Shown here: in pieces, positions 1 through 64,000 of the stretch
How positions within the stretch are numbered: the first letter of the stretch is position 1
How the letters are laid out: each line of letters starts with the position of its first letter
Source of the DNA: Modicisalibacter coralii
GTDB lineage: Bacteria > Pseudomonadota > Gammaproteobacteria > Pseudomonadales > Halomonadaceae
Assembly: GCF_004117855.1 (NCBI RefSeq)
Contig: NZ_QWBW01000007.1
Coordinates: forward strand, 124,517 to 188,516
Direction: 5' to 3'
Length of the DNA: 64,000 nucleotides
Program-made: the position numbers and the translations under genes
Notes under the pieces: generated by a model
Told to the model about the DNA's origin: nothing
Seen by the model: the letters and a program-made list of their open reading frames with translations, nothing else
The model's database searches: none

Positions 1-170
1 GTCTGCTCCATATGCTCGAGATACTGATTCCCGCGCTGGCGCATGACGTCGAGATACAGCACGCTGCGCTCGACGGTGTCGCGCCAGTAGTCGATGGCGG
101 CCTGACCGAGCCCCAGGGGGTCCCAGAACGCCGACATCGTCCGCGCGAGAGAAGCTTGAACGGGAAGCAT
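1..170 (-). CDS. DUF3141 family protein, N-terminal part
   Basis: Only the first 56 residues are in the window; the gene runs off the left edge on the minus strand. The start shows aromatic-rich text (FWDPLGLGQ, DYWRDTVERSVL, RQRGNQYLEHM) that matches my memory of the N-terminus of DUF3141 proteins, which are often annotated as poly(3-hydroxyalkanoate) synthase-like. The ATG at 170 has a GGAG nine bases upstream; an in-frame ATG at 137 lacks one and would remove the first 11 residues. The catalytic part is outside the window, so the function is not shown. The 329 bases between this gene and the divergent ammonium transporter hold the upstream controls of both. Confidence 0.6.
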   Translation of the reverse strand, partial: MLPVQASLARTMSAFWDPLGLGQAAIDYWRDTVERSVLYLDVMRQRGNQYLEHMEQ

Positions 171-412
171 GAGTGGGCTCCGATGAAATTTGCTGCACTG
201 CAAGATCAGCATAACGCCATCCGGGCGTGGTTGCAGCCGGCAATCATGAAAATCGGGCCTGCGGGCGAATGCGCCAAACCGTGGCATCGAGCCCGCCCGA
301 AAGCACAAAAATAGTGCACAAGATCCCCGACGACGCACCCGAATAGCGCACCACGCGCACCAGAAACGCTCACCCTGCGCCCAAGCCGTTGAGAAATGGC
401 GACAAAAAAAGC

Positions 413-428
413 TGGCACAAAACGTGCA
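413..428 (+). promoter_or_regulatory. sigma-54 type promoter of the ammonium transporter
   Basis: TGGCACAAAACGTGCA has the GG and GC dinucleotides of the -24/-12 elements with the required 10-base spacing and agrees with the RpoN consensus at most positions. It would start transcription near 438, about 60 bases before the ATG. Sigma-54 promoters activated by NtrC are normal for amtB genes, so motif and context agree. Two GCGCACCA direct half-sites at 346-353 and 355-362 could be activator sites, but they are not a clean NtrC palindrome. Confidence 0.7.
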
Positions 429-499
429 AGCCCCTTTATCGCAGTGCACGACCCCGCTAGTTCACCGCAACGAACCCGTAGACAACGAACTCACACGCC

Positions 500-1693
500 A
501 TGACTGACATTCCCTCGAGTGCCGACGTACTGTTCCTGCTGCTGGGCGCCTGCATGGTACTGGCCATGCACGCCGGCTTCGCCTTCCTGGAAGTGGGTAC
601 GGTACGCGCCAAGAATCAGGTCAACGCCCTGGTCAAGATCATCACCGACTTCGCCGCCTCGACGCTGGCCTACTTCGTGGTCGGCTACGCTATCGCCTAT
701 GGCAATGGCTTCTTCGCCAGCGCCGAGCAGCTCTCGCTCGACCACGGTTACGGCCTGGTCAAGTTCTTCTTCCTGCTGACCTTCGCCGCGGCGATCCCGG
801 CGATCATCTCCGGGGGCATCGCCGAGCGGGCACGCTTCTACCCGCAGTTCACCGCCACGCTGCTGCTGGTGGGCCTGGCCTATCCCACCTTCGAAGGCAT
901 CGTCTGGAACGGCAACTGGCAGATCCAGGCCTGGCTGCAAGCGACCTTCGGCCAGCCCTTCCATGACTTCGCCGGCTCCCTGGTGGTCCACGGCTTCGGT
1001 GGCTGGGTCGCGCTGGTCGCCGTGCTGCTGCTGGGTGCGCGCCGTGGCCGCTATCCGCGACATGGCGCGGTGGCCGCCCATCCACCCTCGAGCATACCCT
1101 TCCTGGCGCTGGGGTCCTGGACGCTGACGGTCGGCTGGTTCGGTTTCAACGTGATGTCCGCCCAGACACTCGACGGCATCAGCGGACTGGTCGCCGTCAA
1201 CTCGCTGATGGCGATGGTCGGCGGCATCCTCGCGGCGATGGCGCTGGGCCGCAACGACCCCGGCTTCATTCACAACGGCCCCCTGGCGGGCCTGGTGGCG
1301 GTCTGCGCCGGCTCGGATCTCATGCACCCGATCGGTGCGCTGGCCACCGGCGCGGTGGCCGGCGCGCTGTTCGTGGTGCTGTTCACGCAGACGCAGAACC
1401 GCTGGCGTATCGACGACGTGCTGGGGGTCTGGCCCCTGCACGGGATCTGCGGCGCCTGGGGCGGTATCGCCGCCGGGCTGTTCGGTCAGCCGGCGCTGGG
1501 GGGCCTGGGCGGCATCAGTCTCGCCTCGCAATGCGCGGGAACGCTGCTGGGCATCGTCCTGGCACTGATCGCCGGGACCGTCATCTATGGCGGGTTGAAG
1601 GCCATCGTCGGCATTCGCCTCAGCGAAGAGCAGGAATTCGAGGGCGCCGACCTGTCGCTGCACAAGATCAGCGCCACACCGGGTCGTGACTGA
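500..1693 (+). CDS. amtB: ammonium transporter, Amt family
   Basis: Integral membrane channel for ammonium/ammonia uptake in the inner membrane. The 397 residues consist of about eleven hydrophobic segments. The family's structural Asp lies in HDFAG (D156), and the two pore histidines are H164 in VVHGFGGW and H314 in WPLHGICGAWGG. It is shorter than E. coli AmtB (428) and has no clear signal peptide, as in many non-enteric Amt proteins. No glnK lies beside it in the window, although a glnK-amtB pair is common elsewhere. A sigma-54 promoter at 413-428 suggests induction under nitrogen limitation. The ribosome site before the ATG is weak. Confidence 0.95.
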   Translation: MTDIPSSADVLFLLLGACMVLAMHAGFAFLEVGTVRAKNQVNALVKIITDFAASTLAYFVVGYAIAYGNGFFASAEQLSLDHGYGLVKFFFLLTFAAAIPAIISGGIAERARFYPQFTATLLLVGLAYPTFEGIVWNGNWQIQAWLQATFGQPFHDFAGSLVVHGFGGWVALVAVLLLGARRGRYPRHGAVAAHPPSSIPFLALGSWTLTVGWFGFNVMSAQTLDGISGLVAVNSLMAMVGGILAAMALGRNDPGFIHNGPLAGLVAVCAGSDLMHPIGALATGAVAGALFVVLFTQTQNRWRIDDVLGVWPLHGICGAWGGIAAGLFGQPALGGLGGISLASQCAGTLLGIVLALIAGTVIYGGLKAIVGIRLSEEQEFEGADLSLHKISATPGRD

Positions 1694-1724
1694 TCCCGTG
1701 GCCGGGCTCGTCAGGCCGCGGACG

Positions 1725-1750
1725 ACGCCCGAACGGCCGGGTTCGGGCGT
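1725..1750. terminator. hairpin between convergent genes
   Basis: A perfect 10-bp stem (ACGCCCGAAC at 1725-1734 with GTTCGGGCGT at 1741-1750) and a 6-base loop lie between the stop of the ammonium transporter and the stop of the convergent DUF533-type gene. There is no long T-run on either side, so it may be a weak bidirectional terminator. Confidence 0.55.
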
Positions 1751-1759
1751 TGCCCCGTG

Positions 1760-2122
1760 TCAGGGTCCGGGGAAGCCGGGAGCGCGCGGCGCCTCGCCGG
1801 AGGCGCCAGCGTCTCGCGGCGCGTCGCCGGCCTCGGACGGTTCGTCGCCCCCGGGCCTCGCCGCCGGCGGCCGGGTCATCTCGCGGGCCTCGTCGGCGTC
1901 GTAGCCGCTGCGCTGCCGACGGGTCTGCCAGGCCAGCGCGCCCAACCCGGCCACGACGCCGTACTTGAGCGCCTTGCCCAGCAGGCCGCGGCCGTGACGA
2001 CTGCTGAGCAGCAGTCCCAGGGCCCCGCCCGCCAGGGCACTGCGGGCATCCACGCGACCCGCCTGGTCGCAGCAACGGTCGATCAACCGGCCAAATTCGT
2101 CGGAGGTATGTCTGTCGTCCAT
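1760..2122 (-). CDS. short DUF533-like protein
   Basis: A 120-residue protein. Residues about 24-65 carry the Gly/Ala/Leu-rich segment typical of the DUF533 (YebE) N-terminal region (ALAGGALGLLLSSRHGR, GKALKYGVVAGLGALAW), probably membrane-associated. The family is usually around 200 residues with a TerB-like C-terminal domain. Here that domain is replaced by a short Pro/Arg/Asp-rich tail, with no sign of a frameshift. The start ATG at 2122 has GGGAG eight bases upstream; longer upstream reading frames lack one. Monocistronic, convergent with the ammonium transporter. The family's function is unknown. Confidence 0.55.
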   Translation of the reverse strand: MDDRHTSDEFGRLIDRCCDQAGRVDARSALAGGALGLLLSSRHGRGLLGKALKYGVVAGLGALAWQTRRQRSGYDADEAREMTRPPAARPGGDEPSEAGDAPRDAGASGEAPRAPGFPGP

Positions 2123-2282
2123 GAGGTGTCTCCCATTGGTTCCTTGGTGGCTCTCTTGAGGAGGGCCGGGTAGGCGCCAGATGCCGGCGTGACGAGACCG
2201 GCGTCCGGCGACTCGATGCGCCTCGCTAGCCGAACAATCCGGGTAGCAACGCTGACAGCATAGGCGATCGTGGCCGCGACGG

Positions 2283-2304
2283 AAAAACCCGGCACCAGGC
2301 CGGG
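2283..2304 (-). terminator. Rho-independent terminator of the pycA-pycB operon
   Basis: Read on the minus strand: stem CCCGGC/GCCGGG (2288-2293 with 2299-2304), 5-base loop, then a run of five T. It lies 29 bases after the pycB stop. Confidence 0.8.
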
Positions 2305-2332
2305 TCAGCATGACACCAGGCGACGCGACGCG

Positions 2333-4141
2333 TCACTCGATCTCGATCAGCACCTCGCCGGGGGTAACACGATCGCCGCGGGCGACGTGGACCGCCTTGA
2401 CGCTACCGGCGACGCGGGCGTGAACCTCGGTTTCCATCTTCATCGCCTCGGTGATCAGCACCGCCTGGCCTTCCTCGACAGAATCGCCGACCTCGACCAG
2501 CACGTCGACGATGTTGCCGGGCATCGAGGTGGTGACATGACCGGGCTGCGAGGCCTGGGCACGCCCCGCACCGCCGCCGCCGACGTAGTCGTCCTTGGCC
2601 TCGAAGACGACTTCCTCGGGCATGCCGTCGAGGGTCAGATAGACCTGGCGCTTGCCGCCGATGCTGCCCACGCCGGTGATCTGCACCTCGTAGGACTCAC
2701 CGTGGACGTCGATCACGAATTCGGTGGGCACCCCCTCGGTGACCGGACGCCCGCCGCCGTCATCCGGGGCGGGCAGCGGCTCGGGGGTGAGCGTGCCGTC
2801 GCGGCGCCCCTCGAGATAGTCGCGGCCCAGCTCGGGGAACATGGCGAAGGTCAGCACGTCCTCCTCGCCCTCGGCGAGCTCACCGATGTCCCGGGTCAGG
2901 CGCGCCATCTCCGGGGCCAGCGCATCGGCGGGGCGCCCCTCCTCGACCGGCTCGTTGCCGATCGCGCGCCGCCGGATCCCGGCGTCGACCTCGGCCGGCG
3001 GGTGGCCGTAACCGCCCTGCAGGTAGCGCTTCACCTCGTTGGTGATGGTCTTGTAGCGCTCGCCGGTCAGCACGTTCATCACCGCCTGGGTGCCGACGAT
3101 CTGCGAGGTGGGCGTGACCAGCGGCGGATACCCCAGGTCGGCACGCACCCGCGGGATCTCGGCGAACACCTCGCGGATCTGCGACAGCGCATTCTGCTCC
3201 TTGAGCTGATTGGCGAGGTTGGACATCATCCCGCCCGGCACCTGGTTGATCTGTACCGAGACGTCCTCGCGGGTGAATTCGCTCTCGAAGGCGGCATACT
3301 TCTTGCGCACCTCGCGGAAGTAGTCACCGATCTCCTTGAGCGCCTCGAGGTCGAGCCCGGTGTCGTGATCGGTCCCGGCGAAGGCGGCGACCATGGACTC
3401 GGTGGATGGGTGACTGGTGCCGCCGGCGAACGCCGAGTTGCAGGTGTCGATGTGACGACAACCGGCCTCGACGGCCTTGAGATGGCACAGCGCCGAGAGT
3501 CCCGAGGTGGCATGGGCATGCAGGTGGATCGGCACCTCGACCGCCTCGACCAGCGCGGCGACCAGCTCCTCGGTGGCATAGGGCGTGAGCAGGCCCGCCA
3601 TGTCCTTGATGGCGATCGAATCGGCACCCATGTCGGCCAGCCGCTGGGCCTGGTCGATGTACATCGCCAGGGTATGCACCGGGCTGACCGTATAGCACAG
3701 CGTGCCCTGGGCGTGCTTGCCGCTGGCCTTGACCGCGCGCATGGCGGTCTCGAGGTTGCGCAGGTCGTTGAGCGCATCGAACACGCGAAAGATGTCGACG
3801 CCGTTATCGGCGGCCTTGGCGACGAAGCGCTCGACCACGTCATCGGCGTAGTGGCGGTAGCCGAGCAGGTTCTGGCCGCGCAGCAGCATCTGCAGCGGCG
3901 TGTTGGGCAGCGCCGCCTTCAAGGCGCGCAGCCGCTCCCAGGGGTCCTCCTTGAGAAAGCGCACACAGGCATCGAAGGTCGCCCCGCCCCACACCTCCAG
4001 CGAGTGGAAGCCGATGGCGTCGAGCTGCGGGCAGATCGGCAGCATGTCCTCGGTGTGCAAACGGGTGGCGATCAGCGACTGGTGGCCGTCACGCAGCACG
4101 ACGTCGGTCACCTGGACCCGCGCGGGTTGAATCGGGCTCAT
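2333..4141 (-). CDS. pycB: pyruvate carboxylase subunit B (carboxyltransferase and biotin carrier)
   Basis: Transfers carboxyl from biotin to pyruvate to make oxaloacetate. The 602 residues hold an HMGL-like TIM barrel (metal-site motif LRDGHQSL near residue 16, IKDMAG near 178), a PYC_OADA conserved middle domain, and a C-terminal biotinyl domain with EAMKMET (biotin Lys about K568). The sequence resembles OadA, but no oadB/oadG membrane subunits lie nearby. The gene follows a biotin carboxylase by 13 bases, as in the two-subunit pyruvate carboxylase of Pseudomonas, with a divergent LysR regulator. Anaplerotic carboxylation is therefore more likely than a sodium-pumping decarboxylase. Databases may name it oadA. 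Confidence 0.9.
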   Translation of the reverse strand: MSPIQPARVQVTDVVLRDGHQSLIATRLHTEDMLPICPQLDAIGFHSLEVWGGATFDACVRFLKEDPWERLRALKAALPNTPLQMLLRGQNLLGYRHYADDVVERFVAKAADNGVDIFRVFDALNDLRNLETAMRAVKASGKHAQGTLCYTVSPVHTLAMYIDQAQRLADMGADSIAIKDMAGLLTPYATEELVAALVEAVEVPIHLHAHATSGLSALCHLKAVEAGCRHIDTCNSAFAGGTSHPSTESMVAAFAGTDHDTGLDLEALKEIGDYFREVRKKYAAFESEFTREDVSVQINQVPGGMMSNLANQLKEQNALSQIREVFAEIPRVRADLGYPPLVTPTSQIVGTQAVMNVLTGERYKTITNEVKRYLQGGYGHPPAEVDAGIRRRAIGNEPVEEGRPADALAPEMARLTRDIGELAEGEEDVLTFAMFPELGRDYLEGRRDGTLTPEPLPAPDDGGGRPVTEGVPTEFVIDVHGESYEVQITGVGSIGGKRQVYLTLDGMPEEVVFEAKDDYVGGGGAGRAQASQPGHVTTSMPGNIVDVLVEVGDSVEEGQAVLITEAMKMETEVHARVAGSVKAVHVARGDRVTPGEVLIEIE

Positions 4142-4154
4142 GAGTCTCTCCTTG

Positions 4155-5570
<1,416 letters not shown>

Positions 5571-5711
5571 GGTCTGTCCTCCAGGGTTGCGTCCACGACA
5601 GGCATGCGAAAAACTAGCGGGTTGCTTGCCCGTTTCCTTGGCCTCGCAGGGTGTGCCTTTTACGCTACCCGGCTCGTTGCCAATAGAAAAATTGATATTT
5701 TTTTGCCAAGC

Positions 5712-5729
5712 TATAAGTTACGGCTTATA
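5712..5729. promoter_or_regulatory. inverted repeat in the pycA / LysR divergent region
   Basis: TATAAG-N6-CTTATA is a perfect 6-bp inverted repeat in the AT-rich part of the gap, ending 18 bases before the regulator's ATG. Position and symmetry suit a LysR-family operator or autoregulatory site. The spacing is even, so it is not a textbook T-N11-A box. Confidence 0.5.
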
Positions 5730-5747
5730 CCTAACGCGGAAACCGCC

Positions 5748-6734
5748 ATGTCGCGCCCCCATCTGCTCAATCGACTGACCTTTCGCCAGCTACAGGTCTT
5801 CCAGGCCGTGCATCGGCAGCAGTCCTATTCGCGGGCGGCCGAGCAGTTGGGCCTGACCCAGCCCGCGGTCAGCGCCCAGATTCGCCAGCTCGAGCAGGCG
5901 CTCGAACAACCGCTGTTCAAGTACGCCGGCAAGACCCTGCACGTGCTGCCGGCCGCGGACGCCCTGGCGGCGAGCGTGCAGTCGATCTTCGGTCAGGTCT
6001 CGAGCCTGCAGATGGAACTGTCGGAGCTGGCCGGCACCATCCGCGGCGAACTCAACCTGACCGCGGTTTCCACCGCCCAGTATGTGGTCCCGCACATCCT
6101 GGCGCGGTTCCGGGCACGCTACCCGGAGGTCCATATCCGACTGCGGGTCTGCAACCGCGGCCAGGCGCTGGAACGCCTCGCCGAGCGGCGCGACGACCTG
6201 GTGATCATGGGCATGGTCCCGGACGATGCCAACCTCTCCTTCATGCCGATCCTCGACAACGAGATGATCCCCATCGTCTGGCCCGGCCACCCCCTGCTCA
6301 CCGCCGCGAAGCCGACCCTCGAGGATTTCGCCCAGCACTATGTACTGATGCGCGAACCCGGCTCCGGGACGCGCACCGCCTTCGAGGAGTTCGTCGCCCG
6401 CGAGCGTGTATCGCTGGCGCACACCCTGGAACTGGGCACCAACGAGGCGATCAAGCAGGGCGTGATGGCGCATCTCGGCGTCGCCGTGCTGCCGCGACTG
6501 GCCGTTCAGCTCGAACTGGCCTCGGGGCTGCTCGCCTCCCCCGCGCTGCCCGGCTTCCCGCTCAAGCGCTCGTGGTGCACGGTCTATCCCAAGGACCGCT
6601 ACCCGACCCCGGTGACCGAACTGTTCCTGCGCTTTCTGCGCGAACTGCTGCCGGAACTCAACGCCCACTTCAAGGCCCCGATCGAACCCGCCCCCGGCCC
6701 CAGCTTCGTATGCCTGCCGATGGTCGACGCCTGA
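5748..6734 (+). CDS. LysR-type transcriptional regulator, probable regulator of pyruvate carboxylase
   Basis: A 328-residue LysR-family protein. The N-terminal winged HTH is clear (LTFRQLQVFQAVHRQQSYSRAAEQLGLTQPAVSAQIRQLE, residues about 8-48), followed by a LysR substrate-binding domain (about 92-300). It is closest in feel to CbbR/CysB-like regulators of carbon metabolism. In Pseudomonas the equivalent divergent gene is called pycR, and the arrangement here is the same; the target is inferred from position only. The frame is open far upstream opposite pycA, but the ATG at 5748 begins exactly where family homology begins. The ribosome site is weak. Confidence 0.88.
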   Translation: MSRPHLLNRLTFRQLQVFQAVHRQQSYSRAAEQLGLTQPAVSAQIRQLEQALEQPLFKYAGKTLHVLPAADALAASVQSIFGQVSSLQMELSELAGTIRGELNLTAVSTAQYVVPHILARFRARYPEVHIRLRVCNRGQALERLAERRDDLVIMGMVPDDANLSFMPILDNEMIPIVWPGHPLLTAAKPTLEDFAQHYVLMREPGSGTRTAFEEFVARERVSLAHTLELGTNEAIKQGVMAHLGVAVLPRLAVQLELASGLLASPALPGFPLKRSWCTVYPKDRYPTPVTELFLRFLRELLPELNAHFKAPIEPAPGPSFVCLPMVDA

Positions 6735-6769
6735 CGGACGCCCGAAGCTTGCCGCTCGCAAGACAAGAA

Positions 6770-6797
6770 AGCCCTCTGCAGTCGCCTGCAGAGGGCT
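6770..6797. terminator. strong hairpin terminator between convergent LysR gene and lipB
   Basis: A perfect 12-bp stem (6770-6781 with 6786-6797) with a TCGC tetraloop stands between two convergent genes. The 3' flank on the plus strand ends in a short T-run (CGTCGTTT). Probably bidirectional. Confidence 0.8.
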
Positions 6798-6836
6798 CGT
6801 CGTTTGCGGCACCGCGAAGGGGCCCGTGGGAGAGAG

Positions 6837-7517
6837 TCAGCCGACGCGGGAAGCGGCGTCGGGGGCAAGCCCGGCGGGCAGGCCCTCATGCTCGACGAGG
6901 GACTCGATGCCCAGGCGCGTCGCCAGGCAACGGATCAGCCGCGAGGCCTCCTGGTCGAGCCGTACGGGGCCGGCGACGCACTCGCGAAGCTGGGTCATCG
7001 CCAGGCCCGCATAGCCACAGGGGTTGATGCGCGCGAAGGGCGCGAGATCCATGTCGACGTTGAACGCCACCCCGTGAAAGCTGCAGCCACGACGGATGCG
7101 CAGGCCCAGTGAGGCGATCTTGGCCTCGCCGACGTAGACACCCGGGGCATCGGGCCGGGCCCGCGCCTCGACGCCGTGTTCGGCCAGGGCATCGATGACG
7201 GCGTTTTCCAGTGCCGTCACCAGGTCGCGCACGCCCAGATGATGACGCCGCACATCGAGCAGCGGATACAGCACCAACTGGCCGGGGCCATGATAGGTGA
7301 CCTGGCCGCCCCGATCGGTGGCGACCACCGGGATGTCCCCCGGCATCAGTACATGCTCGGCCAGCCCCGCCTGCCCCTGGGTGAAGACCGGGTCGTGCTC
7401 GACCAGCCACAGCATGTCCGGCGCCTCCGGCGTGCGCGTATCGGTGTAGTCGCGCATCGCCCGCCAGACCGGCTCATAGGGCAGACGCCCGAGACGATAG
7501 ACGTCCAGGGCGCTCAT
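6837..7517 (-). CDS. lipB: octanoyl-[ACP]:protein N-octanoyltransferase
   Basis: First step of lipoate attachment: moves octanoyl from acyl carrier protein to lipoyl domains in the cytoplasm. The 226 residues carry the LipB signature [12 protein letters not shown] (69-80), catalytic Lys K133 (EAKIASLG) and catalytic Cys C167 (INPCGY). The start ATG overlaps the stop of the upstream DUF493 gene by one base (TAATG), so the two are translationally coupled. No lipA follows in the window; its place is taken by a terminator and the convergent LysR gene. Confidence 0.95.
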
Positions 7518-7828
7518 TACAGCACCATGTGGACGCGACCCGAGGCCTTGAGCGAGGCGAACAGCGTACGCAGCTGCTCCTCGCCGGTGGCGGTGATGGT
7601 CACGCGCACCGAGCGGTACTTGCCATTGCGGCTGTCGACGGCGGTGATGGTGGTGCGGTCGACGCCCGGAGCGTGCTGCTCGACGATGTCGATGACGGTG
7701 GCCTGGAAGTCGTCCGCGGCGTCGCCGACGATCTTGATCGGATAGTCGCAGGGATATTCGACCTTGGGCGCGCCGGTGCCGGCCTGTGGCGCCTCGACAC
7801 GCAGATCCCGAAGGGACTTGTCGGTCAT
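7517..7828 (-). CDS. ybeD: DUF493 / YbeD family protein
   Basis: A 103-residue cytoplasmic protein with the DUF493 fold: [13 protein letters not shown], a helix [17 protein letters not shown], and the strand [21 protein letters not shown]. The family sits between dacA and lipB across gammaproteobacteria and has an ACT-like ferredoxin fold; its role is unknown. The start ATG at 7828 is preceded by GAGTGA. An upstream GTG/ATG extension to 7924 reads through non-homologous sequence and is not favoured. A 117-base gap separates it from dacA. Confidence 0.9.
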
Positions 7829-7945
7829 GATGGTCACTCGATGAAGGGTATCTGCGCGTATTCTACGCAACCTCGCCAGATCGACCAAGGTCGCGACGTC
7901 GCCGCGACCCTGGCCCGCCGCCACGCGGCGGCGGGGACATGCGGA

Positions 7946-9178
7946 TCAGAACAGCCCGGTGAAGAACAGCAGCACCGCGTCCCAGATGCGCTTGAAGAAA
8001 CCGCCCTGCTCGACGCTCTGCAGCGCGACCAGCGGTTCTTCGCGGATCACCTCCTCGCCGAGCTTGACCTGCAGGGTGCCCAGTTGCTGCCCGGCCTGCA
8101 CCGGGGCCTTGATGGTCTCGGGAATGTTCAGCTTGGCGGTCATCTCGTCGCGGCGCCCCTTGGGCACGGTCAGATACAGGGCATCGGTGACACCGAGCTT
8201 GAGGGTATCCTGGGCGCCGCCCCAGATCCGCGGCTGGTTGAGTACCGCGCCACGCTGGTAGAGCTTGAAGGTGTCGAAGAACCGGAAGCCGTAGCTGAGC
8301 AGTTTCTGCGATTCCTGAGCGCGCGCCTCGTCGGAATTGGTGCCCATCACCACCGAGATCAGGCGCATGTCGTCCTGCTTGGCGGACGACACCAGACAGA
8401 AGCCCGCGGCGTCGGTGTGGCCGGTCTTGAGCCCGTCCACCGACGGATCGCGCCACAGCAGCCGGTTGCGGTTGGGCTGACGGATGCCGTTGTAGGTGAA
8501 GTACTTCTCCGAATACATCTCGTAGTGATCGGGGAAGTCCTGGATGATGTGCCGGGCGATGTTCGCCAGGTCCCGCGCCGAGGAGTAGTGATCGTCGTGC
8601 GGCAGGCCGGTGGCGTTGGCGAAATGGGTGTTCTTGAGCCCCATGCGCTGCGCCTGCTGGTTCATCAGGTCGACGAACGATGGCTCGGACCCGGCCACGT
8701 ACTCGGCCAGCGCCACGCTGGCATCGTTGCCGGACTGGATGACCACGCCGTGCAGCAGGTCGTTGACGCTGACCTGGGTGCCTTCGCGCACGAACATCCG
8801 CGAGCCGCCGGTGCGCCAGGCATGCTCGCTGATCGTGACCATGTCGTCGTCGGCGATGTTGCCGTCGTTGATCTCCTTCTCGACGATATAGGCGGTCATC
8901 ATCTTGGTGAGACTCGCCGGCGGCAGGCGCTGGTCGGCGTTGTGTTCGACCAGTACCTCGCCGCTATTGGCGTCGAGCAGAATCCACGAGGAGGCATTGA
9001 GACTGGGCGGTGAGGGAATCATCGGCTCGGGCAGGCTCTGCTGCATCGACGAATCCGGCTTGGGCTGCGAGGCTTGCTGATCCTCGGCCATGGCGGGCTG
9101 GACCAACGCGATGCAGAGCGTGGTGACGGCGGCGGCCAGTCCCTGCCAGGAGCGAGAAGAAAGAGTGGACAGTCTCAT
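7946..9178 (-). CDS. dacA: D-alanyl-D-alanine carboxypeptidase (PBP5/6 family)
   Basis: Low-molecular-weight penicillin-binding protein that trims the terminal D-Ala of muropeptides in the periplasm. The 410 residues show a signal peptide (residues 1-31, ending AMA), the SxxK motif SLTK (89-92), SGN (149-151) and KTG (251-253). A C-terminal PBP5-associated domain ends in an amphipathic membrane anchor (FKRIWDAVLLFFTGLF). The start ATG at 9178 has GAGA nine bases upstream; a GTG at 9217 would add 13 residues before the signal peptide and is less likely. Part of the rod-shape/wall cluster. Confidence 0.93.
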   Translation of the reverse strand: MRLSTLSSRSWQGLAAAVTTLCIALVQPAMAEDQQASQPKPDSSMQQSLPEPMIPSPPSLNASSWILLDANSGEVLVEHNADQRLPPASLTKMMTAYIVEKEINDGNIADDDMVTISEHAWRTGGSRMFVREGTQVSVNDLLHGVVIQSGNDASVALAEYVAGSEPSFVDLMNQQAQRMGLKNTHFANATGLPHDDHYSSARDLANIARHIIQDFPDHYEMYSEKYFTYNGIRQPNRNRLLWRDPSVDGLKTGHTDAAGFCLVSSAKQDDMRLISVVMGTNSDEARAQESQKLLSYGFRFFDTFKLYQRGAVLNQPRIWGGAQDTLKLGVTDALYLTVPKGRRDEMTAKLNIPETIKAPVQAGQQLGTLQVKLGEEVIREEPLVALQSVEQGGFFKRIWDAVLLFFTGLF

Positions 9179-9220
9179 GACGGTGTTTCTCGTTGCTTGT
9201 TTCAAGAATGAAGACACGGA

Positions 9221-10300
9221 TCAGTTGCCGGCAGTGACGGCGAAGGTCTGGGCATAACCGACGTCGCGCAACTGCTGGCGCAGCGCCTCCAGCGCTGAAC
9301 GATCGGCCACGGGGCCGACCTGAACCCGGTGCAGCCGGGCGTCGCTGTCGATGCGTACCGGCCGGTCGAGTCGCGATTGCAGGCGTTCGCGCAATTTCCG
9401 GGCGTTGGTGGCCGAGTTCAGCGCGGCCACCTGCAGATAGAATGCCCCACTGTCCCCGGCCACGGGGTCGGTGGCGGACGTGCCGGTAGCGGACGTGCCG
9501 GTAGCGGACGTGCCGGTGGCGGACGTGCCGGTCTCGGCCGCCCGGGACGCCGTCGTTTTCTCTGCACGGGCCCCCGACGCCCCGGAGGTCGGCATGGCCG
9601 TCGCCGTCGGCGCGCTTCGCGTGGCCAGCGCCTGGGTCGACGCCGCCGAGTCGGCCCCGGACGCCGCATCACGCCGCGCCCGGGTATCGGGCGACGACGC
9701 CTGGCGCGAGGCCAGGGAGCGCGACGTCGAGGTCTCGCTCCCCGAGCGGTGCCGGGCCTGCCAGGCGACCGGATCGATCGCCTCGACCCGGACGTGCCCG
9801 GTCCCGGTGCGCAGGATACCCAGCCGGGCGGCCGCCGCATAGGATAGATCGATCAGGCGATTGCCGTGAAACGGGCCTCGGTCGTTGACCTTGACGATCA
9901 CCGAGCGCCCGTTGTCGGTATTGGTGACCCGGGCATAGGTCGGCAACGGCAGGGAACGATGCGCCGCCGACATCTTGTACATGTCGTAGGACTCGCCGCT
10001 GGCGGTGTCATAGCCCTGGAACTTCTCACCGTACCAGGACGCGGTGCCCTCCGCCTCGTAGCCCTCGGCACTGGGCAGCACATGATAGGTCTTGCCCCAG
10101 ACCCGATAGGTCGAGCGGTTGCCGCTGGCGGCCAGCGGCTCGACCCTGGGTACCGCGTCGGGCACGTCGGCGACATCGGGCGGATTGTCCGGGTAGGCAT
10201 CACGGGACATGGCGTAGCGACCGCCGTCCCCGCCCCCTCCGGAGGCGCAACCACCCAGCACCAGCAGTCCCGCCAGCAGCAGCCACCAGAGCGGTCTCAC
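9221..10300 (-). CDS. rlpA: endolytic peptidoglycan transglycosylase RlpA with SPOR domain
   Basis: Outer-membrane lipoprotein that cleaves stem-less glycans at the septum. The 359 residues start with a lipoprotein signal (LGGC, lipidated Cys C18). A double-psi beta-barrel follows (EGTASWYGEKFQGYDTASGE, VKVNDRGPF, RLIDLSYAAA), then a long Ser/Ala/Thr linker, then a C-terminal SPOR domain (YLQVAALNSATNARKL to the end) that binds denuded glycan. The linker contains four TGTSA repeats. The start is GTG at 10300 with GGGAGG upstream, overlapping the mltB stop as GTGA. A frame open further upstream runs antiparallel to mltB text and is discarded. Confidence 0.92.
   Translation of the reverse strand: MRPLWWLLLAGLLVLGGCASGGGGDGGRYAMSRDAYPDNPPDVADVPDAVPRVEPLAASGNRSTYRVWGKTYHVLPSAEGYEAEGTASWYGEKFQGYDTASGESYDMYKMSAAHRSLPLPTYARVTNTDNGRSVIVKVNDRGPFHGNRLIDLSYAAAARLGILRTGTGHVRVEAIDPVAWQARHRSGSETSTSRSLASRQASSPDTRARRDAASGADSAASTQALATRSAPTATAMPTSGASGARAEKTTASRAAETGTSATGTSATGTSATGTSATDPVAGDSGAFYLQVAALNSATNARKLRERLQSRLDRPVRIDSDARLHRVQVGPVADRSALEALRQQLRDVGYAQTFAVTAGN
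9471..9530. repeat. four 15-bp tandem repeats inside rlpA
   Basis: Four head-to-tail units of GT(G/A)GCGGACGTGCCG at 9471, 9486, 9501 and 9516, in frame. They encode repeated TGTSA in the flexible linker between the RlpA barrel and its SPOR domain. Near-identity at the DNA level suggests recent slippage or expansion. Confidence 0.95.
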
Positions 10301-11328
10301 GACGACGCCTCCCGCGCGTCGCGAATGCGCTCGGCCAGGGTGGTGACGGCCATGGCGTAGAGATAACTGTGGTTGTAGCGGGTGATGACGTAGAAGTTCT
10401 CGTGACCGAGCCGATAGTCGACACGGCCGTCGCCCTCCTCGAGCGCCAGCGGCACGACCCGCTGCGCGGCGTCCAGACCGGCGCCCCCGGCGGGGGTGAT
10501 GCCCTTGGCGGCCAGCGCGTCGATGCGCACATAGGGCTCGCGCGCCTGGTTGAAGGTGACGCCGTCCGGCGGCGTGGCCGGGCCCGAGGCCTCGCTCACG
10601 ACCGCCCCGCCCGCCTGCCAGCCATGACGCGCGAAGTAGTTGCCCACGCTGCCGATGGCATCCACGGGATCGTGCCACAGATCGCGCTTGCCGTCGGCGT
10701 CGAAGTCCACGGCGTAGGCCTGATAGCTGGTGGGAATGAACTGCGGGTAGCCCATCGCCCCCGCGTAGGATCCCTCGAGCGTGGCGGGATCGATGCCCTG
10801 CTCGCGGGTCAGGTCGATGAAGGCCGCCAGTTCGCCGCGGAAGAAGTCGCCGCGCGACGGATGATGAAACGCCAGCGTGGCCAGGGAATCGAGTACCCGA
10901 TGAGTGCCGGTGTGCCGGCCGTAGTAGGTTTCCACGCCGATGATCGCGGCGATCACCTCGGGGGCCACCCCGTACTGCGCCCGGGCGCGCGCGAAGGCGT
11001 CGCGGTGGGCCTCGATGAAGGCCACGCCGGCCTCGACCCGCTCGGGCTGGATGAAGATGTCGCGGTACTCGCCCCAGGTCATGCGGTGCTCGGGCGCCCT
11101 GGCCATGGCATCGAGCACGTCCTGGCTATAGCCGGCCTCGTCAAGGGCCTTGACCAGCCAGTCGCGGTCGGTGCCGGCGGCCACCCGGGCGTCGACCCAG
11201 GCCGCCACGTCCGGGTGGCTGGCGGGATCGAACGCCGAGTCGGCCCAGGCCGACGTGGCGCCGAGTGCCATGATGCAGCCCAACAGGCCCAGCCGGAAAC
11301 GGCTCGGTTGGCGAGCGGGAAACCCCAT
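10297..11328 (-). CDS. mltB: lytic murein transglycosylase B
   Basis: Periplasmic lytic transglycosylase of 343 residues. It has a signal peptide (1-29, cleavage near ATSAWA-D), the catalytic Glu in IGVETYYGR (E133), and the family segments GAMGYPQFIPTSY and YNHSYLYAMAV. There is no lipobox cysteine at the expected place, so it resembles soluble MltB rather than the lipoprotein form, although C18 lies within the hydrophobic stretch (LLGCIM). The ATG at 11328 has AGGGAG nine bases upstream. Between rodA and rlpA, the usual place in the mrdA-rodA-mltB-rlpA cluster. Confidence 0.92.
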   Translation of the reverse strand: MGFPARQPSRFRLGLLGCIMALGATSAWADSAFDPASHPDVAAWVDARVAAGTDRDWLVKALDEAGYSQDVLDAMARAPEHRMTWGEYRDIFIQPERVEAGVAFIEAHRDAFARARAQYGVAPEVIAAIIGVETYYGRHTGTHRVLDSLATLAFHHPSRGDFFRGELAAFIDLTREQGIDPATLEGSYAGAMGYPQFIPTSYQAYAVDFDADGKRDLWHDPVDAIGSVGNYFARHGWQAGGAVVSEASGPATPPDGVTFNQAREPYVRIDALAAKGITPAGGAGLDAAQRVVPLALEEGDGRVDYRLGHENFYVITRYNHSYLYAMAVTTLAERIRDAREASS

Positions 11329-11360
11329 CGTCTTCAACTCCCTGTTTCGCTCCGCAGCGG

Positions 11361-12506
11361 CTAGCGCGGCAGCAGACGCCGGTGGCTGTGAATCGCCATG
11401 AGAATACCGAAACCGGCCAGCAACGTCACGCTGGAGGTCCCGCCGTAGCTGACCAGCGGCAGCGGCACGCCGACGATCGGCAGGATGCCGCTGACCATGC
11501 CGATGTTGACGAACACGTAGATGAAAAAGGTCAGGACGATGCTGCCGCCCACCAGCCGACCATAGGTGTCGTGAGCGCCATTGGCCATCAGCAGACCGCG
11601 GCCGATGATCAGCAGATAGAGCGTCAGCACCACCAGCATGCCGATCAGCCCGAACTCCTCGCCGAGCACCGCGACGATGAAGTCGGTGTGTCGCTCGGGC
11701 AGGAATTCCAGCTGCGACTGGGTGCCCTGGGTCCAGCCCTTGCCGAAGACGCCCCCGCTGCCGATGGCCGTGGTCGACTGGATGATGTTCCAGCCCGCGC
11801 CCAGCGGGTCGCTTTCCGGGTTGAGAAAGGTCAGTACGCGCTGACGCTGGTAATCGTGCATGTTGAACCACAAAAGCGGCATCGCCGCCGCGGCCAGCAC
11901 GACCAGAAAGGCGATCAGGCGCCAGGAGAGCCCGGCCAGCAGCACCACGAACACCCCGGCACAGGCCACCAGCAGCGACGTGCCCAGGTCCGGCTGCTTG
12001 GCGATCAGCACCACCGGCACGGCCATGATCACGGCACACACCAGGATGTCGCGCACCCGGGGCGGCAGCGCCTGGCGCTGCAGGTAGGCGGCGACCATCA
12101 TCGGCATCGCCAGCTTCATCAGTTCGGACGGCTGGAAGCGGATCACCCCGGGAATCACCAGCCAGCGCTGGGCGCCCATGCCGATGTCGCCCATCACCTC
12201 GACGGCGATCAGCATCGCCAGCCCCGCCCCGTAGAGCACCGGCGACCAGCGGCAGAGGGTCTTGGGCGACAGCTGGGCCAGTACCACCATCACCGTCAAC
12301 GCGACGCCCAGGCGCAGCGCCTGCGCCTCGACGACCGCCAGCCGCTGGCCGCTGGCACTGTAGAGCACCACCAGTCCCGCCCCCAGCAGCACCAGCAGAA
12401 TGCCGCACAGCCAGGGATCGATGTGAATGCGCGTCCACAGCGTGCTGCGCCGCCGGACACTGGCGTTGCGCGGGTAGTGGAGCATGGCGGTGTCACGGAG
12501 TCGCAT
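11361..12506 (-). CDS. rodA: rod shape-determining peptidoglycan glycosyltransferase RodA
   Basis: SEDS-family polymerase that extends glycan strands with PBP2 in the elongasome. 381 residues with about ten membrane segments. The SEDS signature is present (GAQRWLVIPGVIRFQPSELMK, ETHTDF-type loop as ERHTDFIVAVLGEEFGLIG, and GVPLPLVSYGGTS near the end). The chosen ATG at 12506 has GAGG close upstream and overlaps the mrdA stop by 14 bases; an in-frame ATG at 12485 would shorten it by seven residues and avoid the overlap. Confidence 0.93.
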   Translation of the reverse strand: MRLRDTAMLHYPRNASVRRRSTLWTRIHIDPWLCGILLVLLGAGLVVLYSASGQRLAVVEAQALRLGVALTVMVVLAQLSPKTLCRWSPVLYGAGLAMLIAVEVMGDIGMGAQRWLVIPGVIRFQPSELMKLAMPMMVAAYLQRQALPPRVRDILVCAVIMAVPVVLIAKQPDLGTSLLVACAGVFVVLLAGLSWRLIAFLVVLAAAAMPLLWFNMHDYQRQRVLTFLNPESDPLGAGWNIIQSTTAIGSGGVFGKGWTQGTQSQLEFLPERHTDFIVAVLGEEFGLIGMLVVLTLYLLIIGRGLLMANGAHDTYGRLVGGSIVLTFFIYVFVNIGMVSGILPIVGVPLPLVSYGGTSSVTLLAGFGILMAIHSHRRLLPR

Positions 12507-14385
12507 GCGATCCTCGCTGGCGAATTTCGGCGGCCGCCTCGTCGAGCGCGTCATCGTCGGGCAGCAGCCAGGCATCGGTGATCTCGCGCGCCAGCGGCGC
12601 GGCATGGGAACTGCCCCCGCCGGCGTTCTCGATCACCACGGCGACGGCGATCTGCGGGTCGTCGATCGGCGCGAAGGCGGTGAACAGGGCGTGGTCGTGC
12701 AAGCGTTCCTCGAGCTCGTCGGCGTTGTAGCGTTCGTCGTTGTCGAGGGTGAAGACCTGGGCCGTGCCCGACTTGCCGGCCATGCGGTACTCGAGCCCGG
12801 CCCCCACGCGCCGCGCCGTGCCCTCGCTGCCGCTCATCACGTCGCCCATGGCGTTGCGCACCAGCGTCCACCAGCCGTCATCGAGCTCGATGTCCTCCTT
12901 GGCCGGCGGCGGGTCGACCGTCTCGTCGCCGATACGCTTGGCCAGGTGCGGTGTCACCCAGTGGCCGCGGTTGGCGAGCACCGATACCGCGGTGGCCATC
13001 TGCAGCGGGGTGGCCAGCCAGTAGCCCTGGCCGATCCCCACCGACAGGGTCTCGCCGGGGAACCAGACCTGCCCGCGGCGCTCGCGTTTCCACTCGCGGG
13101 AGGGCATCAGACCGCTCGAGGCGCCGTAGACGTCGTAGCTGGTGTCCTCGCCGAAGCCGAAGCGGTGCATGAAATCGGACAACCGGTCGATCCCCAGCTC
13201 GTGGGCGAGCGTGAAGAAGTAGGTGTCGTTGGAGACCTCGATGGCACGGTGCATGTCGACCCGACCGTGGCCCCAGCGCAGCCAGTTGTGATAACGCCGG
13301 TCATGATCCGGCAGCTTGTAGTAGCCGGGATCGTAGATGGTCTTTTCCGGGGTGATCACGTGGTTGTAGAGCCCGGCCAGGGCCATGTAGGGCTTGACCG
13401 TCGAGGCCGGCGGATACTGGCCGCGGATCGCCCGGTTGTAGAGTGGCAGGTCGTGGTCGTCGCGCAGCCCCTTGTAGTCGTCGTAGCTGATCCCGGTGAC
13501 GAACAGGTTGGAGTCGAACCCCGGCGACGAGGCCATGGCAAGGATGTCGCCGGTCTTCGGCTGGATGGCGACGATCGCCCCGCGGCGGTCGTCGAGCAGG
13601 TCGTAGGCCAGCTGCTGGAGGCGCTCGTCGATGGTCAGGGTGATGTCCTTCCCCGGCGCCGGATCGGTACGCCCGAGCTCCTTGAGGACCCGCCCGCGGG
13701 CGTTGGTCTCGACCTGACGCAGGCCGGCCTTGCCGTGCAGCACCGACTCGTACTGCTTCTCGACGCCGGTCTTGCCGATGAAGTGCGTCCCCGAATACTC
13801 GCCGCGATCCAGATCGGCCAGCTCCTCGGCGTTGATGCGCCCCACGTAGCCGATGACATGCGACATGATCAGTGGATCCGGGTAGTAGCGCAGCAGTTGC
13901 GCCTCGACCTCGACCCCGGGCAGACGGTAGCGGTTGACCGCCAGCCGCGCGATCTGCTTTTCGTTGAGCTCGCTCATCAGCAGCGCCGGCTGATAGGGCC
14001 GCTGACGCTGATAGGCGCGCTCGCGGAAGACGCTCGCCTCCTTGGCCGGCAGGTCGAGGATGTCGACCAGCAGGTCCAGGGTGGCATCCAGATCGTCGAC
14101 CCGCTCGGGAACGATGGTCAGGTTGTAGGTCGGCCGGTTCTCCGCCACCAGCCGGCCGTTGCGGTCGTAGATCAACCCGCGGGTCGGCGGCAGGGGCTCG
14201 ACGCGCACGCGATTGTTCTCGGAGCGGGTGGTGTAGACCTCGTGCTGGAACACCTGCAGATAGACCAGCCGGGCGACCAGCGCGCCCGACATCAGGATCA
14301 CCAGCAAGGCCGCGAGCAGCGAACGGTTGCGAAACAACCGCACCTCCTGCTCGGGATTCTTCAGGGTATCGCGGGGCTTACGCAT
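12493..14385 (-). CDS. mrdA: penicillin-binding protein 2 (elongasome transpeptidase)
   Basis: Class B PBP that crosslinks side-wall peptidoglycan with RodA. 630 residues: a short cytoplasmic tail, a membrane anchor (about 22-45), a PBP dimer domain, and a transpeptidase domain with STVK (S328-K331), SND and KSGT motifs. The N-terminal sequence (RNRSLLAALLVILMSG) and the PTRGLIYDRNGRLVAENRP block are typical. Downstream of rlmH by 54 bases and overlapping rodA. No obvious strong ribosome site precedes the ATG. Confidence 0.95.
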   Translation of the reverse strand: MRKPRDTLKNPEQEVRLFRNRSLLAALLVILMSGALVARLVYLQVFQHEVYTTRSENNRVRVEPLPPTRGLIYDRNGRLVAENRPTYNLTIVPERVDDLDATLDLLVDILDLPAKEASVFRERAYQRQRPYQPALLMSELNEKQIARLAVNRYRLPGVEVEAQLLRYYPDPLIMSHVIGYVGRINAEELADLDRGEYSGTHFIGKTGVEKQYESVLHGKAGLRQVETNARGRVLKELGRTDPAPGKDITLTIDERLQQLAYDLLDDRRGAIVAIQPKTGDILAMASSPGFDSNLFVTGISYDDYKGLRDDHDLPLYNRAIRGQYPPASTVKPYMALAGLYNHVITPEKTIYDPGYYKLPDHDRRYHNWLRWGHGRVDMHRAIEVSNDTYFFTLAHELGIDRLSDFMHRFGFGEDTSYDVYGASSGLMPSREWKRERRGQVWFPGETLSVGIGQGYWLATPLQMATAVSVLANRGHWVTPHLAKRIGDETVDPPPAKEDIELDDGWWTLVRNAMGDVMSGSEGTARRVGAGLEYRMAGKSGTAQVFTLDNDERYNADELEERLHDHALFTAFAPIDDPQIAVAVVIENAGGGSSHAAPLAREITDAWLLPDDDALDEAAAEIRQRGSHATP

Positions 14386-14439
14386 CGGGAAACTGGGCCG
14401 GGCCGGGCGCGAGGGGGTGTCGGGGCATCGGGAACGTCG

Positions 14440-14907
14440 TCAACGGTGATAAGGATGGCCGACCAGCAAGGTCCAGGCGCGATAGAGCTGCTCGGCGAGG
14501 ATCAGACGCACCATGGGATGCGGCAGGGTCAGCGGCGACAGCGACCAGCGCCGCTCGGCGCCGGCCGACAGCCCCGGATCGAGCCCTTCCGGGCCGCCGA
14601 CCAGCAGTGCCACGTCGCGTCCCGAGTGACGCCACTGATCGGCCTCGCGGGCGAGCCGCTCGGTCGACCACGCCTGACCGCCCACCTCGAGGGCCACGCA
14701 CAGTTCGTCGCCGCGCAGGCGATCGCGCATGCGCTGCCCCTCCAGGGCCACGGCACGCGCCACATCGGCATTCTTGCCGCGCGCGCCGGGAGCGATCTCG
14801 ACGATCTCGAGGGCGAAGTCACGGGGCAACCGCTTGCGATACTCCTCGACGCCGCGCTCGACCCAGTCGGGCATCCGGGTGCCCACCGCGACCAGGCGTA
14901 CCTTCAC
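14440..14907 (-). CDS. rlmH: 23S rRNA pseudouridine-1915 N3-methyltransferase
   Basis: SPOUT methyltransferase of 155 residues acting on the assembled 70S ribosome. It shows the N-terminal [15 protein letters not shown], the trefoil-knot SAM site [13 protein letters not shown], and the conserved C-terminus [34 protein letters not shown] (each given as family text). The start is GTG at 14907, overlapping the rsfS stop as GTGA, so the pair is coupled. Sits in the standard rsfS-rlmH-mrdA order. Confidence 0.95.
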
Positions 14908-15266
14908 GCCCGGCCCCCGCGGACCTCCTCCTCGCCATCCGCGGGCATGTCGGCCCAGAGCCGCTCCAGATCGTAGAGGCGGCGGGTCTCGGGCATCATC
15001 ACGTGAACCACCACGTCGCCCAGGTCGATCAGCACCCATTCGGAGCCGCTCTTGCCCTCGACCCCCAGCGCACGGACGCCCGCTTCCTTCGCCCGCTCGA
15101 CCACGTTGTCGGCCAGCGCGGAAACGTGTCGGGAAGAGGTCCCGCTGGCCACCAGCATGACGTCGGTGACGCTGGTCAGCGCCGAGACGTCGAGTGCGGC
15201 GATGTCCTGGCCCTTGAGCTCCTCAAGGGCGTCCACCGCCAGTGTCTTCAATGCGTCGATCTGCAT
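14904..15266 (-). CDS. rsfS: ribosome silencing factor RsfS
   Basis: A 120-residue Iojap/RsfS protein that binds L14 and blocks subunit joining in starvation. Recognisable blocks: [38 protein letters not shown] (split across residues 18-55), [21 protein letters not shown] and [12 protein letters not shown]. Lies between nadD (54-base gap) and rlmH (4-base overlap), the conserved arrangement. Confidence 0.95.
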
Positions 15267-15320
15267 AGCTCCTCGTCGGCAACAGTCGGGTCAGACTCCA
15301 TTCTACCCCGACAGTTCCCG

Positions 15321-15992
15321 CTATCGGTAAAGATGATGTGAATGAATGTAGGCCTCGACCGCCTCGGGCAGCAGGTAGCGCACACTGCGCCCCTCGGCGA
15401 GCCGCGCACGCAGGTCGGTCGCCGAGATCGCCATGCGACTGGGCAGGCGCAGGTGCAGAAGCCCGCCGGCCGGCCGCCGGAACAGCGTCTCGGCGTCGGC
15501 CACACGACGCTCGGCGACCAGCGCCTCCAGCGCCTCGGGCAGGGGCTCCCGGTGGCCGGGGCGATCGATCACCACCACGTGAGCCAGCTCGAACAGCCGC
15601 CCGGGGGCATGCCAATGGTGGAGCTTGAGAAAGGCGTCGAAGCCGATCGCCATCACCAGCCGTGCCGCGTCGCCGTAGTCGCGGCGCAGCGAGGCCAGGG
15701 TGTCGCTGCTGTAGGAGGGGCCCTGGCGGTGCAGCTCGCGGTCGTCGGCGACCAGCCCCGGCGTGGCACCGATGCCCGCGTCGAGCATGGCCAGACGCTG
15801 TTCGGCATCGATACCCGGCGCCTCGCGATGCGGCGGGACATGGGCCGGCACCAGATGCACCCGATCGAGCGCCAGCGCCTCGTGGAGTTCCACGGCGCTG
15901 CGCAGGTGACCGAGATGCACGGGGTCGAAGGTCCCGCCCAGCATGGCGATACGGGGTGCCGGGTCGGCCGGATCACTCACGGATCTGGCCAT
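15321..15992 (-). CDS. nadD: nicotinate-nucleotide adenylyltransferase
   Basis: Makes deamido-NAD from nicotinate mononucleotide and ATP. 223 residues with the nucleotidyltransferase motif [12 protein letters not shown] (19-30) and the C-terminal ISATDLR, equivalent to ISSTxxR. The ATG at 15992 overlaps the end of proA by 20 bases; a GTG at 15980 (overlapping the proA stop) would be equally compatible with the family and gives 219 residues. Neither has a convincing ribosome site. Confidence 0.92.
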
Positions 15993-17250
15993 CGCCGAGC
16001 ACCACGTACTTGCGCGTGGTCAGCCCCTCGAGACCCACCGGGCCGCGGGCGTGCAGCTTGTCGGTGGAGATGCCGATCTCCGCCCCCAGCCCGTACTCGA
16101 AGCCGTCGGCGAAACGCGTCGAGGCATTGACCATCACCGAACTGGAGTCGACCTCGGTGAGAAAGCGCCGGGTCAGCGAATAGGACTCGCTGACGATGGC
16201 GTCGGTGTGGTGCGAACCATAGGTCTCGATATGGGCCATCGCCTCGTCGATGCCCTCGACCACGCGGATCGCCAGCACCGGCGCCAGATACTCGGCCTGC
16301 CAGTCGGCCTCGGTGGCGGGCGCCACGTCGGGGAGCCGTTCACGGGTACGCGGGCAACCGCGCAGCTCGACACCATGCTCGGCATAGGCCGCCGCCAGTT
16401 GCGGCAGCAGCGCATCGGCCACCGGCGCGTCGATCAGCAGCGTTTCCAGGGTGTTGCAGGTGCCGTAACGCTGCGTCTTGGCATTGACCGCGATCGCCAG
16501 TGCCTTGGCCAGGTCGGCGGTGGCATCGACATAGACGTGGCAGACCCCGTCGAGGTGCTTGATCACCGGCACCCGCGCCTCGCGGGAGATGCGTTCGATC
16601 AGCGACTTGCCGCCGCGCGGAATGATCACGTCGACGTACTCGGGCATGGCGATCAACCGGCCCACCGCGGCGCGATCGGTGGTCGCCACCACCTGGACGG
16701 CGGCCTCGGGCAGCCCCGCCTCGGCCAGCCCGGCGGCGATGCACTCGGCGATCGCCGCGTTGCTCTCGCTGGCCTCGGAACCGCCGCGCAGGATGCAGGC
16801 ATTGCCGGACTTAAGGCACAGGCTGGCGGCCTCCATCGTCACGTTGGGCCGCGACTCGTAGATGATCCCGATCACGCCCAGCGGCACCCGCATCTGGCCG
16901 ACCTGGATGCCACTGGGACGCGCGCGCAGGCCATCGATCTCGCCCACCGGGTCGGGCAGCGCGGCGACCTGTCGGAGCCCGTCGACCATGCCGGCCAGGC
17001 GCGATTCGCTGAGCGCCAGGCGATCGAGCAGCGCCGCGTCCAGTCCCGCGGCCCGGCCGCGCTCGAGATCCCGGGCGTTGGCCGCCAGCAGGGATTCCCG
17101 CGACGCCTCGACGTGGCGGGCCATGGCCAGCAGGGCGGCGTTCTTCGCCGCGGTCGGCGCGCGGCGCAGCCCGGCGCTGGCCTGGCGAGCGGCCACGCCG
17201 AGCTGACACATGTAGGAGTCCACGTCGGTGATCGCTGTATGTCGTGACAT
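15973..17250 (-). CDS. proA: gamma-glutamyl phosphate reductase
   Basis: NADPH-dependent second step of proline synthesis. 425 residues of the aldehyde dehydrogenase fold, with [12 protein letters not shown], the catalytic Cys in [12 protein letters not shown], and the C-terminal [35 protein letters not shown] block (in parts). The ATG at 17250 has GGAGAG about ten bases upstream; an ATG at 17268 lies inside that ribosome site and is less likely. First gene of the minus-strand wall cluster. Proline is also a compatible solute precursor in halophiles, but nothing here shows special regulation. Confidence 0.93.
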
Positions 17251-17407
17251 GCCCGGAAATCTCTCCATAATCGGTCGCCGTGTCGCGCAGCGCGTATCGC
17301 GGCGAAGGTACTGACTTGATGAGGAATCGCGCGATACGAGTCGTCGCCGAGGGGGCGGGTATCGTACAGTGTCGGCTATTCGAAACGGAGATCAATACTA
17401 AGCCACC

Positions 17408-18268
17408 ATGGAGCGCAAGTTCAAAGCGGGACCCTACCGACTGATGCCCTGGGCGACCGCCGCCGTTTTGTTGCTGCTGGCCGCCGACGCCGAGAGCACG
17501 ACGCTGCGTGTCGGCCTGGCACTCGGTGCGCTGCTGCTGGTGGCCGACCTGTATCTCGGCCAGCGCCGCCACCGGCTGCCGCGCGCCGGCCTGCCCTTGC
17601 TGCTCGGGGGGCTGATCACCCTGGCCCTGTTCACGGCCCCGCAACGCTATCTGCTGTGGCTGTGGGCCTGGGCGGCGGTGCTGGCCCTGCCCCAGCACGG
17701 GGTCCTGCGCTGGCTCAACGTCGGCCTGGCGGCACTCAGCTTCTGGCACGTTCACAGTCTGCTGGGCGTCGAGGAAGCGCTGCTCGCCGGGCTGCTGCTG
17801 GCCACCCTGGGACTGCTGGGGGTCGCTCACGGCCTGAGCCTGCGCGGGCTGTGGCGCGACGAGGGCAGCCCCGGCGCGCAGTTGTCCGGCCTCGACCTGC
17901 ATTCGCGGCGTCAGCTCGACCACGACCTCGCCCTGGAAACCGTGCGCACCCAGCGCGAGGGCTCCCACGGCATGCTCGTGCTCCTGCGCACCCCGCCGTC
18001 ACGCCAGCGCGGCGTGGCGCGGGCGCTGGTCGGTCAGACGCGCCGTTACGAACATGGCTACCGGATCGACCGGGCGACCCTGGCGCTGCTGCTGATCAGT
18101 CGTGATGCCGGCGAGGTTCAGTCACGTCGCGGCGCCCTGCTCGCCGCGCTTCCGCCGGGCGTGCGTACCCGCTGCGTGTCGCTGGTGCCGGGCGTTTCGC
18201 TGAACGCTCAGCTGGAAGCCCTGGCCGGCCAGCAACGCGCCCTGGTGACCCTCGAGGAGACGGCCTGA
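17408..18268 (+). CDS. membrane protein with degenerate GGDEF-like C-terminal domain
   Basis: 286 residues. The first about 150 form five or six hydrophobic segments. Residues about 165-286 resemble a GGDEF fold in layout (an initial RRQLDHDLALETVRTQ helix, a MLVLL strand, an RIDRATLALLLIS strand where RYGGDEFALLLP would lie), but the GGDEF signature and metal-binding acidic residues are absent. No diguanylate cyclase activity is expected. The next gene starts at the base after its stop and encodes a protein of the same plan, so the pair probably arose by duplication or works as a complex. I do not recognise a named family; function unknown. Confidence 0.6.
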   Translation: MERKFKAGPYRLMPWATAAVLLLLAADAESTTLRVGLALGALLLVADLYLGQRRHRLPRAGLPLLLGGLITLALFTAPQRYLLWLWAWAAVLALPQHGVLRWLNVGLAALSFWHVHSLLGVEEALLAGLLLATLGLLGVAHGLSLRGLWRDEGSPGAQLSGLDLHSRRQLDHDLALETVRTQREGSHGMLVLLRTPPSRQRGVARALVGQTRRYEHGYRIDRATLALLLISRDAGEVQSRRGALLAALPPGVRTRCVSLVPGVSLNAQLEALAGQQRALVTLEETA

Positions 18269-19213
18269 ATGGCGCTTGCGAATTCCCGTTGGCACGACCG
18301 GCTTTTCTTCATCGTCTACCTCAGCGCCCTGCTGCTGATCGCCGGGCACGCCCTGTGGCACTACCTGATGGGGCACTACGACGACATCCTGCTGCCGGCG
18401 CTGCTCGCCATGCTGCTAGCCGGCGCGCTGTTCGTGCGCCTGGTCAACCCCGGTTTCCGGCGCCTGCTGACCTACTCGGCGTTGATCAGCTGCTATCTGC
18501 TGATCGCCGTGGATCTCGCCCGCCACGAGACCCACTCGCTGATCTGGCTGGGGGCACCGCCGGTGGCGACCTTCCTGCTGCTGCCGCTGGCCCCGGCCCT
18601 GCTGCTCAATCTCTTCCTGGCCCCGGTCTGGCTGCTGCTGATCGTCTCGGCACTGCCACTGTGGCATGCCACCCTGGTCTACCTTGCCCTGGTCGGGCTG
18701 ACCGCCCTGCCCGCCTGGCTGATTCACTCGCGCCATTGGCACCTGCGCGCCGGCGAGACCCGCGATCCCCAGTGCCAGGCGCTCTCCCGGCAGGCATTGC
18801 ACAGCCGCCTGGCAGCGGAGGTCGAGCGCAGCCGGGCACTGAAATGCCCCCTCGAGGTACTGGTGATCCACCTGCCGCAACTGGAAATGGCCGACGAACA
18901 GTTCGGCGGCGCGCTGCTGCATGCCCTGCTCACCCGCGCCTGCCTGACCATCCAGGCCAACTGCCGCCAGCACGACCTGCTGGGCCGCGCGCAGACCTCG
19001 CTGTTCTGGCTGCTGCTGCCGGATACCGGCGAGGCGGGTACGCTGATCGTGCGCGAGCGGCTACTCCACGCCCTGAGCCGCGAGGTATTCGCCGAGACCG
19101 GCCCCATCCAGTCGCGCATCCGTAGCTGCCCCCTGCTGCCCGGCGAAACGCCGGAACACTTCGAACAACGCCTGATGACCACCGGCCTGAAACTGATGGA
19201 GCCCACGCCTTGA
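18269..19213 (+). CDS. membrane protein with degenerate GGDEF domain
   Basis: 314 residues. Residues about 10-155 hold five or six membrane segments. Residues about 170-310 look like a GGDEF domain: LSRQALHSRLAAEVERSRALKC, the strand LEVLVIHLPQLEMAD, RQHDLLGRAQTSLFWLLLPDT (in the place of R-D..RYGGDEF..LLP), then a RERLLHALS helix. The signature reads RAQTSLF instead of GGDEF, so catalysis is unlikely; a c-di-GMP or protein-binding role is possible. Abuts the upstream sister gene and overlaps the next gene by four bases, indicating one operon. Confidence 0.65.
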   Translation: MALANSRWHDRLFFIVYLSALLLIAGHALWHYLMGHYDDILLPALLAMLLAGALFVRLVNPGFRRLLTYSALISCYLLIAVDLARHETHSLIWLGAPPVATFLLLPLAPALLLNLFLAPVWLLLIVSALPLWHATLVYLALVGLTALPAWLIHSRHWHLRAGETRDPQCQALSRQALHSRLAAEVERSRALKCPLEVLVIHLPQLEMADEQFGGALLHALLTRACLTIQANCRQHDLLGRAQTSLFWLLLPDTGEAGTLIVRERLLHALSREVFAETGPIQSRIRSCPLLPGETPEHFEQRLMTTGLKLMEPTP

Positions 19214-20616
19214 CCGCTACCGACTGGATGACCGCCCTGACGCCTTCACCCAGCTGGCTGTACCTGATCGTCGCCCTCGTCTCGCTGATCGAATCCCTGG
19301 CGGTGATCGGCCTGGTGGTACCCGGCGTGGTGCTGATCACCGCCGCCGCCTCGCTGGCCGGCCACCACGACCTGTCGCTCACGCTGCTGCTGCTGGGCGC
19401 GGGCATCGGCGCGGTGATCGGCGATGGCGCCAGCTTCCTGCTCGGCTACCATCAGCGCCAGCGCGTGCCCGTGCTGTGGCCGTTCCGCAACCATCCGCAG
19501 TGGCTGTCGCGCGGCGCGCAGTTCTTCCAGCGTTACGGGGTGATGTCGGTGCTGATCGGCCGCTTCGTCGGTCCGGTACGCCCCATCGTGCCGCTGATCG
19601 CCGGCATGATGCACATGCGTCCGAGCACCTTCCTGTGGTCCAACCTGGGCTCGGCGATTCTCTGGGCGCCCGCCTACGTGCTGCCCGGCTACCTGCTGGG
19701 TCGAACCTGGCAACACCTGCTGTACCTGCCCGCCGACGGCCGCCGCTGGCTGATCCTGCTCGGCCTGCTGGTGGTGGCCCTGGTGGTGGCCTTCTCGCTG
19801 GTGCGCCAGCAGCTGGCCCACGAGGGCTGGCTGCATCGCAAGCTGGCGGCGCTGGCCAGTCGCCACCCGCGGGGTCGTCGCCTGTGGCAGGCGCTGACCG
19901 CCTCGCGTACCGAGGCCGCCCTGCCGCTGGCCTCGCTGGTCCTGCTGCTGACGAGCCTCGCCGGGCTGTCGGGCTGGACGCTGTGGGTGCTCGACCAGAA
20001 TGGCCCGCTGCCCATGGATCATCAGCTGCAGGGCCTGCTGAACACGCTGGATTCGCCCTGGCTGACCCGGCTCGCCGAGGGCCTGGCCAAGGTCGGCGAT
20101 GCCTATGGCGTCATCGCCCTGGTCGCGCCCTGGCTGCTCTGGATGGCCCGCCGGCGCCTCTACGCCCTGGGTCTGCACGTCATCGGCGCCCTGGGCGGCA
20201 TCGCGCTGGTCAATACCCTGTTCAAGCATCTCGCCGGACGCGCTCGCCCCGACGTTCCCGACTACCTCAGCGGCTCCTTCTCCTACCCCAGCGCCCATAC
20301 CTCGACGGCCGTGGTCCTCTACGGCCTGGCGGCAGCCTTCGTCGCCGACGCCCTGCCCCGGCGTTATCGCGCACCGGCGTACTGGACGGCCATCCTGATC
20401 TGCGTGCCCATGGCCCTGTCACGGCTGGTGATCGGCGTGCACTGGCTGAGCGACCTGGTCGGCGGTGCCCTGCTCGGACTGACCCTGTGCGCCGTGGTGC
20501 GCCTGAGCTACCACCGTTTCGCCACGATCACGCCACCCCGCCCGCCCTGGGCGAGCCTGCTGCTCGCCTCGCTGGCGCTGCTGACGGCGCGACTCTTGTG
20601 GCTGCCCCATGCCTGA
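19210..20616 (+). CDS. DedA (VTT) - PAP2 phosphatase fusion membrane protein
   Basis: 468 residues combining two membrane modules. Residues about 15-200 are a DedA/VTT domain (IESLAVIGLVVPG, ERYG-type segment FFQRYGVMSVLIGRFVGPVRPIVPLIAG). Residues about 240-440 are a PAP2 lipid phosphatase with K-x6-RP (KHLAGRARP), PSAH and SR-x5-H-x3-D (SRLVIGVHWLSD) all intact. It may recycle undecaprenyl pyrophosphate or dephosphorylate phospholipids, with the DedA part moving the lipid carrier. The start is TTG at 19210 with GGAG eight bases upstream, overlapping the previous stop as TTGA. Last gene of the operon with the two GGDEF-like proteins. Confidence 0.88.
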   Translation: MTATDWMTALTPSPSWLYLIVALVSLIESLAVIGLVVPGVVLITAAASLAGHHDLSLTLLLLGAGIGAVIGDGASFLLGYHQRQRVPVLWPFRNHPQWLSRGAQFFQRYGVMSVLIGRFVGPVRPIVPLIAGMMHMRPSTFLWSNLGSAILWAPAYVLPGYLLGRTWQHLLYLPADGRRWLILLGLLVVALVVAFSLVRQQLAHEGWLHRKLAALASRHPRGRRLWQALTASRTEAALPLASLVLLLTSLAGLSGWTLWVLDQNGPLPMDHQLQGLLNTLDSPWLTRLAEGLAKVGDAYGVIALVAPWLLWMARRRLYALGLHVIGALGGIALVNTLFKHLAGRARPDVPDYLSGSFSYPSAHTSTAVVLYGLAAAFVADALPRRYRAPAYWTAILICVPMALSRLVIGVHWLSDLVGGALLGLTLCAVVRLSYHRFATITPPRPPWASLLLASLALLTARLLWLPHA

Positions 20617-20634
20617 GGCGGATCGTCGCCTCAG
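20613..20634. terminator. bidirectional hairpin spanning two convergent stop codons
   Basis: CTGAGGCG (20613-20620) pairs with CGCCTCAG (20627-20634) over a 6-base loop, and includes both the TGA of the DedA-PAP2 gene and that of the convergent LysE gene. No T-run, so it may act weakly. Confidence 0.55.
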
Positions 20635-21254
20635 CCCAGCGCCAGCCAGGCGCCCACGCCGATCATCAGGGTCCCGGCGATGCGATTGAGCAGGCGCACG
20701 TTGCCGCTGCGGCTGAGCAGATGGCTCGCCGTGCGCCCGCCGGTGGCGTAGAGCAGCAGGCAGCAAAGCTCGATCGACAGGATGATGCCCACCAGCCAGA
20801 GCAGTTGCACGGCCAGCGGCAAGTCGGCATCCAGAAACGGCGGCAACAGGGCGATGAAGAAGGCCCAGCCCTTGGGATTGGCCACCGCGGTGACGAACCC
20901 CTGCGAGAGCAGTTGCCAGCGCGACACGTCGCGCCGTTCGCGGGGCTCCGAGGGGATCGCCATGCGCCCGCGGGAGCGCCACATCTGCACGCCCAGATAG
21001 GCCAGGTAGGCCCCGCCCAGCCACTTGAACACCGCGAACAGCGCCGGTTCGCGCAGCATCAACGTGGCCACGCCGGCACCCGCGGCGACCGCCACCAGCC
21101 CGACACCGGCGAGCTCGCCGAGCATCATCCACAGCGCACGACGCACGCCCACGGTCATGCCCAGCACCATCGACAGCGTCATGCACATGCCCGGCGTCAG
21201 CGACACCATGAAGAAGGTCGGCACGAACACCGACAACAGCGACAGGTTGATCAT
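20631..21254 (-). CDS. LysE/RhtB family exporter
   Basis: 207-residue inner-membrane protein with the LysE family pattern: SVFVPTFFMVSLTPGMCMTLSM at the N-terminus (PGP motif as TPGMCM), GGAYLAYLGVQMWRS, and GFVTAVANPKGWAFFIALLPPF. About six membrane helices. Such proteins export amino acids or homoserine lactones; the substrate cannot be read from the sequence. Stands alone, convergent with the DedA-PAP2 gene, with a 124-base gap to ubiX. Confidence 0.9.
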   Translation of the reverse strand: MINLSLLSVFVPTFFMVSLTPGMCMTLSMVLGMTVGVRRALWMMLGELAGVGLVAVAAGAGVATLMLREPALFAVFKWLGGAYLAYLGVQMWRSRGRMAIPSEPRERRDVSRWQLLSQGFVTAVANPKGWAFFIALLPPFLDADLPLAVQLLWLVGIILSIELCCLLLYATGGRTASHLLSRSGNVRLLNRIAGTLMIGVGAWLALG

Positions 21255-21378
21255 GCAGGACTCTCCACCAGGTCTCGGTTGCTAACGGATGAACGCTCGA
21301 GCGCCCCACGTACGGGCCCCACCGCGGGCGCCGCACGGAGCCGGCGAGCCTCGGACGGCCGCGCTCCGGCCCGACCGC

Positions 21379-22002
21379 TCATTCGCCCCAGCGCGGCATC
21401 AGCGTGTGCGCGATCCCCAGCTGGTTGAGAATCCGCGCGACGATGAAGTCGACGAGGGCCTCGACGCTCGTCGGCCGATGATAGAAGCCGGGCGCCGCCG
21501 GCAGCACCACCGCGCCCAGCCGGCTCAAGGCGAGCATGTGCTCGAGGTGGACCGCCGACAGCGGCGCCTCGCGCGGCACCAGGATCAATTGCCGCCGCTC
21601 CTTGAGAGCAACGTCGGCGGCGCGTTCGATCAGGTTGTTGCTGGCCCCGGTGGCCACCGCCGAGAGCGTGCCCGTGGAACACGGGCAGATGACCATCGCG
21701 CTCGGCGCGCCGGAGCCTGACGCCACCGGCGCCAGCCAGTCCTCGCGGCCGAAGCAGCGGATCTGGCCCGGCCGGGCACCGCTGCGCGCGATCAGGGCCT
21801 CGGCGAGACGGCCCGGCTGGGCAGGCAGCTGCTCGTCGGTCTCGGTGGCGATCACCATGTGCGCCGCCTTGGAGACCATCACCCACACTTCATGCCCGGC
21901 GGCGGTCAGGCACTCGATCAGGCGCAGGCCATACTGGGCCCCGGAGGCGCCGGTCAGCGCCACGGTCACCGGCGGTTCGAAGGTGCCTTCCCGATCAGCC
22001 AT
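21379..22002 (-). CDS. ubiX: flavin prenyltransferase
   Basis: Makes prenylated FMN for UbiD decarboxylases in ubiquinone synthesis. 207 residues with TGASGAQYGLRLIECL (FMN loop), CPCSTGTLSAVATGASNNLIERAADV, LVPREAPLSAVHLEHMLALSRLGAVVLPAAPGFYHRP (in parts), all family signatures. The start overlaps the stop of mpl by eight bases, so the two are one operon. ubiX downstream of mpl is common in Pseudomonas and relatives. Confidence 0.94.
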   Translation of the reverse strand: MADREGTFEPPVTVALTGASGAQYGLRLIECLTAAGHEVWVMVSKAAHMVIATETDEQLPAQPGRLAEALIARSGARPGQIRCFGREDWLAPVASGSGAPSAMVICPCSTGTLSAVATGASNNLIERAADVALKERRQLILVPREAPLSAVHLEHMLALSRLGAVVLPAAPGFYHRPTSVEALVDFIVARILNQLGIAHTLMPRWGE

Positions 22003-23362
22003 GACGTGCCTCCAGGGCCGCCAGCAGCTTCTCGTGGATGCCGCCGAAGCCGCCGTTGGACATCACCACCAGGCGATCACCGGGCCTCGCCGCGTCGACC
22101 AGCGCCTCGACCAGCGCCTCGATATCCTCGGCACGTCGGGCCGGTACCGGCGACGCGGCGATCACCTCGTCGAGCGACCAGTCCAGCCCCGGCGGCTGAT
22201 ACCACCAGACCGCATCCGCCGCGGCCACGCTCTCGCCCAGACGCGCCTTGAGCGTGCCCAGACGCATGGTATTGGAGCGAGGCTCGATCACCGCCAGCAA
22301 CCGCCCCCGCGGCGTGGCGGCACGCAGGCCGCGCAGCGTGGTGGCGATCGCCGTGGGGTGGTGGGCGAAATCGTCGATCACCTGGATGCCGGCGACCTCG
22401 CCGCGCACCTCCTGACGCCGGCGCGGCGACTGGAAACGCGCCAGCGCCGCGCAGCCACGGGCCAGATCGACCCCGCAGGTGGCCGCCGCGGCCAGGGCCG
22501 CCAGGGCATTGCGGGCGTTGTGCTCGCCGGTCAACGGCCAGTCGACCACCGCATCCTCGGCGCCATGAATCACCCGAAAGCGACTCGCGTCGTCGCGCTC
22601 CAGCACCAGGCGCCAGGCACTGTCGTCGGCCGCACCGAAGCGCTCGACCGTGCTCCAGCAGCCCATCGCCAGGACGCGATCGAGGGCCGGTTCGCCGTCG
22701 GCGACCAGCAAGCGGCCGTCGCCGGGCACGGTGCGCACCAGATGATGGAACTGGCGCTCGATCGCCGCCAGATCACTGAAGATGTCGGCGTGATCGAACT
22801 CCAGGTTGTTGAGTACGGCGACGTCGGGGCGGTAATGCACGAACTTGGAGCGCTTGTCGAAGAAGGCGGTATCGTATTCGTCGGCCTCGACCACGAAGGG
22901 CGCGGCGGACTCGCCGAGACGCGCCGACACGCCGAAGTTGCGGGGCACGCCACCGATCAGGAAGCCCGGCGTCAGGCCGGCGGACTCGAGCAGCCAGGCC
23001 AGCAGGCTGGCGGTGGTGGTCTTGCCGTGAGTGCCCGCCACGGCCAGCACACGCCGTCCCGGCAGGACGTGCTCGGCCAGCCACTGGGGCCCCGAGACGT
23101 ACGGCAGGCGCGCATTGAGCAACGCCTCGACCTCGGGGTTGCCCCGCGACAGGGCGTTGCCGACCACCACCAGGTCCGGGCGCGGCTCGAGATTGCCCGC
23201 CGCGTACCCCTCCTGGAGCGCGATGCCGGCGGCCTCGAGCTGGGTGCTCATCGGCGGGTAGACGTTGGCATCGGAACCGCTGACCGTGAACCCGCACTCC
23301 CGGGCCAGCAGCGCCAGGCTGCCCATGAAAGTGCCGCAGATTCCGAGGATATGCACGTGCAT
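21995..23362 (-). CDS. mpl: UDP-N-acetylmuramate:L-Ala-gamma-D-Glu-meso-DAP ligase
   Basis: Murein peptide recycling ligase of 455 residues: Mur ligase N-terminal Rossmann (HVHILGICGTFMGSLALLAR), central ATP-binding GTHGKTTT, NNLEFDHADIF, and a C-terminal domain with DDFAHHPTAI and IEPRSNTM. The ATG at 23362 has GGGAGG upstream; the open frame extending to 23482 lacks homology. It faces the pfp gene across a 198-base divergent gap. Confidence 0.94.
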   Translation of the reverse strand: MHVHILGICGTFMGSLALLARECGFTVSGSDANVYPPMSTQLEAAGIALQEGYAAGNLEPRPDLVVVGNALSRGNPEVEALLNARLPYVSGPQWLAEHVLPGRRVLAVAGTHGKTTTASLLAWLLESAGLTPGFLIGGVPRNFGVSARLGESAAPFVVEADEYDTAFFDKRSKFVHYRPDVAVLNNLEFDHADIFSDLAAIERQFHHLVRTVPGDGRLLVADGEPALDRVLAMGCWSTVERFGAADDSAWRLVLERDDASRFRVIHGAEDAVVDWPLTGEHNARNALAALAAAATCGVDLARGCAALARFQSPRRRQEVRGEVAGIQVIDDFAHHPTAIATTLRGLRAATPRGRLLAVIEPRSNTMRLGTLKARLGESVAAADAVWWYQPPGLDWSLDEVIAASPVPARRAEDIEALVEALVDAARPGDRLVVMSNGGFGGIHEKLLAALEARHG

Positions 23363-23560
23363 CAGGGGCCTCCCGCCGACCAAGAGAAGAAGACGCCTCG
23401 CGTGGGGCTGTGCGGGGCATCGGCGCGTGAGCCTAGCATGCCGGCAGTGACAGGCGCCATACGCCCCGCTGCCGTGCAGCACGCGGCGCTATCGGCTATG
23501 ATGCACGGTCGTCCCCTCTTCAACGCTCAACGATCGCAAAGCAGGAGCAAAGGAAGCCCC

Positions 23561-24820
23561 ATGGCCCAGCACAATGCCTTCTACGCCCAGTCCGGTGGCG
23601 TCACCGCCGTCATCAACGCCAGCGCCTGCGGCGTGGTCGAAGCGTGCCGCCGTCACAGCGACCGGATCGGCAAGGTGTATGCAGGACACAACGGCATCAT
23701 TGGCGCCCTGACCGAGGACCTGATCGACGTTTCCCAGGAATCCGAGGAAGCCATCGCCGCGCTTCGCCACACCCCGGGCGGCGCCTTCGGCTCCTGCCGC
23801 TACAAGCTCAAGGACATCGAGACCCACCGCACCCAGTATGAGCGGCTGATCGAGGTCTTCAAGGCCCACGACATCCGCTACTTCTTCTACAACGGCGGCG
23901 GCGATAGTGCCGACACCTGTCTCAAGGTCTCGCAGCTCTCCGAGAAGATGGGCTATCCGCTCACCGCCATCCATGTGCCCAAGACGGTCGACAACGACCT
24001 GCCGATCACCGACAACTCGCCGGGCTTCGGCAGCGTGGCCAAGTACATCGCCACCTCGACCCGCGAAACGGCGCTGGACATCGCCTCGATGTGCGCCACC
24101 TCGACCAAGGTCTTCGTGCTCGAGGTGATGGGGCGTCACGCCGGCTGGATCGCCGCCGCCGGCGCGCTGGCCGGCGAAGGCGAAGGCGAGCCGCCGCATC
24201 TGGTGATCTTCCCCGAGATCCCCTTCCGGCGTACCGAGGTCATGCAGCGCGTGCAGACGGCGGTCAAGCAGTACGGCTATTGCGTGATCGTGGTCTCCGA
24301 AGGCGCCCGCTACGACGACGGCACCTTCCTCGCCGATGCCGGCAACACCGACGCCTTCGGCCACCGCCAGCTGGGCGGCGTGGCCCCCACCCTGGCCGGC
24401 ATGGTCAAGCAGGACCTGGGCTACAAGTATCACTGGGCGGTCGCCGACTACCTGCAGCGCGCCGCGCGTCACCTGGCCTCGAAGACCGACGTCGACCAGG
24501 CCTATGCGGTGGGCAAGGAGGCCGTGGAACTGGCGCTGGCCGGCAAGAACGCCATGATGCCGGCGATCAAGCGCGTCGGCGACGATCCCTACGAATGGCG
24601 CATCGAGGCCGCCCCGCTCGCCGAGGTCGCCAACAAGGAAAAGTTCATGCCCCGCGACTTCATCCGCGAGGACGGCTTCGGCATTACCCCCGCCTGCCGT
24701 CGCTATCTGTCGCCGCTGATCCAGGGCGAGGACTTCCCGCCGTTCGAGAACGGGCTGCCCAAGATGGCCGCCCTGAAGCTGGCCAAGGTCGCGCGCAAGT
24801 TGCCCGAATTCACGCTGTAA
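23561..24820 (+). CDS. pfp: 6-phosphofructokinase, pyrophosphate-dependent type
   Basis: 419-residue phosphofructokinase. The donor-specificity positions point to PPi: PKTVDND has Lys (K141) where ATP enzymes have Gly, and GGGDS (112-116) has Asp at the second specificity site, where bulk blocks ATP. Other family text: TDNSPGFGSVAKYIATSTRE and MGRHAGWIAAAGAL. PPi enzymes run reversibly, fitting an organism that uses glycolysis sparingly and gluconeogenesis often. AAGGAAG precedes the ATG. Monocistronic with a strong terminator. Substrate preference is inferred from these residues, not proven. Confidence 0.9.
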   Translation: MAQHNAFYAQSGGVTAVINASACGVVEACRRHSDRIGKVYAGHNGIIGALTEDLIDVSQESEEAIAALRHTPGGAFGSCRYKLKDIETHRTQYERLIEVFKAHDIRYFFYNGGGDSADTCLKVSQLSEKMGYPLTAIHVPKTVDNDLPITDNSPGFGSVAKYIATSTRETALDIASMCATSTKVFVLEVMGRHAGWIAAAGALAGEGEGEPPHLVIFPEIPFRRTEVMQRVQTAVKQYGYCVIVVSEGARYDDGTFLADAGNTDAFGHRQLGGVAPTLAGMVKQDLGYKYHWAVADYLQRAARHLASKTDVDQAYAVGKEAVELALAGKNAMMPAIKRVGDDPYEWRIEAAPLAEVANKEKFMPRDFIREDGFGITPACRRYLSPLIQGEDFPPFENGLPKMAALKLAKVARKLPEFTL

Positions 24821-24853
24821 CGCCCGGCCACGAAGCGACCGCCCGCAAGTCAC

Positions 24854-24883
24854 AAGACGCCCCGCTACTCAGCGGGGCGTCTT
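24854..24883. terminator. strong terminator between convergent pfp and the phosphatase-kinase gene
   Basis: Perfect 13-bp stem (24854-24866 with 24871-24883), ACTC loop, GC-rich core with an AAGA/TCTT base. The plus-strand tail is GGTTTG; the minus-strand tail is GTGAC. Probably bidirectional. Confidence 0.85.
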
Positions 24884-24919
24884 GGTTTGCGGTGCGGTTG
24901 GCTCGTAGCCCGTAGCGGA

Positions 24920-26680
24920 TCATTTCAACAGCCAGGAAAGCACCAGCAGCAACAATAGAATCCCGGCAATCCCCTGCCACAGATTGGCCGGCTCGCGCAG
25001 CGCTCTGCCGCTGCCCTCGGCGGCCTGACGCCGGCGGGGATCGCGCAGCGCGACCAGAAACTCCGACAGGCGGCGAAAACGCAACGGACGCTGTGGATCG
25101 AGCGCGCGGCGCAGCGCCTCGTCGAGCGCCTCAGGCACTTGCGGATTGTCGAGCCGGGCGCTGCGATAGCGCATCTGCTCGAGGCCGGTGTGGCTGCGCA
25201 ACTGGTGCGGCGCCTGGGCGTAGGGCGCCCGACCGGTGAGCAGCCAGTAGATGGTCGAGGCCAGCGAATACTGGTCGCTGCGCCGACCAACCTCGGTATC
25301 GAGGGCATACTCCGGGGCACTGTGCTCGCTGAGCCCCAGCTCCCGCGCCAGCTCGCGGGCCTTGTGCTCATCGCCATCGCGACGGAAGCAGGCGCCGAAG
25401 GCGGTCAGCACCACCTGGCCATGGGAATCGACCAGCACGGTGTCGGGCCGGATCTGCTGGTGCAGCACGTCGCGACGGTGCAGCGCCTGGACCGCCTTGG
25501 CCAGTTGCCGGGCGATGTCGAGCCGTTGCGCCAGACTGGCCTGCGGATGGCGACGCGCCCACTCGCTCAGCGTCTCGCCGTGCACCGGCTCGGTCAGGTA
25601 GTAGAGGTAACGGTGGGGGCGCGGCAGTTCGACCATGCGCGCGATGAACGGGGAGTTGACCCGATCCACCACCCACTGCTCGAGCAGGAAATGCTCGAGG
25701 TAGACGTTGCGGTTCGACAGTTCGGGGCTCGGCGTCTTGAGCGCCATGAGGCGCCCGCTGCGCTCGTCGCGAACCCGATAGATCCGCGACTTGGCGGTCC
25801 GCGACAGCACCTCGAGCACTTCCAGGCCGTCCAGACGATCGCCGACGCCGAGTTCCGGCGGCACGGGCAGGTGGCCGAACACCCGCTCGGGCTGTTCCTC
25901 GATGTTCTCCGACAGCCGGTCGATGCGCACCAGCTGAAAGCAGAACTGGTCGGCCCCGTAGCCCCGCTCCCCCGCGCGCTGCTGGGCGGCGGCGGCCAGG
26001 CGTTCGCAGGCGGCATCCAGGTCGCTGACGTCGGCACGGATCAACTGGACATAGTCCGACGGCATCAGCGTCCCGCGAACCGCACGCGTGGTGAACAGGA
26101 ACAGATCGCCCTGCTTGAGGGGCAGCTTGGCATAGTCGATGTCGAGATTGCCGTCGAGGCCCAGCGCACGCGAGGGATAGCGGTAGCCGCCGAGATCGGT
26201 GATGTGATCGCGGGAGAGCTGCTCGAATTCGGCGCCTCGCAGCCGGAAGACCAGCGTATCGCCCAGGTGGAAGACGTGGGCGTCCCGCCCGCGGAAGACG
26301 ATCGCCGACAGCGAGCTGACGTAGCTGCCGCCCTCGATGTAGCTGCTCTGGCTGTAGCTCCAGCTGTTCAGTGCCCGCAGCACCCGGGTCGCCGAGGTCT
26401 TGACGTCCCAGTGCCCGGGGGTCGAATAGTAGTCGGTGAGAAACCCGCGCACGCTCAGATCGCCGGCCTGCTTGGCGATCGCGTTGCGCCAGATGGAATC
26501 GCTGATCAGGGCGCAGGCGCCCTTGCTACCCAGGGTCGACTCGTCCTCGGGAACGAGCACCGACATCGAACTCCGGTGACGCCGCCGCTCCGGGGCCACG
26601 AAGGCCTGACCGTAACTCAGGGACAACGCTTGTTCCGCCAACCGATCATTCTCCTTGCTGTTCCCGCGGCGCTCCATCAT
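24920..26680 (-). CDS. PP2C-like phosphatase / Ser-Thr kinase fusion with degenerate active sites
   Basis: 586 residues: PP2C-like domain (about 40-255), kinase-like domain (about 280-545), C-terminal membrane helix (about 570-585). It belongs with bifunctional kinase/phosphatase proteins found near nitrate-assimilation genes elsewhere. First metal Asp (SD at 60-61) and FHLGD (D141) are kept, but the SDG segment is TTRA (197-200). In the kinase part the ATP lysine remains (ALK, K315), but the glycine loop is missing, the catalytic loop reads HQQIRPD (407-413, Asp replaced by Gln) and DFG reads AFG (427-429). Both activities are therefore doubtful. Start ATG-ATG at 26680/26677 after AGGCGAG. 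Confidence 0.8.
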   Translation of the reverse strand: MMERRGNSKENDRLAEQALSLSYGQAFVAPERRRHRSSMSVLVPEDESTLGSKGACALISDSIWRNAIAKQAGDLSVRGFLTDYYSTPGHWDVKTSATRVLRALNSWSYSQSSYIEGGSYVSSLSAIVFRGRDAHVFHLGDTLVFRLRGAEFEQLSRDHITDLGGYRYPSRALGLDGNLDIDYAKLPLKQGDLFLFTTRAVRGTLMPSDYVQLIRADVSDLDAACERLAAAAQQRAGERGYGADQFCFQLVRIDRLSENIEEQPERVFGHLPVPPELGVGDRLDGLEVLEVLSRTAKSRIYRVRDERSGRLMALKTPSPELSNRNVYLEHFLLEQWVVDRVNSPFIARMVELPRPHRYLYYLTEPVHGETLSEWARRHPQASLAQRLDIARQLAKAVQALHRRDVLHQQIRPDTVLVDSHGQVVLTAFGACFRRDGDEHKARELARELGLSEHSAPEYALDTEVGRRSDQYSLASTIYWLLTGRAPYAQAPHQLRSHTGLEQMRYRSARLDNPQVPEALDEALRRALDPQRPLRFRRLSEFLVALRDPRRRQAAEGSGRALREPANLWQGIAGILLLLLVLSWLLK

Positions 26681-27008
26681 ACACGCTCGCCTGTCATCGG
26701 CCATGCCACCATCGCCGCAGCGCAGCGTGCGTCCACGCCGCGGAGCCGCCCCCGTCGGCATCCCGTCATCATTCCCTCAGGGTTTTGTTTCCACCGACAA
26801 CCTCATCCCTTTTGTGTTTTTGGAAACACGGCGGACAGCTCGTTGAGTCGATTTTTTCGGCGAAACTCGCCTCTGCTCGCTATTGACAGTCACACCAGTT
26901 TGTTATTTTAATCACATTTAAAATGTTATTTTATTAACAAAGCTGCGCCCGGCTACCTGCCGTTCGCCACAACAACCCCACAACAGCCACGAACGACACA
27001 GAGACCTC
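26681..27008 (+). promoter_or_regulatory. AT-rich control region before the Tsx-like gene, with CRP-like site
   Basis: This 328-base gap has no gene. TGTTATTTTAATCACA at 26901-26916 matches the CRP/Vfr pattern TGTGA-N6-TCACA with one mismatch. TGTTATTTTA recurs at 26924-26933, making a 23-base-spaced direct repeat. TTGACA at 26883-26888 could be a -35 element. GTGTTT-TTGG-AAACAC at 26814-26829 is a small hairpin. cAMP-dependent control would suit a nucleoside channel. Confidence 0.5.
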
Positions 27009-27863
27009 ATGATGACGAGCAAGACGACCATCGCCTCGACGCTTCTGATCACCGCCGCCACGGCGGTCAGCGGCACCGCCATGGCCGCCGATTACTCCGG
27101 CGGCCTGCACGACAACGACAGCAAGTGGTTGAGCTTCAACCTGATGCACAGCGAGGACAACAGGCTCCCCTTCCGCAACGCACAGGACACCTACCTCGAG
27201 ATGGAATTCGGCGGCCGCTCCGGGATCGTCGATCTCTACGGCTACGTCGATTTCTTCGACGTGCTCGACGACAGCAGCGACGACCAGTCGGAAGGCGACA
27301 ACGTCTTCGCCAAGCTCGCCCCGCGCTTTTCGCTGGACGGCATCACCGGCCACGACCTTTCCGTGGGCCCGGTTCAGGAGTGGTATATCGCCACCGTCAC
27401 CAACATCGGCGACAACGGTCCGGCCGGCGGACTGTGGGAACACTACGTGGGCCTGGGCTCCGATATCGATGTCCCCTGGTTCGGCACCATGGGGCTCAAC
27501 CTGACGGCGCGCTACGTACGCGAGAACTATGGCGGTCCCGACGAAGGCTCCTGGGACGGCTACATGGCCTCGACCGACTGGTTCAAGCCCTTCTACACCT
27601 TCGGCAACGGCGACTTCATGGCCTACCAGGGCTATCTCGACTACAAGTTCGGCGCCGATACCGTCGGCAGCCAGCCGGGGCGCAGCAGCAACAGCCTGGA
27701 ATGGTTCAACGGCATCTACTATCACAACCAGCGCTTCGCCATCGGCTACGGTCTGAAGATCTACAACAACATGGCCTTCTACGAGGACGGCTCGGACGCC
27801 TCCGGGGTCAATCAGGACACGTCCGGCCCCGGGCACTACTTCAGCATCAACTATATGTTCTGA
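27009..27863 (+). CDS. Tsx-like nucleoside-specific channel (OmpK superfamily)
   Basis: Outer-membrane beta-barrel of 284 residues with a signal peptide (1-26, ending TAMA-A). Family-like features: alternating aromatic strands, [23 protein letters not shown] (in parts), [29 protein letters not shown], and the terminal Phe (YFSINYMF) used for barrel assembly. Tsx passes nucleosides; whether this paralogue is specific is not shown. Two adjacent ATG codons (27009, 27012) follow CAGAG. Its upstream region carries a CRP-like site. Single gene. Confidence 0.85.
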
Positions 27864-27877
27864 CACCTCGCGACCCG

Positions 27878-27907
27878 GCCGCCGCGTCGAGCCCGACGTG
27901 GCGGCCT
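27878..27907 (+). terminator. GC-rich hairpin after the Tsx-like gene
   Basis: 27878-27890 pairs with 27895-27907 (13 pairs, one G-T wobble) over a 4-base loop, 15 bases after the stop. No T-run follows. Confidence 0.55.
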
Positions 27908-27990
27908 CCTGGCGCGCCCCGCCGCGTTTCCCCGATCGCCTCGCCGACCTCGTGCCGTCGTCCGTCCGGCCACCGACGCTGCCCGCGGCA

Positions 27991-28019
27991 TGGCATTCGC
28001 CGGGGACAGTTCGTATAAT
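27991..28019 (+). promoter_or_regulatory. probable sigma-70 promoter of ppa
   Basis: A consensus -10 TATAAT at 28014-28019 lies 17 bases after a weak -35 TGGCAT at 27991-27996. Transcription would start near 28026, about 37 bases before the ppa ATG. Confidence 0.6.
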
Positions 28020-28062
28020 CCGGCCAGCTTCCCTTCATCAAGCCAACCGCAAGGATTCGACG

Positions 28063-28593
28063 ATGAGCTTCAACCAGATTCCCGCCGGCAAGGATCTGCC
28101 CAACGACGTCTACGTGGCGATCGAGATCCCGGCCAACCATGCGCCGATCAAGTACGAGATCGACAAGGACATGGATGCGCTGGTCGTCGATCGATTCATG
28201 GCCACGCCGATGTTCTACCCGGCCAACTACGGCTTCATCCCCCACACCCTGGCCGACGACGGCGACCCGCTCGACGCCCTGGTGGTGACGCCGCATCCGG
28301 TGCAGCCCGGCAGCGTGATCCGCGCTCGTCCGGTCGGCGTGCTGAACATGACCGACGAGGCCGGCGAAGACGCCAAGCTGGTCTGCGTCCCGCACGGCAA
28401 GCTCACCGCCCTCTATGACGAGGTCGAGGAAGTCACCGACCTGCCCGAGCTGCTGCGCCAGCAGATCGCCCATTTCTTCGAGAACTACAAGGACCTCGAG
28501 AAGGGCAAGTGGGTCAAGGTGGAATCCTGGGACAACGCCGATGCCGCCCGCAAGGCGATCGAAAAGGCCGTGGCCGCCTACGAAAAGCAGTGA
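28063..28593 (+). CDS. ppa: inorganic pyrophosphatase
   Basis: Soluble family I pyrophosphatase of 176 residues. Active-site blocks: [32 protein letters not shown] with the metal-binding DDGDPLD aspartates, and the Lys/Tyr-rich [17 protein letters not shown] near the C-terminus. AAGGA stands eight bases before the ATG. An intergenic repeat element begins 14 bases after the stop. The window also encodes a PPi-type phosphofructokinase, so two enzymes compete for cytosolic PPi. Confidence 0.96.
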
Positions 28594-28606
28594 GAACGCA
28601 TTTACG

Positions 28607-28802
28607 AACCCTCTGATGATGGGCGCCGGGGGCAGGACAAAGCGAGGGTCCTTTGCCATGGCCGGAAAATGTTCCTTTCCATTCCGGCATTCCCGCCATC
28701 CATGGCGGTCAGATAGCAAAGGTAGCGCCCAGGGAGGGGTTTACAGCGCCCTCGCGACGTCCTGCCGCCGGAGAAGCCCACGCCACCTACCGGTTGTGAA
28801 AG
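28607..28802 (+). repeat. dispersed intergenic repeat, long copy (196 bp)
   Basis: This segment matches, in inverted orientation, the segment at 34683-34827: shared blocks include the AACCCTCTGATGATGGGCG end, GAAGC/AAAGCGAGGGTCCTTTGCC, GGTAGCGCCCA-GGAGGGG, and CAGCGCCCTCGCGA. Internal complementarity (GCGAGGG with CCCTCGC; CCTTTGCC with GGCAAAGG in the short copy) predicts a multi-branched hairpin. This copy has about 51 extra bases at the central palindrome. It lies between ppa and the convergent DUF2333 gene and has no coding content. Confidence 0.85.
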
Positions 28803-28832
28803 ACGTTTTAAGCCGGCCACTCCGCCTACGTC

Positions 28833-28860
28833 AACGGGCCGCCCCTCGGGGCGGCCCGTT
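28833..28860. terminator. hairpin terminator between ppa/repeat and the DUF2333 gene
   Basis: Perfect 13-bp stem (28833-28845 with 28848-28860) with a very tight TC turn, placed 24 bases beyond the stop of the minus-strand gene. Probably bidirectional. Confidence 0.75.
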
Positions 28861-28883
28861 GCGTATCGGGGTCCCTCGCCGCG

Positions 28884-30233
28884 TCAGTGGGACGCGGCAG
28901 CCTCTTCCTGAGCGTCGTCACTCGCGGCGTCTGTCGCCTGGGCGCCTTGGGGCGTTTGAGCGTGGCCGCCCGAGTCGTCCGCGGACGCCTGGTCCTGCGT
29001 CGTCTCGTCCGCTTCGGCCTGGCCGGCTGCCGCCGATTCGGCCGACGACGCCCCGGGCTGACTCTCGGCGGACTGGCCATCGGCCGCCTGACCCTCGCCG
29101 GCCTCGCCATCGGTCGCCCGACCCTCGGTAGACTGGCCATCGGCCGTCTGGCCGGCGGCAGACTGGCTTGCGGTCGACGGTTGCTCGCTGCCCTGCCCCG
29201 TATCGGCCGGGGACGCCGAGGCCGGGGCCGAAGTGGATGGCACCTGTACGCCACGCAACTGACCGGCAAGATCCCGCGACAGGTCGGCGACGACCTTGGT
29301 GTGATTGGCGAGCACCAGTGAGTGATTGGCGAAGATCCCGAAGCCCGATCCGTTGAGGATCACCGGGCTCCAGACACGCCGCTGGGCCAGCTCCAGCTCG
29401 GCGATCAGACGCTCGAGATGGCCGTCGGCGTCGGCCTTGGCGAACAGGTCGGCATAGTCGCGCCGGGCCGCCCTGAGCAGTTGGGTGAGCGCCCAGGCCT
29501 CGCCGCGTGCCTCATAGAAGGTATCGTCGATGCGGAACCAGGGCGTCGACTCGGGCAGATCGTCTTCGTCCACGCCCAGTTCCCGCAGCGCTTCGGGATC
29601 GTCGGCGTTGGCCAGCAGGTGCTGCGTCTCGCGCCGGAAACGCTGAGAGACCTGGAGCAGCCAGTCGGCCAGCCCGTCACCCTCGGCGACGAAGCCGCTG
29701 CCGTCGTGACCCAGGTTACCCTGCAGGCCCTGCAGTGCGCCCAACGCCTTGGCATAGCTGCGCTCCGCCGCCGGGTAGAGCCAGTCCTCGCTATCGGTAC
29801 CCAACTCGGCCTGGATGGTCTTCAACGCCGGCGACGGCCCACCATTCAGCGCCGGCAGCGCCCGGGTCAGGGTTCGCGCCTGCTCCAGCACGCCGTATTC
29901 CCAGCTCGGCATGTTGTCGAGCCAGACGCCCGGCGGAAAGACATCGTTGTGCAGGAAGCCGCCCGGCTTGTCGAGCAGCGTCTCGACGGTGGCCGCCAGG
30001 GTCGCGACCATGACCGCCCCGCGCGCCGCCGGTGCCGTTTCGTTGCCTGCCTCCTGAACCGCCACCACCTGGGCGATGTCGATATCGGCGGGACGCCGGC
30101 TCCACCAGATCCCCAGCCCCAGACAGACGATCAGATAGAGCACCACCAGCACCAGCAGCGGCTTCCAGATCCAGCCGTACTCCGGGCGCTCGAGTACCTC
30201 GGTGCGACGCTTGCGGTTGCGAAATAAAGCCAT
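28884..30233 (-). CDS. DUF2333 family membrane protein with long low-complexity tail
   Basis: 449 residues: a short basic cytoplasmic N-terminus (RNRKRRTEVLERPEYGW), one membrane helix (about 24-44), a periplasmic DUF2333 domain (about 55-330; LLDKPGGFLHNDVFPPGVWLDNMPSWEYGVLEQAR in parts), then about 115 residues of Ser/Ala/Gln/Asp/Glu/Gly repeats (DGQ-, ADGQS-, -EGRATDGE-like units). DUF2333 proteins are usually near 330 residues, so the tail is an addition. Function unknown. Divergent from dsbD. Confidence 0.8.
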   Translation of the reverse strand: MALFRNRKRRTEVLERPEYGWIWKPLLVLVVLYLIVCLGLGIWWSRRPADIDIAQVVAVQEAGNETAPAARGAVMVATLAATVETLLDKPGGFLHNDVFPPGVWLDNMPSWEYGVLEQARTLTRALPALNGGPSPALKTIQAELGTDSEDWLYPAAERSYAKALGALQGLQGNLGHDGSGFVAEGDGLADWLLQVSQRFRRETQHLLANADDPEALRELGVDEDDLPESTPWFRIDDTFYEARGEAWALTQLLRAARRDYADLFAKADADGHLERLIAELELAQRRVWSPVILNGSGFGIFANHSLVLANHTKVVADLSRDLAGQLRGVQVPSTSAPASASPADTGQGSEQPSTASQSAAGQTADGQSTEGRATDGEAGEGQAADGQSAESQPGASSAESAAAGQAEADETTQDQASADDSGGHAQTPQGAQATDAASDDAQEEAAASH

Positions 30234-30374
30234 GTCCAGACGTCCTTGGGCGTGACGATTGAGAATTGGGCCGACTCGCAGAGTATCCTATCATGCTCCG
30301 TCTGGCGCTCATCGCCAGCCACTCAACGCCCCGCTCGCTCTCGCAAGCGGCACGTGCCCGAGGAATCTCGTTCG

Positions 30375-32309
30375 ATGCGTCATCGGTTGTCGTTGTCACT
30401 CTCGCTGCTGCTCTTGCTGCTGCTCGCCCTCCCCGCCCAGGCCGGCTTGTTCGACGACAACGCATCGCCTGGCAACGCCGAGACCTTTCTGCCGGTTCAC
30501 CAGGCCTTCCAGGCCAGCGCCTGGCGTGACGACGACACCCTCTACGTGGGCTTTGCCAACGCCGATGGCTACTATCTCTACCGCCACCGTTTCGCCGTGG
30601 CCAGCGCCACGCCGGAGGTGACGTTCGGCGAACCACGTCTGCCGGCGGGCAAGTTCAAGCACGACGACTACCTCGGCGATGCCCACGTCTTCTATCACCA
30701 GGTGGTCCTCGCCATCCCCCTCGACGGCGATGTCGCCGACGACACGGCGGTCTCCGCCCGGATCACCTTCCAGGGCTGCGCCGACGCCGGGCTCTGCTAC
30801 CCGCCGGAGACGCTCACCCTCGAGGCGCTCCCCGGCTCGCCCCCGGGCCGCTTCGCCGCGGCGGTCGACGACGCCACCCTGCCCCTGTCGACGCAACCGG
30901 CCCCATCGACCGGCAGCACCGCCTCGATGAGCAACGACGCCGCCTCTCGTTCCAGAGTAGCGGCCGCTGCCGCCAGCGACAGCCCCCGCAGCGAGGATGG
31001 CCACTTCAGCGCCCTGTTGCGCCAGGCATCGGTGCCGACGGTGCTGGGGCTGTTCTTCCTCGCCGGCGTGGGGCTGACCTTCACGCCCTGCGTCCTGCCG
31101 ATGCTGCCGATCCTCGCCGCGATCATCGTCGGACGCGGCGCGAGCCGCGGCCGCGCACTGGCCCTGTCGGGCAGCTATGTCGCCGGCATGGCGGTGACCT
31201 ACGCCCTGGTCGGCGTCCTCATGGGCCTGTTCGGTGCCGGGCTCAATCTGCAGGCCCGCCTGCAATCGCCCTGGGTGCTGGTGCCCTTCGCCGCGCTGTT
31301 CGTGCTCTTCGCCCTGGCGATGTTCGGCACCTTCGAGCTGCGTCTGGCGCCGGGGCTGGCCCAGCGCGTCGACGGCTGGCAGCAGCGTCTGCAGCGCAGC
31401 GGTCCGCTGGGCCTGGCGCTCGCCGGCGCGCTGTCGGTGGTGGTGGTCTCGCCCTGCGTCTCCGCGCCGCTGGCCGGGGCGATGGTCTTCATGGCCTCCA
31501 CCGGCGATGCCCTGCTGGGCGGCCTGGCGTTGCTCGCGCTGGGGCTGGGCATGGGCGTGCCGCTGTTGCTGGTCGGGGCCTTCGGCGGCACCTTTCTGCC
31601 CCGGGCCGGTGCCTGGATGAACGGCATCAAGACCGCCTTCGGCCTGCTGCTGCTGGGCGTGGCAATCTGGCTGGTCGAGCGCTTGCTGCCGGGGCCGCTG
31701 ACCCTGCTGCTGTGGAGCGCGCTGGCCATGGGCACGGCACTGGCCCTGGGGGCCCTGCCCCCCGGGCAGCCCCCGGGCTGGCCCCGCCTGCGTCAGTTGG
31801 CCGGCCTGTTGCTGCTGGGCTGGGGGCTGGCGCTGATCCTCGGCGCGGCCCAGGGCGGCAGCGACCCGCTGCGCCCCCTGGCCCGGCAGGATGGCGCCGA
31901 CGCGAGGAGCGCCGCCAACGACCTGGCCTTCGTGCGAGTGACCGATCTCGCCGGCCTCGAGCGCGAACTCGACCGTGCCGCCAGGCTCGGCCAGCCCGCC
32001 TTCGTCGACGTCACCGCCGACTGGTGCATATCCTGCCGGATCATGGAACGCGAGGTCTTCCCGGCCCCGAGCGTGGCCGCCCGACTCGCCGACTATCACC
32101 GAATTCGCGCCGACGTCACCGACACCGGCCCCGAGACCCGGGCCCTGCTCGACCGCTTCGGCCTGTTCGGCCCCCCGGGCCTGCTGTTCTTCCGCGACGG
32201 CAGGGAACTCGGATCGGCCAGGATCCAGGGCGAAGTCGATGCCGAGGCACTCTCCCGCCACCTTCGCCGCCTGGCCGAATCCGCCCCGAAAGCCACCCCG
32301 GCGTCGTGA
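30375..32309 (+). CDS. dsbD: thiol:disulfide interchange protein DsbD
   Basis: Carries reducing power across the inner membrane to periplasmic thiols. 644 residues: signal peptide (1-23), N-terminal alpha domain with its Cys pair (FQGCADAGLCYPP), a Ser/Ala linker, eight membrane helices with one Cys in FTPCVLPMLPI and one in VVSPCVSAPLAG, and a C-terminal thioredoxin-like domain with WCISC (C551, C554). Longer than E. coli DsbD (565) owing to the linker. In related genomes dsbD is followed by aroQ-accB-accC; here aroQ is reduced to a relic. Confidence 0.94.
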   Translation: MRHRLSLSLSLLLLLLLALPAQAGLFDDNASPGNAETFLPVHQAFQASAWRDDDTLYVGFANADGYYLYRHRFAVASATPEVTFGEPRLPAGKFKHDDYLGDAHVFYHQVVLAIPLDGDVADDTAVSARITFQGCADAGLCYPPETLTLEALPGSPPGRFAAAVDDATLPLSTQPAPSTGSTASMSNDAASRSRVAAAAASDSPRSEDGHFSALLRQASVPTVLGLFFLAGVGLTFTPCVLPMLPILAAIIVGRGASRGRALALSGSYVAGMAVTYALVGVLMGLFGAGLNLQARLQSPWVLVPFAALFVLFALAMFGTFELRLAPGLAQRVDGWQQRLQRSGPLGLALAGALSVVVVSPCVSAPLAGAMVFMASTGDALLGGLALLALGLGMGVPLLLVGAFGGTFLPRAGAWMNGIKTAFGLLLLGVAIWLVERLLPGPLTLLLWSALAMGTALALGALPPGQPPGWPRLRQLAGLLLLGWGLALILGAAQGGSDPLRPLARQDGADARSAANDLAFVRVTDLAGLERELDRAARLGQPAFVDVTADWCISCRIMEREVFPAPSVAARLADYHRIRADVTDTGPETRALLDRFGLFGPPGLLFFRDGRELGSARIQGEVDAEALSRHLRRLAESAPKATPAS

Positions 32310-32480
32310 CGTCCGGGGCGATCAGAAACGCTGTTCACGGCTGGCTGGACATGGCCGGCGTTTTTCGGCAAACTCCGCCGACACCGGCTTAATTGACGTT
32401 CAGATGCGGGATCGTGCAACAACCTGCGGTGATCTGAGCAAATTTCGAACAGGTTAACAGCGCCTTTCAAGGACCTCGCC

Positions 32481-32855
32481 ATGGCTCGACTCCTGGCACT
32501 CCACGGCCCCGACCTTCCGGGGCCCCGAGACCCCGACGACCCTGGCTCCATCGCACGCGACGCCACCGATCGGCACGCCGGCACGCGCTTGCCGCGTGAG
32601 CGCATCGCCCTGAGCGGCGCCGCCATCCCGTTCGTCGAAGCCTCCGCTCCCCTGCCCGTTCGCGAATCCCGTTATCGCCACGCCCGTCTTTACAACGTGG
32701 CCGCGAACACGCTGGCCGGATACGTGGCCGCCGACGCCGGACGGCCAGCGCACACCGCCCGGCACCGATTCGTCCAGCACCGGCATTCACCAACGCCCAG
32801 ACTCACTCACCATCGAGAGAACCCGACATGGATATTCGCAAGGTCAAGAAACTGA
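32481..32855 (+). pseudogene. aroQ: decayed 3-dehydroquinate dehydratase (aroQ relic)
   Basis: An open frame that begins like AroQ (MARLLALHGPDL versus the usual MARLLVLHGPNL) with a good ribosome site (AAGGA). It loses about 60 internal residues, then resumes with [19 protein letters not shown] (family: IPFIEVHLSNVHKREPFRH). The catalytic Tyr of ELYG, the NPAAFTHTS block and the EVHLSN His are gone. The frame then runs 28 bases into accB in another phase. The location, dsbD-(aroQ)-accB-accC, is where intact aroQ sits in Pseudomonas and relatives. It cannot be an active dehydratase; whether the 124-residue product is made is unknown. The 171 bases before it hold no other gene. Confidence 0.65.
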
Positions 32856-33307
32856 TCGAGCTGCTCGAGGAATCCAACATCAGCGAGATCGAGATTCAGG
32901 AAGGCGAGGAATCGGTTCGCATCAGCCGTCATCCCAACGGCGCACCGGCAGCGCAGCCGACGATGCCGCCGGCCCACTGGGGCCATGCCCCGGCGGCGTA
33001 TCCCGCCCCGACCGGCGGCCATGCCGCGCCCGCCGAGAGCGACGCCGAGGCCCCGGCGCCCGCCCAGCCCACCGGCCATGCCGTGACCTCGCCGATGGTC
33101 GGCACCTTCTACCGTGCCCCGGCCCCCGGCGCCAAGCCGTTCGTCGAAGTCGGCCAGAGCGTCAAGAAGGGCGAAACCATCTGTATCGTCGAAGCCATGA
33201 AGATGATGAACCAGATCGAGGCCGACAAGGACGGCGTGATCGAGGCGATCCTGGTCGAGGACGGCGAGCCGGTCGAATTCGACCAGCCGATGCTGCTCAT
33301 CTCCTGA
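32828..33307 (+). CDS. accB: acetyl-CoA carboxylase biotin carboxyl carrier protein
   Basis: 159 residues: N-terminal helix ([23 protein letters not shown] in parts), a Pro/Ala linker (about 38-84), and a C-terminal biotinyl domain with the protruding thumb and EAMKM (biotin Lys K125). It carries the carboxyl for malonyl-CoA synthesis. GAGA stands before the ATG. It pairs with accC 28 bases downstream. Confidence 0.96.
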
Positions 33308-33335
33308 TTCATTCGACAACTTGGCGGATCACATC

Positions 33336-34676
33336 ATGTTGGAAAAGGTACTCATCGCCAACCGCGGCGAGATCGCCCTGCGCATCCTGCGCGCCTGCAA
33401 GGAGCTGGGCATCCGCACCGTGGCGGTTCACTCCAAGGCCGACCGTGAACTGATGCACGTACGCCTGGCCGACGAGGCCGTGTGCATCGGCCCGGCCTCC
33501 TCGGCCCAGTCCTATCTCAACATCCCGGCGCTGATCAGCGCCGCCGAGGTCACCGACGCCAGCGCCATCCATCCCGGCTACGGCTTTCTCTCCGAGAACG
33601 CCAACTTCGCCGAACAGGTCGAGCGCTCGGGCTTCGTCTTCGTCGGCCCGCGCGCCGAGACCATTCGCCTGATGGGCGACAAGGTCAGCGCCATCGAGGC
33701 GATGAAGAAGGCCGGCGTGCCCACCGTGCCCGGCTCCGACGGCCCGCTGCCCGACGACGACGAGGCGATGCTGGCCACGGCGCGACGCATCGGCTACCCG
33801 GTGATCATCAAGGCGGCGGCCGGCGGCGGCGGGCGCGGCATGCGTGTGGTGCATACCGAGTCCAACCTGCTCTCCGCGGTCAGCGTGACCCAGACCGAAG
33901 CCAAGAACGCCTTCGGCGACGGCACCGTGTACATGGAGAAATTCCTCGAGCAACCGCGCCACGTCGAGGTCCAGGTGCTCGCCGACGGCCAGGGCAACGC
34001 CATCCATCTCTACGACCGCGACTGCTCGCTGCAGCGCCGTCACCAGAAGGTGCTCGAGGAAGCCCCGGCCCCGCAGATCGACCCCGAGGCGCGCGCCCAG
34101 GTGCTCAAGGCGTGTACCGACGCCTGTCTCGAGATCGGCTACCGCGGCGCCGGCACCTTCGAATTCCTCTACGAGAAGGGCCAGTTCTTCTTCATCGAGA
34201 TGAACACCCGCGTGCAGGTCGAGCACCCGGTCACCGAGATGGTCACCGGCGTCGACATCGTCAAGCAGCAACTGCTGATCGCCTCGGGCCAGCCGCTGTC
34301 GATCCGTCAGTCGGACATCGAGGTCAAGGGCCACGCCTTCGAGTGCCGGATCAACGCCGAGGATGCCCGCACCTTTATGCCCTCCCCGGGCAAGGTCGAC
34401 CTTTACCACGCGCCCGGCGGTCTCGGCGTGCGCATGGACTCGCACCTGTATACCGGCTACAGCGTGCCGCCCTACTACGACTCGCTGATCGGCAAGCTGA
34501 TCACCTGGGGCGCCGACCGCACCAACGCCCTGACGCGCATGCGCAACGCCCTCGACGAACTGCTGGTGGAAGGCATCAAGACCAACATCGACCTGCAGAA
34601 GGACCTGGTTCGCGACAGCGCCTTCCAGCAGGGCGGCGTCAACATCCACTACCTGGAAAAGAAACTCGGCGGCTAA
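33336..34676 (+). CDS. accC: acetyl-CoA carboxylase biotin carboxylase subunit
   Basis: 446-residue ATP-grasp enzyme that carboxylates AccB. Signatures: [52 protein letters not shown] (each in parts). The ATG at 33336 fits E. coli AccC; an upstream TTG at 33321 adds five residues without homology. Second gene of accBC. An inverted copy of the dispersed repeat begins seven bases after the stop. Confidence 0.96.
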
Positions 34677-34682
34677 GAATGC

Positions 34683-34827
34683 CTTTCACATCCGGTAGAT
34701 GAAGCGGGCTTTTCCGGCGACAGAGCTTCGCGAGGGCGCTGTAAACCCCTCCTTGGGCGCTACCTTTGCCATCCATGGCAAAGGACCCTCGCTTCGCCCT
34801 GTCCCCGGCGCCCATCATCAGAGGGTT
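34683..34827 (-). repeat. dispersed intergenic repeat, short copy (145 bp)
   Basis: Reverse-complement homologue of 28607-28802, starting seven bases after accC and ending 37 before prmA. Its centre is a near-perfect palindrome, CCTTTGCCAT - 2 bases - ATGGCAAAGG, intact here but split in the long copy. Flanking GCGAGGG/CCCTCGC arms allow a larger fold. Transcription from accC to prmA would have to pass through it. Confidence 0.85.
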
Positions 34828-34864
34828 TGGAAATGTGATCTAGCCGGCTACCAAGGAGAGTTCC

Positions 34865-35770
34865 ATGCCCTGGCTGCAACTCAAGGCACGCATCGCACCG
34901 GCACAGGCCGAGACGCTCGAGGACCTGCTGCTCGCCGAGGGTGCCCAGGCGATCACCCTTCAGGACGCCCACGACGATCCGGTCTTCGAGCCCGAGCGTG
35001 GCAGCACGCCGCTGTGGCAGGAGACCGTGCTCACCGGGCTCTACGACGATCTCGAGGGTATCGAGGCGATGCTCGAGCGCGTTCGCCAGGGCTGGGCGAT
35101 GGAGATGGGCGACGAGCCCTGCCCCGAGGTCGAGTACGAACTGCTCGCCGACCGCGACTGGGAGCGCGAGTGGATGGACGGCTTCGAGCCGTTGCGCATG
35201 GGCGAGCGGCTGTGGATCGTGCCCAGCTGGCACGAGGCGCCGGACGCCGATGCCGTCAACCTGCGCCTCGATCCGGGACTGGCCTTCGGCACCGGCACCC
35301 ACCCCACCACCGCGCTGTGCCTGGGCTGGCTCGATGGGCTGAGCGTCAACGGCGAACTCGACGGTCGCCGGGTGCTCGACGTCGGCTGCGGCTCGGGCAT
35401 CCTGGCGATCGCCGCCCTCAAGCTGGGCGCAAGCGCCGCGACGGGCAGTGACATCGACCCCCAGGCGCTGCTGGCGAGTCGCGACAACGCCGAGCGCAAC
35501 GCCATCGACGAGGACACCCTGACGCTTCATCTCGCCGAGGCGATGCCCGCGGAGCGCTTCGCGATCGTGCTCGCCAACATCCTCGCCGGGCCGCTCGTCG
35601 AGCTGGCCTCGACCATCGCCGGCCATGTCGCGCCCGGCGGCCGCCTGGCCCTGTCGGGCATCCTCGAGCACCAGGCCGACGAGGTGCTCGACGCTTACCG
35701 CGCCGAGGGGCTGACCATGGACGAGCCCCGCACTCGCGACGGCTGGGTGCTGCTCACCGGCCGCCGCTGA
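34865..35770 (+). CDS. prmA: ribosomal protein L11 methyltransferase
   Basis: 301 residues. N-terminal L11-recognition domain (MPWLQLKARIAPAQAETLEDLLLAEGAQAITLQD in parts), linker with DRDWEREWMDGFEPLRMGERLWIVPSW, then a class I SAM fold: GLAFGTGTHPTTALCL, DVGCGSGILAIAALKLGA and LANILAGPL. GGAGAG before the ATG. Follows accBC, as in many gammaproteobacteria, but here separated by the repeat element. Confidence 0.95.
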   Translation: MPWLQLKARIAPAQAETLEDLLLAEGAQAITLQDAHDDPVFEPERGSTPLWQETVLTGLYDDLEGIEAMLERVRQGWAMEMGDEPCPEVEYELLADRDWEREWMDGFEPLRMGERLWIVPSWHEAPDADAVNLRLDPGLAFGTGTHPTTALCLGWLDGLSVNGELDGRRVLDVGCGSGILAIAALKLGASAATGSDIDPQALLASRDNAERNAIDEDTLTLHLAEAMPAERFAIVLANILAGPLVELASTIAGHVAPGGRLALSGILEHQADEVLDAYRAEGLTMDEPRTRDGWVLLTGRR

Positions 35771-35885
35771 CGCCTCGACGGCCGGTCGCGTTGCCCGCGG
35801 TCACGACGACGTTGGCAACGCGGCCTTCAATCTGCGCCGGCAGGTGAGTATCATAGGCGGCCCCTTTGCCGAGACCCCGATCACG

Positions 35886-36908
35886 ATGCCAGCCACCGCC
35901 AGCGTCGAACCACCCGCTATTGGCCCCTACCGGTTGCCCAACCGGGTCATTCTGGCGCCCATGGCCGGGGTCACCGACCGGCCGTTCCGTCAGCTCTGCC
36001 GCCGGCTTGGCGCCGGCCTGGTGGTCTCCGAGATGGTCACCGCCGACCCCAGCCTGTGGCACACCCGCAAGTCGCGCCAGCGCCTCGATCATCGCGGCGA
36101 GCCCGGGCCGCGCAGCGTGCAGATCGCCGGCGGCGACGCCCGAATGCTCGCCGAGGCGGCGCGGCTCAACGCCGAACGCGGCGCCCAGATCATCGACATC
36201 AACATGGGCTGCCCGGCCAAGAAGGTGTGCAACAAGGCCGCCGGCTCGGCGCTGCTGCGCGACGAGCGACTGGTCGCGGAGATCCTCGAGGCGGTGGTCG
36301 CCGCGGTGGACGTCCCGGTGACTCTGAAGATTCGTACCGGCTGGTGCGACCGGACCCGCAACGGCGAGCGCGTGGCACGCCTGGCCGAAGAAGCCGGCAT
36401 CCGTGCGCTGGCGGTCCACGGGCGCACCCGCGAGCAGCGTTATGGCGGGCGTGCCGAATACGACACCATTGCCGCGATCAAGGCCGCGGTCGGCATCCCG
36501 GTCTTCGCCAACGGCGACGTCGATTCCCCGCACAAGGCCGCCGAGGTTCTCGACTATACTGGTGCGGATGCCGTGATGGTCGGCCGCGGCGCCCAGGGCA
36601 ACCCCTGGATCTTTCGCCAGATCGACCACTTCCTGCGCACCGGAGAGACCCTGGCCATGCCGTGCAGCGCCGAGCAGCGCGCCGTCATGGGCGGCCATCT
36701 CGATGCCCTGCACGGCTTTTACGGCGATGTCATGGGCGTGAGGATCGCGCGCAAGCATATCGGCTGGTATCTGGGCGACCGGGACGATGCCAAGGCTCTG
36801 CGCAAGCGTTTCAACGTTCTCGAGACACCGGATGCGCAGAAGCGTTTCGTGGATGAACTGTTCCGCCAGGCCCCCGAGCCGGCAACCGATGGAATCAGCG
36901 CAGCATGA
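35886..36908 (+). CDS. dusB: tRNA-dihydrouridine synthase B
   Basis: FMN-dependent reductase of tRNA uridines, 340 residues. Family blocks: [42 protein letters not shown] with the catalytic Cys in NKAA context (C of VCNK), [11 protein letters not shown] and [14 protein letters not shown]. The ATG at 35886 gives the family length; a GTG at 35844 would add 14 residues. Overlaps fis by four bases (ATGA), the universal dusB-fis operon in gammaproteobacteria. Confidence 0.95.
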
Positions 36909-37204
36909 CCAGCAGGCAAGCCATTACCCCCGAACAAACGGCGTACGAGGAGCCGCTCGCCACCAGTCTGCCCCGCGGGCAGACGCTGCGCGAGGCCGTC
37001 GACGACGCCATGCATCGCTACTTCGCCCATCTCGAGGGCGAAACGGTGACCGACCTCTACGCCATGGTCATGGCCGAGGTCGAAGCCCCCTTGCTCAGCG
37101 CCGTGCTCGAGTACGCCGGCGGCAACCAGACCCGCGCCGCCGACATGCTGGGCCTGAATCGCGGCACCCTGCGCAAGAAGCTCAAGCACTACGACCTCAT
37201 CTGA
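36905..37204 (+). CDS. fis: DNA-binding protein Fis
   Basis: Nucleoid protein and regulator of rRNA promoters, 99 residues. The C-terminal helix-turn-helix is nearly invariant ([28 protein letters not shown], about 66-97), and the N-terminal arm with [13 protein letters not shown] is present. Translationally coupled to dusB. Confidence 0.97.
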
Positions 37205-37296
37205 ACCGATCGTACCGGGGAGTCTCCTGATTCCCCGGCGTCATTTTCACGACCGCAATCTGTCGCCCAGTGCGACCCCCTTCAAGAGTGACAGCC

Positions 37297-38889
<1,593 letters not shown>

Positions 38890-38948
38890 CGCAGGCGCCT
38901 GCGGCGAGCTGTAAGCTGTAAACACAGCGTAGTGGCGGCATTCATCGA

Positions 38949-38980
38949 AAAACCCCATCGGTCATGACCGATGGGGTTTT
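38949..38980. terminator. strong bidirectional terminator after purH
   Basis: A 32-base perfect palindrome: AAAACCCCATCGGTCA and its complement. As RNA it gives a GC-core hairpin preceded by A4 and followed by T4 on both strands, ideal between convergent purH and the aldehyde dehydrogenase gene. Confidence 0.9.
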
Positions 38981-39022
38981 CGTTTCTCAAGCTTACGGCT
39001 TAAAGCGGCGGGCGAAGCCCGG

Positions 39023-40480
39023 TCAGCCCAGATCGATGCACAGATACTTGGTCTCGAGGAACTCCTCGAGGCCCTGATGGCCACCCTCACGGCCCAGGCC
39101 GGACTCCTTGACCCCGCCGAAGGGCGCGGCGGCGTTGGAGATCAGCCCGGTATTGACGCCGACGATGCCGTACTCCAGCGCCTCGCCGACGCGCCAGACC
39201 TGGCCCAGATCGCGGGAGTAGAAGTAGGCGGCCAGGCCGAACGGCGTGTCGTTGGCCATCGCCACGGCGTCTTCCTCGTCGTCGAAGGGGAAGACCGCGG
39301 CCAACGGCCCGAAGGTCTCCTCGGACGCGACCCGCATGTCGCCGTTGGCCTGGTTGACCAGCGTCGGGGTGAAGAAGTTGCCGCCCAGCGGGTGCGGATG
39401 GCCGCCCAGCAGCAGTTCCGCGCCCTTGTCGACGGCGTCGCGGATGTGCGTGCTGACCTTCTCCACGGCGTTCTGGTCGATCAGCGGGCCGATGTTGACG
39501 CCCTCCTGGGTGCCATCGCCGACATGCAGGTCGCTGTTCATCGCCGCGGCCATCTTCTCGCAGAAGGCGTTGACCACACTCGACTGCACCAGGAAGCGGT
39601 TGACGCACACACAGGTCTGGCCGGCGTTGCGGAACTTGGAGGCCATGGCGCCCTCCACCGCGGCGTCGAGGTCGGCATCCTCGAAGACGATGAACGGCGC
39701 ATTGCCGCCCAGTTCCAGCGAGATCTTCTGGATGTGCTCGGCAGCCTGCTGCATCAGCTTGCGGCCCACCTCGGTCGAGCCGGTGAAGGTGATCTTGCGC
39801 ACCAGCGGCGACTCGGTCAGGGTGCCGGCGATCTCGCCGGCGGAGCCGGAAACCACGTTGAACACCCCGCGCGGCACGCCGGCGCGCTCGGCGAGCAACG
39901 CCATGGCGGTGGCCGAGAACGGCGTCTGGCTGGCCGGCTTGACCACCGTCGTGCACCCCGCCGCCAGTGCCGCGCCGACCTTGCGGGTGATCATCGCCGC
40001 CGGGAAATTCCAGGGCGTGATCGCCCCGACCACGCCCACGGGCTGCTTGGTGACCAGAATGCGCTGGTTGCTCTTGGCCGCCGGCACGGTCTCGCCGTAG
40101 ATTCGCCGCGCCTCCTCGGCGAACCAGCGCAGAAAGCTCGCCGCGTAGACGATCTCGCCGGCCGCCTCCTTGAGCGGCTTGCCCTGCTCGAGGGTCATGA
40201 TGCGCGCCAGCTCGTCCTGATGCTCCAGCATCAGGTCGTACCACTTCATCAGGATGTCGGCACGCTCCTGGGCGGTATGCGCGCGCCAGGCGGGCAGCGC
40301 GGCATCGGCGGCCTCGATGGCACGCTGGGTCTCGGCACGGCCCATGCGTGGCATCCTGCCGATGGTCTCGCCCGTCGCCGGGTTGTCGACCTCGATCTGC
40401 TCGCCGCTGTCGGCCGCCACCCAACTGCCGTCGATATAGGCGAAGGGGCGAAACAGCGGGCTGTCCTGCAGAGATTCCAT
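39023..40480 (-). CDS. gabD: NAD(P)-dependent succinate-semialdehyde dehydrogenase
   Basis: Oxidises succinate semialdehyde to succinate, usually from GABA. 485 residues of the aldehyde dehydrogenase fold: NFPAAMITRKVGAALAAGCT, KPASQTPFSA, catalytic Glu E256 (LELGGN) and Cys C290 (GQTCVC). The GQTCVCVNRF text and length match GabD rather than betaine or glutarate semialdehyde enzymes, but gabT is not in the window, so substrate is by family only. AAGGAG stands before the ATG. Confidence 0.88.
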   Translation of the reverse strand: MESLQDSPLFRPFAYIDGSWVAADSGEQIEVDNPATGETIGRMPRMGRAETQRAIEAADAALPAWRAHTAQERADILMKWYDLMLEHQDELARIMTLEQGKPLKEAAGEIVYAASFLRWFAEEARRIYGETVPAAKSNQRILVTKQPVGVVGAITPWNFPAAMITRKVGAALAAGCTTVVKPASQTPFSATAMALLAERAGVPRGVFNVVSGSAGEIAGTLTESPLVRKITFTGSTEVGRKLMQQAAEHIQKISLELGGNAPFIVFEDADLDAAVEGAMASKFRNAGQTCVCVNRFLVQSSVVNAFCEKMAAAMNSDLHVGDGTQEGVNIGPLIDQNAVEKVSTHIRDAVDKGAELLLGGHPHPLGGNFFTPTLVNQANGDMRVASEETFGPLAAVFPFDDEEDAVAMANDTPFGLAAYFYSRDLGQVWRVGEALEYGIVGVNTGLISNAAAPFGGVKESGLGREGGHQGLEEFLETKYLCIDLG

Positions 40481-40529
40481 GGTGTTCTCCTTCCATAGGG
40501 GCACCCGCACGGACGAGCGCCCCGAACTG

Positions 40530-41081
40530 TCACCCGGGACTGGCACCGGGCACGACGTGGGTTTGCGACTGATCGAATGACACTGGCCTGCCCGGCGCCG
40601 CCGTCGGCGCTTCCACCAGCAAGGATAGCGCAGCCACGACGATGGCGAGGGTGAGCGCGCCCCAGCACAGGCCACGGCCCTTGTAACGCCGTGGCGCACG
40701 ACGAATCTGCCACAGGCCGAGCAGGGCGGAGAGGCCCGCGACGAGGGCGAACGCCGGGGCGAGACGATCGAAGAACAGGCCGAGGATCGCGACGCCGACG
40801 GCGACCACGGCCGGATGCGCGTAGCGCGGGGCCGCCGTCGGCGTGGTGCTCGCCCCGGCCGCTGGGACGGAGGCCCGCGGTCGGGCCCGCTGCTGCGGCT
40901 CGGGACGGTTCATGACCTGCACGGCACGGGCCTCGCGGACGTCGAAACGCACCGCGATACCCGGACCCGGCAGGCCGCGACCGCGCCATTCCGGCAGCCC
41001 GAACGTGAAGCGCTGCCCTTTCGGGGTCTCGATGACGCCCGCCTGGGTCGTGTCGTCGAAGGCGATGATGTCGCCGTCCAA
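40530..41081 (-). CDS. cold-shock-like OB-fold membrane protein
   Basis: 183 residues. Residues 1-55 resemble a cold-shock/OB domain (GDIIAFDDTTQAGVIETPKGQRFTFGLPEW), a Pro/Ala linker follows, then three hydrophobic segments (about 90-160) suggest membrane anchoring. The start is TTG at 41081 with GGGAGG upstream. Members pairing a CSD-like start with membrane helices (for example with DUF1294) exist, but I do not recognise the C-terminal part. Function unknown. Confidence 0.6.
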   Translation of the reverse strand: MDGDIIAFDDTTQAGVIETPKGQRFTFGLPEWRGRGLPGPGIAVRFDVREARAVQVMNRPEPQQRARPRASVPAAGASTTPTAAPRYAHPAVVAVGVAILGLFFDRLAPAFALVAGLSALLGLWQIRRAPRRYKGRGLCWGALTLAIVVAALSLLVEAPTAAPGRPVSFDQSQTHVVPGASPG

Positions 41082-41169
41082 GGCTCCCTCCCACCCGATG
41101 GCTAGGGTTCCATGCTAAGCGTTTCGCCGCGACGACACCAACAAGGGCCGCCGGTGTCCGCCGGCCGCA

Positions 41170-42153
41170 TCAGGCGAGCCAGCGCGGCGACTCCAGGGCC
41201 AGACGCTGCTGCTCCAGGGTGCGGATATGCTGATCCCAGTAATCCTCGCTGGCCACCCAGGGGAAGGCGCGCGGAAACGCCGGGTCCTCCCAGCGCGCCA
41301 CCAGCCAGGCGCTGTGGCGGATCAGGCGCAGCGTGCGCAGGGCCTCGATCCAGCCGAGCTGGCGGCGGTCGAAGTCGTGGTATTGCTCGTAACCTTCGAG
41401 CAGTTCCGAAAGCTGCATCTGCCACTCCGGCTCGCTCTGGGCGGTGAGCATCATCCACAGATCCTGCACGGCCGGCGCCATGCAGCAGTCGTCGAAATCG
41501 ACCAGCGCGAAGTGCTCGTCGCGGCCGAGAATGTTGCCCAGATGACAGTCGCCGTGGACGCGGATGGCGGCATCGCCCGACCAGGTATCCCGCGCCAGGG
41601 CCTTTTCCAGCGCCTCGCTGATACGCAGATAGGCCTGACGCTGGCGGCGGTTCAGCCAGCCACCGGCGAGCACCTGCTCGCGACTGCGGGCCGCCATGGC
41701 GACCGGCGCCACCACCGGGCGCTCACGGAAGGCAGCGCGACTGGAGACCGTATGCACACGCCCGATCAGCTCGCCCAGCGCGAACAGGTGCGCCGGGTTC
41801 TCGAGCTCCGGGGCCTGGCCGGGCACGTGGGGGAACAGTGCCAGCCGGAAGCCCTCGAAATGGTGGAGGCTCTCGCCGCGCGCATCGCGCCAGGGGGCGG
41901 CCACCGGCACGTCTGCCTCAGCCAGTTCGAAGAGCAGCGCGTGTTCCTCGTGGATCTGTGCATCGCTCCAGCGCCCGGGCCGGTAGAACTTGACCACCCA
42001 GCGGCGTCGCTCGTCGTCGTGAAGCAGAAAGACCCGATTCTCGTAGCTGTTCAGCGCGAAGGGTTCGCCGGGCAGGAAGAACCCCAGCGACTCGACGGCG
42101 GCGACGATGCGTTGCGGGGAGAGCGTGTCGAACGGGTGCGGGTCGGAGACCAT
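41170..42153 (-). CDS. srkA: stress response kinase SrkA (RdoA/YihE)
   Basis: 327-residue aminoglycoside-phosphotransferase-fold Ser/Thr kinase linked in E. coli to Cpx and oxidative stress. Motifs: LNSYENRVFLLHDDERRRWVVKFYRPGRW (ATP lobe, in parts), catalytic HGDCHLGNIL and metal-binding LVDFDDCCMAPAVQDLWM. The ATG at 42153 has AAGGA seven bases upstream; an ATG at 42183 lacks one. In enterobacteria dsbA follows; here the 3' neighbour is the OB-fold membrane protein. Confidence 0.93.
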   Translation of the reverse strand: MVSDPHPFDTLSPQRIVAAVESLGFFLPGEPFALNSYENRVFLLHDDERRRWVVKFYRPGRWSDAQIHEEHALLFELAEADVPVAAPWRDARGESLHHFEGFRLALFPHVPGQAPELENPAHLFALGELIGRVHTVSSRAAFRERPVVAPVAMAARSREQVLAGGWLNRRQRQAYLRISEALEKALARDTWSGDAAIRVHGDCHLGNILGRDEHFALVDFDDCCMAPAVQDLWMMLTAQSEPEWQMQLSELLEGYEQYHDFDRRQLGWIEALRTLRLIRHSAWLVARWEDPAFPRAFPWVASEDYWDQHIRTLEQQRLALESPRWLA

Positions 42154-42208
42154 GAGCGCGTCCTTGGCAAGCGATGCCCGCATGCTAGCAGATCGCCCGA
42201 CCTCGGCG

Positions 42209-42889
42209 TCACCCGATCAACGGGGTGCGGGCCGCCGCCCAGGCCTCGATGCGTTGCGCCCCGGCATCGCGACAGACGCGCGCCAGGGCATCCAGCGAGG
42301 CGCCGGTGGTCATCACGTCGTCGACCAGCGCTACGTGCGCGGGCAGACGTCGGTCGACGGCGAACGCCCCGCGCAGGTTGCGCTGTCGGGCCCGGCGGTC
42401 CAGGCCGCGCTGTGTCGGGGTGGCTTTCACGCGGCGGGCACAATACCAGGGGATCCCCAACTGCCGGGACAGGCGTGCCGCCAGCCAGGGCGCGGTATCG
42501 AAGCCCGCCTCCCGGGCACGCTGACGATGCCGCGGCAACGCCACCAGCAACGTCGGCATGTCCGCCCGCTCGAGCCCGACCAGCGACTCGACCATCAGCG
42601 CCACCAGCAGGGTCCCGGCGCGCGGCTCGGCCGAGAACTTGAAGCGATGTACCAGGGCGGCCACTTCGTGCTCGTAGCGCAGCGCGACCCGCGCCTCGCC
42701 GAAGGCCGGCGGGGCCTTCAGGCAGTGTCCGCATAACGGCGCGGCGTGTTCCGGCAACGGCTCGGCGCACTGCCGGCAGGCATGGCGGTTCCATGGCAGC
42801 GCCTTCAGGCAGGCCGGGCACCACGGCGCTCCCGGCGGACACGTGCCGAGGCAGAAGGCACAGGGCCCGGGAAGTGTCTGGCGCAGCAA
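42209..42889 (-). CDS. comF: ComF family protein (phosphoribosyltransferase-like)
   Basis: About 226 residues. N-terminal zinc-binding cysteines (CAFC, CPAC, CRQC, CGHC spaced as a double zinc finger) and a C-terminal phosphoribosyltransferase fold with [19 protein letters not shown]. Family members aid DNA uptake or lie beside bioB (gntX type), as here. The start is unsure: TTG at 42889 gives the family length but has no ribosome site; ATG at 42958 has GGTGAA upstream but would read through the biotin operator. Divergent from bioB. Confidence 0.85.
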
Positions 42890-42890
42890 C

Positions 42891-42922
42891 TTGTCAACTT
42901 TTAGAAAAGCTTTAGTTGACAA
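42891..42922. promoter_or_regulatory. BirA-type biotin operator
   Basis: TTGTCAACT (42891-42899) and AGTTGACAA (42914-42922) form a perfect 9-bp inverted repeat with a 14-base spacer, matching the gammaproteobacterial BirA operator layout (TTGTAAACC-N14/15-GGTTTACAA). It lies in the comF/bioB divergent gap, 64 bases before the bioB ATG, so biotin-loaded BirA should repress bioBFHCD. Confidence 0.85.
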
Positions 42923-42986
42923 GCGTCCAGCCCAAGAGGTTAACCTTCCTGCTTCCATAACGTTCACCAATCGCGACGACCCCGCC

Positions 42987-44081
42987 ATGCCCGTGACCGC
43001 CCCCGCCGTTCGCCACGACTGGACCCTCGACGAGATCGAGGCGCTGTTCGCTCTGCCCTTCAATGACCTGCTGTGGCAAGCCCAGCAGATCCATCGACAG
43101 TGCTTCACGCCCAATACCGTGCAGGTCTCGACGCTGCTGTCGATCAAGACCGGCGCCTGCCCGGAGGACTGCAAGTACTGCCCTCAGTCGGGACACTACA
43201 ACACCCGGCTCGACAAGGAGAAACTCCTCGAGATCGAGGAAGTGGTCGAGCAGGCGCGTGCCGCCCGCGACGCCGGGGCCAGCCGCTTCTGCATGGGTGC
43301 CGCCTGGCGCCGCCCGCGTGAACGCGACCTCGACGTGGTGCTGGAAATGGTCCGGCGGGTCAAGGCCCTGGGGCTGGAGACCTGCATGACGCTGGGCATG
43401 CTCGACGACGACCAGGCCGACCGGCTCGCCGAGGCCGGGCTCGATTACTACAACCACAATCTGGATACCTCGCCGGAATTCTACGGCGAGATCATCACCA
43501 CCCGCACCTACGCCGATCGCCTGGAGACCCTGGCCAACGTGCGCCAGGCCGGCATGAAGGTCTGCAGCGGCGGCATCCTCGGTCTGGGCGAAGGGCCCCG
43601 CGATCGTGCCGGGCTTCTGCAGCAGCTCGCCAAACTCGAGCCGCATCCCGAATCGGTACCCATCAATCAACTGGTCAAGGTGCCCGGCACGCCACTGGAA
43701 GATGCCGAGGATCTCGACCCGCTGGTCTTCGTGCGCGCCATCGCCGTGGCCCGCATCCTCATGCCCTACAGCCACGTGCGCCTGTCCGCCGGGCGCGAGA
43801 CGATGAGCGATTCGACCCAGGCGCTGGCCTTTCTCGCCGGTGCCAACTCGATCTTCTACGGCGACAAGCTGCTGACCACCGACAACCCCCAGATCGATCG
43901 CGACCGCCGACTGTTCGACCGGCTCGGACTGGCCCCCGAAACCCGCGAGACCACGCTCGCCGACGAACACCGCCTGGCGGCACGCACCGATGCCGCCCTG
44001 GCCGACACCGCAAACGCCACCGCCGCCCCCCTCTACCACGATGCGGCAGTACCCCGGTCCGCCCCCGCCCGGGTCGGCTAG
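42987..44081 (+). CDS. bioB: biotin synthase
   Basis: Radical SAM enzyme inserting sulphur into dethiobiotin. 364 residues with the cluster motif CPEDCKYC (C58, C62, C65), [23 protein letters not shown] context, [26 protein letters not shown] and the C-terminal [17 protein letters not shown] (all in parts). About 45 extra C-terminal residues compared with E. coli (346). First gene of bioBFHCD; the ribosome site before the ATG is weak. Confidence 0.96.
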
Positions 44082-44083
44082 GC

Positions 44084-45262
44084 ATGTGGCGCAAGCCCCT
44101 CGAGCGACGCCTCGCCGAGCAACGCCGCGCCGGGCTATGGCGTGAGCGCGCCGTCGTCGCGGCGCGGGGCGCGGGATCCCCGAGCGACGACGACACGTGC
44201 CTGCGCGACTTCGCCGGCAACGACTACCTGGGCCTGGCCCGCGACCCGCGGTTGGCCGAGGCCCAGGCCGAAGGGGCCCGACGTCACGGCGCCGGCGGAC
44301 GCGCCTCGCACCTGGTCAGCGGCCACCTCGCGCCTCACCACGCCCTGGAAGAGCGGCTGGCGGCGCTGGTCGGGCGTCCGCGGGCGCTGCTGTTCTCGAC
44401 CGGCTACATGGCCAATCTGGCCGTGCTCCAGGTGCTCGGCGAGGGCACGACGCTGCTTCAGGACCGGCTCAATCACGCCTCGCTGCTCGATGGCGCACGG
44501 CTCGCCGGGGCACGCTCGCGACGTTTCCATCACGGCGATCTCGGCGACCTCGAACGCCTGCTGGAGCGAGGCAACGCCGAGACGCCACGACTGATCGTCA
44601 GCGACGGCGTGTTCAGTATGGACGGCGACGTCGCCGACATCGCCGGGCTGGCCGAGACCGCAAGAGGCCACGGCGCCTGCCTGGCCATCGACGACGCCCA
44701 CGGCATCGGCGTGCTCGGCGACCACGGCGACGGCTGCGTGGGCCACAAGCACGACAGTACGAGGGTGCCCGTGCTGACCGGTACCCTGGGCAAGGCGCTG
44801 GGCAGCGCGGGGGCCTTCGTCGCCGGTGACGCGACGCTGATCGACGCCATGATCCAGTTCGCCCGCCCCTACATCTATACCACCGCGCAGCCACCGGGGA
44901 TCGCCTGCGCCACGCTGCGCGCGCTCGACATTCTCGCCGAGGAGCCCGAGCGCCGCCGGCGACTGCACGACCACATCGCCTACTGGCGCCAGGGCGCCGC
45001 CGCGCTGGGCCTGCCGCTGATGGCCTCGGACACGCCCATCCAGCCGCTGCTGCTCGGCGACTGCATCCGCACGCTGCGCTGGCGTGACGCTCTGCGGCGG
45101 CGAGGCTTCCTGGTCGGCGCGATTCGCCCGCCGACGGTGCCCCGCCATCAGGCGCGGCTGCGCATCACCTTGAGCGCCGCCCACGAGCGCCACGAGCTCG
45201 ACGCCCTGCTCGAGACGCTGGCGGAACTGGCCAGCTGCGACCCGCAAGAGGTGGCTTCATGA
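44084..45262 (+). CDS. bioF: 8-amino-7-oxononanoate synthase
   Basis: PLP enzyme condensing pimeloyl-ACP and alanine. 392 residues: DFAGNDYLGLARDPRL, GRASHLVSGHLAPHHALEE, VSDGVFSMDGDVADI, DDAHGIGVLG and the PLP Lys in TLGKALG (K237). Starts two bases after the bioB stop and overlaps bioH by four. Confidence 0.96.
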   Translation: MWRKPLERRLAEQRRAGLWRERAVVAARGAGSPSDDDTCLRDFAGNDYLGLARDPRLAEAQAEGARRHGAGGRASHLVSGHLAPHHALEERLAALVGRPRALLFSTGYMANLAVLQVLGEGTTLLQDRLNHASLLDGARLAGARSRRFHHGDLGDLERLLERGNAETPRLIVSDGVFSMDGDVADIAGLAETARGHGACLAIDDAHGIGVLGDHGDGCVGHKHDSTRVPVLTGTLGKALGSAGAFVAGDATLIDAMIQFARPYIYTTAQPPGIACATLRALDILAEEPERRRRLHDHIAYWRQGAAALGLPLMASDTPIQPLLLGDCIRTLRWRDALRRRGFLVGAIRPPTVPRHQARLRITLSAAHERHELDALLETLAELASCDPQEVAS

Positions 45263-45975
45263 CGAGACTGGTTCTGCTCGCCGGCTGGGGGATCGACGCG
45301 CGCATCTGGCACCCCCTCGCTCCCCACTGGCCGTCGAGCGTGCACGTCAGCGCGCCGGACTGGCCGGGTTATCGCCACCGGCCGGCCCTCGACGACCCGC
45401 AGGATCACGCCGCCCTCGCCGAGACAATGCGTGACGACCTGCCCCGCGACGCCGTCTGGGTCGGCTGGTCGCTGGGCGGGCTGCTGGCCGGTGCCCTGCT
45501 CGATCACCTGCCGCCGCCACGCCGCCTTATCCTGCTCGGCACCACCGGTCGCTTCACCGATGCCCGCCCGGGCGGCGTCTCCCGCGACCAGCTCGACCAG
45601 TTCCGGGGTGCCTTCGAACGCCGCCCCGAGACTACCTGGCGCCACTTCCTGCGCTGGCAGACCCGCGGCGAGCCACGGCCGGGCCAGCAGTGGCAGTCCC
45701 TGTCGGCCCTGCTCGGCGGCCAGGCACCGGCGGATACGGCGACACTGGCCGCGGGACTGGATCAGCTCGCCGGTCTCGACCTGTCCCCGCTATTGGCCTC
45801 GGCGCCATGCCCGATTCACCGGCTCACCGGCGAACACGACCCGCTGCTGCCTCGGGAAGTCGATATCGAACGGCTCGCCAACGCCGGCCACTGCCCGCAA
45901 CTCGGCGCCCCGGATGCCCTGGCGGCACGGCTCGCCAGCCTGGCCGATCGCGTACAGCCCTCGGAGTTGACATGA
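45259..45975 (+). CDS. bioH: pimeloyl-ACP methyl ester esterase
   Basis: Alpha/beta hydrolase that frees the BioC methyl ester from pimeloyl-ACP. 238 residues: N-terminal LVLLAGWGIDARIWHPLA, nucleophile GWSLGG (S71), acid in TGEHDPLLP and His in NAGHCPQL. Overlaps both neighbours by four bases, so translation is coupled in bioF-bioH-bioC. Confidence 0.92.
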   Translation: MTRLVLLAGWGIDARIWHPLAPHWPSSVHVSAPDWPGYRHRPALDDPQDHAALAETMRDDLPRDAVWVGWSLGGLLAGALLDHLPPPRRLILLGTTGRFTDARPGGVSRDQLDQFRGAFERRPETTWRHFLRWQTRGEPRPGQQWQSLSALLGGQAPADTATLAAGLDQLAGLDLSPLLASAPCPIHRLTGEHDPLLPREVDIERLANAGHCPQLGAPDALAARLASLADRVQPSELT

Positions 45976-46784
45976 ACACCGTCAGCGTCACGCCAGGCTC
46001 GGCGCCTCACGATGCCGTCTGGCAGCGTCGCGTGGCGCGGGCCTTCGACCGGGCGGCACCGTACTATCGCCGTCGCGCCGTGGCCCAGCACCGCCTCGGC
46101 GAGCATCTCTGGCGACGCCTCCCCGCGCGGGCCACGCACATACTCGACCTGGGCTGCGGCCCCGGCGACTGGACGCGGCGGCTGTCCGAGCGCTATGCGA
46201 CCACCGCATTCGGCGTCGATCTGGCCCCGGCCATGCTCGAACAGGCGCGCCGGTCCCACGGCAGCCAGGGCCACTGGCTGTGCGCCGACGCCACCCGATT
46301 GCCGCTGGCCAGTGCCGGCTTCGACCTGGTCTTTTCCAACCTGGCCATCCAGTGGTGCCGGAACCTGCCGGCACTCTTCGAGGAACTCCACCGCGTGCTC
46401 GCCCCCGGCGGGCGGGGACTGATCAACACCCTCGGCCCCGGCACCCTCGCCGAGGTCGCTCACGCCTGGTCGCGGCCCGATTGCCCGGCGGCGCTGCAAC
46501 CCTTCACCGATACCGCGACCTATCGGGGCCTGGCCCGGCAAGCGGGACTCGACATCGTCATCGACGCGGCTCACCAATGCTTCCACTATCCCGACCTGCC
46601 CGCGGTCATGGACTCGATCAAGGGGGTCGGCGCCCAGGTCGCCCGTAGCGGTCCCCGACTGCGTCGCGGCGACATCAGCCGGGCCGAGGCGCGCTTCGAG
46701 ACCCTGCGCGAGCCAGCGGGGCTGCCCGTGACCTACCACCGCCTGACACTCGAACTCGTCCGGCCACCAGAGACAACGCCATGA
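45972..46784 (+). CDS. bioC: malonyl-ACP O-methyltransferase
   Basis: SAM methyltransferase that starts pimelate synthesis by masking malonyl-ACP. 270 residues: RVARAFDRAAPYYRRRAVAQ typical N-terminus, SAM site LDLGCGPGDWT, FDLVFSNLAIQWC and MDSIKGVGAQ, which is typical of BioC. Overlaps bioH and bioD by four bases each. Confidence 0.93.
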   Translation: MNTVSVTPGSAPHDAVWQRRVARAFDRAAPYYRRRAVAQHRLGEHLWRRLPARATHILDLGCGPGDWTRRLSERYATTAFGVDLAPAMLEQARRSHGSQGHWLCADATRLPLASAGFDLVFSNLAIQWCRNLPALFEELHRVLAPGGRGLINTLGPGTLAEVAHAWSRPDCPAALQPFTDTATYRGLARQAGLDIVIDAAHQCFHYPDLPAVMDSIKGVGAQVARSGPRLRRGDISRAEARFETLREPAGLPVTYHRLTLELVRPPETTP

Positions 46785-47464
46785 ATCGCTACTTCGTCAC
46801 CGGGACCGACACCGACGCCGGCAAGACCCTGGTCGCCGCCGCCCTGCTGGCCCGCGCCAAGGAGCGCGGCCGGCGCACGCTGGGTCTCAAGCCGGTCGCT
46901 TCGGGCTGCGAGATGACACCGGACGGCCTGCGCAACCGCGATGCGCTGATGCTCCAGCGCCAGAGCGAGCCCGCGGTGAGCTATGCGCAGGTCAATCCCT
47001 ACGCCTTCGAACCCGCCATCGCCCCGCACCTGGCCGCGGCACGGGCCGGCAACGTGCCGGATCTGGAGACACTGATACCCTTGATGGCCCAGGCGCTGGC
47101 AACCGGACGCGACCTGACGCTGATCGAGGGCGCCGGTGGCTGGCGGGTGCCACTCAACGAGACTCAGGACCTCGCCGGCCTGGCCCGCGCACTGGACCTG
47201 CCGGTGATTCTGGTGGTCGGGGTGCGCCTGGGCTGCATCAGTCACGCCCGGCTGACGCAGGAGGCGGTTCGCGCCGATGGCCTGCACCTGGCCGGCTGGG
47301 TCGCCAATCAGGTCGACGCGAATTTCAGCGGTCACGAGGGCACGCTGGACACGCTCGCGGCGTGGCTGGACGCGCCCTGCCTGGGCATCGTGCCCTGGCT
47401 GGGCCAGCACGCCACGCCCGAGCGGGCAGCCGCCTACCTGAGGCTGCCCGATGGGCTCGATTGA
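46781..47464 (+). CDS. bioD: dethiobiotin synthetase
   Basis: ATP-dependent ureido-ring closure. 227 residues: P-loop GTDTDAGKTLVAAALL, LKPVASGCEMTPDGLRNRDA, and EGAGGWRVPLNE. Last gene of the biotin operon; the promoter of the tRNA-Leu gene overlaps its stop codon. Confidence 0.95.
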   Translation: MNRYFVTGTDTDAGKTLVAAALLARAKERGRRTLGLKPVASGCEMTPDGLRNRDALMLQRQSEPAVSYAQVNPYAFEPAIAPHLAAARAGNVPDLETLIPLMAQALATGRDLTLIEGAGGWRVPLNETQDLAGLARALDLPVILVVGVRLGCISHARLTQEAVRADGLHLAGWVANQVDANFSGHEGTLDTLAAWLDAPCLGIVPWLGQHATPERAAAYLRLPDGLD

Positions 47465-47488
47465 CTTGTTCGGTCACGTCCGTAGAAT
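47461..47488 (+). promoter_or_regulatory. promoter of tRNA-Leu
   Basis: TTGACT (47461-47466) and TAGAAT (47483-47488) are spaced by 16 bases, with a GC-rich ACGGGCG discriminator typical of stable-RNA promoters. The -35 overlaps the bioD stop codon. Confidence 0.7.
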
Positions 47489-47508
47489 ACGGGCGTTTCC
47501 TGCCTCCT

Positions 47509-47593
47509 GCGGATGTGGTGGAATTGGTAGACACGCTAGATTTAGGTTCTAGTGCCGAGAGGCGTGGGAGTTCGAGTCTCCCCATCCGCACCA
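47509..47593 (+). tRNA. tRNA-Leu, anticodon UAG
   Basis: Cloverleaf of 85 bases including encoded CCA. The acceptor GCGGATG pairs with CATCCGC, the anticodon stem CTAGA/TCTAG holds the loop TTTAGGT (anticodon TAG), there is a long variable arm typical of type II tRNAs, and the T arm carries GTTCGAGTC. The gene is intact and its 3' end borders an integrase, so it is the likely attachment site of the prophage. Confidence 0.97.
47560..47593. other. probable prophage attachment site (left) in tRNA-Leu 3' end
   Basis: Integrases of this type often use the T arm and acceptor end of a tRNA. The integrase lies 184 bases downstream and the intact tRNA 3' end would be restored by integration. The matching right-end copy would lie beyond the window, so the limits here are inferred. 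Confidence 0.5.
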
Positions 47594-47719
47594 AACAGCT
47601 TTTCCTCGCATCACCTGACCTACTCAACACCCCCGCAAGGCCGCATAACCACAGGCCTTTCTTTCACCTGACCTAATCCAAGCTACACGCAATAGCGCTT
47701 TGCGCGGTGTAGACCCACG

Positions 47720-47743
47720 TGTACCCTAAAGTTCGTGGGTACA
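47720..47743. promoter_or_regulatory. inverted repeat upstream of the integrase
   Basis: TGTACCC (47720-47726) and GGGTACA (47737-47743) form a perfect 7-bp inverted repeat 35 bases before the integrase ATG; GGGGTACA recurs at 47745-47752. Could be integrase arm sites, an excisionase site or an operator. The rest of the 184-base gap shows nothing else. Confidence 0.45.
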
Positions 47744-47777
47744 TGGGGTACAAGCCAAGCGTTGGGGAACGCACGTC

Positions 47778-49040
47778 ATGAAACGATCACAGATCAAGCG
47801 GCGGCCGCTGGCCGACACCGTGCTGGCTTCGCTTGAGCCGGAGAACACCGACTACCGTGAGTTGGACGGCAACGGCCTCTACTTCCGGGTGCGCAAGAAT
47901 GGCTCCAAGTCCTGGAACCTCCGCTATAAGCGCCCGAACGGCAAGTGGGCCTGGCTCGGGCTGGGCGGATTCCCGGCCGTCTCGGGGAAGGCTGCGCGGA
48001 AGGAAGCTCAGCGACTGAGCGGTATGGCCGCCGATGGCATCGACCTGGCGGTGTACAGGCAGGGTCTACAAGAGCAGCACCTTTTCGAGGCGGCCGCCGA
48101 GGACTGGTACCAGGCGAAGCTGGCCGCCGGCCGGGCCTACGGCACGACTCGGCAGATGCGTCTCTATCTGGACAGCGACATCCTTCCAGCGATCGGCAAG
48201 AAGGCACTCGGCGCGGTGACCCGGGCCGACTGCACGAAGATCCAGGAAGGCCTGGAGAAACGCGGAGCGCACAACGTCGCGAAGAAGACCCGCTCGTGGA
48301 TCAATCAGATCTTCTCGCGCGCGATCGCCCAGGGTAAGTGCGACCTCAATCCGGCTTCCGAGTTGCGCCACATCGCCGCCGAGGCACCGAAGACGACCCA
48401 CTACCCTCACCTGCTCGAGCCCGACCTCCCCAAGTTCATCCAGGCGTTGCGCGGATCCAACAGTCGGGTCATCTCCCGCATCGCTGTCTGGATGGTCCTG
48501 CGCACCGCGTCGCGACCGGGCATGGTCCGCCTCGCCGAGTGGTCGGAATTCGACCTCGATGAAGCGCTGTGGTCCATCCCCGCCGAGAAGATGAAGATGC
48601 GGCGTGACCATCTGGTGCCGCTCTCAAGCCAGAACGTGGAGGACTTGCGCCAGTTGCACGAGATCACCGGCCGTTGCCGATGGGTATTCCCCGGCAACGG
48701 GCCGAAGAATCCGACGCTGAGCGAGAACACCATCAACAAGGTGATCGCTATGGTCGGGTACAAGGGAAAGCTCGTCGGCCACGGTTCACGCCACACCGCG
48801 TCGACGCTCTTGCGTGAGCATGGCTGGCACCGAGACCTCGTCGAGGCCCAGCTGGCTCACAAGGAACACGGCGTCGCCGGGGTCTACAACCAAGCCTCCT
48901 ACCTTGGGAAGCGTCGGAAGATGATGCAGTGGTACAGCGACTACCTCGATGCACTTGAGCAAGGCATGGTCTCTGAAAAGAGTGAGTGGTTTGCGAATAA
49001 AGTGATTGGTCTTGCTCTATCGCACGACACCGTCTCCTAG
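47778..49040 (+). CDS. P4-type tyrosine integrase
   Basis: Site-specific recombinase of 420 residues. N-terminal DUF4102-type arm-binding domain (YRELDGNGLYFRVRKNGSKSW, LGLGGFPAVSGKAARKEA), SAM-like core-binding domain (about 100-185) and C-terminal catalytic domain with Arg R246, H335-x-x-R338, H361 and the probable nucleophile Y370 (GVYNQASYLGKRRKMMQW). It sits just downstream of tRNA-Leu in the same direction, the usual place for this class. Confidence 0.93.
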   Translation: MKRSQIKRRPLADTVLASLEPENTDYRELDGNGLYFRVRKNGSKSWNLRYKRPNGKWAWLGLGGFPAVSGKAARKEAQRLSGMAADGIDLAVYRQGLQEQHLFEAAAEDWYQAKLAAGRAYGTTRQMRLYLDSDILPAIGKKALGAVTRADCTKIQEGLEKRGAHNVAKKTRSWINQIFSRAIAQGKCDLNPASELRHIAAEAPKTTHYPHLLEPDLPKFIQALRGSNSRVISRIAVWMVLRTASRPGMVRLAEWSEFDLDEALWSIPAEKMKMRRDHLVPLSSQNVEDLRQLHEITGRCRWVFPGNGPKNPTLSENTINKVIAMVGYKGKLVGHGSRHTASTLLREHGWHRDLVEAQLAHKEHGVAGVYNQASYLGKRRKMMQWYSDYLDALEQGMVSEKSEWFANKVIGLALSHDTVS

Positions 49041-49125
49041 AAAGGCGAGCTATCTCGAGTGCGCCCAAGACTAGAACCAAGGAATTCTTCTACGACCCCT
49101 AGACTCAGAAAACTCGTGAGAAACT

Positions 49126-49653
49126 ATGGATTTTCTAAAGACAATTCTAGCTGTATTGGTTAGCTCTTACTTAACCATGATGTTTGCAATGACTCGTTTC
49201 CGAAGTGAGCGCATATGGGAACGAAGGGCAGACGCGTACTCCAAAACAATACGATGTCTACACCGCCACAAAGACTATGCCGAAAATTATATAGATCATT
49301 TATCTGAGCACCAGAGTGACTATTTAGACGGCAAAATCCGAAAACTATCTCTCCAAAGCCAAAAGGCTACTAGCGAAACCAGGGAAGCCCTAGAAATCAA
49401 TTACTTCTTTTTAAGCTCCGACGCAATCAGCGTTATCAATAAATTCTTGGCCGGCCCCAACTTTCCTCCGGGGTACGAAGAATATATGGATCAAGAAGAG
49501 ATTGCCACGCAGTACCTAGAACTAGCAGAAGAAAGCATAAGCAACCTACACACAATTGCTCGTCGCGAGCTTGGTGATAAAGAACCAATTTTTAGCAAGA
49601 TTATAAGGCATAGCAGCATTATCAAGGCAAAGATCACACGTGGATTGAAATAA
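49126..49653 (+). CDS. AT-rich single-pass membrane protein of unknown function
   Basis: 175 residues: one N-terminal membrane segment (about 5-24), then a long charged, helix-rich cytoplasmic domain. Base composition is far lower in GC than its neighbours and codons end in A/T, so it came from a different source: a prophage cargo gene (moron). No motif recognised. The position next to the integrase is one where phage exclusion or toxin genes are often found, but nothing in the sequence proves that. The 262 bases after it hold no evident gene. Confidence 0.6.
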   Translation: MDFLKTILAVLVSSYLTMMFAMTRFRSERIWERRADAYSKTIRCLHRHKDYAENYIDHLSEHQSDYLDGKIRKLSLQSQKATSETREALEINYFFLSSDAISVINKFLAGPNFPPGYEEYMDQEEIATQYLELAEESISNLHTIARRELGDKEPIFSKIIRHSSIIKAKITRGLK

Positions 49654-49915
49654 ACAGCGCTGTTCATCTTCTGATGCGCATCGCTTTCATGCAATTCCAC
49701 ACTATTACTCAAATTCAGCCACGCCTATCCGGTCGCAACACTGCCAGTCTTGCGCCCTTGCTAAGCTAACCGGTTGTCACAGTTGAGAAAACCACTATTT
49801 CAGGGCGAGGCAGACACGACATATCCGACCCGCATGAAATCTGGCGCCACGCATAGGGTTTTACGGGTCCTGCGCTGGTACCATACCCGCCTTTTGCCTT
49901 GCCGAGCTGATACCC

Positions 49916-50800
49916 ATGCGCCTACCTCTGATCGCCGCCCTCCTGATTGCCACCACCCTACCCGCTCTCGGTGGCCCGCCCTCGTCGTTCTCCGCCGCCA
50001 AGCGCATCGCAGAGGAGCAGATCTACTTCGATCAAAGCTCCAGCTTCTACTGCGGCTGCACGTTCGACTTCGAAGCCGGCCCCGATCTGTCCAGTTGCGG
50101 GTACCAGGTCCGCAAGCAGCCGAGGCGCGCCAGCCGCATCGAGTGGGAACACGTCATGCCGGCATACGATTTCGGGCGCCAGCGCCAGTGCTGGCAGGAC
50201 GGCGGGCGTCGGAACTGCCGATCGACGGATCCAATCTTCCGCCAGGCAGAAGCCGACTTGGTCAACCTGGTACCGAGTGTCGGTGAGGTGAATGGGGATC
50301 GATCGAACATGCGGTATGGAATGGTGGCCAGCGCCGATGCATTCCAGTATGGCCAGTGCCAGGCCAAGGTCAGTTTCGATGAGCGCACCTTCGAACCACC
50401 GGCGGCCGTGCGCGGCGACGTGGCTCGGACGTACTGGTACATGCGTGACACATACGGCATAACCATCAGCAGACAACAGCAGAAGCTTTTCAAGGCTTGG
50501 GCCAAGCAGGATCCAGTAGACGAATGGGAGCTGCTGCGAAACCAGCGCATCGCGGCCATCCAGGGCGCCGGCAACCCTCACGTGACGGGCGATACCTCGG
50601 CGCCGGCCATCCCGCCAGCACCTGTAAAGCGCCGCGATCCTATCTTCGAGACCGCGAGGGATTCGTATAGCTGCGCAACCCGCAAAACCTGCGGCGCGAT
50701 GAGTTCGTGCGACGAGGCGCTCTATCACTTGCAGCAGTGCGGGAACGGTCGCCTCGATGGTGATGGCGACGGCACGCCCTGCGAATCGATCTGCCGTTGA
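49916..50800 (+). CDS. secreted endonuclease I with Excalibur-like C-terminus
   Basis: 294 residues: signal peptide (1-20), then an EndA/endonuclease I domain: FYCGCTFDF, RIEWEHVMPAYDFGRQRQCW (catalytic His in the EWEHVMPA motif), DLVNLVPSVGEVNGDRSNMRYG and the Arg/Asn metal site. Residues about 250-294 add a Cys-rich Excalibur-like repeat with an acidic calcium loop (LDGDGDGTPCESIC). Periplasmic or secreted DNase. It is GC-rich like the host. Unusual cargo for a prophage; it could degrade competing DNA or scavenge nucleotides. Confidence 0.88.
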   Translation: MRLPLIAALLIATTLPALGGPPSSFSAAKRIAEEQIYFDQSSSFYCGCTFDFEAGPDLSSCGYQVRKQPRRASRIEWEHVMPAYDFGRQRQCWQDGGRRNCRSTDPIFRQAEADLVNLVPSVGEVNGDRSNMRYGMVASADAFQYGQCQAKVSFDERTFEPPAAVRGDVARTYWYMRDTYGITISRQQQKLFKAWAKQDPVDEWELLRNQRIAAIQGAGNPHVTGDTSAPAIPPAPVKRRDPIFETARDSYSCATRKTCGAMSSCDEALYHLQQCGNGRLDGDGDGTPCESICR

Positions 50801-50840
50801 ACCTGTATTAGCATTTGCCTCTCGCTGGCTTGTTTGCTGA

Positions 50841-50860
50841 TACTGTATAAATACACAGTA
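50841..50860 (+). promoter_or_regulatory. LexA (SOS) box of the DUF1654-umuDC operon
   Basis: TACTGTATAAATACACAGTA contains CTGT-N8-ACAG exactly, 24 bases before the first ATG of the operon. A textbook LexA operator, so the three genes should be induced by DNA damage. Confidence 0.92.
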
Positions 50861-50883
50861 TCTAGCGAACGGGGAACGTCACC

Positions 50884-51111
50884 ATGTCCAATACCAGCTA
50901 CGAGCGCCTGGGCCACCGCATCCAGCGCGCCGTGACCTCACCCGCCGCGGTGAGCCGGCGGCAAATCACTCTCGAGCGCCAGCCCGATGAATCCCAGGAA
51001 GATTGGGATCAGATACTCGACGAGATCGACACGAACGAGCACGTGGCCGTCACTCGTATAGACGACGATACAGCGAGCCTCCGCTGGAACCCGGCGGAGA
51101 GCGGAGCATGA
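50884..51111 (+). CDS. DUF1654 family protein
   Basis: 75 residues. SYERLGHRIQRAVTSPAAVSRRQ followed by RQPDESQEDWDQILDEIDTNEHV closely follows the DUF1654 pattern of LexA-controlled small proteins known from Pseudomonas pyocin and phage regions. Function unknown. First gene of the SOS operon, overlapping umuD by four bases (ATGA). Confidence 0.85.
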   Translation: MSNTSYERLGHRIQRAVTSPAAVSRRQITLERQPDESQEDWDQILDEIDTNEHVAVTRIDDDTASLRWNPAESGA

Positions 51112-51554
51112 TTCATCTCGACGTTATCGGCCGGGTCGACGAGACCGCCGTCCCTCGCCTGCTACCGCTCGCTGCCGACGCCGTTCGTGCGGGTTTCCCG
51201 TCGCCGGCAGACGACTACATCGAGACCGAGCTCGATCTCGTCGAGCACCTGGTGCAACACCCCAGTAGCACGTTCTATGTGCGAGCCAAGGGGGACTCGA
51301 TGGTGCGCGACGGGATCTACGACGGCGATTTGCTGATCGTCGATCGCTCGCTCGAGCCCCGGGACGGAGATGTGTTGGTCATCGCCGTCGACGGTGAGCT
51401 GACGTGCAAGCGGCTCGGCACGATCGGCAATCGCCCCTACCTGATCCCCGGCAACCCAAATTACCAGGCTATCCCGCTGACAGGGTCTGAATGCCATTAC
51501 TGGGGGGTCGTCACTCACAACGTCCACGCACTGCGCCGCGGGGTAGGCCGATGA
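51108..51554 (+). CDS. umuD: UmuD-like translesion polymerase subunit (self-cleaving)
   Basis: 148 residues. The autocleavage site lies in [11 protein letters not shown] (A28-G29). Catalytic Ser is S64 ([10 protein letters not shown]) and Lys is K101 (ELTCKRLG). RecA-stimulated cleavage would give active UmuD'. Coupled to DUF1654 upstream and umuC downstream by ATGA overlaps. Shorter N-terminus than LexA, without an HTH. Confidence 0.93.
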
Positions 51555-52834
51555 GCATCATCGGGCTGGTCGACTGCAACAACTTCTACGTGAGCTGCGA
51601 GCGCGTCTTCGACCCACGCCTCGAGGAACGCCCGGTCGGGGTATTGAGCAACAACGACGGCTGCGTGGTCGCGCGATCGCAGGAGATCAAAGACCTGGGC
51701 GTGGCGATGGGCACACCGGCCTTCCAGATCCCGCACCACGTGCGCCGACAATGCATCCTGCTGAGCAGCAACTACACGCTGTACGGCGACATGAGCCGCC
51801 GGGTCGTCGCCACCCTTCGCGATTTCACACCGGACGTCGAGGTCTACTCAATCGATGAGTCATTCCTGGGATTCGACGGCTTCGACTTGGACGGCCTGGA
51901 GGACCACTGTCAGAAGCTGCGCTACACCGTCCGGCGCAACACCGGCATCCCGGTGAGCGTCGGCCTGTCGACCTCCCGTACTCTCGCGAAAGTCGCCAAC
52001 AGGATTGCGAAAAAGCAGGCCGTCTACGAGGGCGTCTGTCTGTTGGAGCCCGACGCCACGGTCACGCGTCACTTACTTGAGCGCATGCCAGTCACCGATC
52101 TCTGGGGCGTCGCCGCGCGCACCGCGATCCGGCTCGGCGAGCTGGGCATCCGCTCAGCGTGGGATCTGCGCCAGGCCAACCCCAAGCGGATCCGGAAGCA
52201 TTTCAACGTGGTCATGGAACGCACGGTGTGGGAACTGCGCGGCGTCGACTGCATCGAGCTCGACGATATGAGCAAGCCCAAGGACAACATCATGACCTCA
52301 CGGAGCTTCGGGCGGCTCACCGGCGACAAGGCCGATCTGCGAGAGGCGATCCGCGTCCACGCCAGCCGCGGCGCTGAGAAGCTGCGGCGCCAGGGCAGCG
52401 TCGCCCGGGCCATGATGGTGTTCCTGAAGACGAACAGGCACCGCGAGGACCTGCCGCAGTACAACCCGAGTCTGGTCGTGCCGCTGCCTCGCCCCACCGA
52501 CGACAGCCGAATCATCGTGGCCACGGCCCTGCGCGCGCTCGATGCCATGTACCGCCGCGGGTATCTCTACATGAAAGGCGGGGTGATGATGCTGGACTTG
52601 GCGGACAAGGCGACGCTGCAGCACGACCTGTTCGACGATCCGCAGAGCGACGCCGAACGAGCGCGCAACGAGCGGCTGATGAGCGTCATCGACAAGATCA
52701 ACCGCGAGCACGGCCGGGATGCGGTGAGCGTGGGGAAACCACGGGCGGGGAATGCATGGGCGCTGCGCTGCCAGCATCGGACGCCGCGCTATACCACCCG
52801 GTGGGATGAACTGCCAATCGCCATGCTGCGGTGA
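51551..52834 (+). CDS. umuC: UmuC-like DNA polymerase V catalytic subunit
   Basis: 427-residue Y-family polymerase. Catalytic blocks: [33 protein letters not shown], and the acidic [11 protein letters not shown]; helix-hairpin-helix region [20 protein letters not shown]-terminal DUF4113 ([17 protein letters not shown]). With UmuD it makes an error-prone polymerase induced by SOS. Carried on the prophage; a chromosomal copy may exist elsewhere. Confidence 0.95.
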
Positions 52835-53317
52835 TCAGTAGAGGACTTTGCTGACCTGGTTCAAACAGATCCGAGCCGCGTGATCAGGGTTTCGCCAGAC
52901 CAGTCGCCGACAGATGCCATCGCGATCGACGTGGAAAGGGACACCGTAGACCAACCTCGCCTCGGCTTCTGACATTCCCTTGGTGATGCGACCACCGATG
53001 ACTGCCCTGTTGATGCGATTCTCACGGGCGCGAGTCGCCTTCACGGCGGGCATGTTCTCGATGGCCTGATTCAGAGAATGTGCTCGGTAACGACCCAACT
53101 GCGTGAGAGGGTCGGCATTGTCCGGCTCCCCGCCGAGGATGGTGAGGCCGCCGATCTCGACGGGTTTTCTGGAGTCGCCACATGGGGCGTCCTGGAATAC
53201 TGTCGTCCCGTTGATGGAGCAGCGATAGACATCGGCCGCCTGTGCCGGCAGCACTGCCGCCAGCGCCGCCGTCGCGACCATCCCCGCCAATGCCCCCGCA
53301 ATGAGCCACCGCCGCAT
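52835..53317 (-). CDS. exported DUF4124-like small protein
   Basis: 160 residues with a signal peptide (1-27, ending PAQA-A), then the DUF4124-type start DVYRCSINGTTVFQDAPCG. The C-terminal part holds GMSEAEARLVYGVPFHVDRDGICRRLVW, which recalls SmpA/OmlA-like 'turn and strand' text. Strong GGGAGG before the ATG at 53317. Convergent with umuC. Role unknown; periplasmic. Confidence 0.7.
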   Translation of the reverse strand: MRRWLIAGALAGMVATAALAAVLPAQAADVYRCSINGTTVFQDAPCGDSRKPVEIGGLTILGGEPDNADPLTQLGRYRAHSLNQAIENMPAVKATRARENRINRAVIGGRITKGMSEAEARLVYGVPFHVDRDGICRRLVWRNPDHAARICLNQVSKVLY

Positions 53318-53424
53318 CTCGGCCTCCCACGATGAGAATTGATGGCGTCCTTGCCAGGGGATCCGTCCCCGATCCTGAACATAATGCATGTCATTTGACT
53401 GTAACCGGGGACGCCACAGGCGGC

Positions 53425-53452
53425 TGTAAGCCAGGGCTTACATGGCTGTAAG
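53425..53452. promoter_or_regulatory. repeated TGTAAG operator-like motif
   Basis: TGTAAG (53425-53430), CTTACA (53437-53442) and TGTAAG (53447-53452) give one inverted repeat with a 6-base spacer and a third half-site. GTTAC repeats follow to 53470. It lies about 110 bases upstream of the minus-strand DUF4124-like gene. Together with the fragment below it fills the 328-base gap; likely a phage or host repressor site. Confidence 0.45.
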
Positions 53453-53476
53453 ATAGTTACTTTACGTTACCAATCC

Positions 53477-53644
53477 TCAGGCAGGATTGACGAGCGTCTC
53501 GTCATCGTTGCGCACGTTGCCGACCCGGCGATCGACAGACCAGTGTGTCAGCGCATCGGCAGGCAGGTTCCCGACGGCGCCACGGGCGGGCTCGGTGATG
53601 ATCGCACACCTTGGATAGCCTTCGGGGAGCGATTGAGCGACCAC
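53477..53644 (-). pseudogene. possible GC-rich gene fragment of 55 codons
   Basis: From GTG at 53644 to TGA at 53477 a GC-rich frame encodes 55 residues (…GYPRCAIITEPARGAVGNLP…). No ribosome site is visible, and the composition changes abruptly to AT-rich at its upstream edge, where another gene ends. It reads like the 3' end of a gene cut off by insertion of the AT-rich cargo. No family recognised. Confidence 0.3.
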
Positions 53645-53645
53645 G

Positions 53646-54056
53646 CTACAAAATGAGGAAAGATGCAGCAAGGAATATACCTAAAATGTACAGAACTCCT
53701 CCAATCGCGGAAAGACGCTTGGCGCGTCTAATCACCTCGAAGTACCTTTCAATAATAGCTTCTGGATACTTCAGGTCGTAGGATGTCATTTTTGGTATCA
53801 TCATATAAACCCCCATAATCATGGCGGTTAAAAAAAGTGCGACTGGAGTCAAGGCCCACAATGAAAAATCGCCATCCCCAGATGATTTTCTGATGTCTAG
53901 CAAGCTCAAGTATATCGGGATTGATGTCGAGGATATTAAAATAAGATATTTCACCAAGCTCTCTCTGGTTTCGACCGCCTTTTCTAGAATTGCTTTTGCA
54001 AAACTAACAATAATGTCATTCTGCACATCCTCCCTAACCCCGCTCCCCATTGCCAT
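53646..54056 (-). CDS. AT-rich multi-pass membrane protein of unknown function
   Basis: 136 residues with three hydrophobic segments (about 37-53, 67-88 and 115-135). A charged N-terminus (REDVQNDIIVSFAKAILEKAVETRESL) precedes the first helix. GGGGGAG stands before the ATG. Low GC, foreign codon use: a cargo gene like 49126-49653. Small three-helix proteins of this type include phage exclusion and SLATT-like effectors, but I see no diagnostic motif. Confidence 0.55.
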   Translation of the reverse strand: MAMGSGVREDVQNDIIVSFAKAILEKAVETRESLVKYLILISSTSIPIYLSLLDIRKSSGDGDFSLWALTPVALFLTAMIMGVYMMIPKMTSYDLKYPEAIIERYFEVIRRAKRLSAIGGVLYILGIFLAASFLIL

Positions 54057-54199
54057 GACTCCCCCTCACATCGGAAAAATAAAAAGATGCTTTTTTATAG
54101 TTATCTAACAGCAAGCATTTGGCGGTGTTGACAACTAAATCTTATTAGCATTCTGTCTCGAAAGCTTCTGCTAGAAACCACAATGATTATCTTAGATAA

Positions 54200-54340
54200 T
54201 TATCTCCGACTAGGTACGGGTAGCAATACGCCATCCTCGCACTTTGGACATGGGGCTGGACCCCTTGACCGTTTGAAAAGCATATCGCCTGTCAATAAGT
54301 AGGTGGTGTACCCGCAATGGGCGCATCTGTAGTAAGCCAT
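54200..54340 (-). CDS. 46-residue zinc-ribbon protein
   Basis: A short frame with a very strong ribosome site (GGAGGAGATC before the ATG) encoding two CxxC knuckles, CAHC (C6, C9) and CPKC (C31, C34), 21 residues apart, which should bind one zinc. Aromatic/basic residues between them (YTTYLLTGDMLFKRSRG) resemble small phage Com-like or rubredoxin-type ribbons. Function unknown. Between the AT-rich membrane gene and the end of the tail operon. Confidence 0.7.
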   Translation of the reverse strand: MAYYRCAHCGYTTYLLTGDMLFKRSRGPAPCPKCEDGVLLPVPSRR

Positions 54341-54408
54341 GATCTCCTCCCAAGATTCATAATCACCGATTCTTGGAGATGCTGTTTAACAAAAAATAGA
54401 CAAAAGAC

Positions 54409-54433
54409 AAAAAAACTGCGGGCTAAATTAGCC
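54409..54433 (-). terminator. terminator of the tail operon
   Basis: On the minus strand GGCTAA/TTAGCC (within 54421-54433) forms a hairpin followed, after CGCAG, by a run of seven T (54409-54415). It lies 65 bases past the last tail gene. The rest of 54341-54497 is AT-rich and shows no gene. Confidence 0.65.
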
Positions 54434-54497
54434 ACTCTATGGGTACTAGATTTTTAGTATTCATGGCTTTTTATTCAGACCCCATTATGGATATTAG

Positions 54498-55136
54498 TTA
54501 GTTTTCTAGGCTCTCCCACGTCACCGCCCGGGCCTCCTCGGGCGTCTCGGCGGCAGCGATCAGGTTCTCGCCCCGCTGCCGCCGGCCCATCAGCTCCAGC
54601 GCCTGCGAATACTGCTCTACCTTATTGAGCACTTTGGCGACCAGGTCGGCCATCGTCTCGCTGCCGTCCGGGCTGCGCCCAGCGAGAATGCCCGATAGCT
54701 TGGGCGTTGCCGGCGGATCGCCGCCGCTGCCGTCGTCGATCCACGCCTGGTAAGCCTTGGCCTCGGCTTCCTGGGCATTCCAGGTTTTTTGCTCGGTCTC
54801 CGGGTACCACTTGATCATCGGCTCGACGAGCGCGTTGTAATCGTCATTGAGCCTCGCCAGCGCCTCCTCGCGGGCCTGCTCGAGCTGCGCGGCACGCTCG
54901 GCGGCGGTGTAGTCGCGCACGTTCCACGCCTGCCGCCATACCCCGTCCGCCCCCTGCTCCAAGCCGGCAGGCTCAACGACATCGCCGGCCGGCGGCTCGC
55001 TCTCGACGACATACGCGCGGGGCGGGTCGAGCCGAGCCAGTGTCTCGGCGGGCGGATTGCGCGGCAGGGGCACGCCGGTGGACTGGCTGATCTGGCGCGG
55101 GGATTCGAGTTCGTGGGTTTCGGTGTTGATGATCAT
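54498..55136 (-). CDS. tail fibre assembly / phage tail-tip protein
   Basis: 212 residues, rich in Ala, Glu and Pro. The middle (RDYTAAERAAQLEQAREEALARLNDDYNALVEPMIKWYPETEQKTWNAQEAEA, in parts) is a long helical region like that in tail fibre assembly chaperones and DUF4376-type proteins. Last gene of the tail operon, overlapping the upstream gene by four bases. Specific function inferred from family look and place. Confidence 0.6.
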   Translation of the reverse strand: MIINTETHELESPRQISQSTGVPLPRNPPAETLARLDPPRAYVVESEPPAGDVVEPAGLEQGADGVWRQAWNVRDYTAAERAAQLEQAREEALARLNDDYNALVEPMIKWYPETEQKTWNAQEAEAKAYQAWIDDGSGGDPPATPKLSGILAGRSPDGSETMADLVAKVLNKVEQYSQALELMGRRQRGENLIAAAETPEEARAVTWESLEN

Positions 55137-56110
55137 TCGTAGTCGCCCCCAATGAAGCGGTGCACCCCTGATAGGAAACTGTATCCGCTATCTCCGGCGC
55201 TGACATCCCACTTGAGATTCAAATCAGAGTCGAACATCTTCAGCCCTGTATATGACGTCCAGTTTATCCAAATAAACAAATTGCCATCGCTATCAATCCG
55301 CGCGGTTGATGAAAGCGGATAGTTTGCAGGCATTGCAACAAGAGTGATTGTCGATAGGACGCTGAGCGATTGCCGGCTGAATTTTTCTAGGTATAGATTA
55401 TTACCACTTCTGTACATTGCATAAACATACTGGCCATCTTTAGACGCCAGTATGTATGATAATAAATTGTTTTTTTTAGGGAAGGCGGTGATTGCCATCG
55501 ATCCATTTCCCGTCGAAACATTCGCTGCGCTGCGCACCAATATTTCGCCGCCTAACGTCAAGGCAAACAGATAACCATTCTCAACGCAAATATCAAGAAA
55601 ATCATCGGAGTTTGAAAACGAGGATAGCTGATTATTGCTAAGGTCTCTTCTAAACAAACCCCCGCCCGTGTAGCTTACAAAATAAATACTGCTATAATAG
55701 CCGTCTACGATGTAGTTATAAGGTACTGAATTGTACTGACTGCCAGAATTGCTGGATGTTTCGAGCGTTAGATGGTAGCTGCCGGAACCGACGAAAAAAG
55801 CATATTGACCACCGCTCGAAAGACCAATTTTCTTGCCTGTATTATAGTAGGCGCTAGAAAAAGTCGGACCAGAATTGACCTGGCTAAAATCATCAACCCT
55901 TACCGTCTTAACCTTTCCGTCATTGTCAATTGTCTTTATCAACGACTGGCTTGAATCATAGACTACACCAGCGACCCCTCCACTTCCGATATATTTGCTG
56001 TACAGAATATCGCCATTCCTTTTGTCCAGCGCGTACAAGTTGCCGCTTTGATCAGACAGTATAATCCGCTTGGGCTTCCCGCTTCCTAAGCCCATCAGCA
56101 TCTCGATCAT
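55133..56110 (-). CDS. beta-propeller-like tail protein, low GC
   Basis: 325 residues dominated by short strands with Gly/Ser/Tyr turns and repeated PQQ/propeller-like units (SDQSGNLYALDKRNGDILY, YLFALTLGGEILVRSA, IDSDGNLFIWINW). No membrane segment or signal. The GC content is much lower than in the tail genes on both sides, so this receptor-binding-like part was probably acquired separately. ATGA overlaps on both sides keep it in the operon. Most likely a host-recognition or tail-tip decoration protein. Confidence 0.5.
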   Translation of the reverse strand: MIEMLMGLGSGKPKRIILSDQSGNLYALDKRNGDILYSKYIGSGGVAGVVYDSSQSLIKTIDNDGKVKTVRVDDFSQVNSGPTFSSAYYNTGKKIGLSSGGQYAFFVGSGSYHLTLETSSNSGSQYNSVPYNYIVDGYYSSIYFVSYTGGGLFRRDLSNNQLSSFSNSDDFLDICVENGYLFALTLGGEILVRSAANVSTGNGSMAITAFPKKNNLLSYILASKDGQYVYAMYRSGNNLYLEKFSRQSLSVLSTITLVAMPANYPLSSTARIDSDGNLFIWINWTSYTGLKMFDSDLNLKWDVSAGDSGYSFLSGVHRFIGGDYE

Positions 56111-56853
56111 CGCTTAATCCCCACTGTTCCGCGCCAGTAACTGCCGGTGTACCAGAGCAAATACTGGGTCCAGTAGGCTCCGGCCTCGGGCACTTCACCG
56201 TCGTCCCAATAATTGCCGTTGGGCAGTTGGGTAAATGACAGACCGGCAGAGCCATTAGCCTGAACGATCACCAACATCGATCTGTCCGCCGGCGGATTGT
56301 TGAGATTGACCGTGCGCAGCGAGCTATTGCCCACGATCACGACCTGCGGGCCGTCTGACAGATCGACATCGACGGCCGTGGTGGCGTTTGCCGAGTAGGT
56401 GTCGTTGACGTCGAGGCTGTACTGCTCGAGCGCCATCGGTCCGCCGAAAGCGACGCTGGGGTCACCGCCATCGGCGCCGGGCTGCACGGTCAGCGCGCGA
56501 CCCTCGTTGCCCGTCAGCGCCGGCAGCCCGGCGGCATCGCCCACGGTGGCGGCGATCGTGCGCGCGGCGCTCTCGCTCTCGCTAGCGGCAGTTGCCGAGT
56601 CCGCTGATGCCTGGGCGGCCTGTTGTGATTGATCCCGTGCCTCGGCCGCGGCCGTCGCGGATTCGCCGGCGGCGGTGACCTGGTTGCCAATCACCTCGAT
56701 CTGCCCATCGATCCAGCCAAGGGCGGCGTTGGTCTGCTGCACCATGGGCGGCAGGGCCGCGACGAAGCGGTCGGCCTGGACGTCGAATTCCTCCTCGCCC
56801 TGGGCGCGGCGCGAGGGCGCCGCCGGGAGTTCGTCGATGCTAGGTGTCGTCAT
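56107..56853 (-). CDS. tail fibre protein, N-terminal coiled region and beta domain
   Basis: 248 residues. Residues about 45-115 are an Ala/Ser/Glu-rich coiled coil (QVTAAGESATAAAEARDQSQQAAQASADSATAAS in parts), as in phage tail fibre shafts. The C-terminal half is a strand-rich domain (QLPNGNYWDDGEVPEAGAYW, LLWYTGSYWRGTVGIKR). Probable trimeric fibre. Coupled to both neighbours by ATGA. Confidence 0.65.
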   Translation of the reverse strand: MTTPSIDELPAAPSRRAQGEEEFDVQADRFVAALPPMVQQTNAALGWIDGQIEVIGNQVTAAGESATAAAEARDQSQQAAQASADSATAASESESAARTIAATVGDAAGLPALTGNEGRALTVQPGADGGDPSVAFGGPMALEQYSLDVNDTYSANATTAVDVDLSDGPQVVIVGNSSLRTVNLNNPPADRSMLVIVQANGSAGLSFTQLPNGNYWDDGEVPEAGAYWTQYLLWYTGSYWRGTVGIKR

Positions 56854-57782
56854 TCGTTGAGCCCTTCGATGTCGATACTGATCTCGGAAAAGATCCGGTT
56901 ATCCAGAACCGGGGTGAAATCGCGGAAGTAGCCGTAGAGAATCGTCGAGCTGTACTGGATCGCCCCGATCCACACGAGCGCGGTCGATCGGTAGCCGGCG
57001 AGCATCTTCAGCACGGCATCGACGCGTTGCGTGTCGATGTCCACGTCTGCGCTGAGGATCTTCGAGAAGCCGCGCGGGACGATCTCCGGGCGGCCGAAGA
57101 CGTCGCGCCCCTTGCGTGAGTAGTCGGTAATGCCCGGCTGGGCGCCCCACTTGAGGTGCCCGATCTTGCGTTGGGCGCCGATCACCACCAGCCCGCATGT
57201 CGCCGGAGCCCCTTCGCGGTCGATGCTGATCCGCAGCGTTGCCGAGCCGTAGCTCGGCAGGTCGTCGAGCACGAGATCGGTGTCGCGCTCGATCGGCTCG
57301 AAAAACCAGCTGTACCAGCTATCGATCCCCGCGCTGGAGATCAACGAGCGCCGCCGCGAATAGACCGTCCCCTCGTAGTCGTCGATGACCTCGACAGTGA
57401 CCGCGTCGGCAACCAGACCGAAGAAGGCCACGCCGTTGATCACCGCCCCGGGCTGCACCTCCACCTGGATGCCGACGCCATCACCGACCGCCCACGGCTC
57501 GGCGGCCGTGGTCCCGGTACCGATCTTGCCGTCGAACATGGCCCAGCGATTGGTGGCCCCGACGCGCAGCCACTTGGGGGTCTTCGCGGTGGCCACGTCA
57601 TCGACCGGATCGACGCCGGAAACCGCCACCGCCGCCTCGTAGACCGTGTGATTCGCCGGCACGTAGCAGCGATCACCCTTGGCGTAGGACGCGCCGCTGC
57701 TGTAGATCGGGTACTCAGACTCCGCGACGTTCGATGTCACCAGCCGCGTCTCGTCGACCGTTACCGGCCGTATGATCTTCAT
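56850..57782 (-). CDS. phage tail tip / baseplate-like protein
   Basis: 310 residues, strand-rich. The N-terminal part has YAKGDRCYVPANHTVYEAAVAVSG, a carbohydrate-binding-module-like text found in phage structural proteins. The C-terminal part (GRDVFGRPEIVPRGFSKILSADVDID..VDAVLKMLAGYRSTALVWIG) resembles proteins directly after the tape measure gene in several siphoviruses. No enzyme motif. Overlaps the tape measure gene by four bases. Confidence 0.65.
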   Translation of the reverse strand: MKIIRPVTVDETRLVTSNVAESEYPIYSSGASYAKGDRCYVPANHTVYEAAVAVSGVDPVDDVATAKTPKWLRVGATNRWAMFDGKIGTGTTAAEPWAVGDGVGIQVEVQPGAVINGVAFFGLVADAVTVEVIDDYEGTVYSRRRSLISSAGIDSWYSWFFEPIERDTDLVLDDLPSYGSATLRISIDREGAPATCGLVVIGAQRKIGHLKWGAQPGITDYSRKGRDVFGRPEIVPRGFSKILSADVDIDTQRVDAVLKMLAGYRSTALVWIGAIQYSSTILYGYFRDFTPVLDNRIFSEISIDIEGLNE

Positions 57783-60700
57783 TGCACCGTCTCCACCAAC
57801 TCGCGGACCTCGGGCAGCCCGTCGTAGTCCCAGCGGCGCAGGATCTGCGCCATCTTCGCCGCCGCCCGGCTGACGACCTCGAGGCGTTGCTCACTGCGCT
57901 CGGCCCGATCCGTCAGCGCCTGCAGCGCGCGGACGATGGCCTCGTCGTCACGGCGGGCCGCGCGGTCGTCCATGGCCATGGGCGGCAGGATCGCCGGTGG
58001 CAGGGCACCAGGTGCGGGCAGGTCCATGAGCTGCTGGGTCTCGAGCGCGTTGTAGATCCGCGACGGGCCGAGGTCGACATACTCCGGGCCCTGCTCGCCT
58101 ACCAGGGCCCAGCCGCCGCCGTGCAGCCCGCCGGCGGCGTAGGCCGGCACACCCTCGGCGCGGCCGTAGCGCATCCAGTGCTCGTAAGGCGTCATGCCGG
58201 AGTCGCTGAACGCATCGACGACCTGGCCGATGGACGTCCACGACCGTTCGCCGGCGTCGCGTTCCTGCAGGTAGTCCAGATAGTTGGCGAGGTAGCGCGA
58301 CTCGTTGAAGCGATTAGCGCTCTGCGCGGAGCCGGCGCCGCCGTCCGGGTCGTAGGTCGGTAGCACGCCCTCGTCACGCCCGTACCGCTGGTAGTGCTCA
58401 TACGGCGTCATGCCCGCCTGCTCGATCGCCGCCAACACTTGCTCGACGGTCCAATCGCCGCGGCCACCCTGGTGCGACGCGTTGACTTGCGCGGTCTTGT
58501 TGGCGAGATACGCTGACGCGTTGAACCCGCTCTCGCCGACATCAGTGCCGTACTCCGGAAACAGATCGCTGAGCGTGCTGGCCATGCCGGCGGGGAGCGT
58601 GTCGATCAGGTCGGCGATCGAGTTCAGCGACGCATTCTGCGTGACCAGCTCGTTGAGCGAGTCGAGCAGGGTGTAGTTTGTGCGTTCCTGCTCGCGCAGT
58701 TGCCGCGCCGCGGTCTTGCCCACGTCGTCGGTGGCGTCGACGGAGTCCTCGAACTGGTCCTGCAGCCCGGCCACGCCGCTCGTCACGCCGGCATAGACCC
58801 GGGCGTAATCGAGCGCGGTCGATGCGTTCTGCTGATAGAGATCGAGATAGTCGCGCGCGGCGCTGGTGTAGTCGTCGATGACGCCTGCATCGCCGCCCCG
58901 GGCCCGCGCATAGAGCCGGTCGTACTGACGTTGCGCGGCATCCAGCGACGAGCCGATGGCCAGGTCGGACGTCGACAGCGAGTCGAGCAAGTCGCCCAGC
59001 GAGGTGATCGCGCGGTGCTCGTCCTCGAGCTGGGCCTGACGGGTCTCGGCGATGTCGTCGAGCGTCGATGACGACTCGTTGAAGATCGACAGCGCGTCGG
59101 AGACGCTGCCCACGATGCCGGACGTGTAAACGCCGGTGCGTGTCAACAGCGCCTCCCGCTCTCGCGCTGCCTCCTGCGCCGCTTCCCGCGCCGCCTCGGC
59201 CGCTTCCTGGGCCTTCGCTTCGTCCTGGAGCGACCAGATTCGCCGCTGCAGCGCGCGATTCGACTCGTCGAGACCTGCCAGCTCGCGCTCGCGCTGACGA
59301 TTTAGCAGCTCGGTGTCCTTGCCCTGAGCCTTGAGCAGCTCGTTTTGCAACGACCAGCGCTCATTGCTGATAGCCTCGGCCGCTTCCTCGGCAGCGGTGC
59401 GCTGCTCGCTCATCGCATCCGTGTAGCTCTTGAGCGTCGGCGTCAGCTGGTAGATCGTCAGCAGCTGCTCACGACCGGCCTCGGTCATCGTGTCGATGCC
59501 GCCGACAAGATCGCGCACCGCCGCCGCGCTCTTGGGCACGGCATCGATACCCACCGAGGCGAGCTGCTCGGTCAGATCCGTGCGCAAATCGGCGAGCTGC
59601 TGCTCGTCGGTGGTCCAGGTGGCGTAATACTGCTGTTGCAGGGATTGCAGGTTGCCGAGACCACCGGCCATCTCGGCGAGCTTACCGGCGGCGGCCATGG
59701 CACCGACGGCTGTCTCGTCGAAACGCAGGTTGAGCCGGTCAGCCGCCTGCGACAGCGTCTGCATCGCCTGCGCCTGCGTCGCGAGCTGCTGGGCCGTGGC
59801 CACGATGTCGTCGCTGTCCGCCAGCGCGGCACGGGCATCGGCCATCGCCTGGGCGTTGTCGCCGACAGTGTCCTCAACGCTCTTGAGGTTGGTGGCGACG
59901 CCGACCAGTTCCTCGGATCCGCCCTCAAACGCCAGGATGGTATCCTCGAAGGCCAGGTTCAGCGGGTCGAGCGCGTCCTTGTAGCGCGACGTCAAGATCC
60001 TGACGACGTTCGAGGCATGCGAGGTCTCACCGTAGTGGCCTTGCATGCCGTGCCGATCCGGAGACATGACGGCGTCGGTCATCGCTTGGAGCTGCTCGGG
60101 GGTATCAGCCAGCGCGGCGAGGGCGTTGTCGAGCTGCGCCAGACCGTCGAACAGTTGCTGCGCCTGCTCGGGCGACCAGAGCGAGTTGATGTCGTGGGTG
60201 CCATCCTCGTCGAGACCCAGCGTCCCGAACGCACCGACTGAGCGCACCCCCTCGTCCCAGTTGGGCCGGTCGGCATACGCCTCCGCGGGCCGACGGCGCA
60301 GCGAGAGATCCAGCTCGGGCGGCGACGAGCCGAGCGCGGCGTCGATCACGCTGCCGGCTGCGGAGCCCAGAAACCCACCGACAGGGCCAGCGAAAAGCGT
60401 GCCAGCGGTACCAAGCACCGTTGAGCCAATATTGCTGTTGGCCTGTTTCCCGGTTAGCGACTCGCCGGCCTGGCTGCCGACGTAGTTGCCGAGCATGCCG
60501 GCACCCAGTGACGCAAGGCCTGTCAAACCGGAGAAATTGGACATGCTTCCGTTGGAAAGGAAGCCCTGATTCATGAAGCCCTGGCCGCTTTGCAAGCCAC
60601 CAGTGGCTACTTGGCTGCCAAAACCGCTGGTATACGATGTCGGCGCACCGAACCAATTTACTGCACCGAAGCCGTCGGCGATGCCGCTGTAGACGTTTTT

Positions 60701-62749
60701 GCCCAGGCTGGCCAGATCACCCAGCCCGCCCATGCCACCACCGGCCTGCTGCGAAGATCTGCTCTCACCAGTTATGGCCGCTGAAATGCTCATCGTCAGC
60801 GGCTGAGTGATCAGCTTGTGAGCCACCTCGGCGACGGAATCGAGAACCAGATCCTCGAACTGATCCATCGCATCGCCGGTACCATCCAGGAAACCACGCC
60901 ACATGGAAACGCCAGCGTCGTCCATGCGCTCGAGCGTGCGCTCCCAGATAACACCCATGGGGTCGGCGGCATCGGCGGCCTGCTGGGCGGCCGTTTCGAC
61001 GTTCATGCCGTAGGCTTCGGCCCAATCACTGCCGCTTTGGAACTGCTGGTCGATCTTGTCGAGACCGTCCATGTAGCGCTGCTGGCTTATGTCGCCGCGC
61101 ATGTAGGCGGTGGTCAGCAGGTCGATGGCCTGCTGGTATTCGCGCTGCGATTTCTGTGCCGGATAGAGCGTATCCAGCAGTGACTGCAGGCTGTTGTCGT
61201 ATTCACCCGCGGTCTTCGCGGCCTCGTCCGTTGCGCTCCCCAAATCGCTGATGGTGCTGATCGTGTCGACGCTCTGCTCGTTGAGCTGCGACAGCCGCTC
61301 GCGCAGCTTGTCGGACGCCTGGCCGTTGGCGTCGAGTTCCTCCCGGACCTTCCTCAGGGTCTCGTAGGCCTCGCGGCGCTTCTCGGCGTCTTGGCCCAGC
61401 ACCATGGAATTCCGGAACGGGCCGGGGTCGCTCGATGAGGCGTTGATCTCTTCGAGTTGCTGGCGAGCGGCGGCCGCTTGCTGCTCGAGCTGCACCATCT
61501 GCCCGGTCAGGTTTACCAGTTGCCCTTTGATCGCCGCCTCGCTGTTGAGGTTGATGGCGTTCGTCAGGTCGTTGACGCGCTGGGTCGCCCGCTCCGCCGG
61601 CGCCAGCATCTCGTCGAGTTCTTCGTGATAGGCGGCGATACCGGCTACGGCCAGCATGGCGACGCCCGCCGGGCCACCAACCAGTGAAAGCGCGCCAGTC
61701 AGGGCGCGGCCGGCGGCGGCGGTTGCGGCAATTCGCGCTTGGGTCACGACAAGCGCCTGGTTCAGCCGCCCAGCAGCGCCCGTGGCAATGTACATGCCCT
61801 CTGCGATATGGCCACCAGCCACTAGCCCACTCCTGCCGACAGAAAGCAGGCCGGGGCCGAGGCGGCGAGCCAGATACACGGTGGCTAGTGTCCCGACCGT
61901 GGTCATCAGAACGTCGAGAACTTCATCAGCGCCACCAATCTGATCGATCAGGGTGGTGAGGTTGTTAGTCGCACTCGTCAGTCCTGGCCCAAGATCAGCA
62001 ATCAGGGTATTGGTTAGCCCGGTTGCGACACCCTCGAGCTGATTCATGGCCAGGGCGGCGTCCACGGCCTTGTCGATGTCTACCTGGTCCATCGCAACAC
62101 CGAGCGATCGGGCCATACTGGCGTACTGCTTCAGCGCCTCGGCGTTGTTCTCGAGCAGCGGTTGTAGCAACACCGCGTCGTCGCCCAGTGATTCCAGGAT
62201 GTTGACCTGCGAGTAGCGGTCCAACTGCTGCAGACCTTCGGCTATCTTGAGGATCGTTTCGTCAGGGCTCAACTTGATCAGGTCGGCGGCTTGGAGGTTC
62301 AGCGTTTCGAGCGCGTCGATCGCCTCGCCTCCGCCGTTGCGGTAGGCATCACCGATCTTGTCAGCGACATCCTTCATGATGCCGCCGATGTTTTCGGCAT
62401 CCATTCCGACTGACTTGCTGGCGTACTGCCATTCCTGGAGGCGCTGAGTGCTGACACCGATCGACCTTGCCAGGGCGTCGGTCTGCTGGATCATCTTCGC
62501 CTGTTCAGCGAGATTCCCGACAGCAAACATTCCAGCCAAAGCAGCGCCGGCACCAAGGGCGATGTCCTTCAACGTGTCCAGGCTTTCGCCAGCATTATCT
62601 ATATCATCGGACATTTGCCGCGACCGGCGGCTACTATCATCGAACCGGCGGTTCAGGTTCTGTAACTGATCGTCCGTTGCCTGAATTGCTCGAATCCCGC
62701 CCCTGGCGTCACCTTCGATGATCAGCGCTGTCCGATACTGCTTGGCCAT
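57779..62749 (-). CDS. phage tail tape measure protein
   Basis: 1656 residues, the largest gene here. N-terminal coiled coil (residues about 20-70), a TMP-type middle with hydrophobic segments (for example about 310-385), long Ala/Gln/Glu helices (about 1190-1330), and the typical C-terminus GGLHGGGWALVGEQGPEYVDLG. Two repeats end in GMTPYEHYQRYGRDEGV and GMTPYEHWMRYGRAEGV (about 1480-1570). Length sets tail length; at the usual 0.15 nm per residue it allows up to about 250 nm. Strong GAGGT before the ATG. First of five overlapping tail genes. Confidence 0.92.
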   Translation of the reverse strand: MAKQYRTALIIEGDARGGIRAIQATDDQLQNLNRRFDDSSRRSRQMSDDIDNAGESLDTLKDIALGAGAALAGMFAVGNLAEQAKMIQQTDALARSIGVSTQRLQEWQYASKSVGMDAENIGGIMKDVADKIGDAYRNGGGEAIDALETLNLQAADLIKLSPDETILKIAEGLQQLDRYSQVNILESLGDDAVLLQPLLENNAEALKQYASMARSLGVAMDQVDIDKAVDAALAMNQLEGVATGLTNTLIADLGPGLTSATNNLTTLIDQIGGADEVLDVLMTTVGTLATVYLARRLGPGLLSVGRSGLVAGGHIAEGMYIATGAAGRLNQALVVTQARIAATAAAGRALTGALSLVGGPAGVAMLAVAGIAAYHEELDEMLAPAERATQRVNDLTNAINLNSEAAIKGQLVNLTGQMVQLEQQAAAARQQLEEINASSSDPGPFRNSMVLGQDAEKRREAYETLRKVREELDANGQASDKLRERLSQLNEQSVDTISTISDLGSATDEAAKTAGEYDNSLQSLLDTLYPAQKSQREYQQAIDLLTTAYMRGDISQQRYMDGLDKIDQQFQSGSDWAEAYGMNVETAAQQAADAADPMGVIWERTLERMDDAGVSMWRGFLDGTGDAMDQFEDLVLDSVAEVAHKLITQPLTMSISAAITGESRSSQQAGGGMGGLGDLASLGKNVYSGIADGFGAVNWFGAPTSYTSGFGSQVATGGLQSGQGFMNQGFLSNGSMSNFSGLTGLASLGAGMLGNYVGSQAGESLTGKQANSNIGSTVLGTAGTLFAGPVGGFLGSAAGSVIDAALGSSPPELDLSLRRRPAEAYADRPNWDEGVRSVGAFGTLGLDEDGTHDINSLWSPEQAQQLFDGLAQLDNALAALADTPEQLQAMTDAVMSPDRHGMQGHYGETSHASNVVRILTSRYKDALDPLNLAFEDTILAFEGGSEELVGVATNLKSVEDTVGDNAQAMADARAALADSDDIVATAQQLATQAQAMQTLSQAADRLNLRFDETAVGAMAAAGKLAEMAGGLGNLQSLQQQYYATWTTDEQQLADLRTDLTEQLASVGIDAVPKSAAAVRDLVGGIDTMTEAGREQLLTIYQLTPTLKSYTDAMSEQRTAAEEAAEAISNERWSLQNELLKAQGKDTELLNRQRERELAGLDESNRALQRRIWSLQDEAKAQEAAEAAREAAQEAAREREALLTRTGVYTSGIVGSVSDALSIFNESSSTLDDIAETRQAQLEDEHRAITSLGDLLDSLSTSDLAIGSSLDAAQRQYDRLYARARGGDAGVIDDYTSAARDYLDLYQQNASTALDYARVYAGVTSGVAGLQDQFEDSVDATDDVGKTAARQLREQERTNYTLLDSLNELVTQNASLNSIADLIDTLPAGMASTLSDLFPEYGTDVGESGFNASAYLANKTAQVNASHQGGRGDWTVEQVLAAIEQAGMTPYEHYQRYGRDEGVLPTYDPDGGAGSAQSANRFNESRYLANYLDYLQERDAGERSWTSIGQVVDAFSDSGMTPYEHWMRYGRAEGVPAYAAGGLHGGGWALVGEQGPEYVDLGPSRIYNALETQQLMDLPAPGALPPAILPPMAMDDRAARRDDEAIVRALQALTDRAERSEQRLEVVSRAAAKMAQILRRWDYDGLPEVRELVETVQ

Positions 62750-62772
62750 GACTTACCTCACCCGATAGGCAA

Positions 62773-62797
62773 TAAAAAACCCCGCCGTGGCGGGGTT
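62773..62797 (-). terminator. strong terminator between lipoprotein genes and the tape measure gene
   Basis: On the minus strand AACCCCGCC / GGCGGGGTT (9 bp) with a tight loop is followed by TTTTTATT. It closes the two-gene lipoprotein unit 26 bases after its stop and lies only 24 bases upstream of the tape measure ATG. Late transcription must read through it, or the tape measure gene has another promoter. Confidence 0.85.
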
Positions 62798-62822
62798 CGA
62801 TGTTGTAAAGAGAAGACGTTAT

Positions 62823-63221
62823 TCAGCGACAGGAATCCGGTGCGAGCATTTCAATGGACATCATGCCCTGGGAGACTGAATCATATACGGCGACACAAGC
62901 ACCCTTAGGCACGAAGTTGTAGGCATTGATTAGTTGAGGGTCTTCACTTGACACAGGCTTGACGATATAGCTGTATGCATCGACGTCACCAATGTCAGAT
63001 TCTGATAGGCCGGCGAAAGCGCTCGCCACAATACCGCCAGCAAGAAGGCCCCAGCCAGCCCGCGACCAATTGCTCTCACTGGCCTCACCGGTATACGGCT
63101 GGACATGAGCCACAGTTCCAACGAGACGATTGGTGGCACCGGAAGCTGGGTAGCTTTTTCTTTCCAAGCCTCCACACCCTGCCAGCGATACGATCAAGAG
63201 ACTAGCGACGATCCAGCGCAT
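62823..63221 (-). CDS. prophage lipoprotein with glycine-zipper segment
   Basis: 132 residues from the ATG at 63221 (alternatives at 63233 and 63263). Lipoprotein signal SLAGC (C16) with Gly at +2, then a Gly/Ala zipper (AGWGLLAGGIVASAFAGL, about 56-73) like those in outer-membrane-inserted lipoproteins, and a C-terminal GACVAVYDSV strand. Overlaps the upstream lipoprotein gene by 20 bases. Unknown role; a virion-independent membrane factor such as superinfection exclusion is possible. Confidence 0.65.
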   Translation of the reverse strand: MRWIVASLLIVSLAGCGGLERKSYPASGATNRLVGTVAHVQPYTGEASESNWSRAGWGLLAGGIVASAFAGLSESDIGDVDAYSYIVKPVSSEDPQLINAYNFVPKGACVAVYDSVSQGMMSIEMLAPDSCR

Positions 63222-63603
63222 GCTCGATACCATCGAAGACCGCTTGGGCGAATTCATCTTCATCCGTACCTGTCAGTTGGTACTTCGACCGCTTCTCGGA
63301 AACCACGGACACACGACTGTTTGGGTGAAGGTCCATGACGTTGACGCGCCCTATCTCCCCCCAACTGAACGCCGACATGGGCTTCGCGAAAAGAATCGTA
63401 TAAACGTCACCCGACTCCTGCGTCGATTTAACATCGACGTTCAGTCCTTGGACACTCTCGAGCGTCAGACGCTTGGTAGTGTCGTAGGGAGCGCTGAAGT
63501 CCTTGGACACACCCGCTGTCAGTGGAGCGTTCATCACATCAGATGAAGTTGCACAGCCAGCCAGCATGGCCAGGGCGGCCGCTCCCATGGTTATTTTCCA
63601 CAT
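63202..63603 (-). CDS. prophage lipoprotein of unknown function
   Basis: 133 residues: lipoprotein signal (MLAGC, C17; Ala at +2 suggests the outer membrane), then a small strand-rich domain (RLTLESVQGLNVDVKST, YTILFAKPMSAFSWGEIGRVNVMDL). No family recognised. AAGGGA stands before the ATG. Forms a two-gene unit with 62823-63221, closed by its own terminator and inserted between DUF1799 and the tape measure gene. Confidence 0.65.
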   Translation of the reverse strand: MWKITMGAAALAMLAGCATSSDVMNAPLTAGVSKDFSAPYDTTKRLTLESVQGLNVDVKSTQESGDVYTILFAKPMSAFSWGEIGRVNVMDLHPNSRVSVVSEKRSKYQLTGTDEDEFAQAVFDGIEHALDRR

Positions 63604-63675
63604 TGCTTTGTTCCCTTGCGTTGTTAGGCAAAGGAAACTTTAGCGCCGACTGCATTAGTCATCTACCCCACCTCC

Positions 63676-64000
63676 CTACCGCGCATTCAACCCTTCGAGC
63701 GCGCCGGCCTCGATGTGGCGCAACTGCTCGAGGCGTTCGTCCTGCTCGTCGTAGCCGAGCCGGGCGAGGCGTGGGTGGGCGTAGACGGCGCTGTAGTCGA
63801 GGCCCTGGTATTGGGCCCCGCCCATGCCGGCGACGATGCGCCACTGGGTCTGCACGCCGAAAAACAGCTCGAGGGCCGGCCAGTGCTCGGGCCAGACGGC
63901 GCAGTGCTCGGGCCAGACGGCGCAGTGCTCGGGCTGCACGTCGTCGGGCGTGTAGTCGTCCAGCCCCCAGGCGGCGGCGTCATCGGCGCGGGTATCCTGG
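63676..64000 (-). CDS. DUF1799 phage protein (tail assembly), C-terminal part
   Basis: The frame is open to the right edge, giving the last 107 residues: AWGLDDYTPDD, three PEH-W units, then ALELFFGVQTQWRIVAGMGGAQYQGLDYSAV, the hallmark of DUF1799. These small proteins precede the tape measure gene in many siphoviruses and probably act with the tail assembly chaperone. The true start lies outside the window. It contains a 21-bp tandem repeat. Confidence 0.8.
   Translation of the reverse strand, partial: QDTRADDAAAWGLDDYTPDDVQPEHCAVWPEHCAVWPEHWPALELFFGVQTQWRIVAGMGGAQYQGLDYSAVYAHPRLARLGYDEQDERLEQLRHIEAGALEGLNAR
63881..63934. repeat. 21-bp tandem repeat in the DUF1799 gene
   Basis: Unit CAGTGCTCGGGCCAGACGGCG occurs at 63881-63901 and 63902-63922 without change, with a partial third at 63923-63934. 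In frame it repeats the seven residues PEHCAVW. A recent slippage duplication. Confidence 0.9.

Follow-up and report, generated by a model that had tools for sequence, protein, structure and literature searches.

A probable aroQ pseudogene between dsbD and accB of Modicisalibacter coralii, eroding in a genome with a second aroQ

The open frame at positions 32481-32855 of the plus strand in the window (the whole stretch of 64,000 nucleotides analysed here) is very probably a pseudogene of aroQ, the gene for type II 3-dehydroquinate dehydratase, which was probably made redundant by a second AroQ and is now drifting and eroding. An initial annotation of this DNA had described a decayed aroQ whose reading frame was kept. 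The distribution of differences over codon positions bears out the decay; selective keeping of the frame finds no such backing, as chance alone would leave it open about as often.

The frame begins with the ATG at 32481, runs for 124 codons and ends at 32855, 28 nt inside accB. It is flanked by dsbD (stop ending at 32309) and accB (start at 32828), and 518 nt separate the dsbD stop from accB in the source genome. A candidate ribosome site, AAGGA at 32469-32473, lies seven nt 5' of the ATG. The features of the locus, in window coordinates, are the following.

30375..32309, plus strand: dsbD, the upstream neighbour (ATG placed by eye; C-terminal part matched in the loci of relatives; name taken from the initial annotation)
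32346..32374, plus strand: promoter-like pair TGGACA - 17 nt - CAAACT (loose-pattern search of family loci)
32375..32462, plus strand: leader ending in CAGGTTAACAGCG (GTTAAC-type element in family loci)
32481..32855, plus strand: probable aroQ relic, an open frame of 124 codons with 28 nt overlap with accB (profile, DNA and codon-position tests)
32481..32561, plus strand: remnant of the AroQ N-terminus, profile positions 1-29 (3.9 bits alone; DNA match of leader and first codons to intact loci)
32601..32732, plus strand: remnant of the AroQ C-terminal third, profile positions 87-131 (9.7 bits alone; relic-body DNA test)
32815..32821, plus strand: ribosome-site-like GAGAGAA 5' of accB (by eye in alignments; similar stretch in the loci of relatives)
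32828..33307, plus strand: accB (matched in 58 of 58 genomes)
33336..34676, plus strand: accC (reading frame; accBC tree)

General protein family profiles did not recognise the frame. Pfam, with E values as high as 10 admitted, gave no DHquinase_II match and NCBIfam no DHquinase match, a result which, taken alone, would refute the AroQ descent proposed by the initial annotation. LPD28 matched weakly (E 0.072; 13.2 bits, where the cut-off is 27), which we take as chance. The stronger test was a lineage-specific profile built from the 13 AroQs at the acc locus of relatives, and here descent was upheld: the frame scored 15.3 bits, its match being made up of two colinear stretches (profile 1-29 and 87-131), while the best of 2000 shuffles, 1577 of which gave a score, reached 8.0 bits. 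At the DNA level, the leader and the first codons of the relic match those of intact aroQ loci. The relic body, with leader, first codons and accB start removed, was compared with nine intact loci and with 1000 codon shuffles; its best alignment reached 45.4 bits (genome G013) against 38.3 for the best shuffle. This DNA test hangs on G013, since G011 and G016 gave only 36.8 bits, below the best shuffle. Alignments that include the conserved accB start had E values of 1e-14 (G013), 7e-13 (G011) and 2e-9 (G014). AroQ ancestry of the frame is thus supported by sequence comparison for residues 1-27 and 41-84, and the AroQ-like start with its ribosome site and the recognisable C-terminal third of the initial annotation both hold.

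What has been lost differs from the first description. The missing middle amounts to about 44 codons rather than about 60 residues, as judged from two alignment gaps, 61 and 71 nt long and 132 nt in sum, and further gaps of 6 and 3 nt; the stretch between the two large gaps cannot be placed in the alignment. The frame is unshifted because 61 and 71, though only when summed, make a multiple of three and the side gaps are 6 and 3 nt, a point that tells somewhat against the pseudogene. We take the catalytic residues of AroQ to be the Tyr in PEVYG and the His in IELH, together with an Arg. These segments had been thought deleted; both are retained and changed by substitution, to PDDPG and VEAS, so that the Tyr and His positions are substituted and the Arg position is kept. 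The full-length domain of 138 positions expected of a functional type II enzyme is absent, and the native aroQ stop codon is gone. Compared with aroQ genes at the acc locus (PF01220; e.g. in G011 and G013), the relic shares the place between leader and accB, the start region and the colinear N- and C-terminal remnants, but it is without the 44 or so codons, the catalytic positions and the native stop and is under little or no constraint.

Differences from G011, G013 and G014, counted by codon position over 59 codons chosen by alignment, are 24/24/24, 24/24/21 and 24/24/35, as against 10/6/48 and 10/10/61 for pairs of intact aroQ genes (134 codons). Purifying selection, as a functional type II 3-dehydroquinate dehydratase would show it, is therefore not seen in the relic, and its coding constraint is gone or almost gone. 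The excess at third positions in the comparison with G014 (35 versus 24) is expected if part of the divergence came before the loss. Leftovers of sister species showed no protein-level constraint either in G002/G003 (21/18/12) or in G007/G009 (10/9/12); the pair G001/G005 (12/6/12) is uninformative.

The locus is the place of aroQ in relatives, as initially claimed. In the family sample (37 genomes, including the source genome, G000), AroQ lies directly before accB in 13 and only elsewhere in 23; in the remaining genome, G030, the search, made with the type II profile, gave no match with E of 0.001 or below. A larger family search of whole genomes, irrespective of locus, found a type II match in 249 of 250. 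In the genus sample of 14 genomes, aroQ stands at the acc locus in six; the other eight have it elsewhere and carry leftover DNA at the acc locus. None of six named Halomonadaceae-type loci (L062-L067) has AroQ before accB; a Marinospirillum locus (L068) does. The dsbD-accB gap is 674-906 nt where aroQ is present (measured in five of the 13 acc-type genomes), 410-423 nt in G001, G002, G003, G005 and G010, 322 nt in G009 (G007 left out) and 194-333 nt in 16 loci from other genera that have no aroQ there. Among the aroQ-less genus members, the AroQ profile gave a signal at the locus in G000, G007 and G009 only, the latter two retaining C-terminal remnants alone (13.4 and 13.6 bits). A 29% partial AroQ match at the acc locus of G007 is read as its relic. 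The five genomes G001, G002, G003, G005 and G010 showed no profile signal at the locus, so that the leftovers of G001, G005 and G010 are assigned to aroQ by position alone and those of G002 and G003 by position and by the start region that they have in common with the relic. In the G007 leftover (L004) an ATG in frame with accB opens into accB, and a gene caller might therefore place the accB start as many as 62 codons too far upstream.

Upstream of the relic, a loose-pattern search located the box CT(G/A)GACA...CA(A/C)ACT in 35 of the 37 family loci, with or without aroQ (missing in G016 and G019), and a GTTAAC-type element follows 3' of it in 28 of these 35. A consensus promoter scan did not call the box at 32346-32374; the consensus scan gave two overlapping terminator-like hairpins at 32338-32359. 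RNAalifold predicted no pairs and no common fold in 19 leader sequences, Rfam had no match in 32200-32900, and RNA structure around the accB start was unremarkable (z-score 0.42). We infer a promoter and leader common to (aroQ-)accBC, which would explain the preserved upstream DNA without any relic ORF. A need for the leader, one of the reasons first offered for the kept frame, is in keeping with this conservation; as a reason for the frame it finds no support. The region 32346-32462, with the box and the CAGGTTAACAGCG element, may serve the acetyl-CoA carboxylase genes as an operator.

The source genome holds one intact, divergent AroQ at C18:74433-74846, and a type I dehydroquinase was not found in it, which answers the earlier call for a second dehydroquinase gene. 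The gene upstream of it is presumably glnE-like. Such a gene was present in nine of the 23 loci of elsewhere AroQs, the own one included, 15 of these loci covering only about 6 kb. The 14-kb loci of G003, G007 and G009 are without a glnE-like gene near the elsewhere aroQ, so the neighbourhood varies. A search of the six acc-type genus members for a relic of the second aroQ within 1.5 kb after glnE gave nothing better than E 1.6; the frame after glnE there is aminotransferase-like, presumably ilvE. In L176 a 246-codon frame (7526-8266) separates the second aroQ from the glnE-like gene; the aroQ loci of G001, G002, G005, G007 and G010 have a match to it as well. Beside glnE it had a 52% match in acc-type G019, and in the six genus members of the acc type nothing better than E 0.21 turned up there.

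In a tree of 41 AroQ rows, the 13 acc-locus AroQs form one clade (100/98) and 24 others a second (98/93); the long-branched elsewhere AroQ of G023 joins the acc side, and three AroQs constitute a distant third type. G016 has an acc-type AroQ plus a third-type AroQ. Bacteria of a single kind may have two divergent type II enzymes, for example AroQ1 and AroQ2 of Ralstonia solanacearum (PMC10171560); here, by contrast, the acc-locus type and the main elsewhere clade of 24 occur together in none of the 37 genomes. An accBC tree of 30 of the 37 genomes (G004, G008, G012, G015, G017, G030 and G031 left out) unites G000, G002, G003, G007 and G009 in one clade (99/96) and groups G001, G005 and G010 with G006 and G013, both acc-type (94/94, marginally below the starred limit). 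Since the tree places the aroQ-less genus members in two groups, two separate losses in the genus are likely; the starred branches force no more than one change.

That the frame is a chance one, unrelated to AroQ, is hardly credible. The silence of Pfam and NCBIfam on dehydroquinase, the single alignment (G013) that beats the best shuffle and the abundance of chance frames nearby (the surrounding 6.5 kb contain six antisense ATG frames with 115 codons or more) would suit it, but the lineage profile, the relic-body DNA and the start-region alignment to intact aroQ strongly disfavour it, and the frame sits at the aroQ locus of relatives. A new role of the shortened product, another proposal of the initial annotation, could make use of 124 open codons with a usable start. 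It is very improbable, for the frame has no significant family match in Pfam or NCBIfam, its changes are spread over the codon positions with little or no coding constraint left, and no similar protein frame is apparent in the other genus members.

The relic might also be translated as a leader ORF whose frame is kept open and whose amino acids are free, either because ribosomes shield about 350 nt from Rho-dependent termination or because the 28-nt overlap couples translation to accB. Substitutions blind to codon position would fit this as well. The aroQ ATG and the AAGGA stretch are kept in G000, G002 and G003, and when frames of the eight genus members without aroQ were scored from the first ATG lying no more than 90 nt from the leader element, five (G000, G001, G005, G009, G010) reached +28 in accB; that of G007 continued into accB in frame with it. 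This stop is, however, dictated by accB's own sequence. Openness itself is expected: dinucleotide shuffles of the relic gave P of about 0.36, and simulated neutral decay left the frame open with P 0.20-0.46 over the gene body and 0.10-0.19 when followed up to accB, about what chance would give at such composition. High GC content and a scarcity of stops make the relic frame look open. The shuffle P values of G000, G001, G002, G003, G005 and G010 multiply to about 0.0016; as these species are related and share sequence, the values are not independent, and the product, which ignores kinship, is a mildly suggestive hint at kept frames and no proof. Moreover, G007 and G009 no longer have the aroQ start in the alignment, G002 and G003 have a frame that is open for 70 codons and ends some 50 nt short of accB, and in G001, G005 and G010 the ribosome site, judged by eye, seems eroded. 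In the 16 aroQ-less loci of other genera the longest ATG frame before accB has 43 codons, and four loci have none. Coupling to accB, which had been suggested as a reason for the frame, is thus not supported, since some relatives have lost the start or stop early. We regard a translated leader ORF as unlikely, and give a marginally smaller chance still to the version in which ribosome site and frame are kept as a free-sequence leader ORF until deletion shortens the accBC leader and makes the ORF unnecessary.

We therefore favour an eroding aroQ pseudogene without a working peptide. Its homology exceeds that of shuffles, an intact counterpart lies in the same place in relatives, and a second gene, predicted to serve the same function, is there. 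In the ancestor, aroQ would have lain between the leader and accB. The divergent second AroQ, predicted to be active, would then supply the shikimate step, and the acc-locus aroQ, on this proposal, became redundant because the second enzyme covers that step; its loss probably followed the replacement. The relic would have lost some 44 codons, the catalytic residues and the stop codon and would now drift. As the promoter-like leader is conserved and probably still drives accBC, aroQ DNA would be deleted stepwise, towards the short leader of genera without aroQ at the acc locus.

Bacterial pseudogenes commonly decay after replacement by a paralogue or a foreign copy. The relic resembles such ordinary decay in its stepwise erosion with a substitute elsewhere; it differs in that leftovers of several sizes are visible within one genus at one operon position. 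In the parts seen of the literature matches listed for accB/aroQ operons, accB leaders, pseudogene frames and translational coupling, Rho in pseudogene decay and Halomonas dehydroquinase, this locus is unreported. If the reading as a leader ORF were true after all, it would offer a testable reason why some operon pseudogenes keep their frames. For GC-rich genomes in general, the fact that the frame of a pseudogene is open says little about function. Beside accBC, the genus and its relatives present a natural erosion series of a single gene, from the intact aroQ through a long relic and shorter leftovers to its disappearance, with the likely substitute identified.
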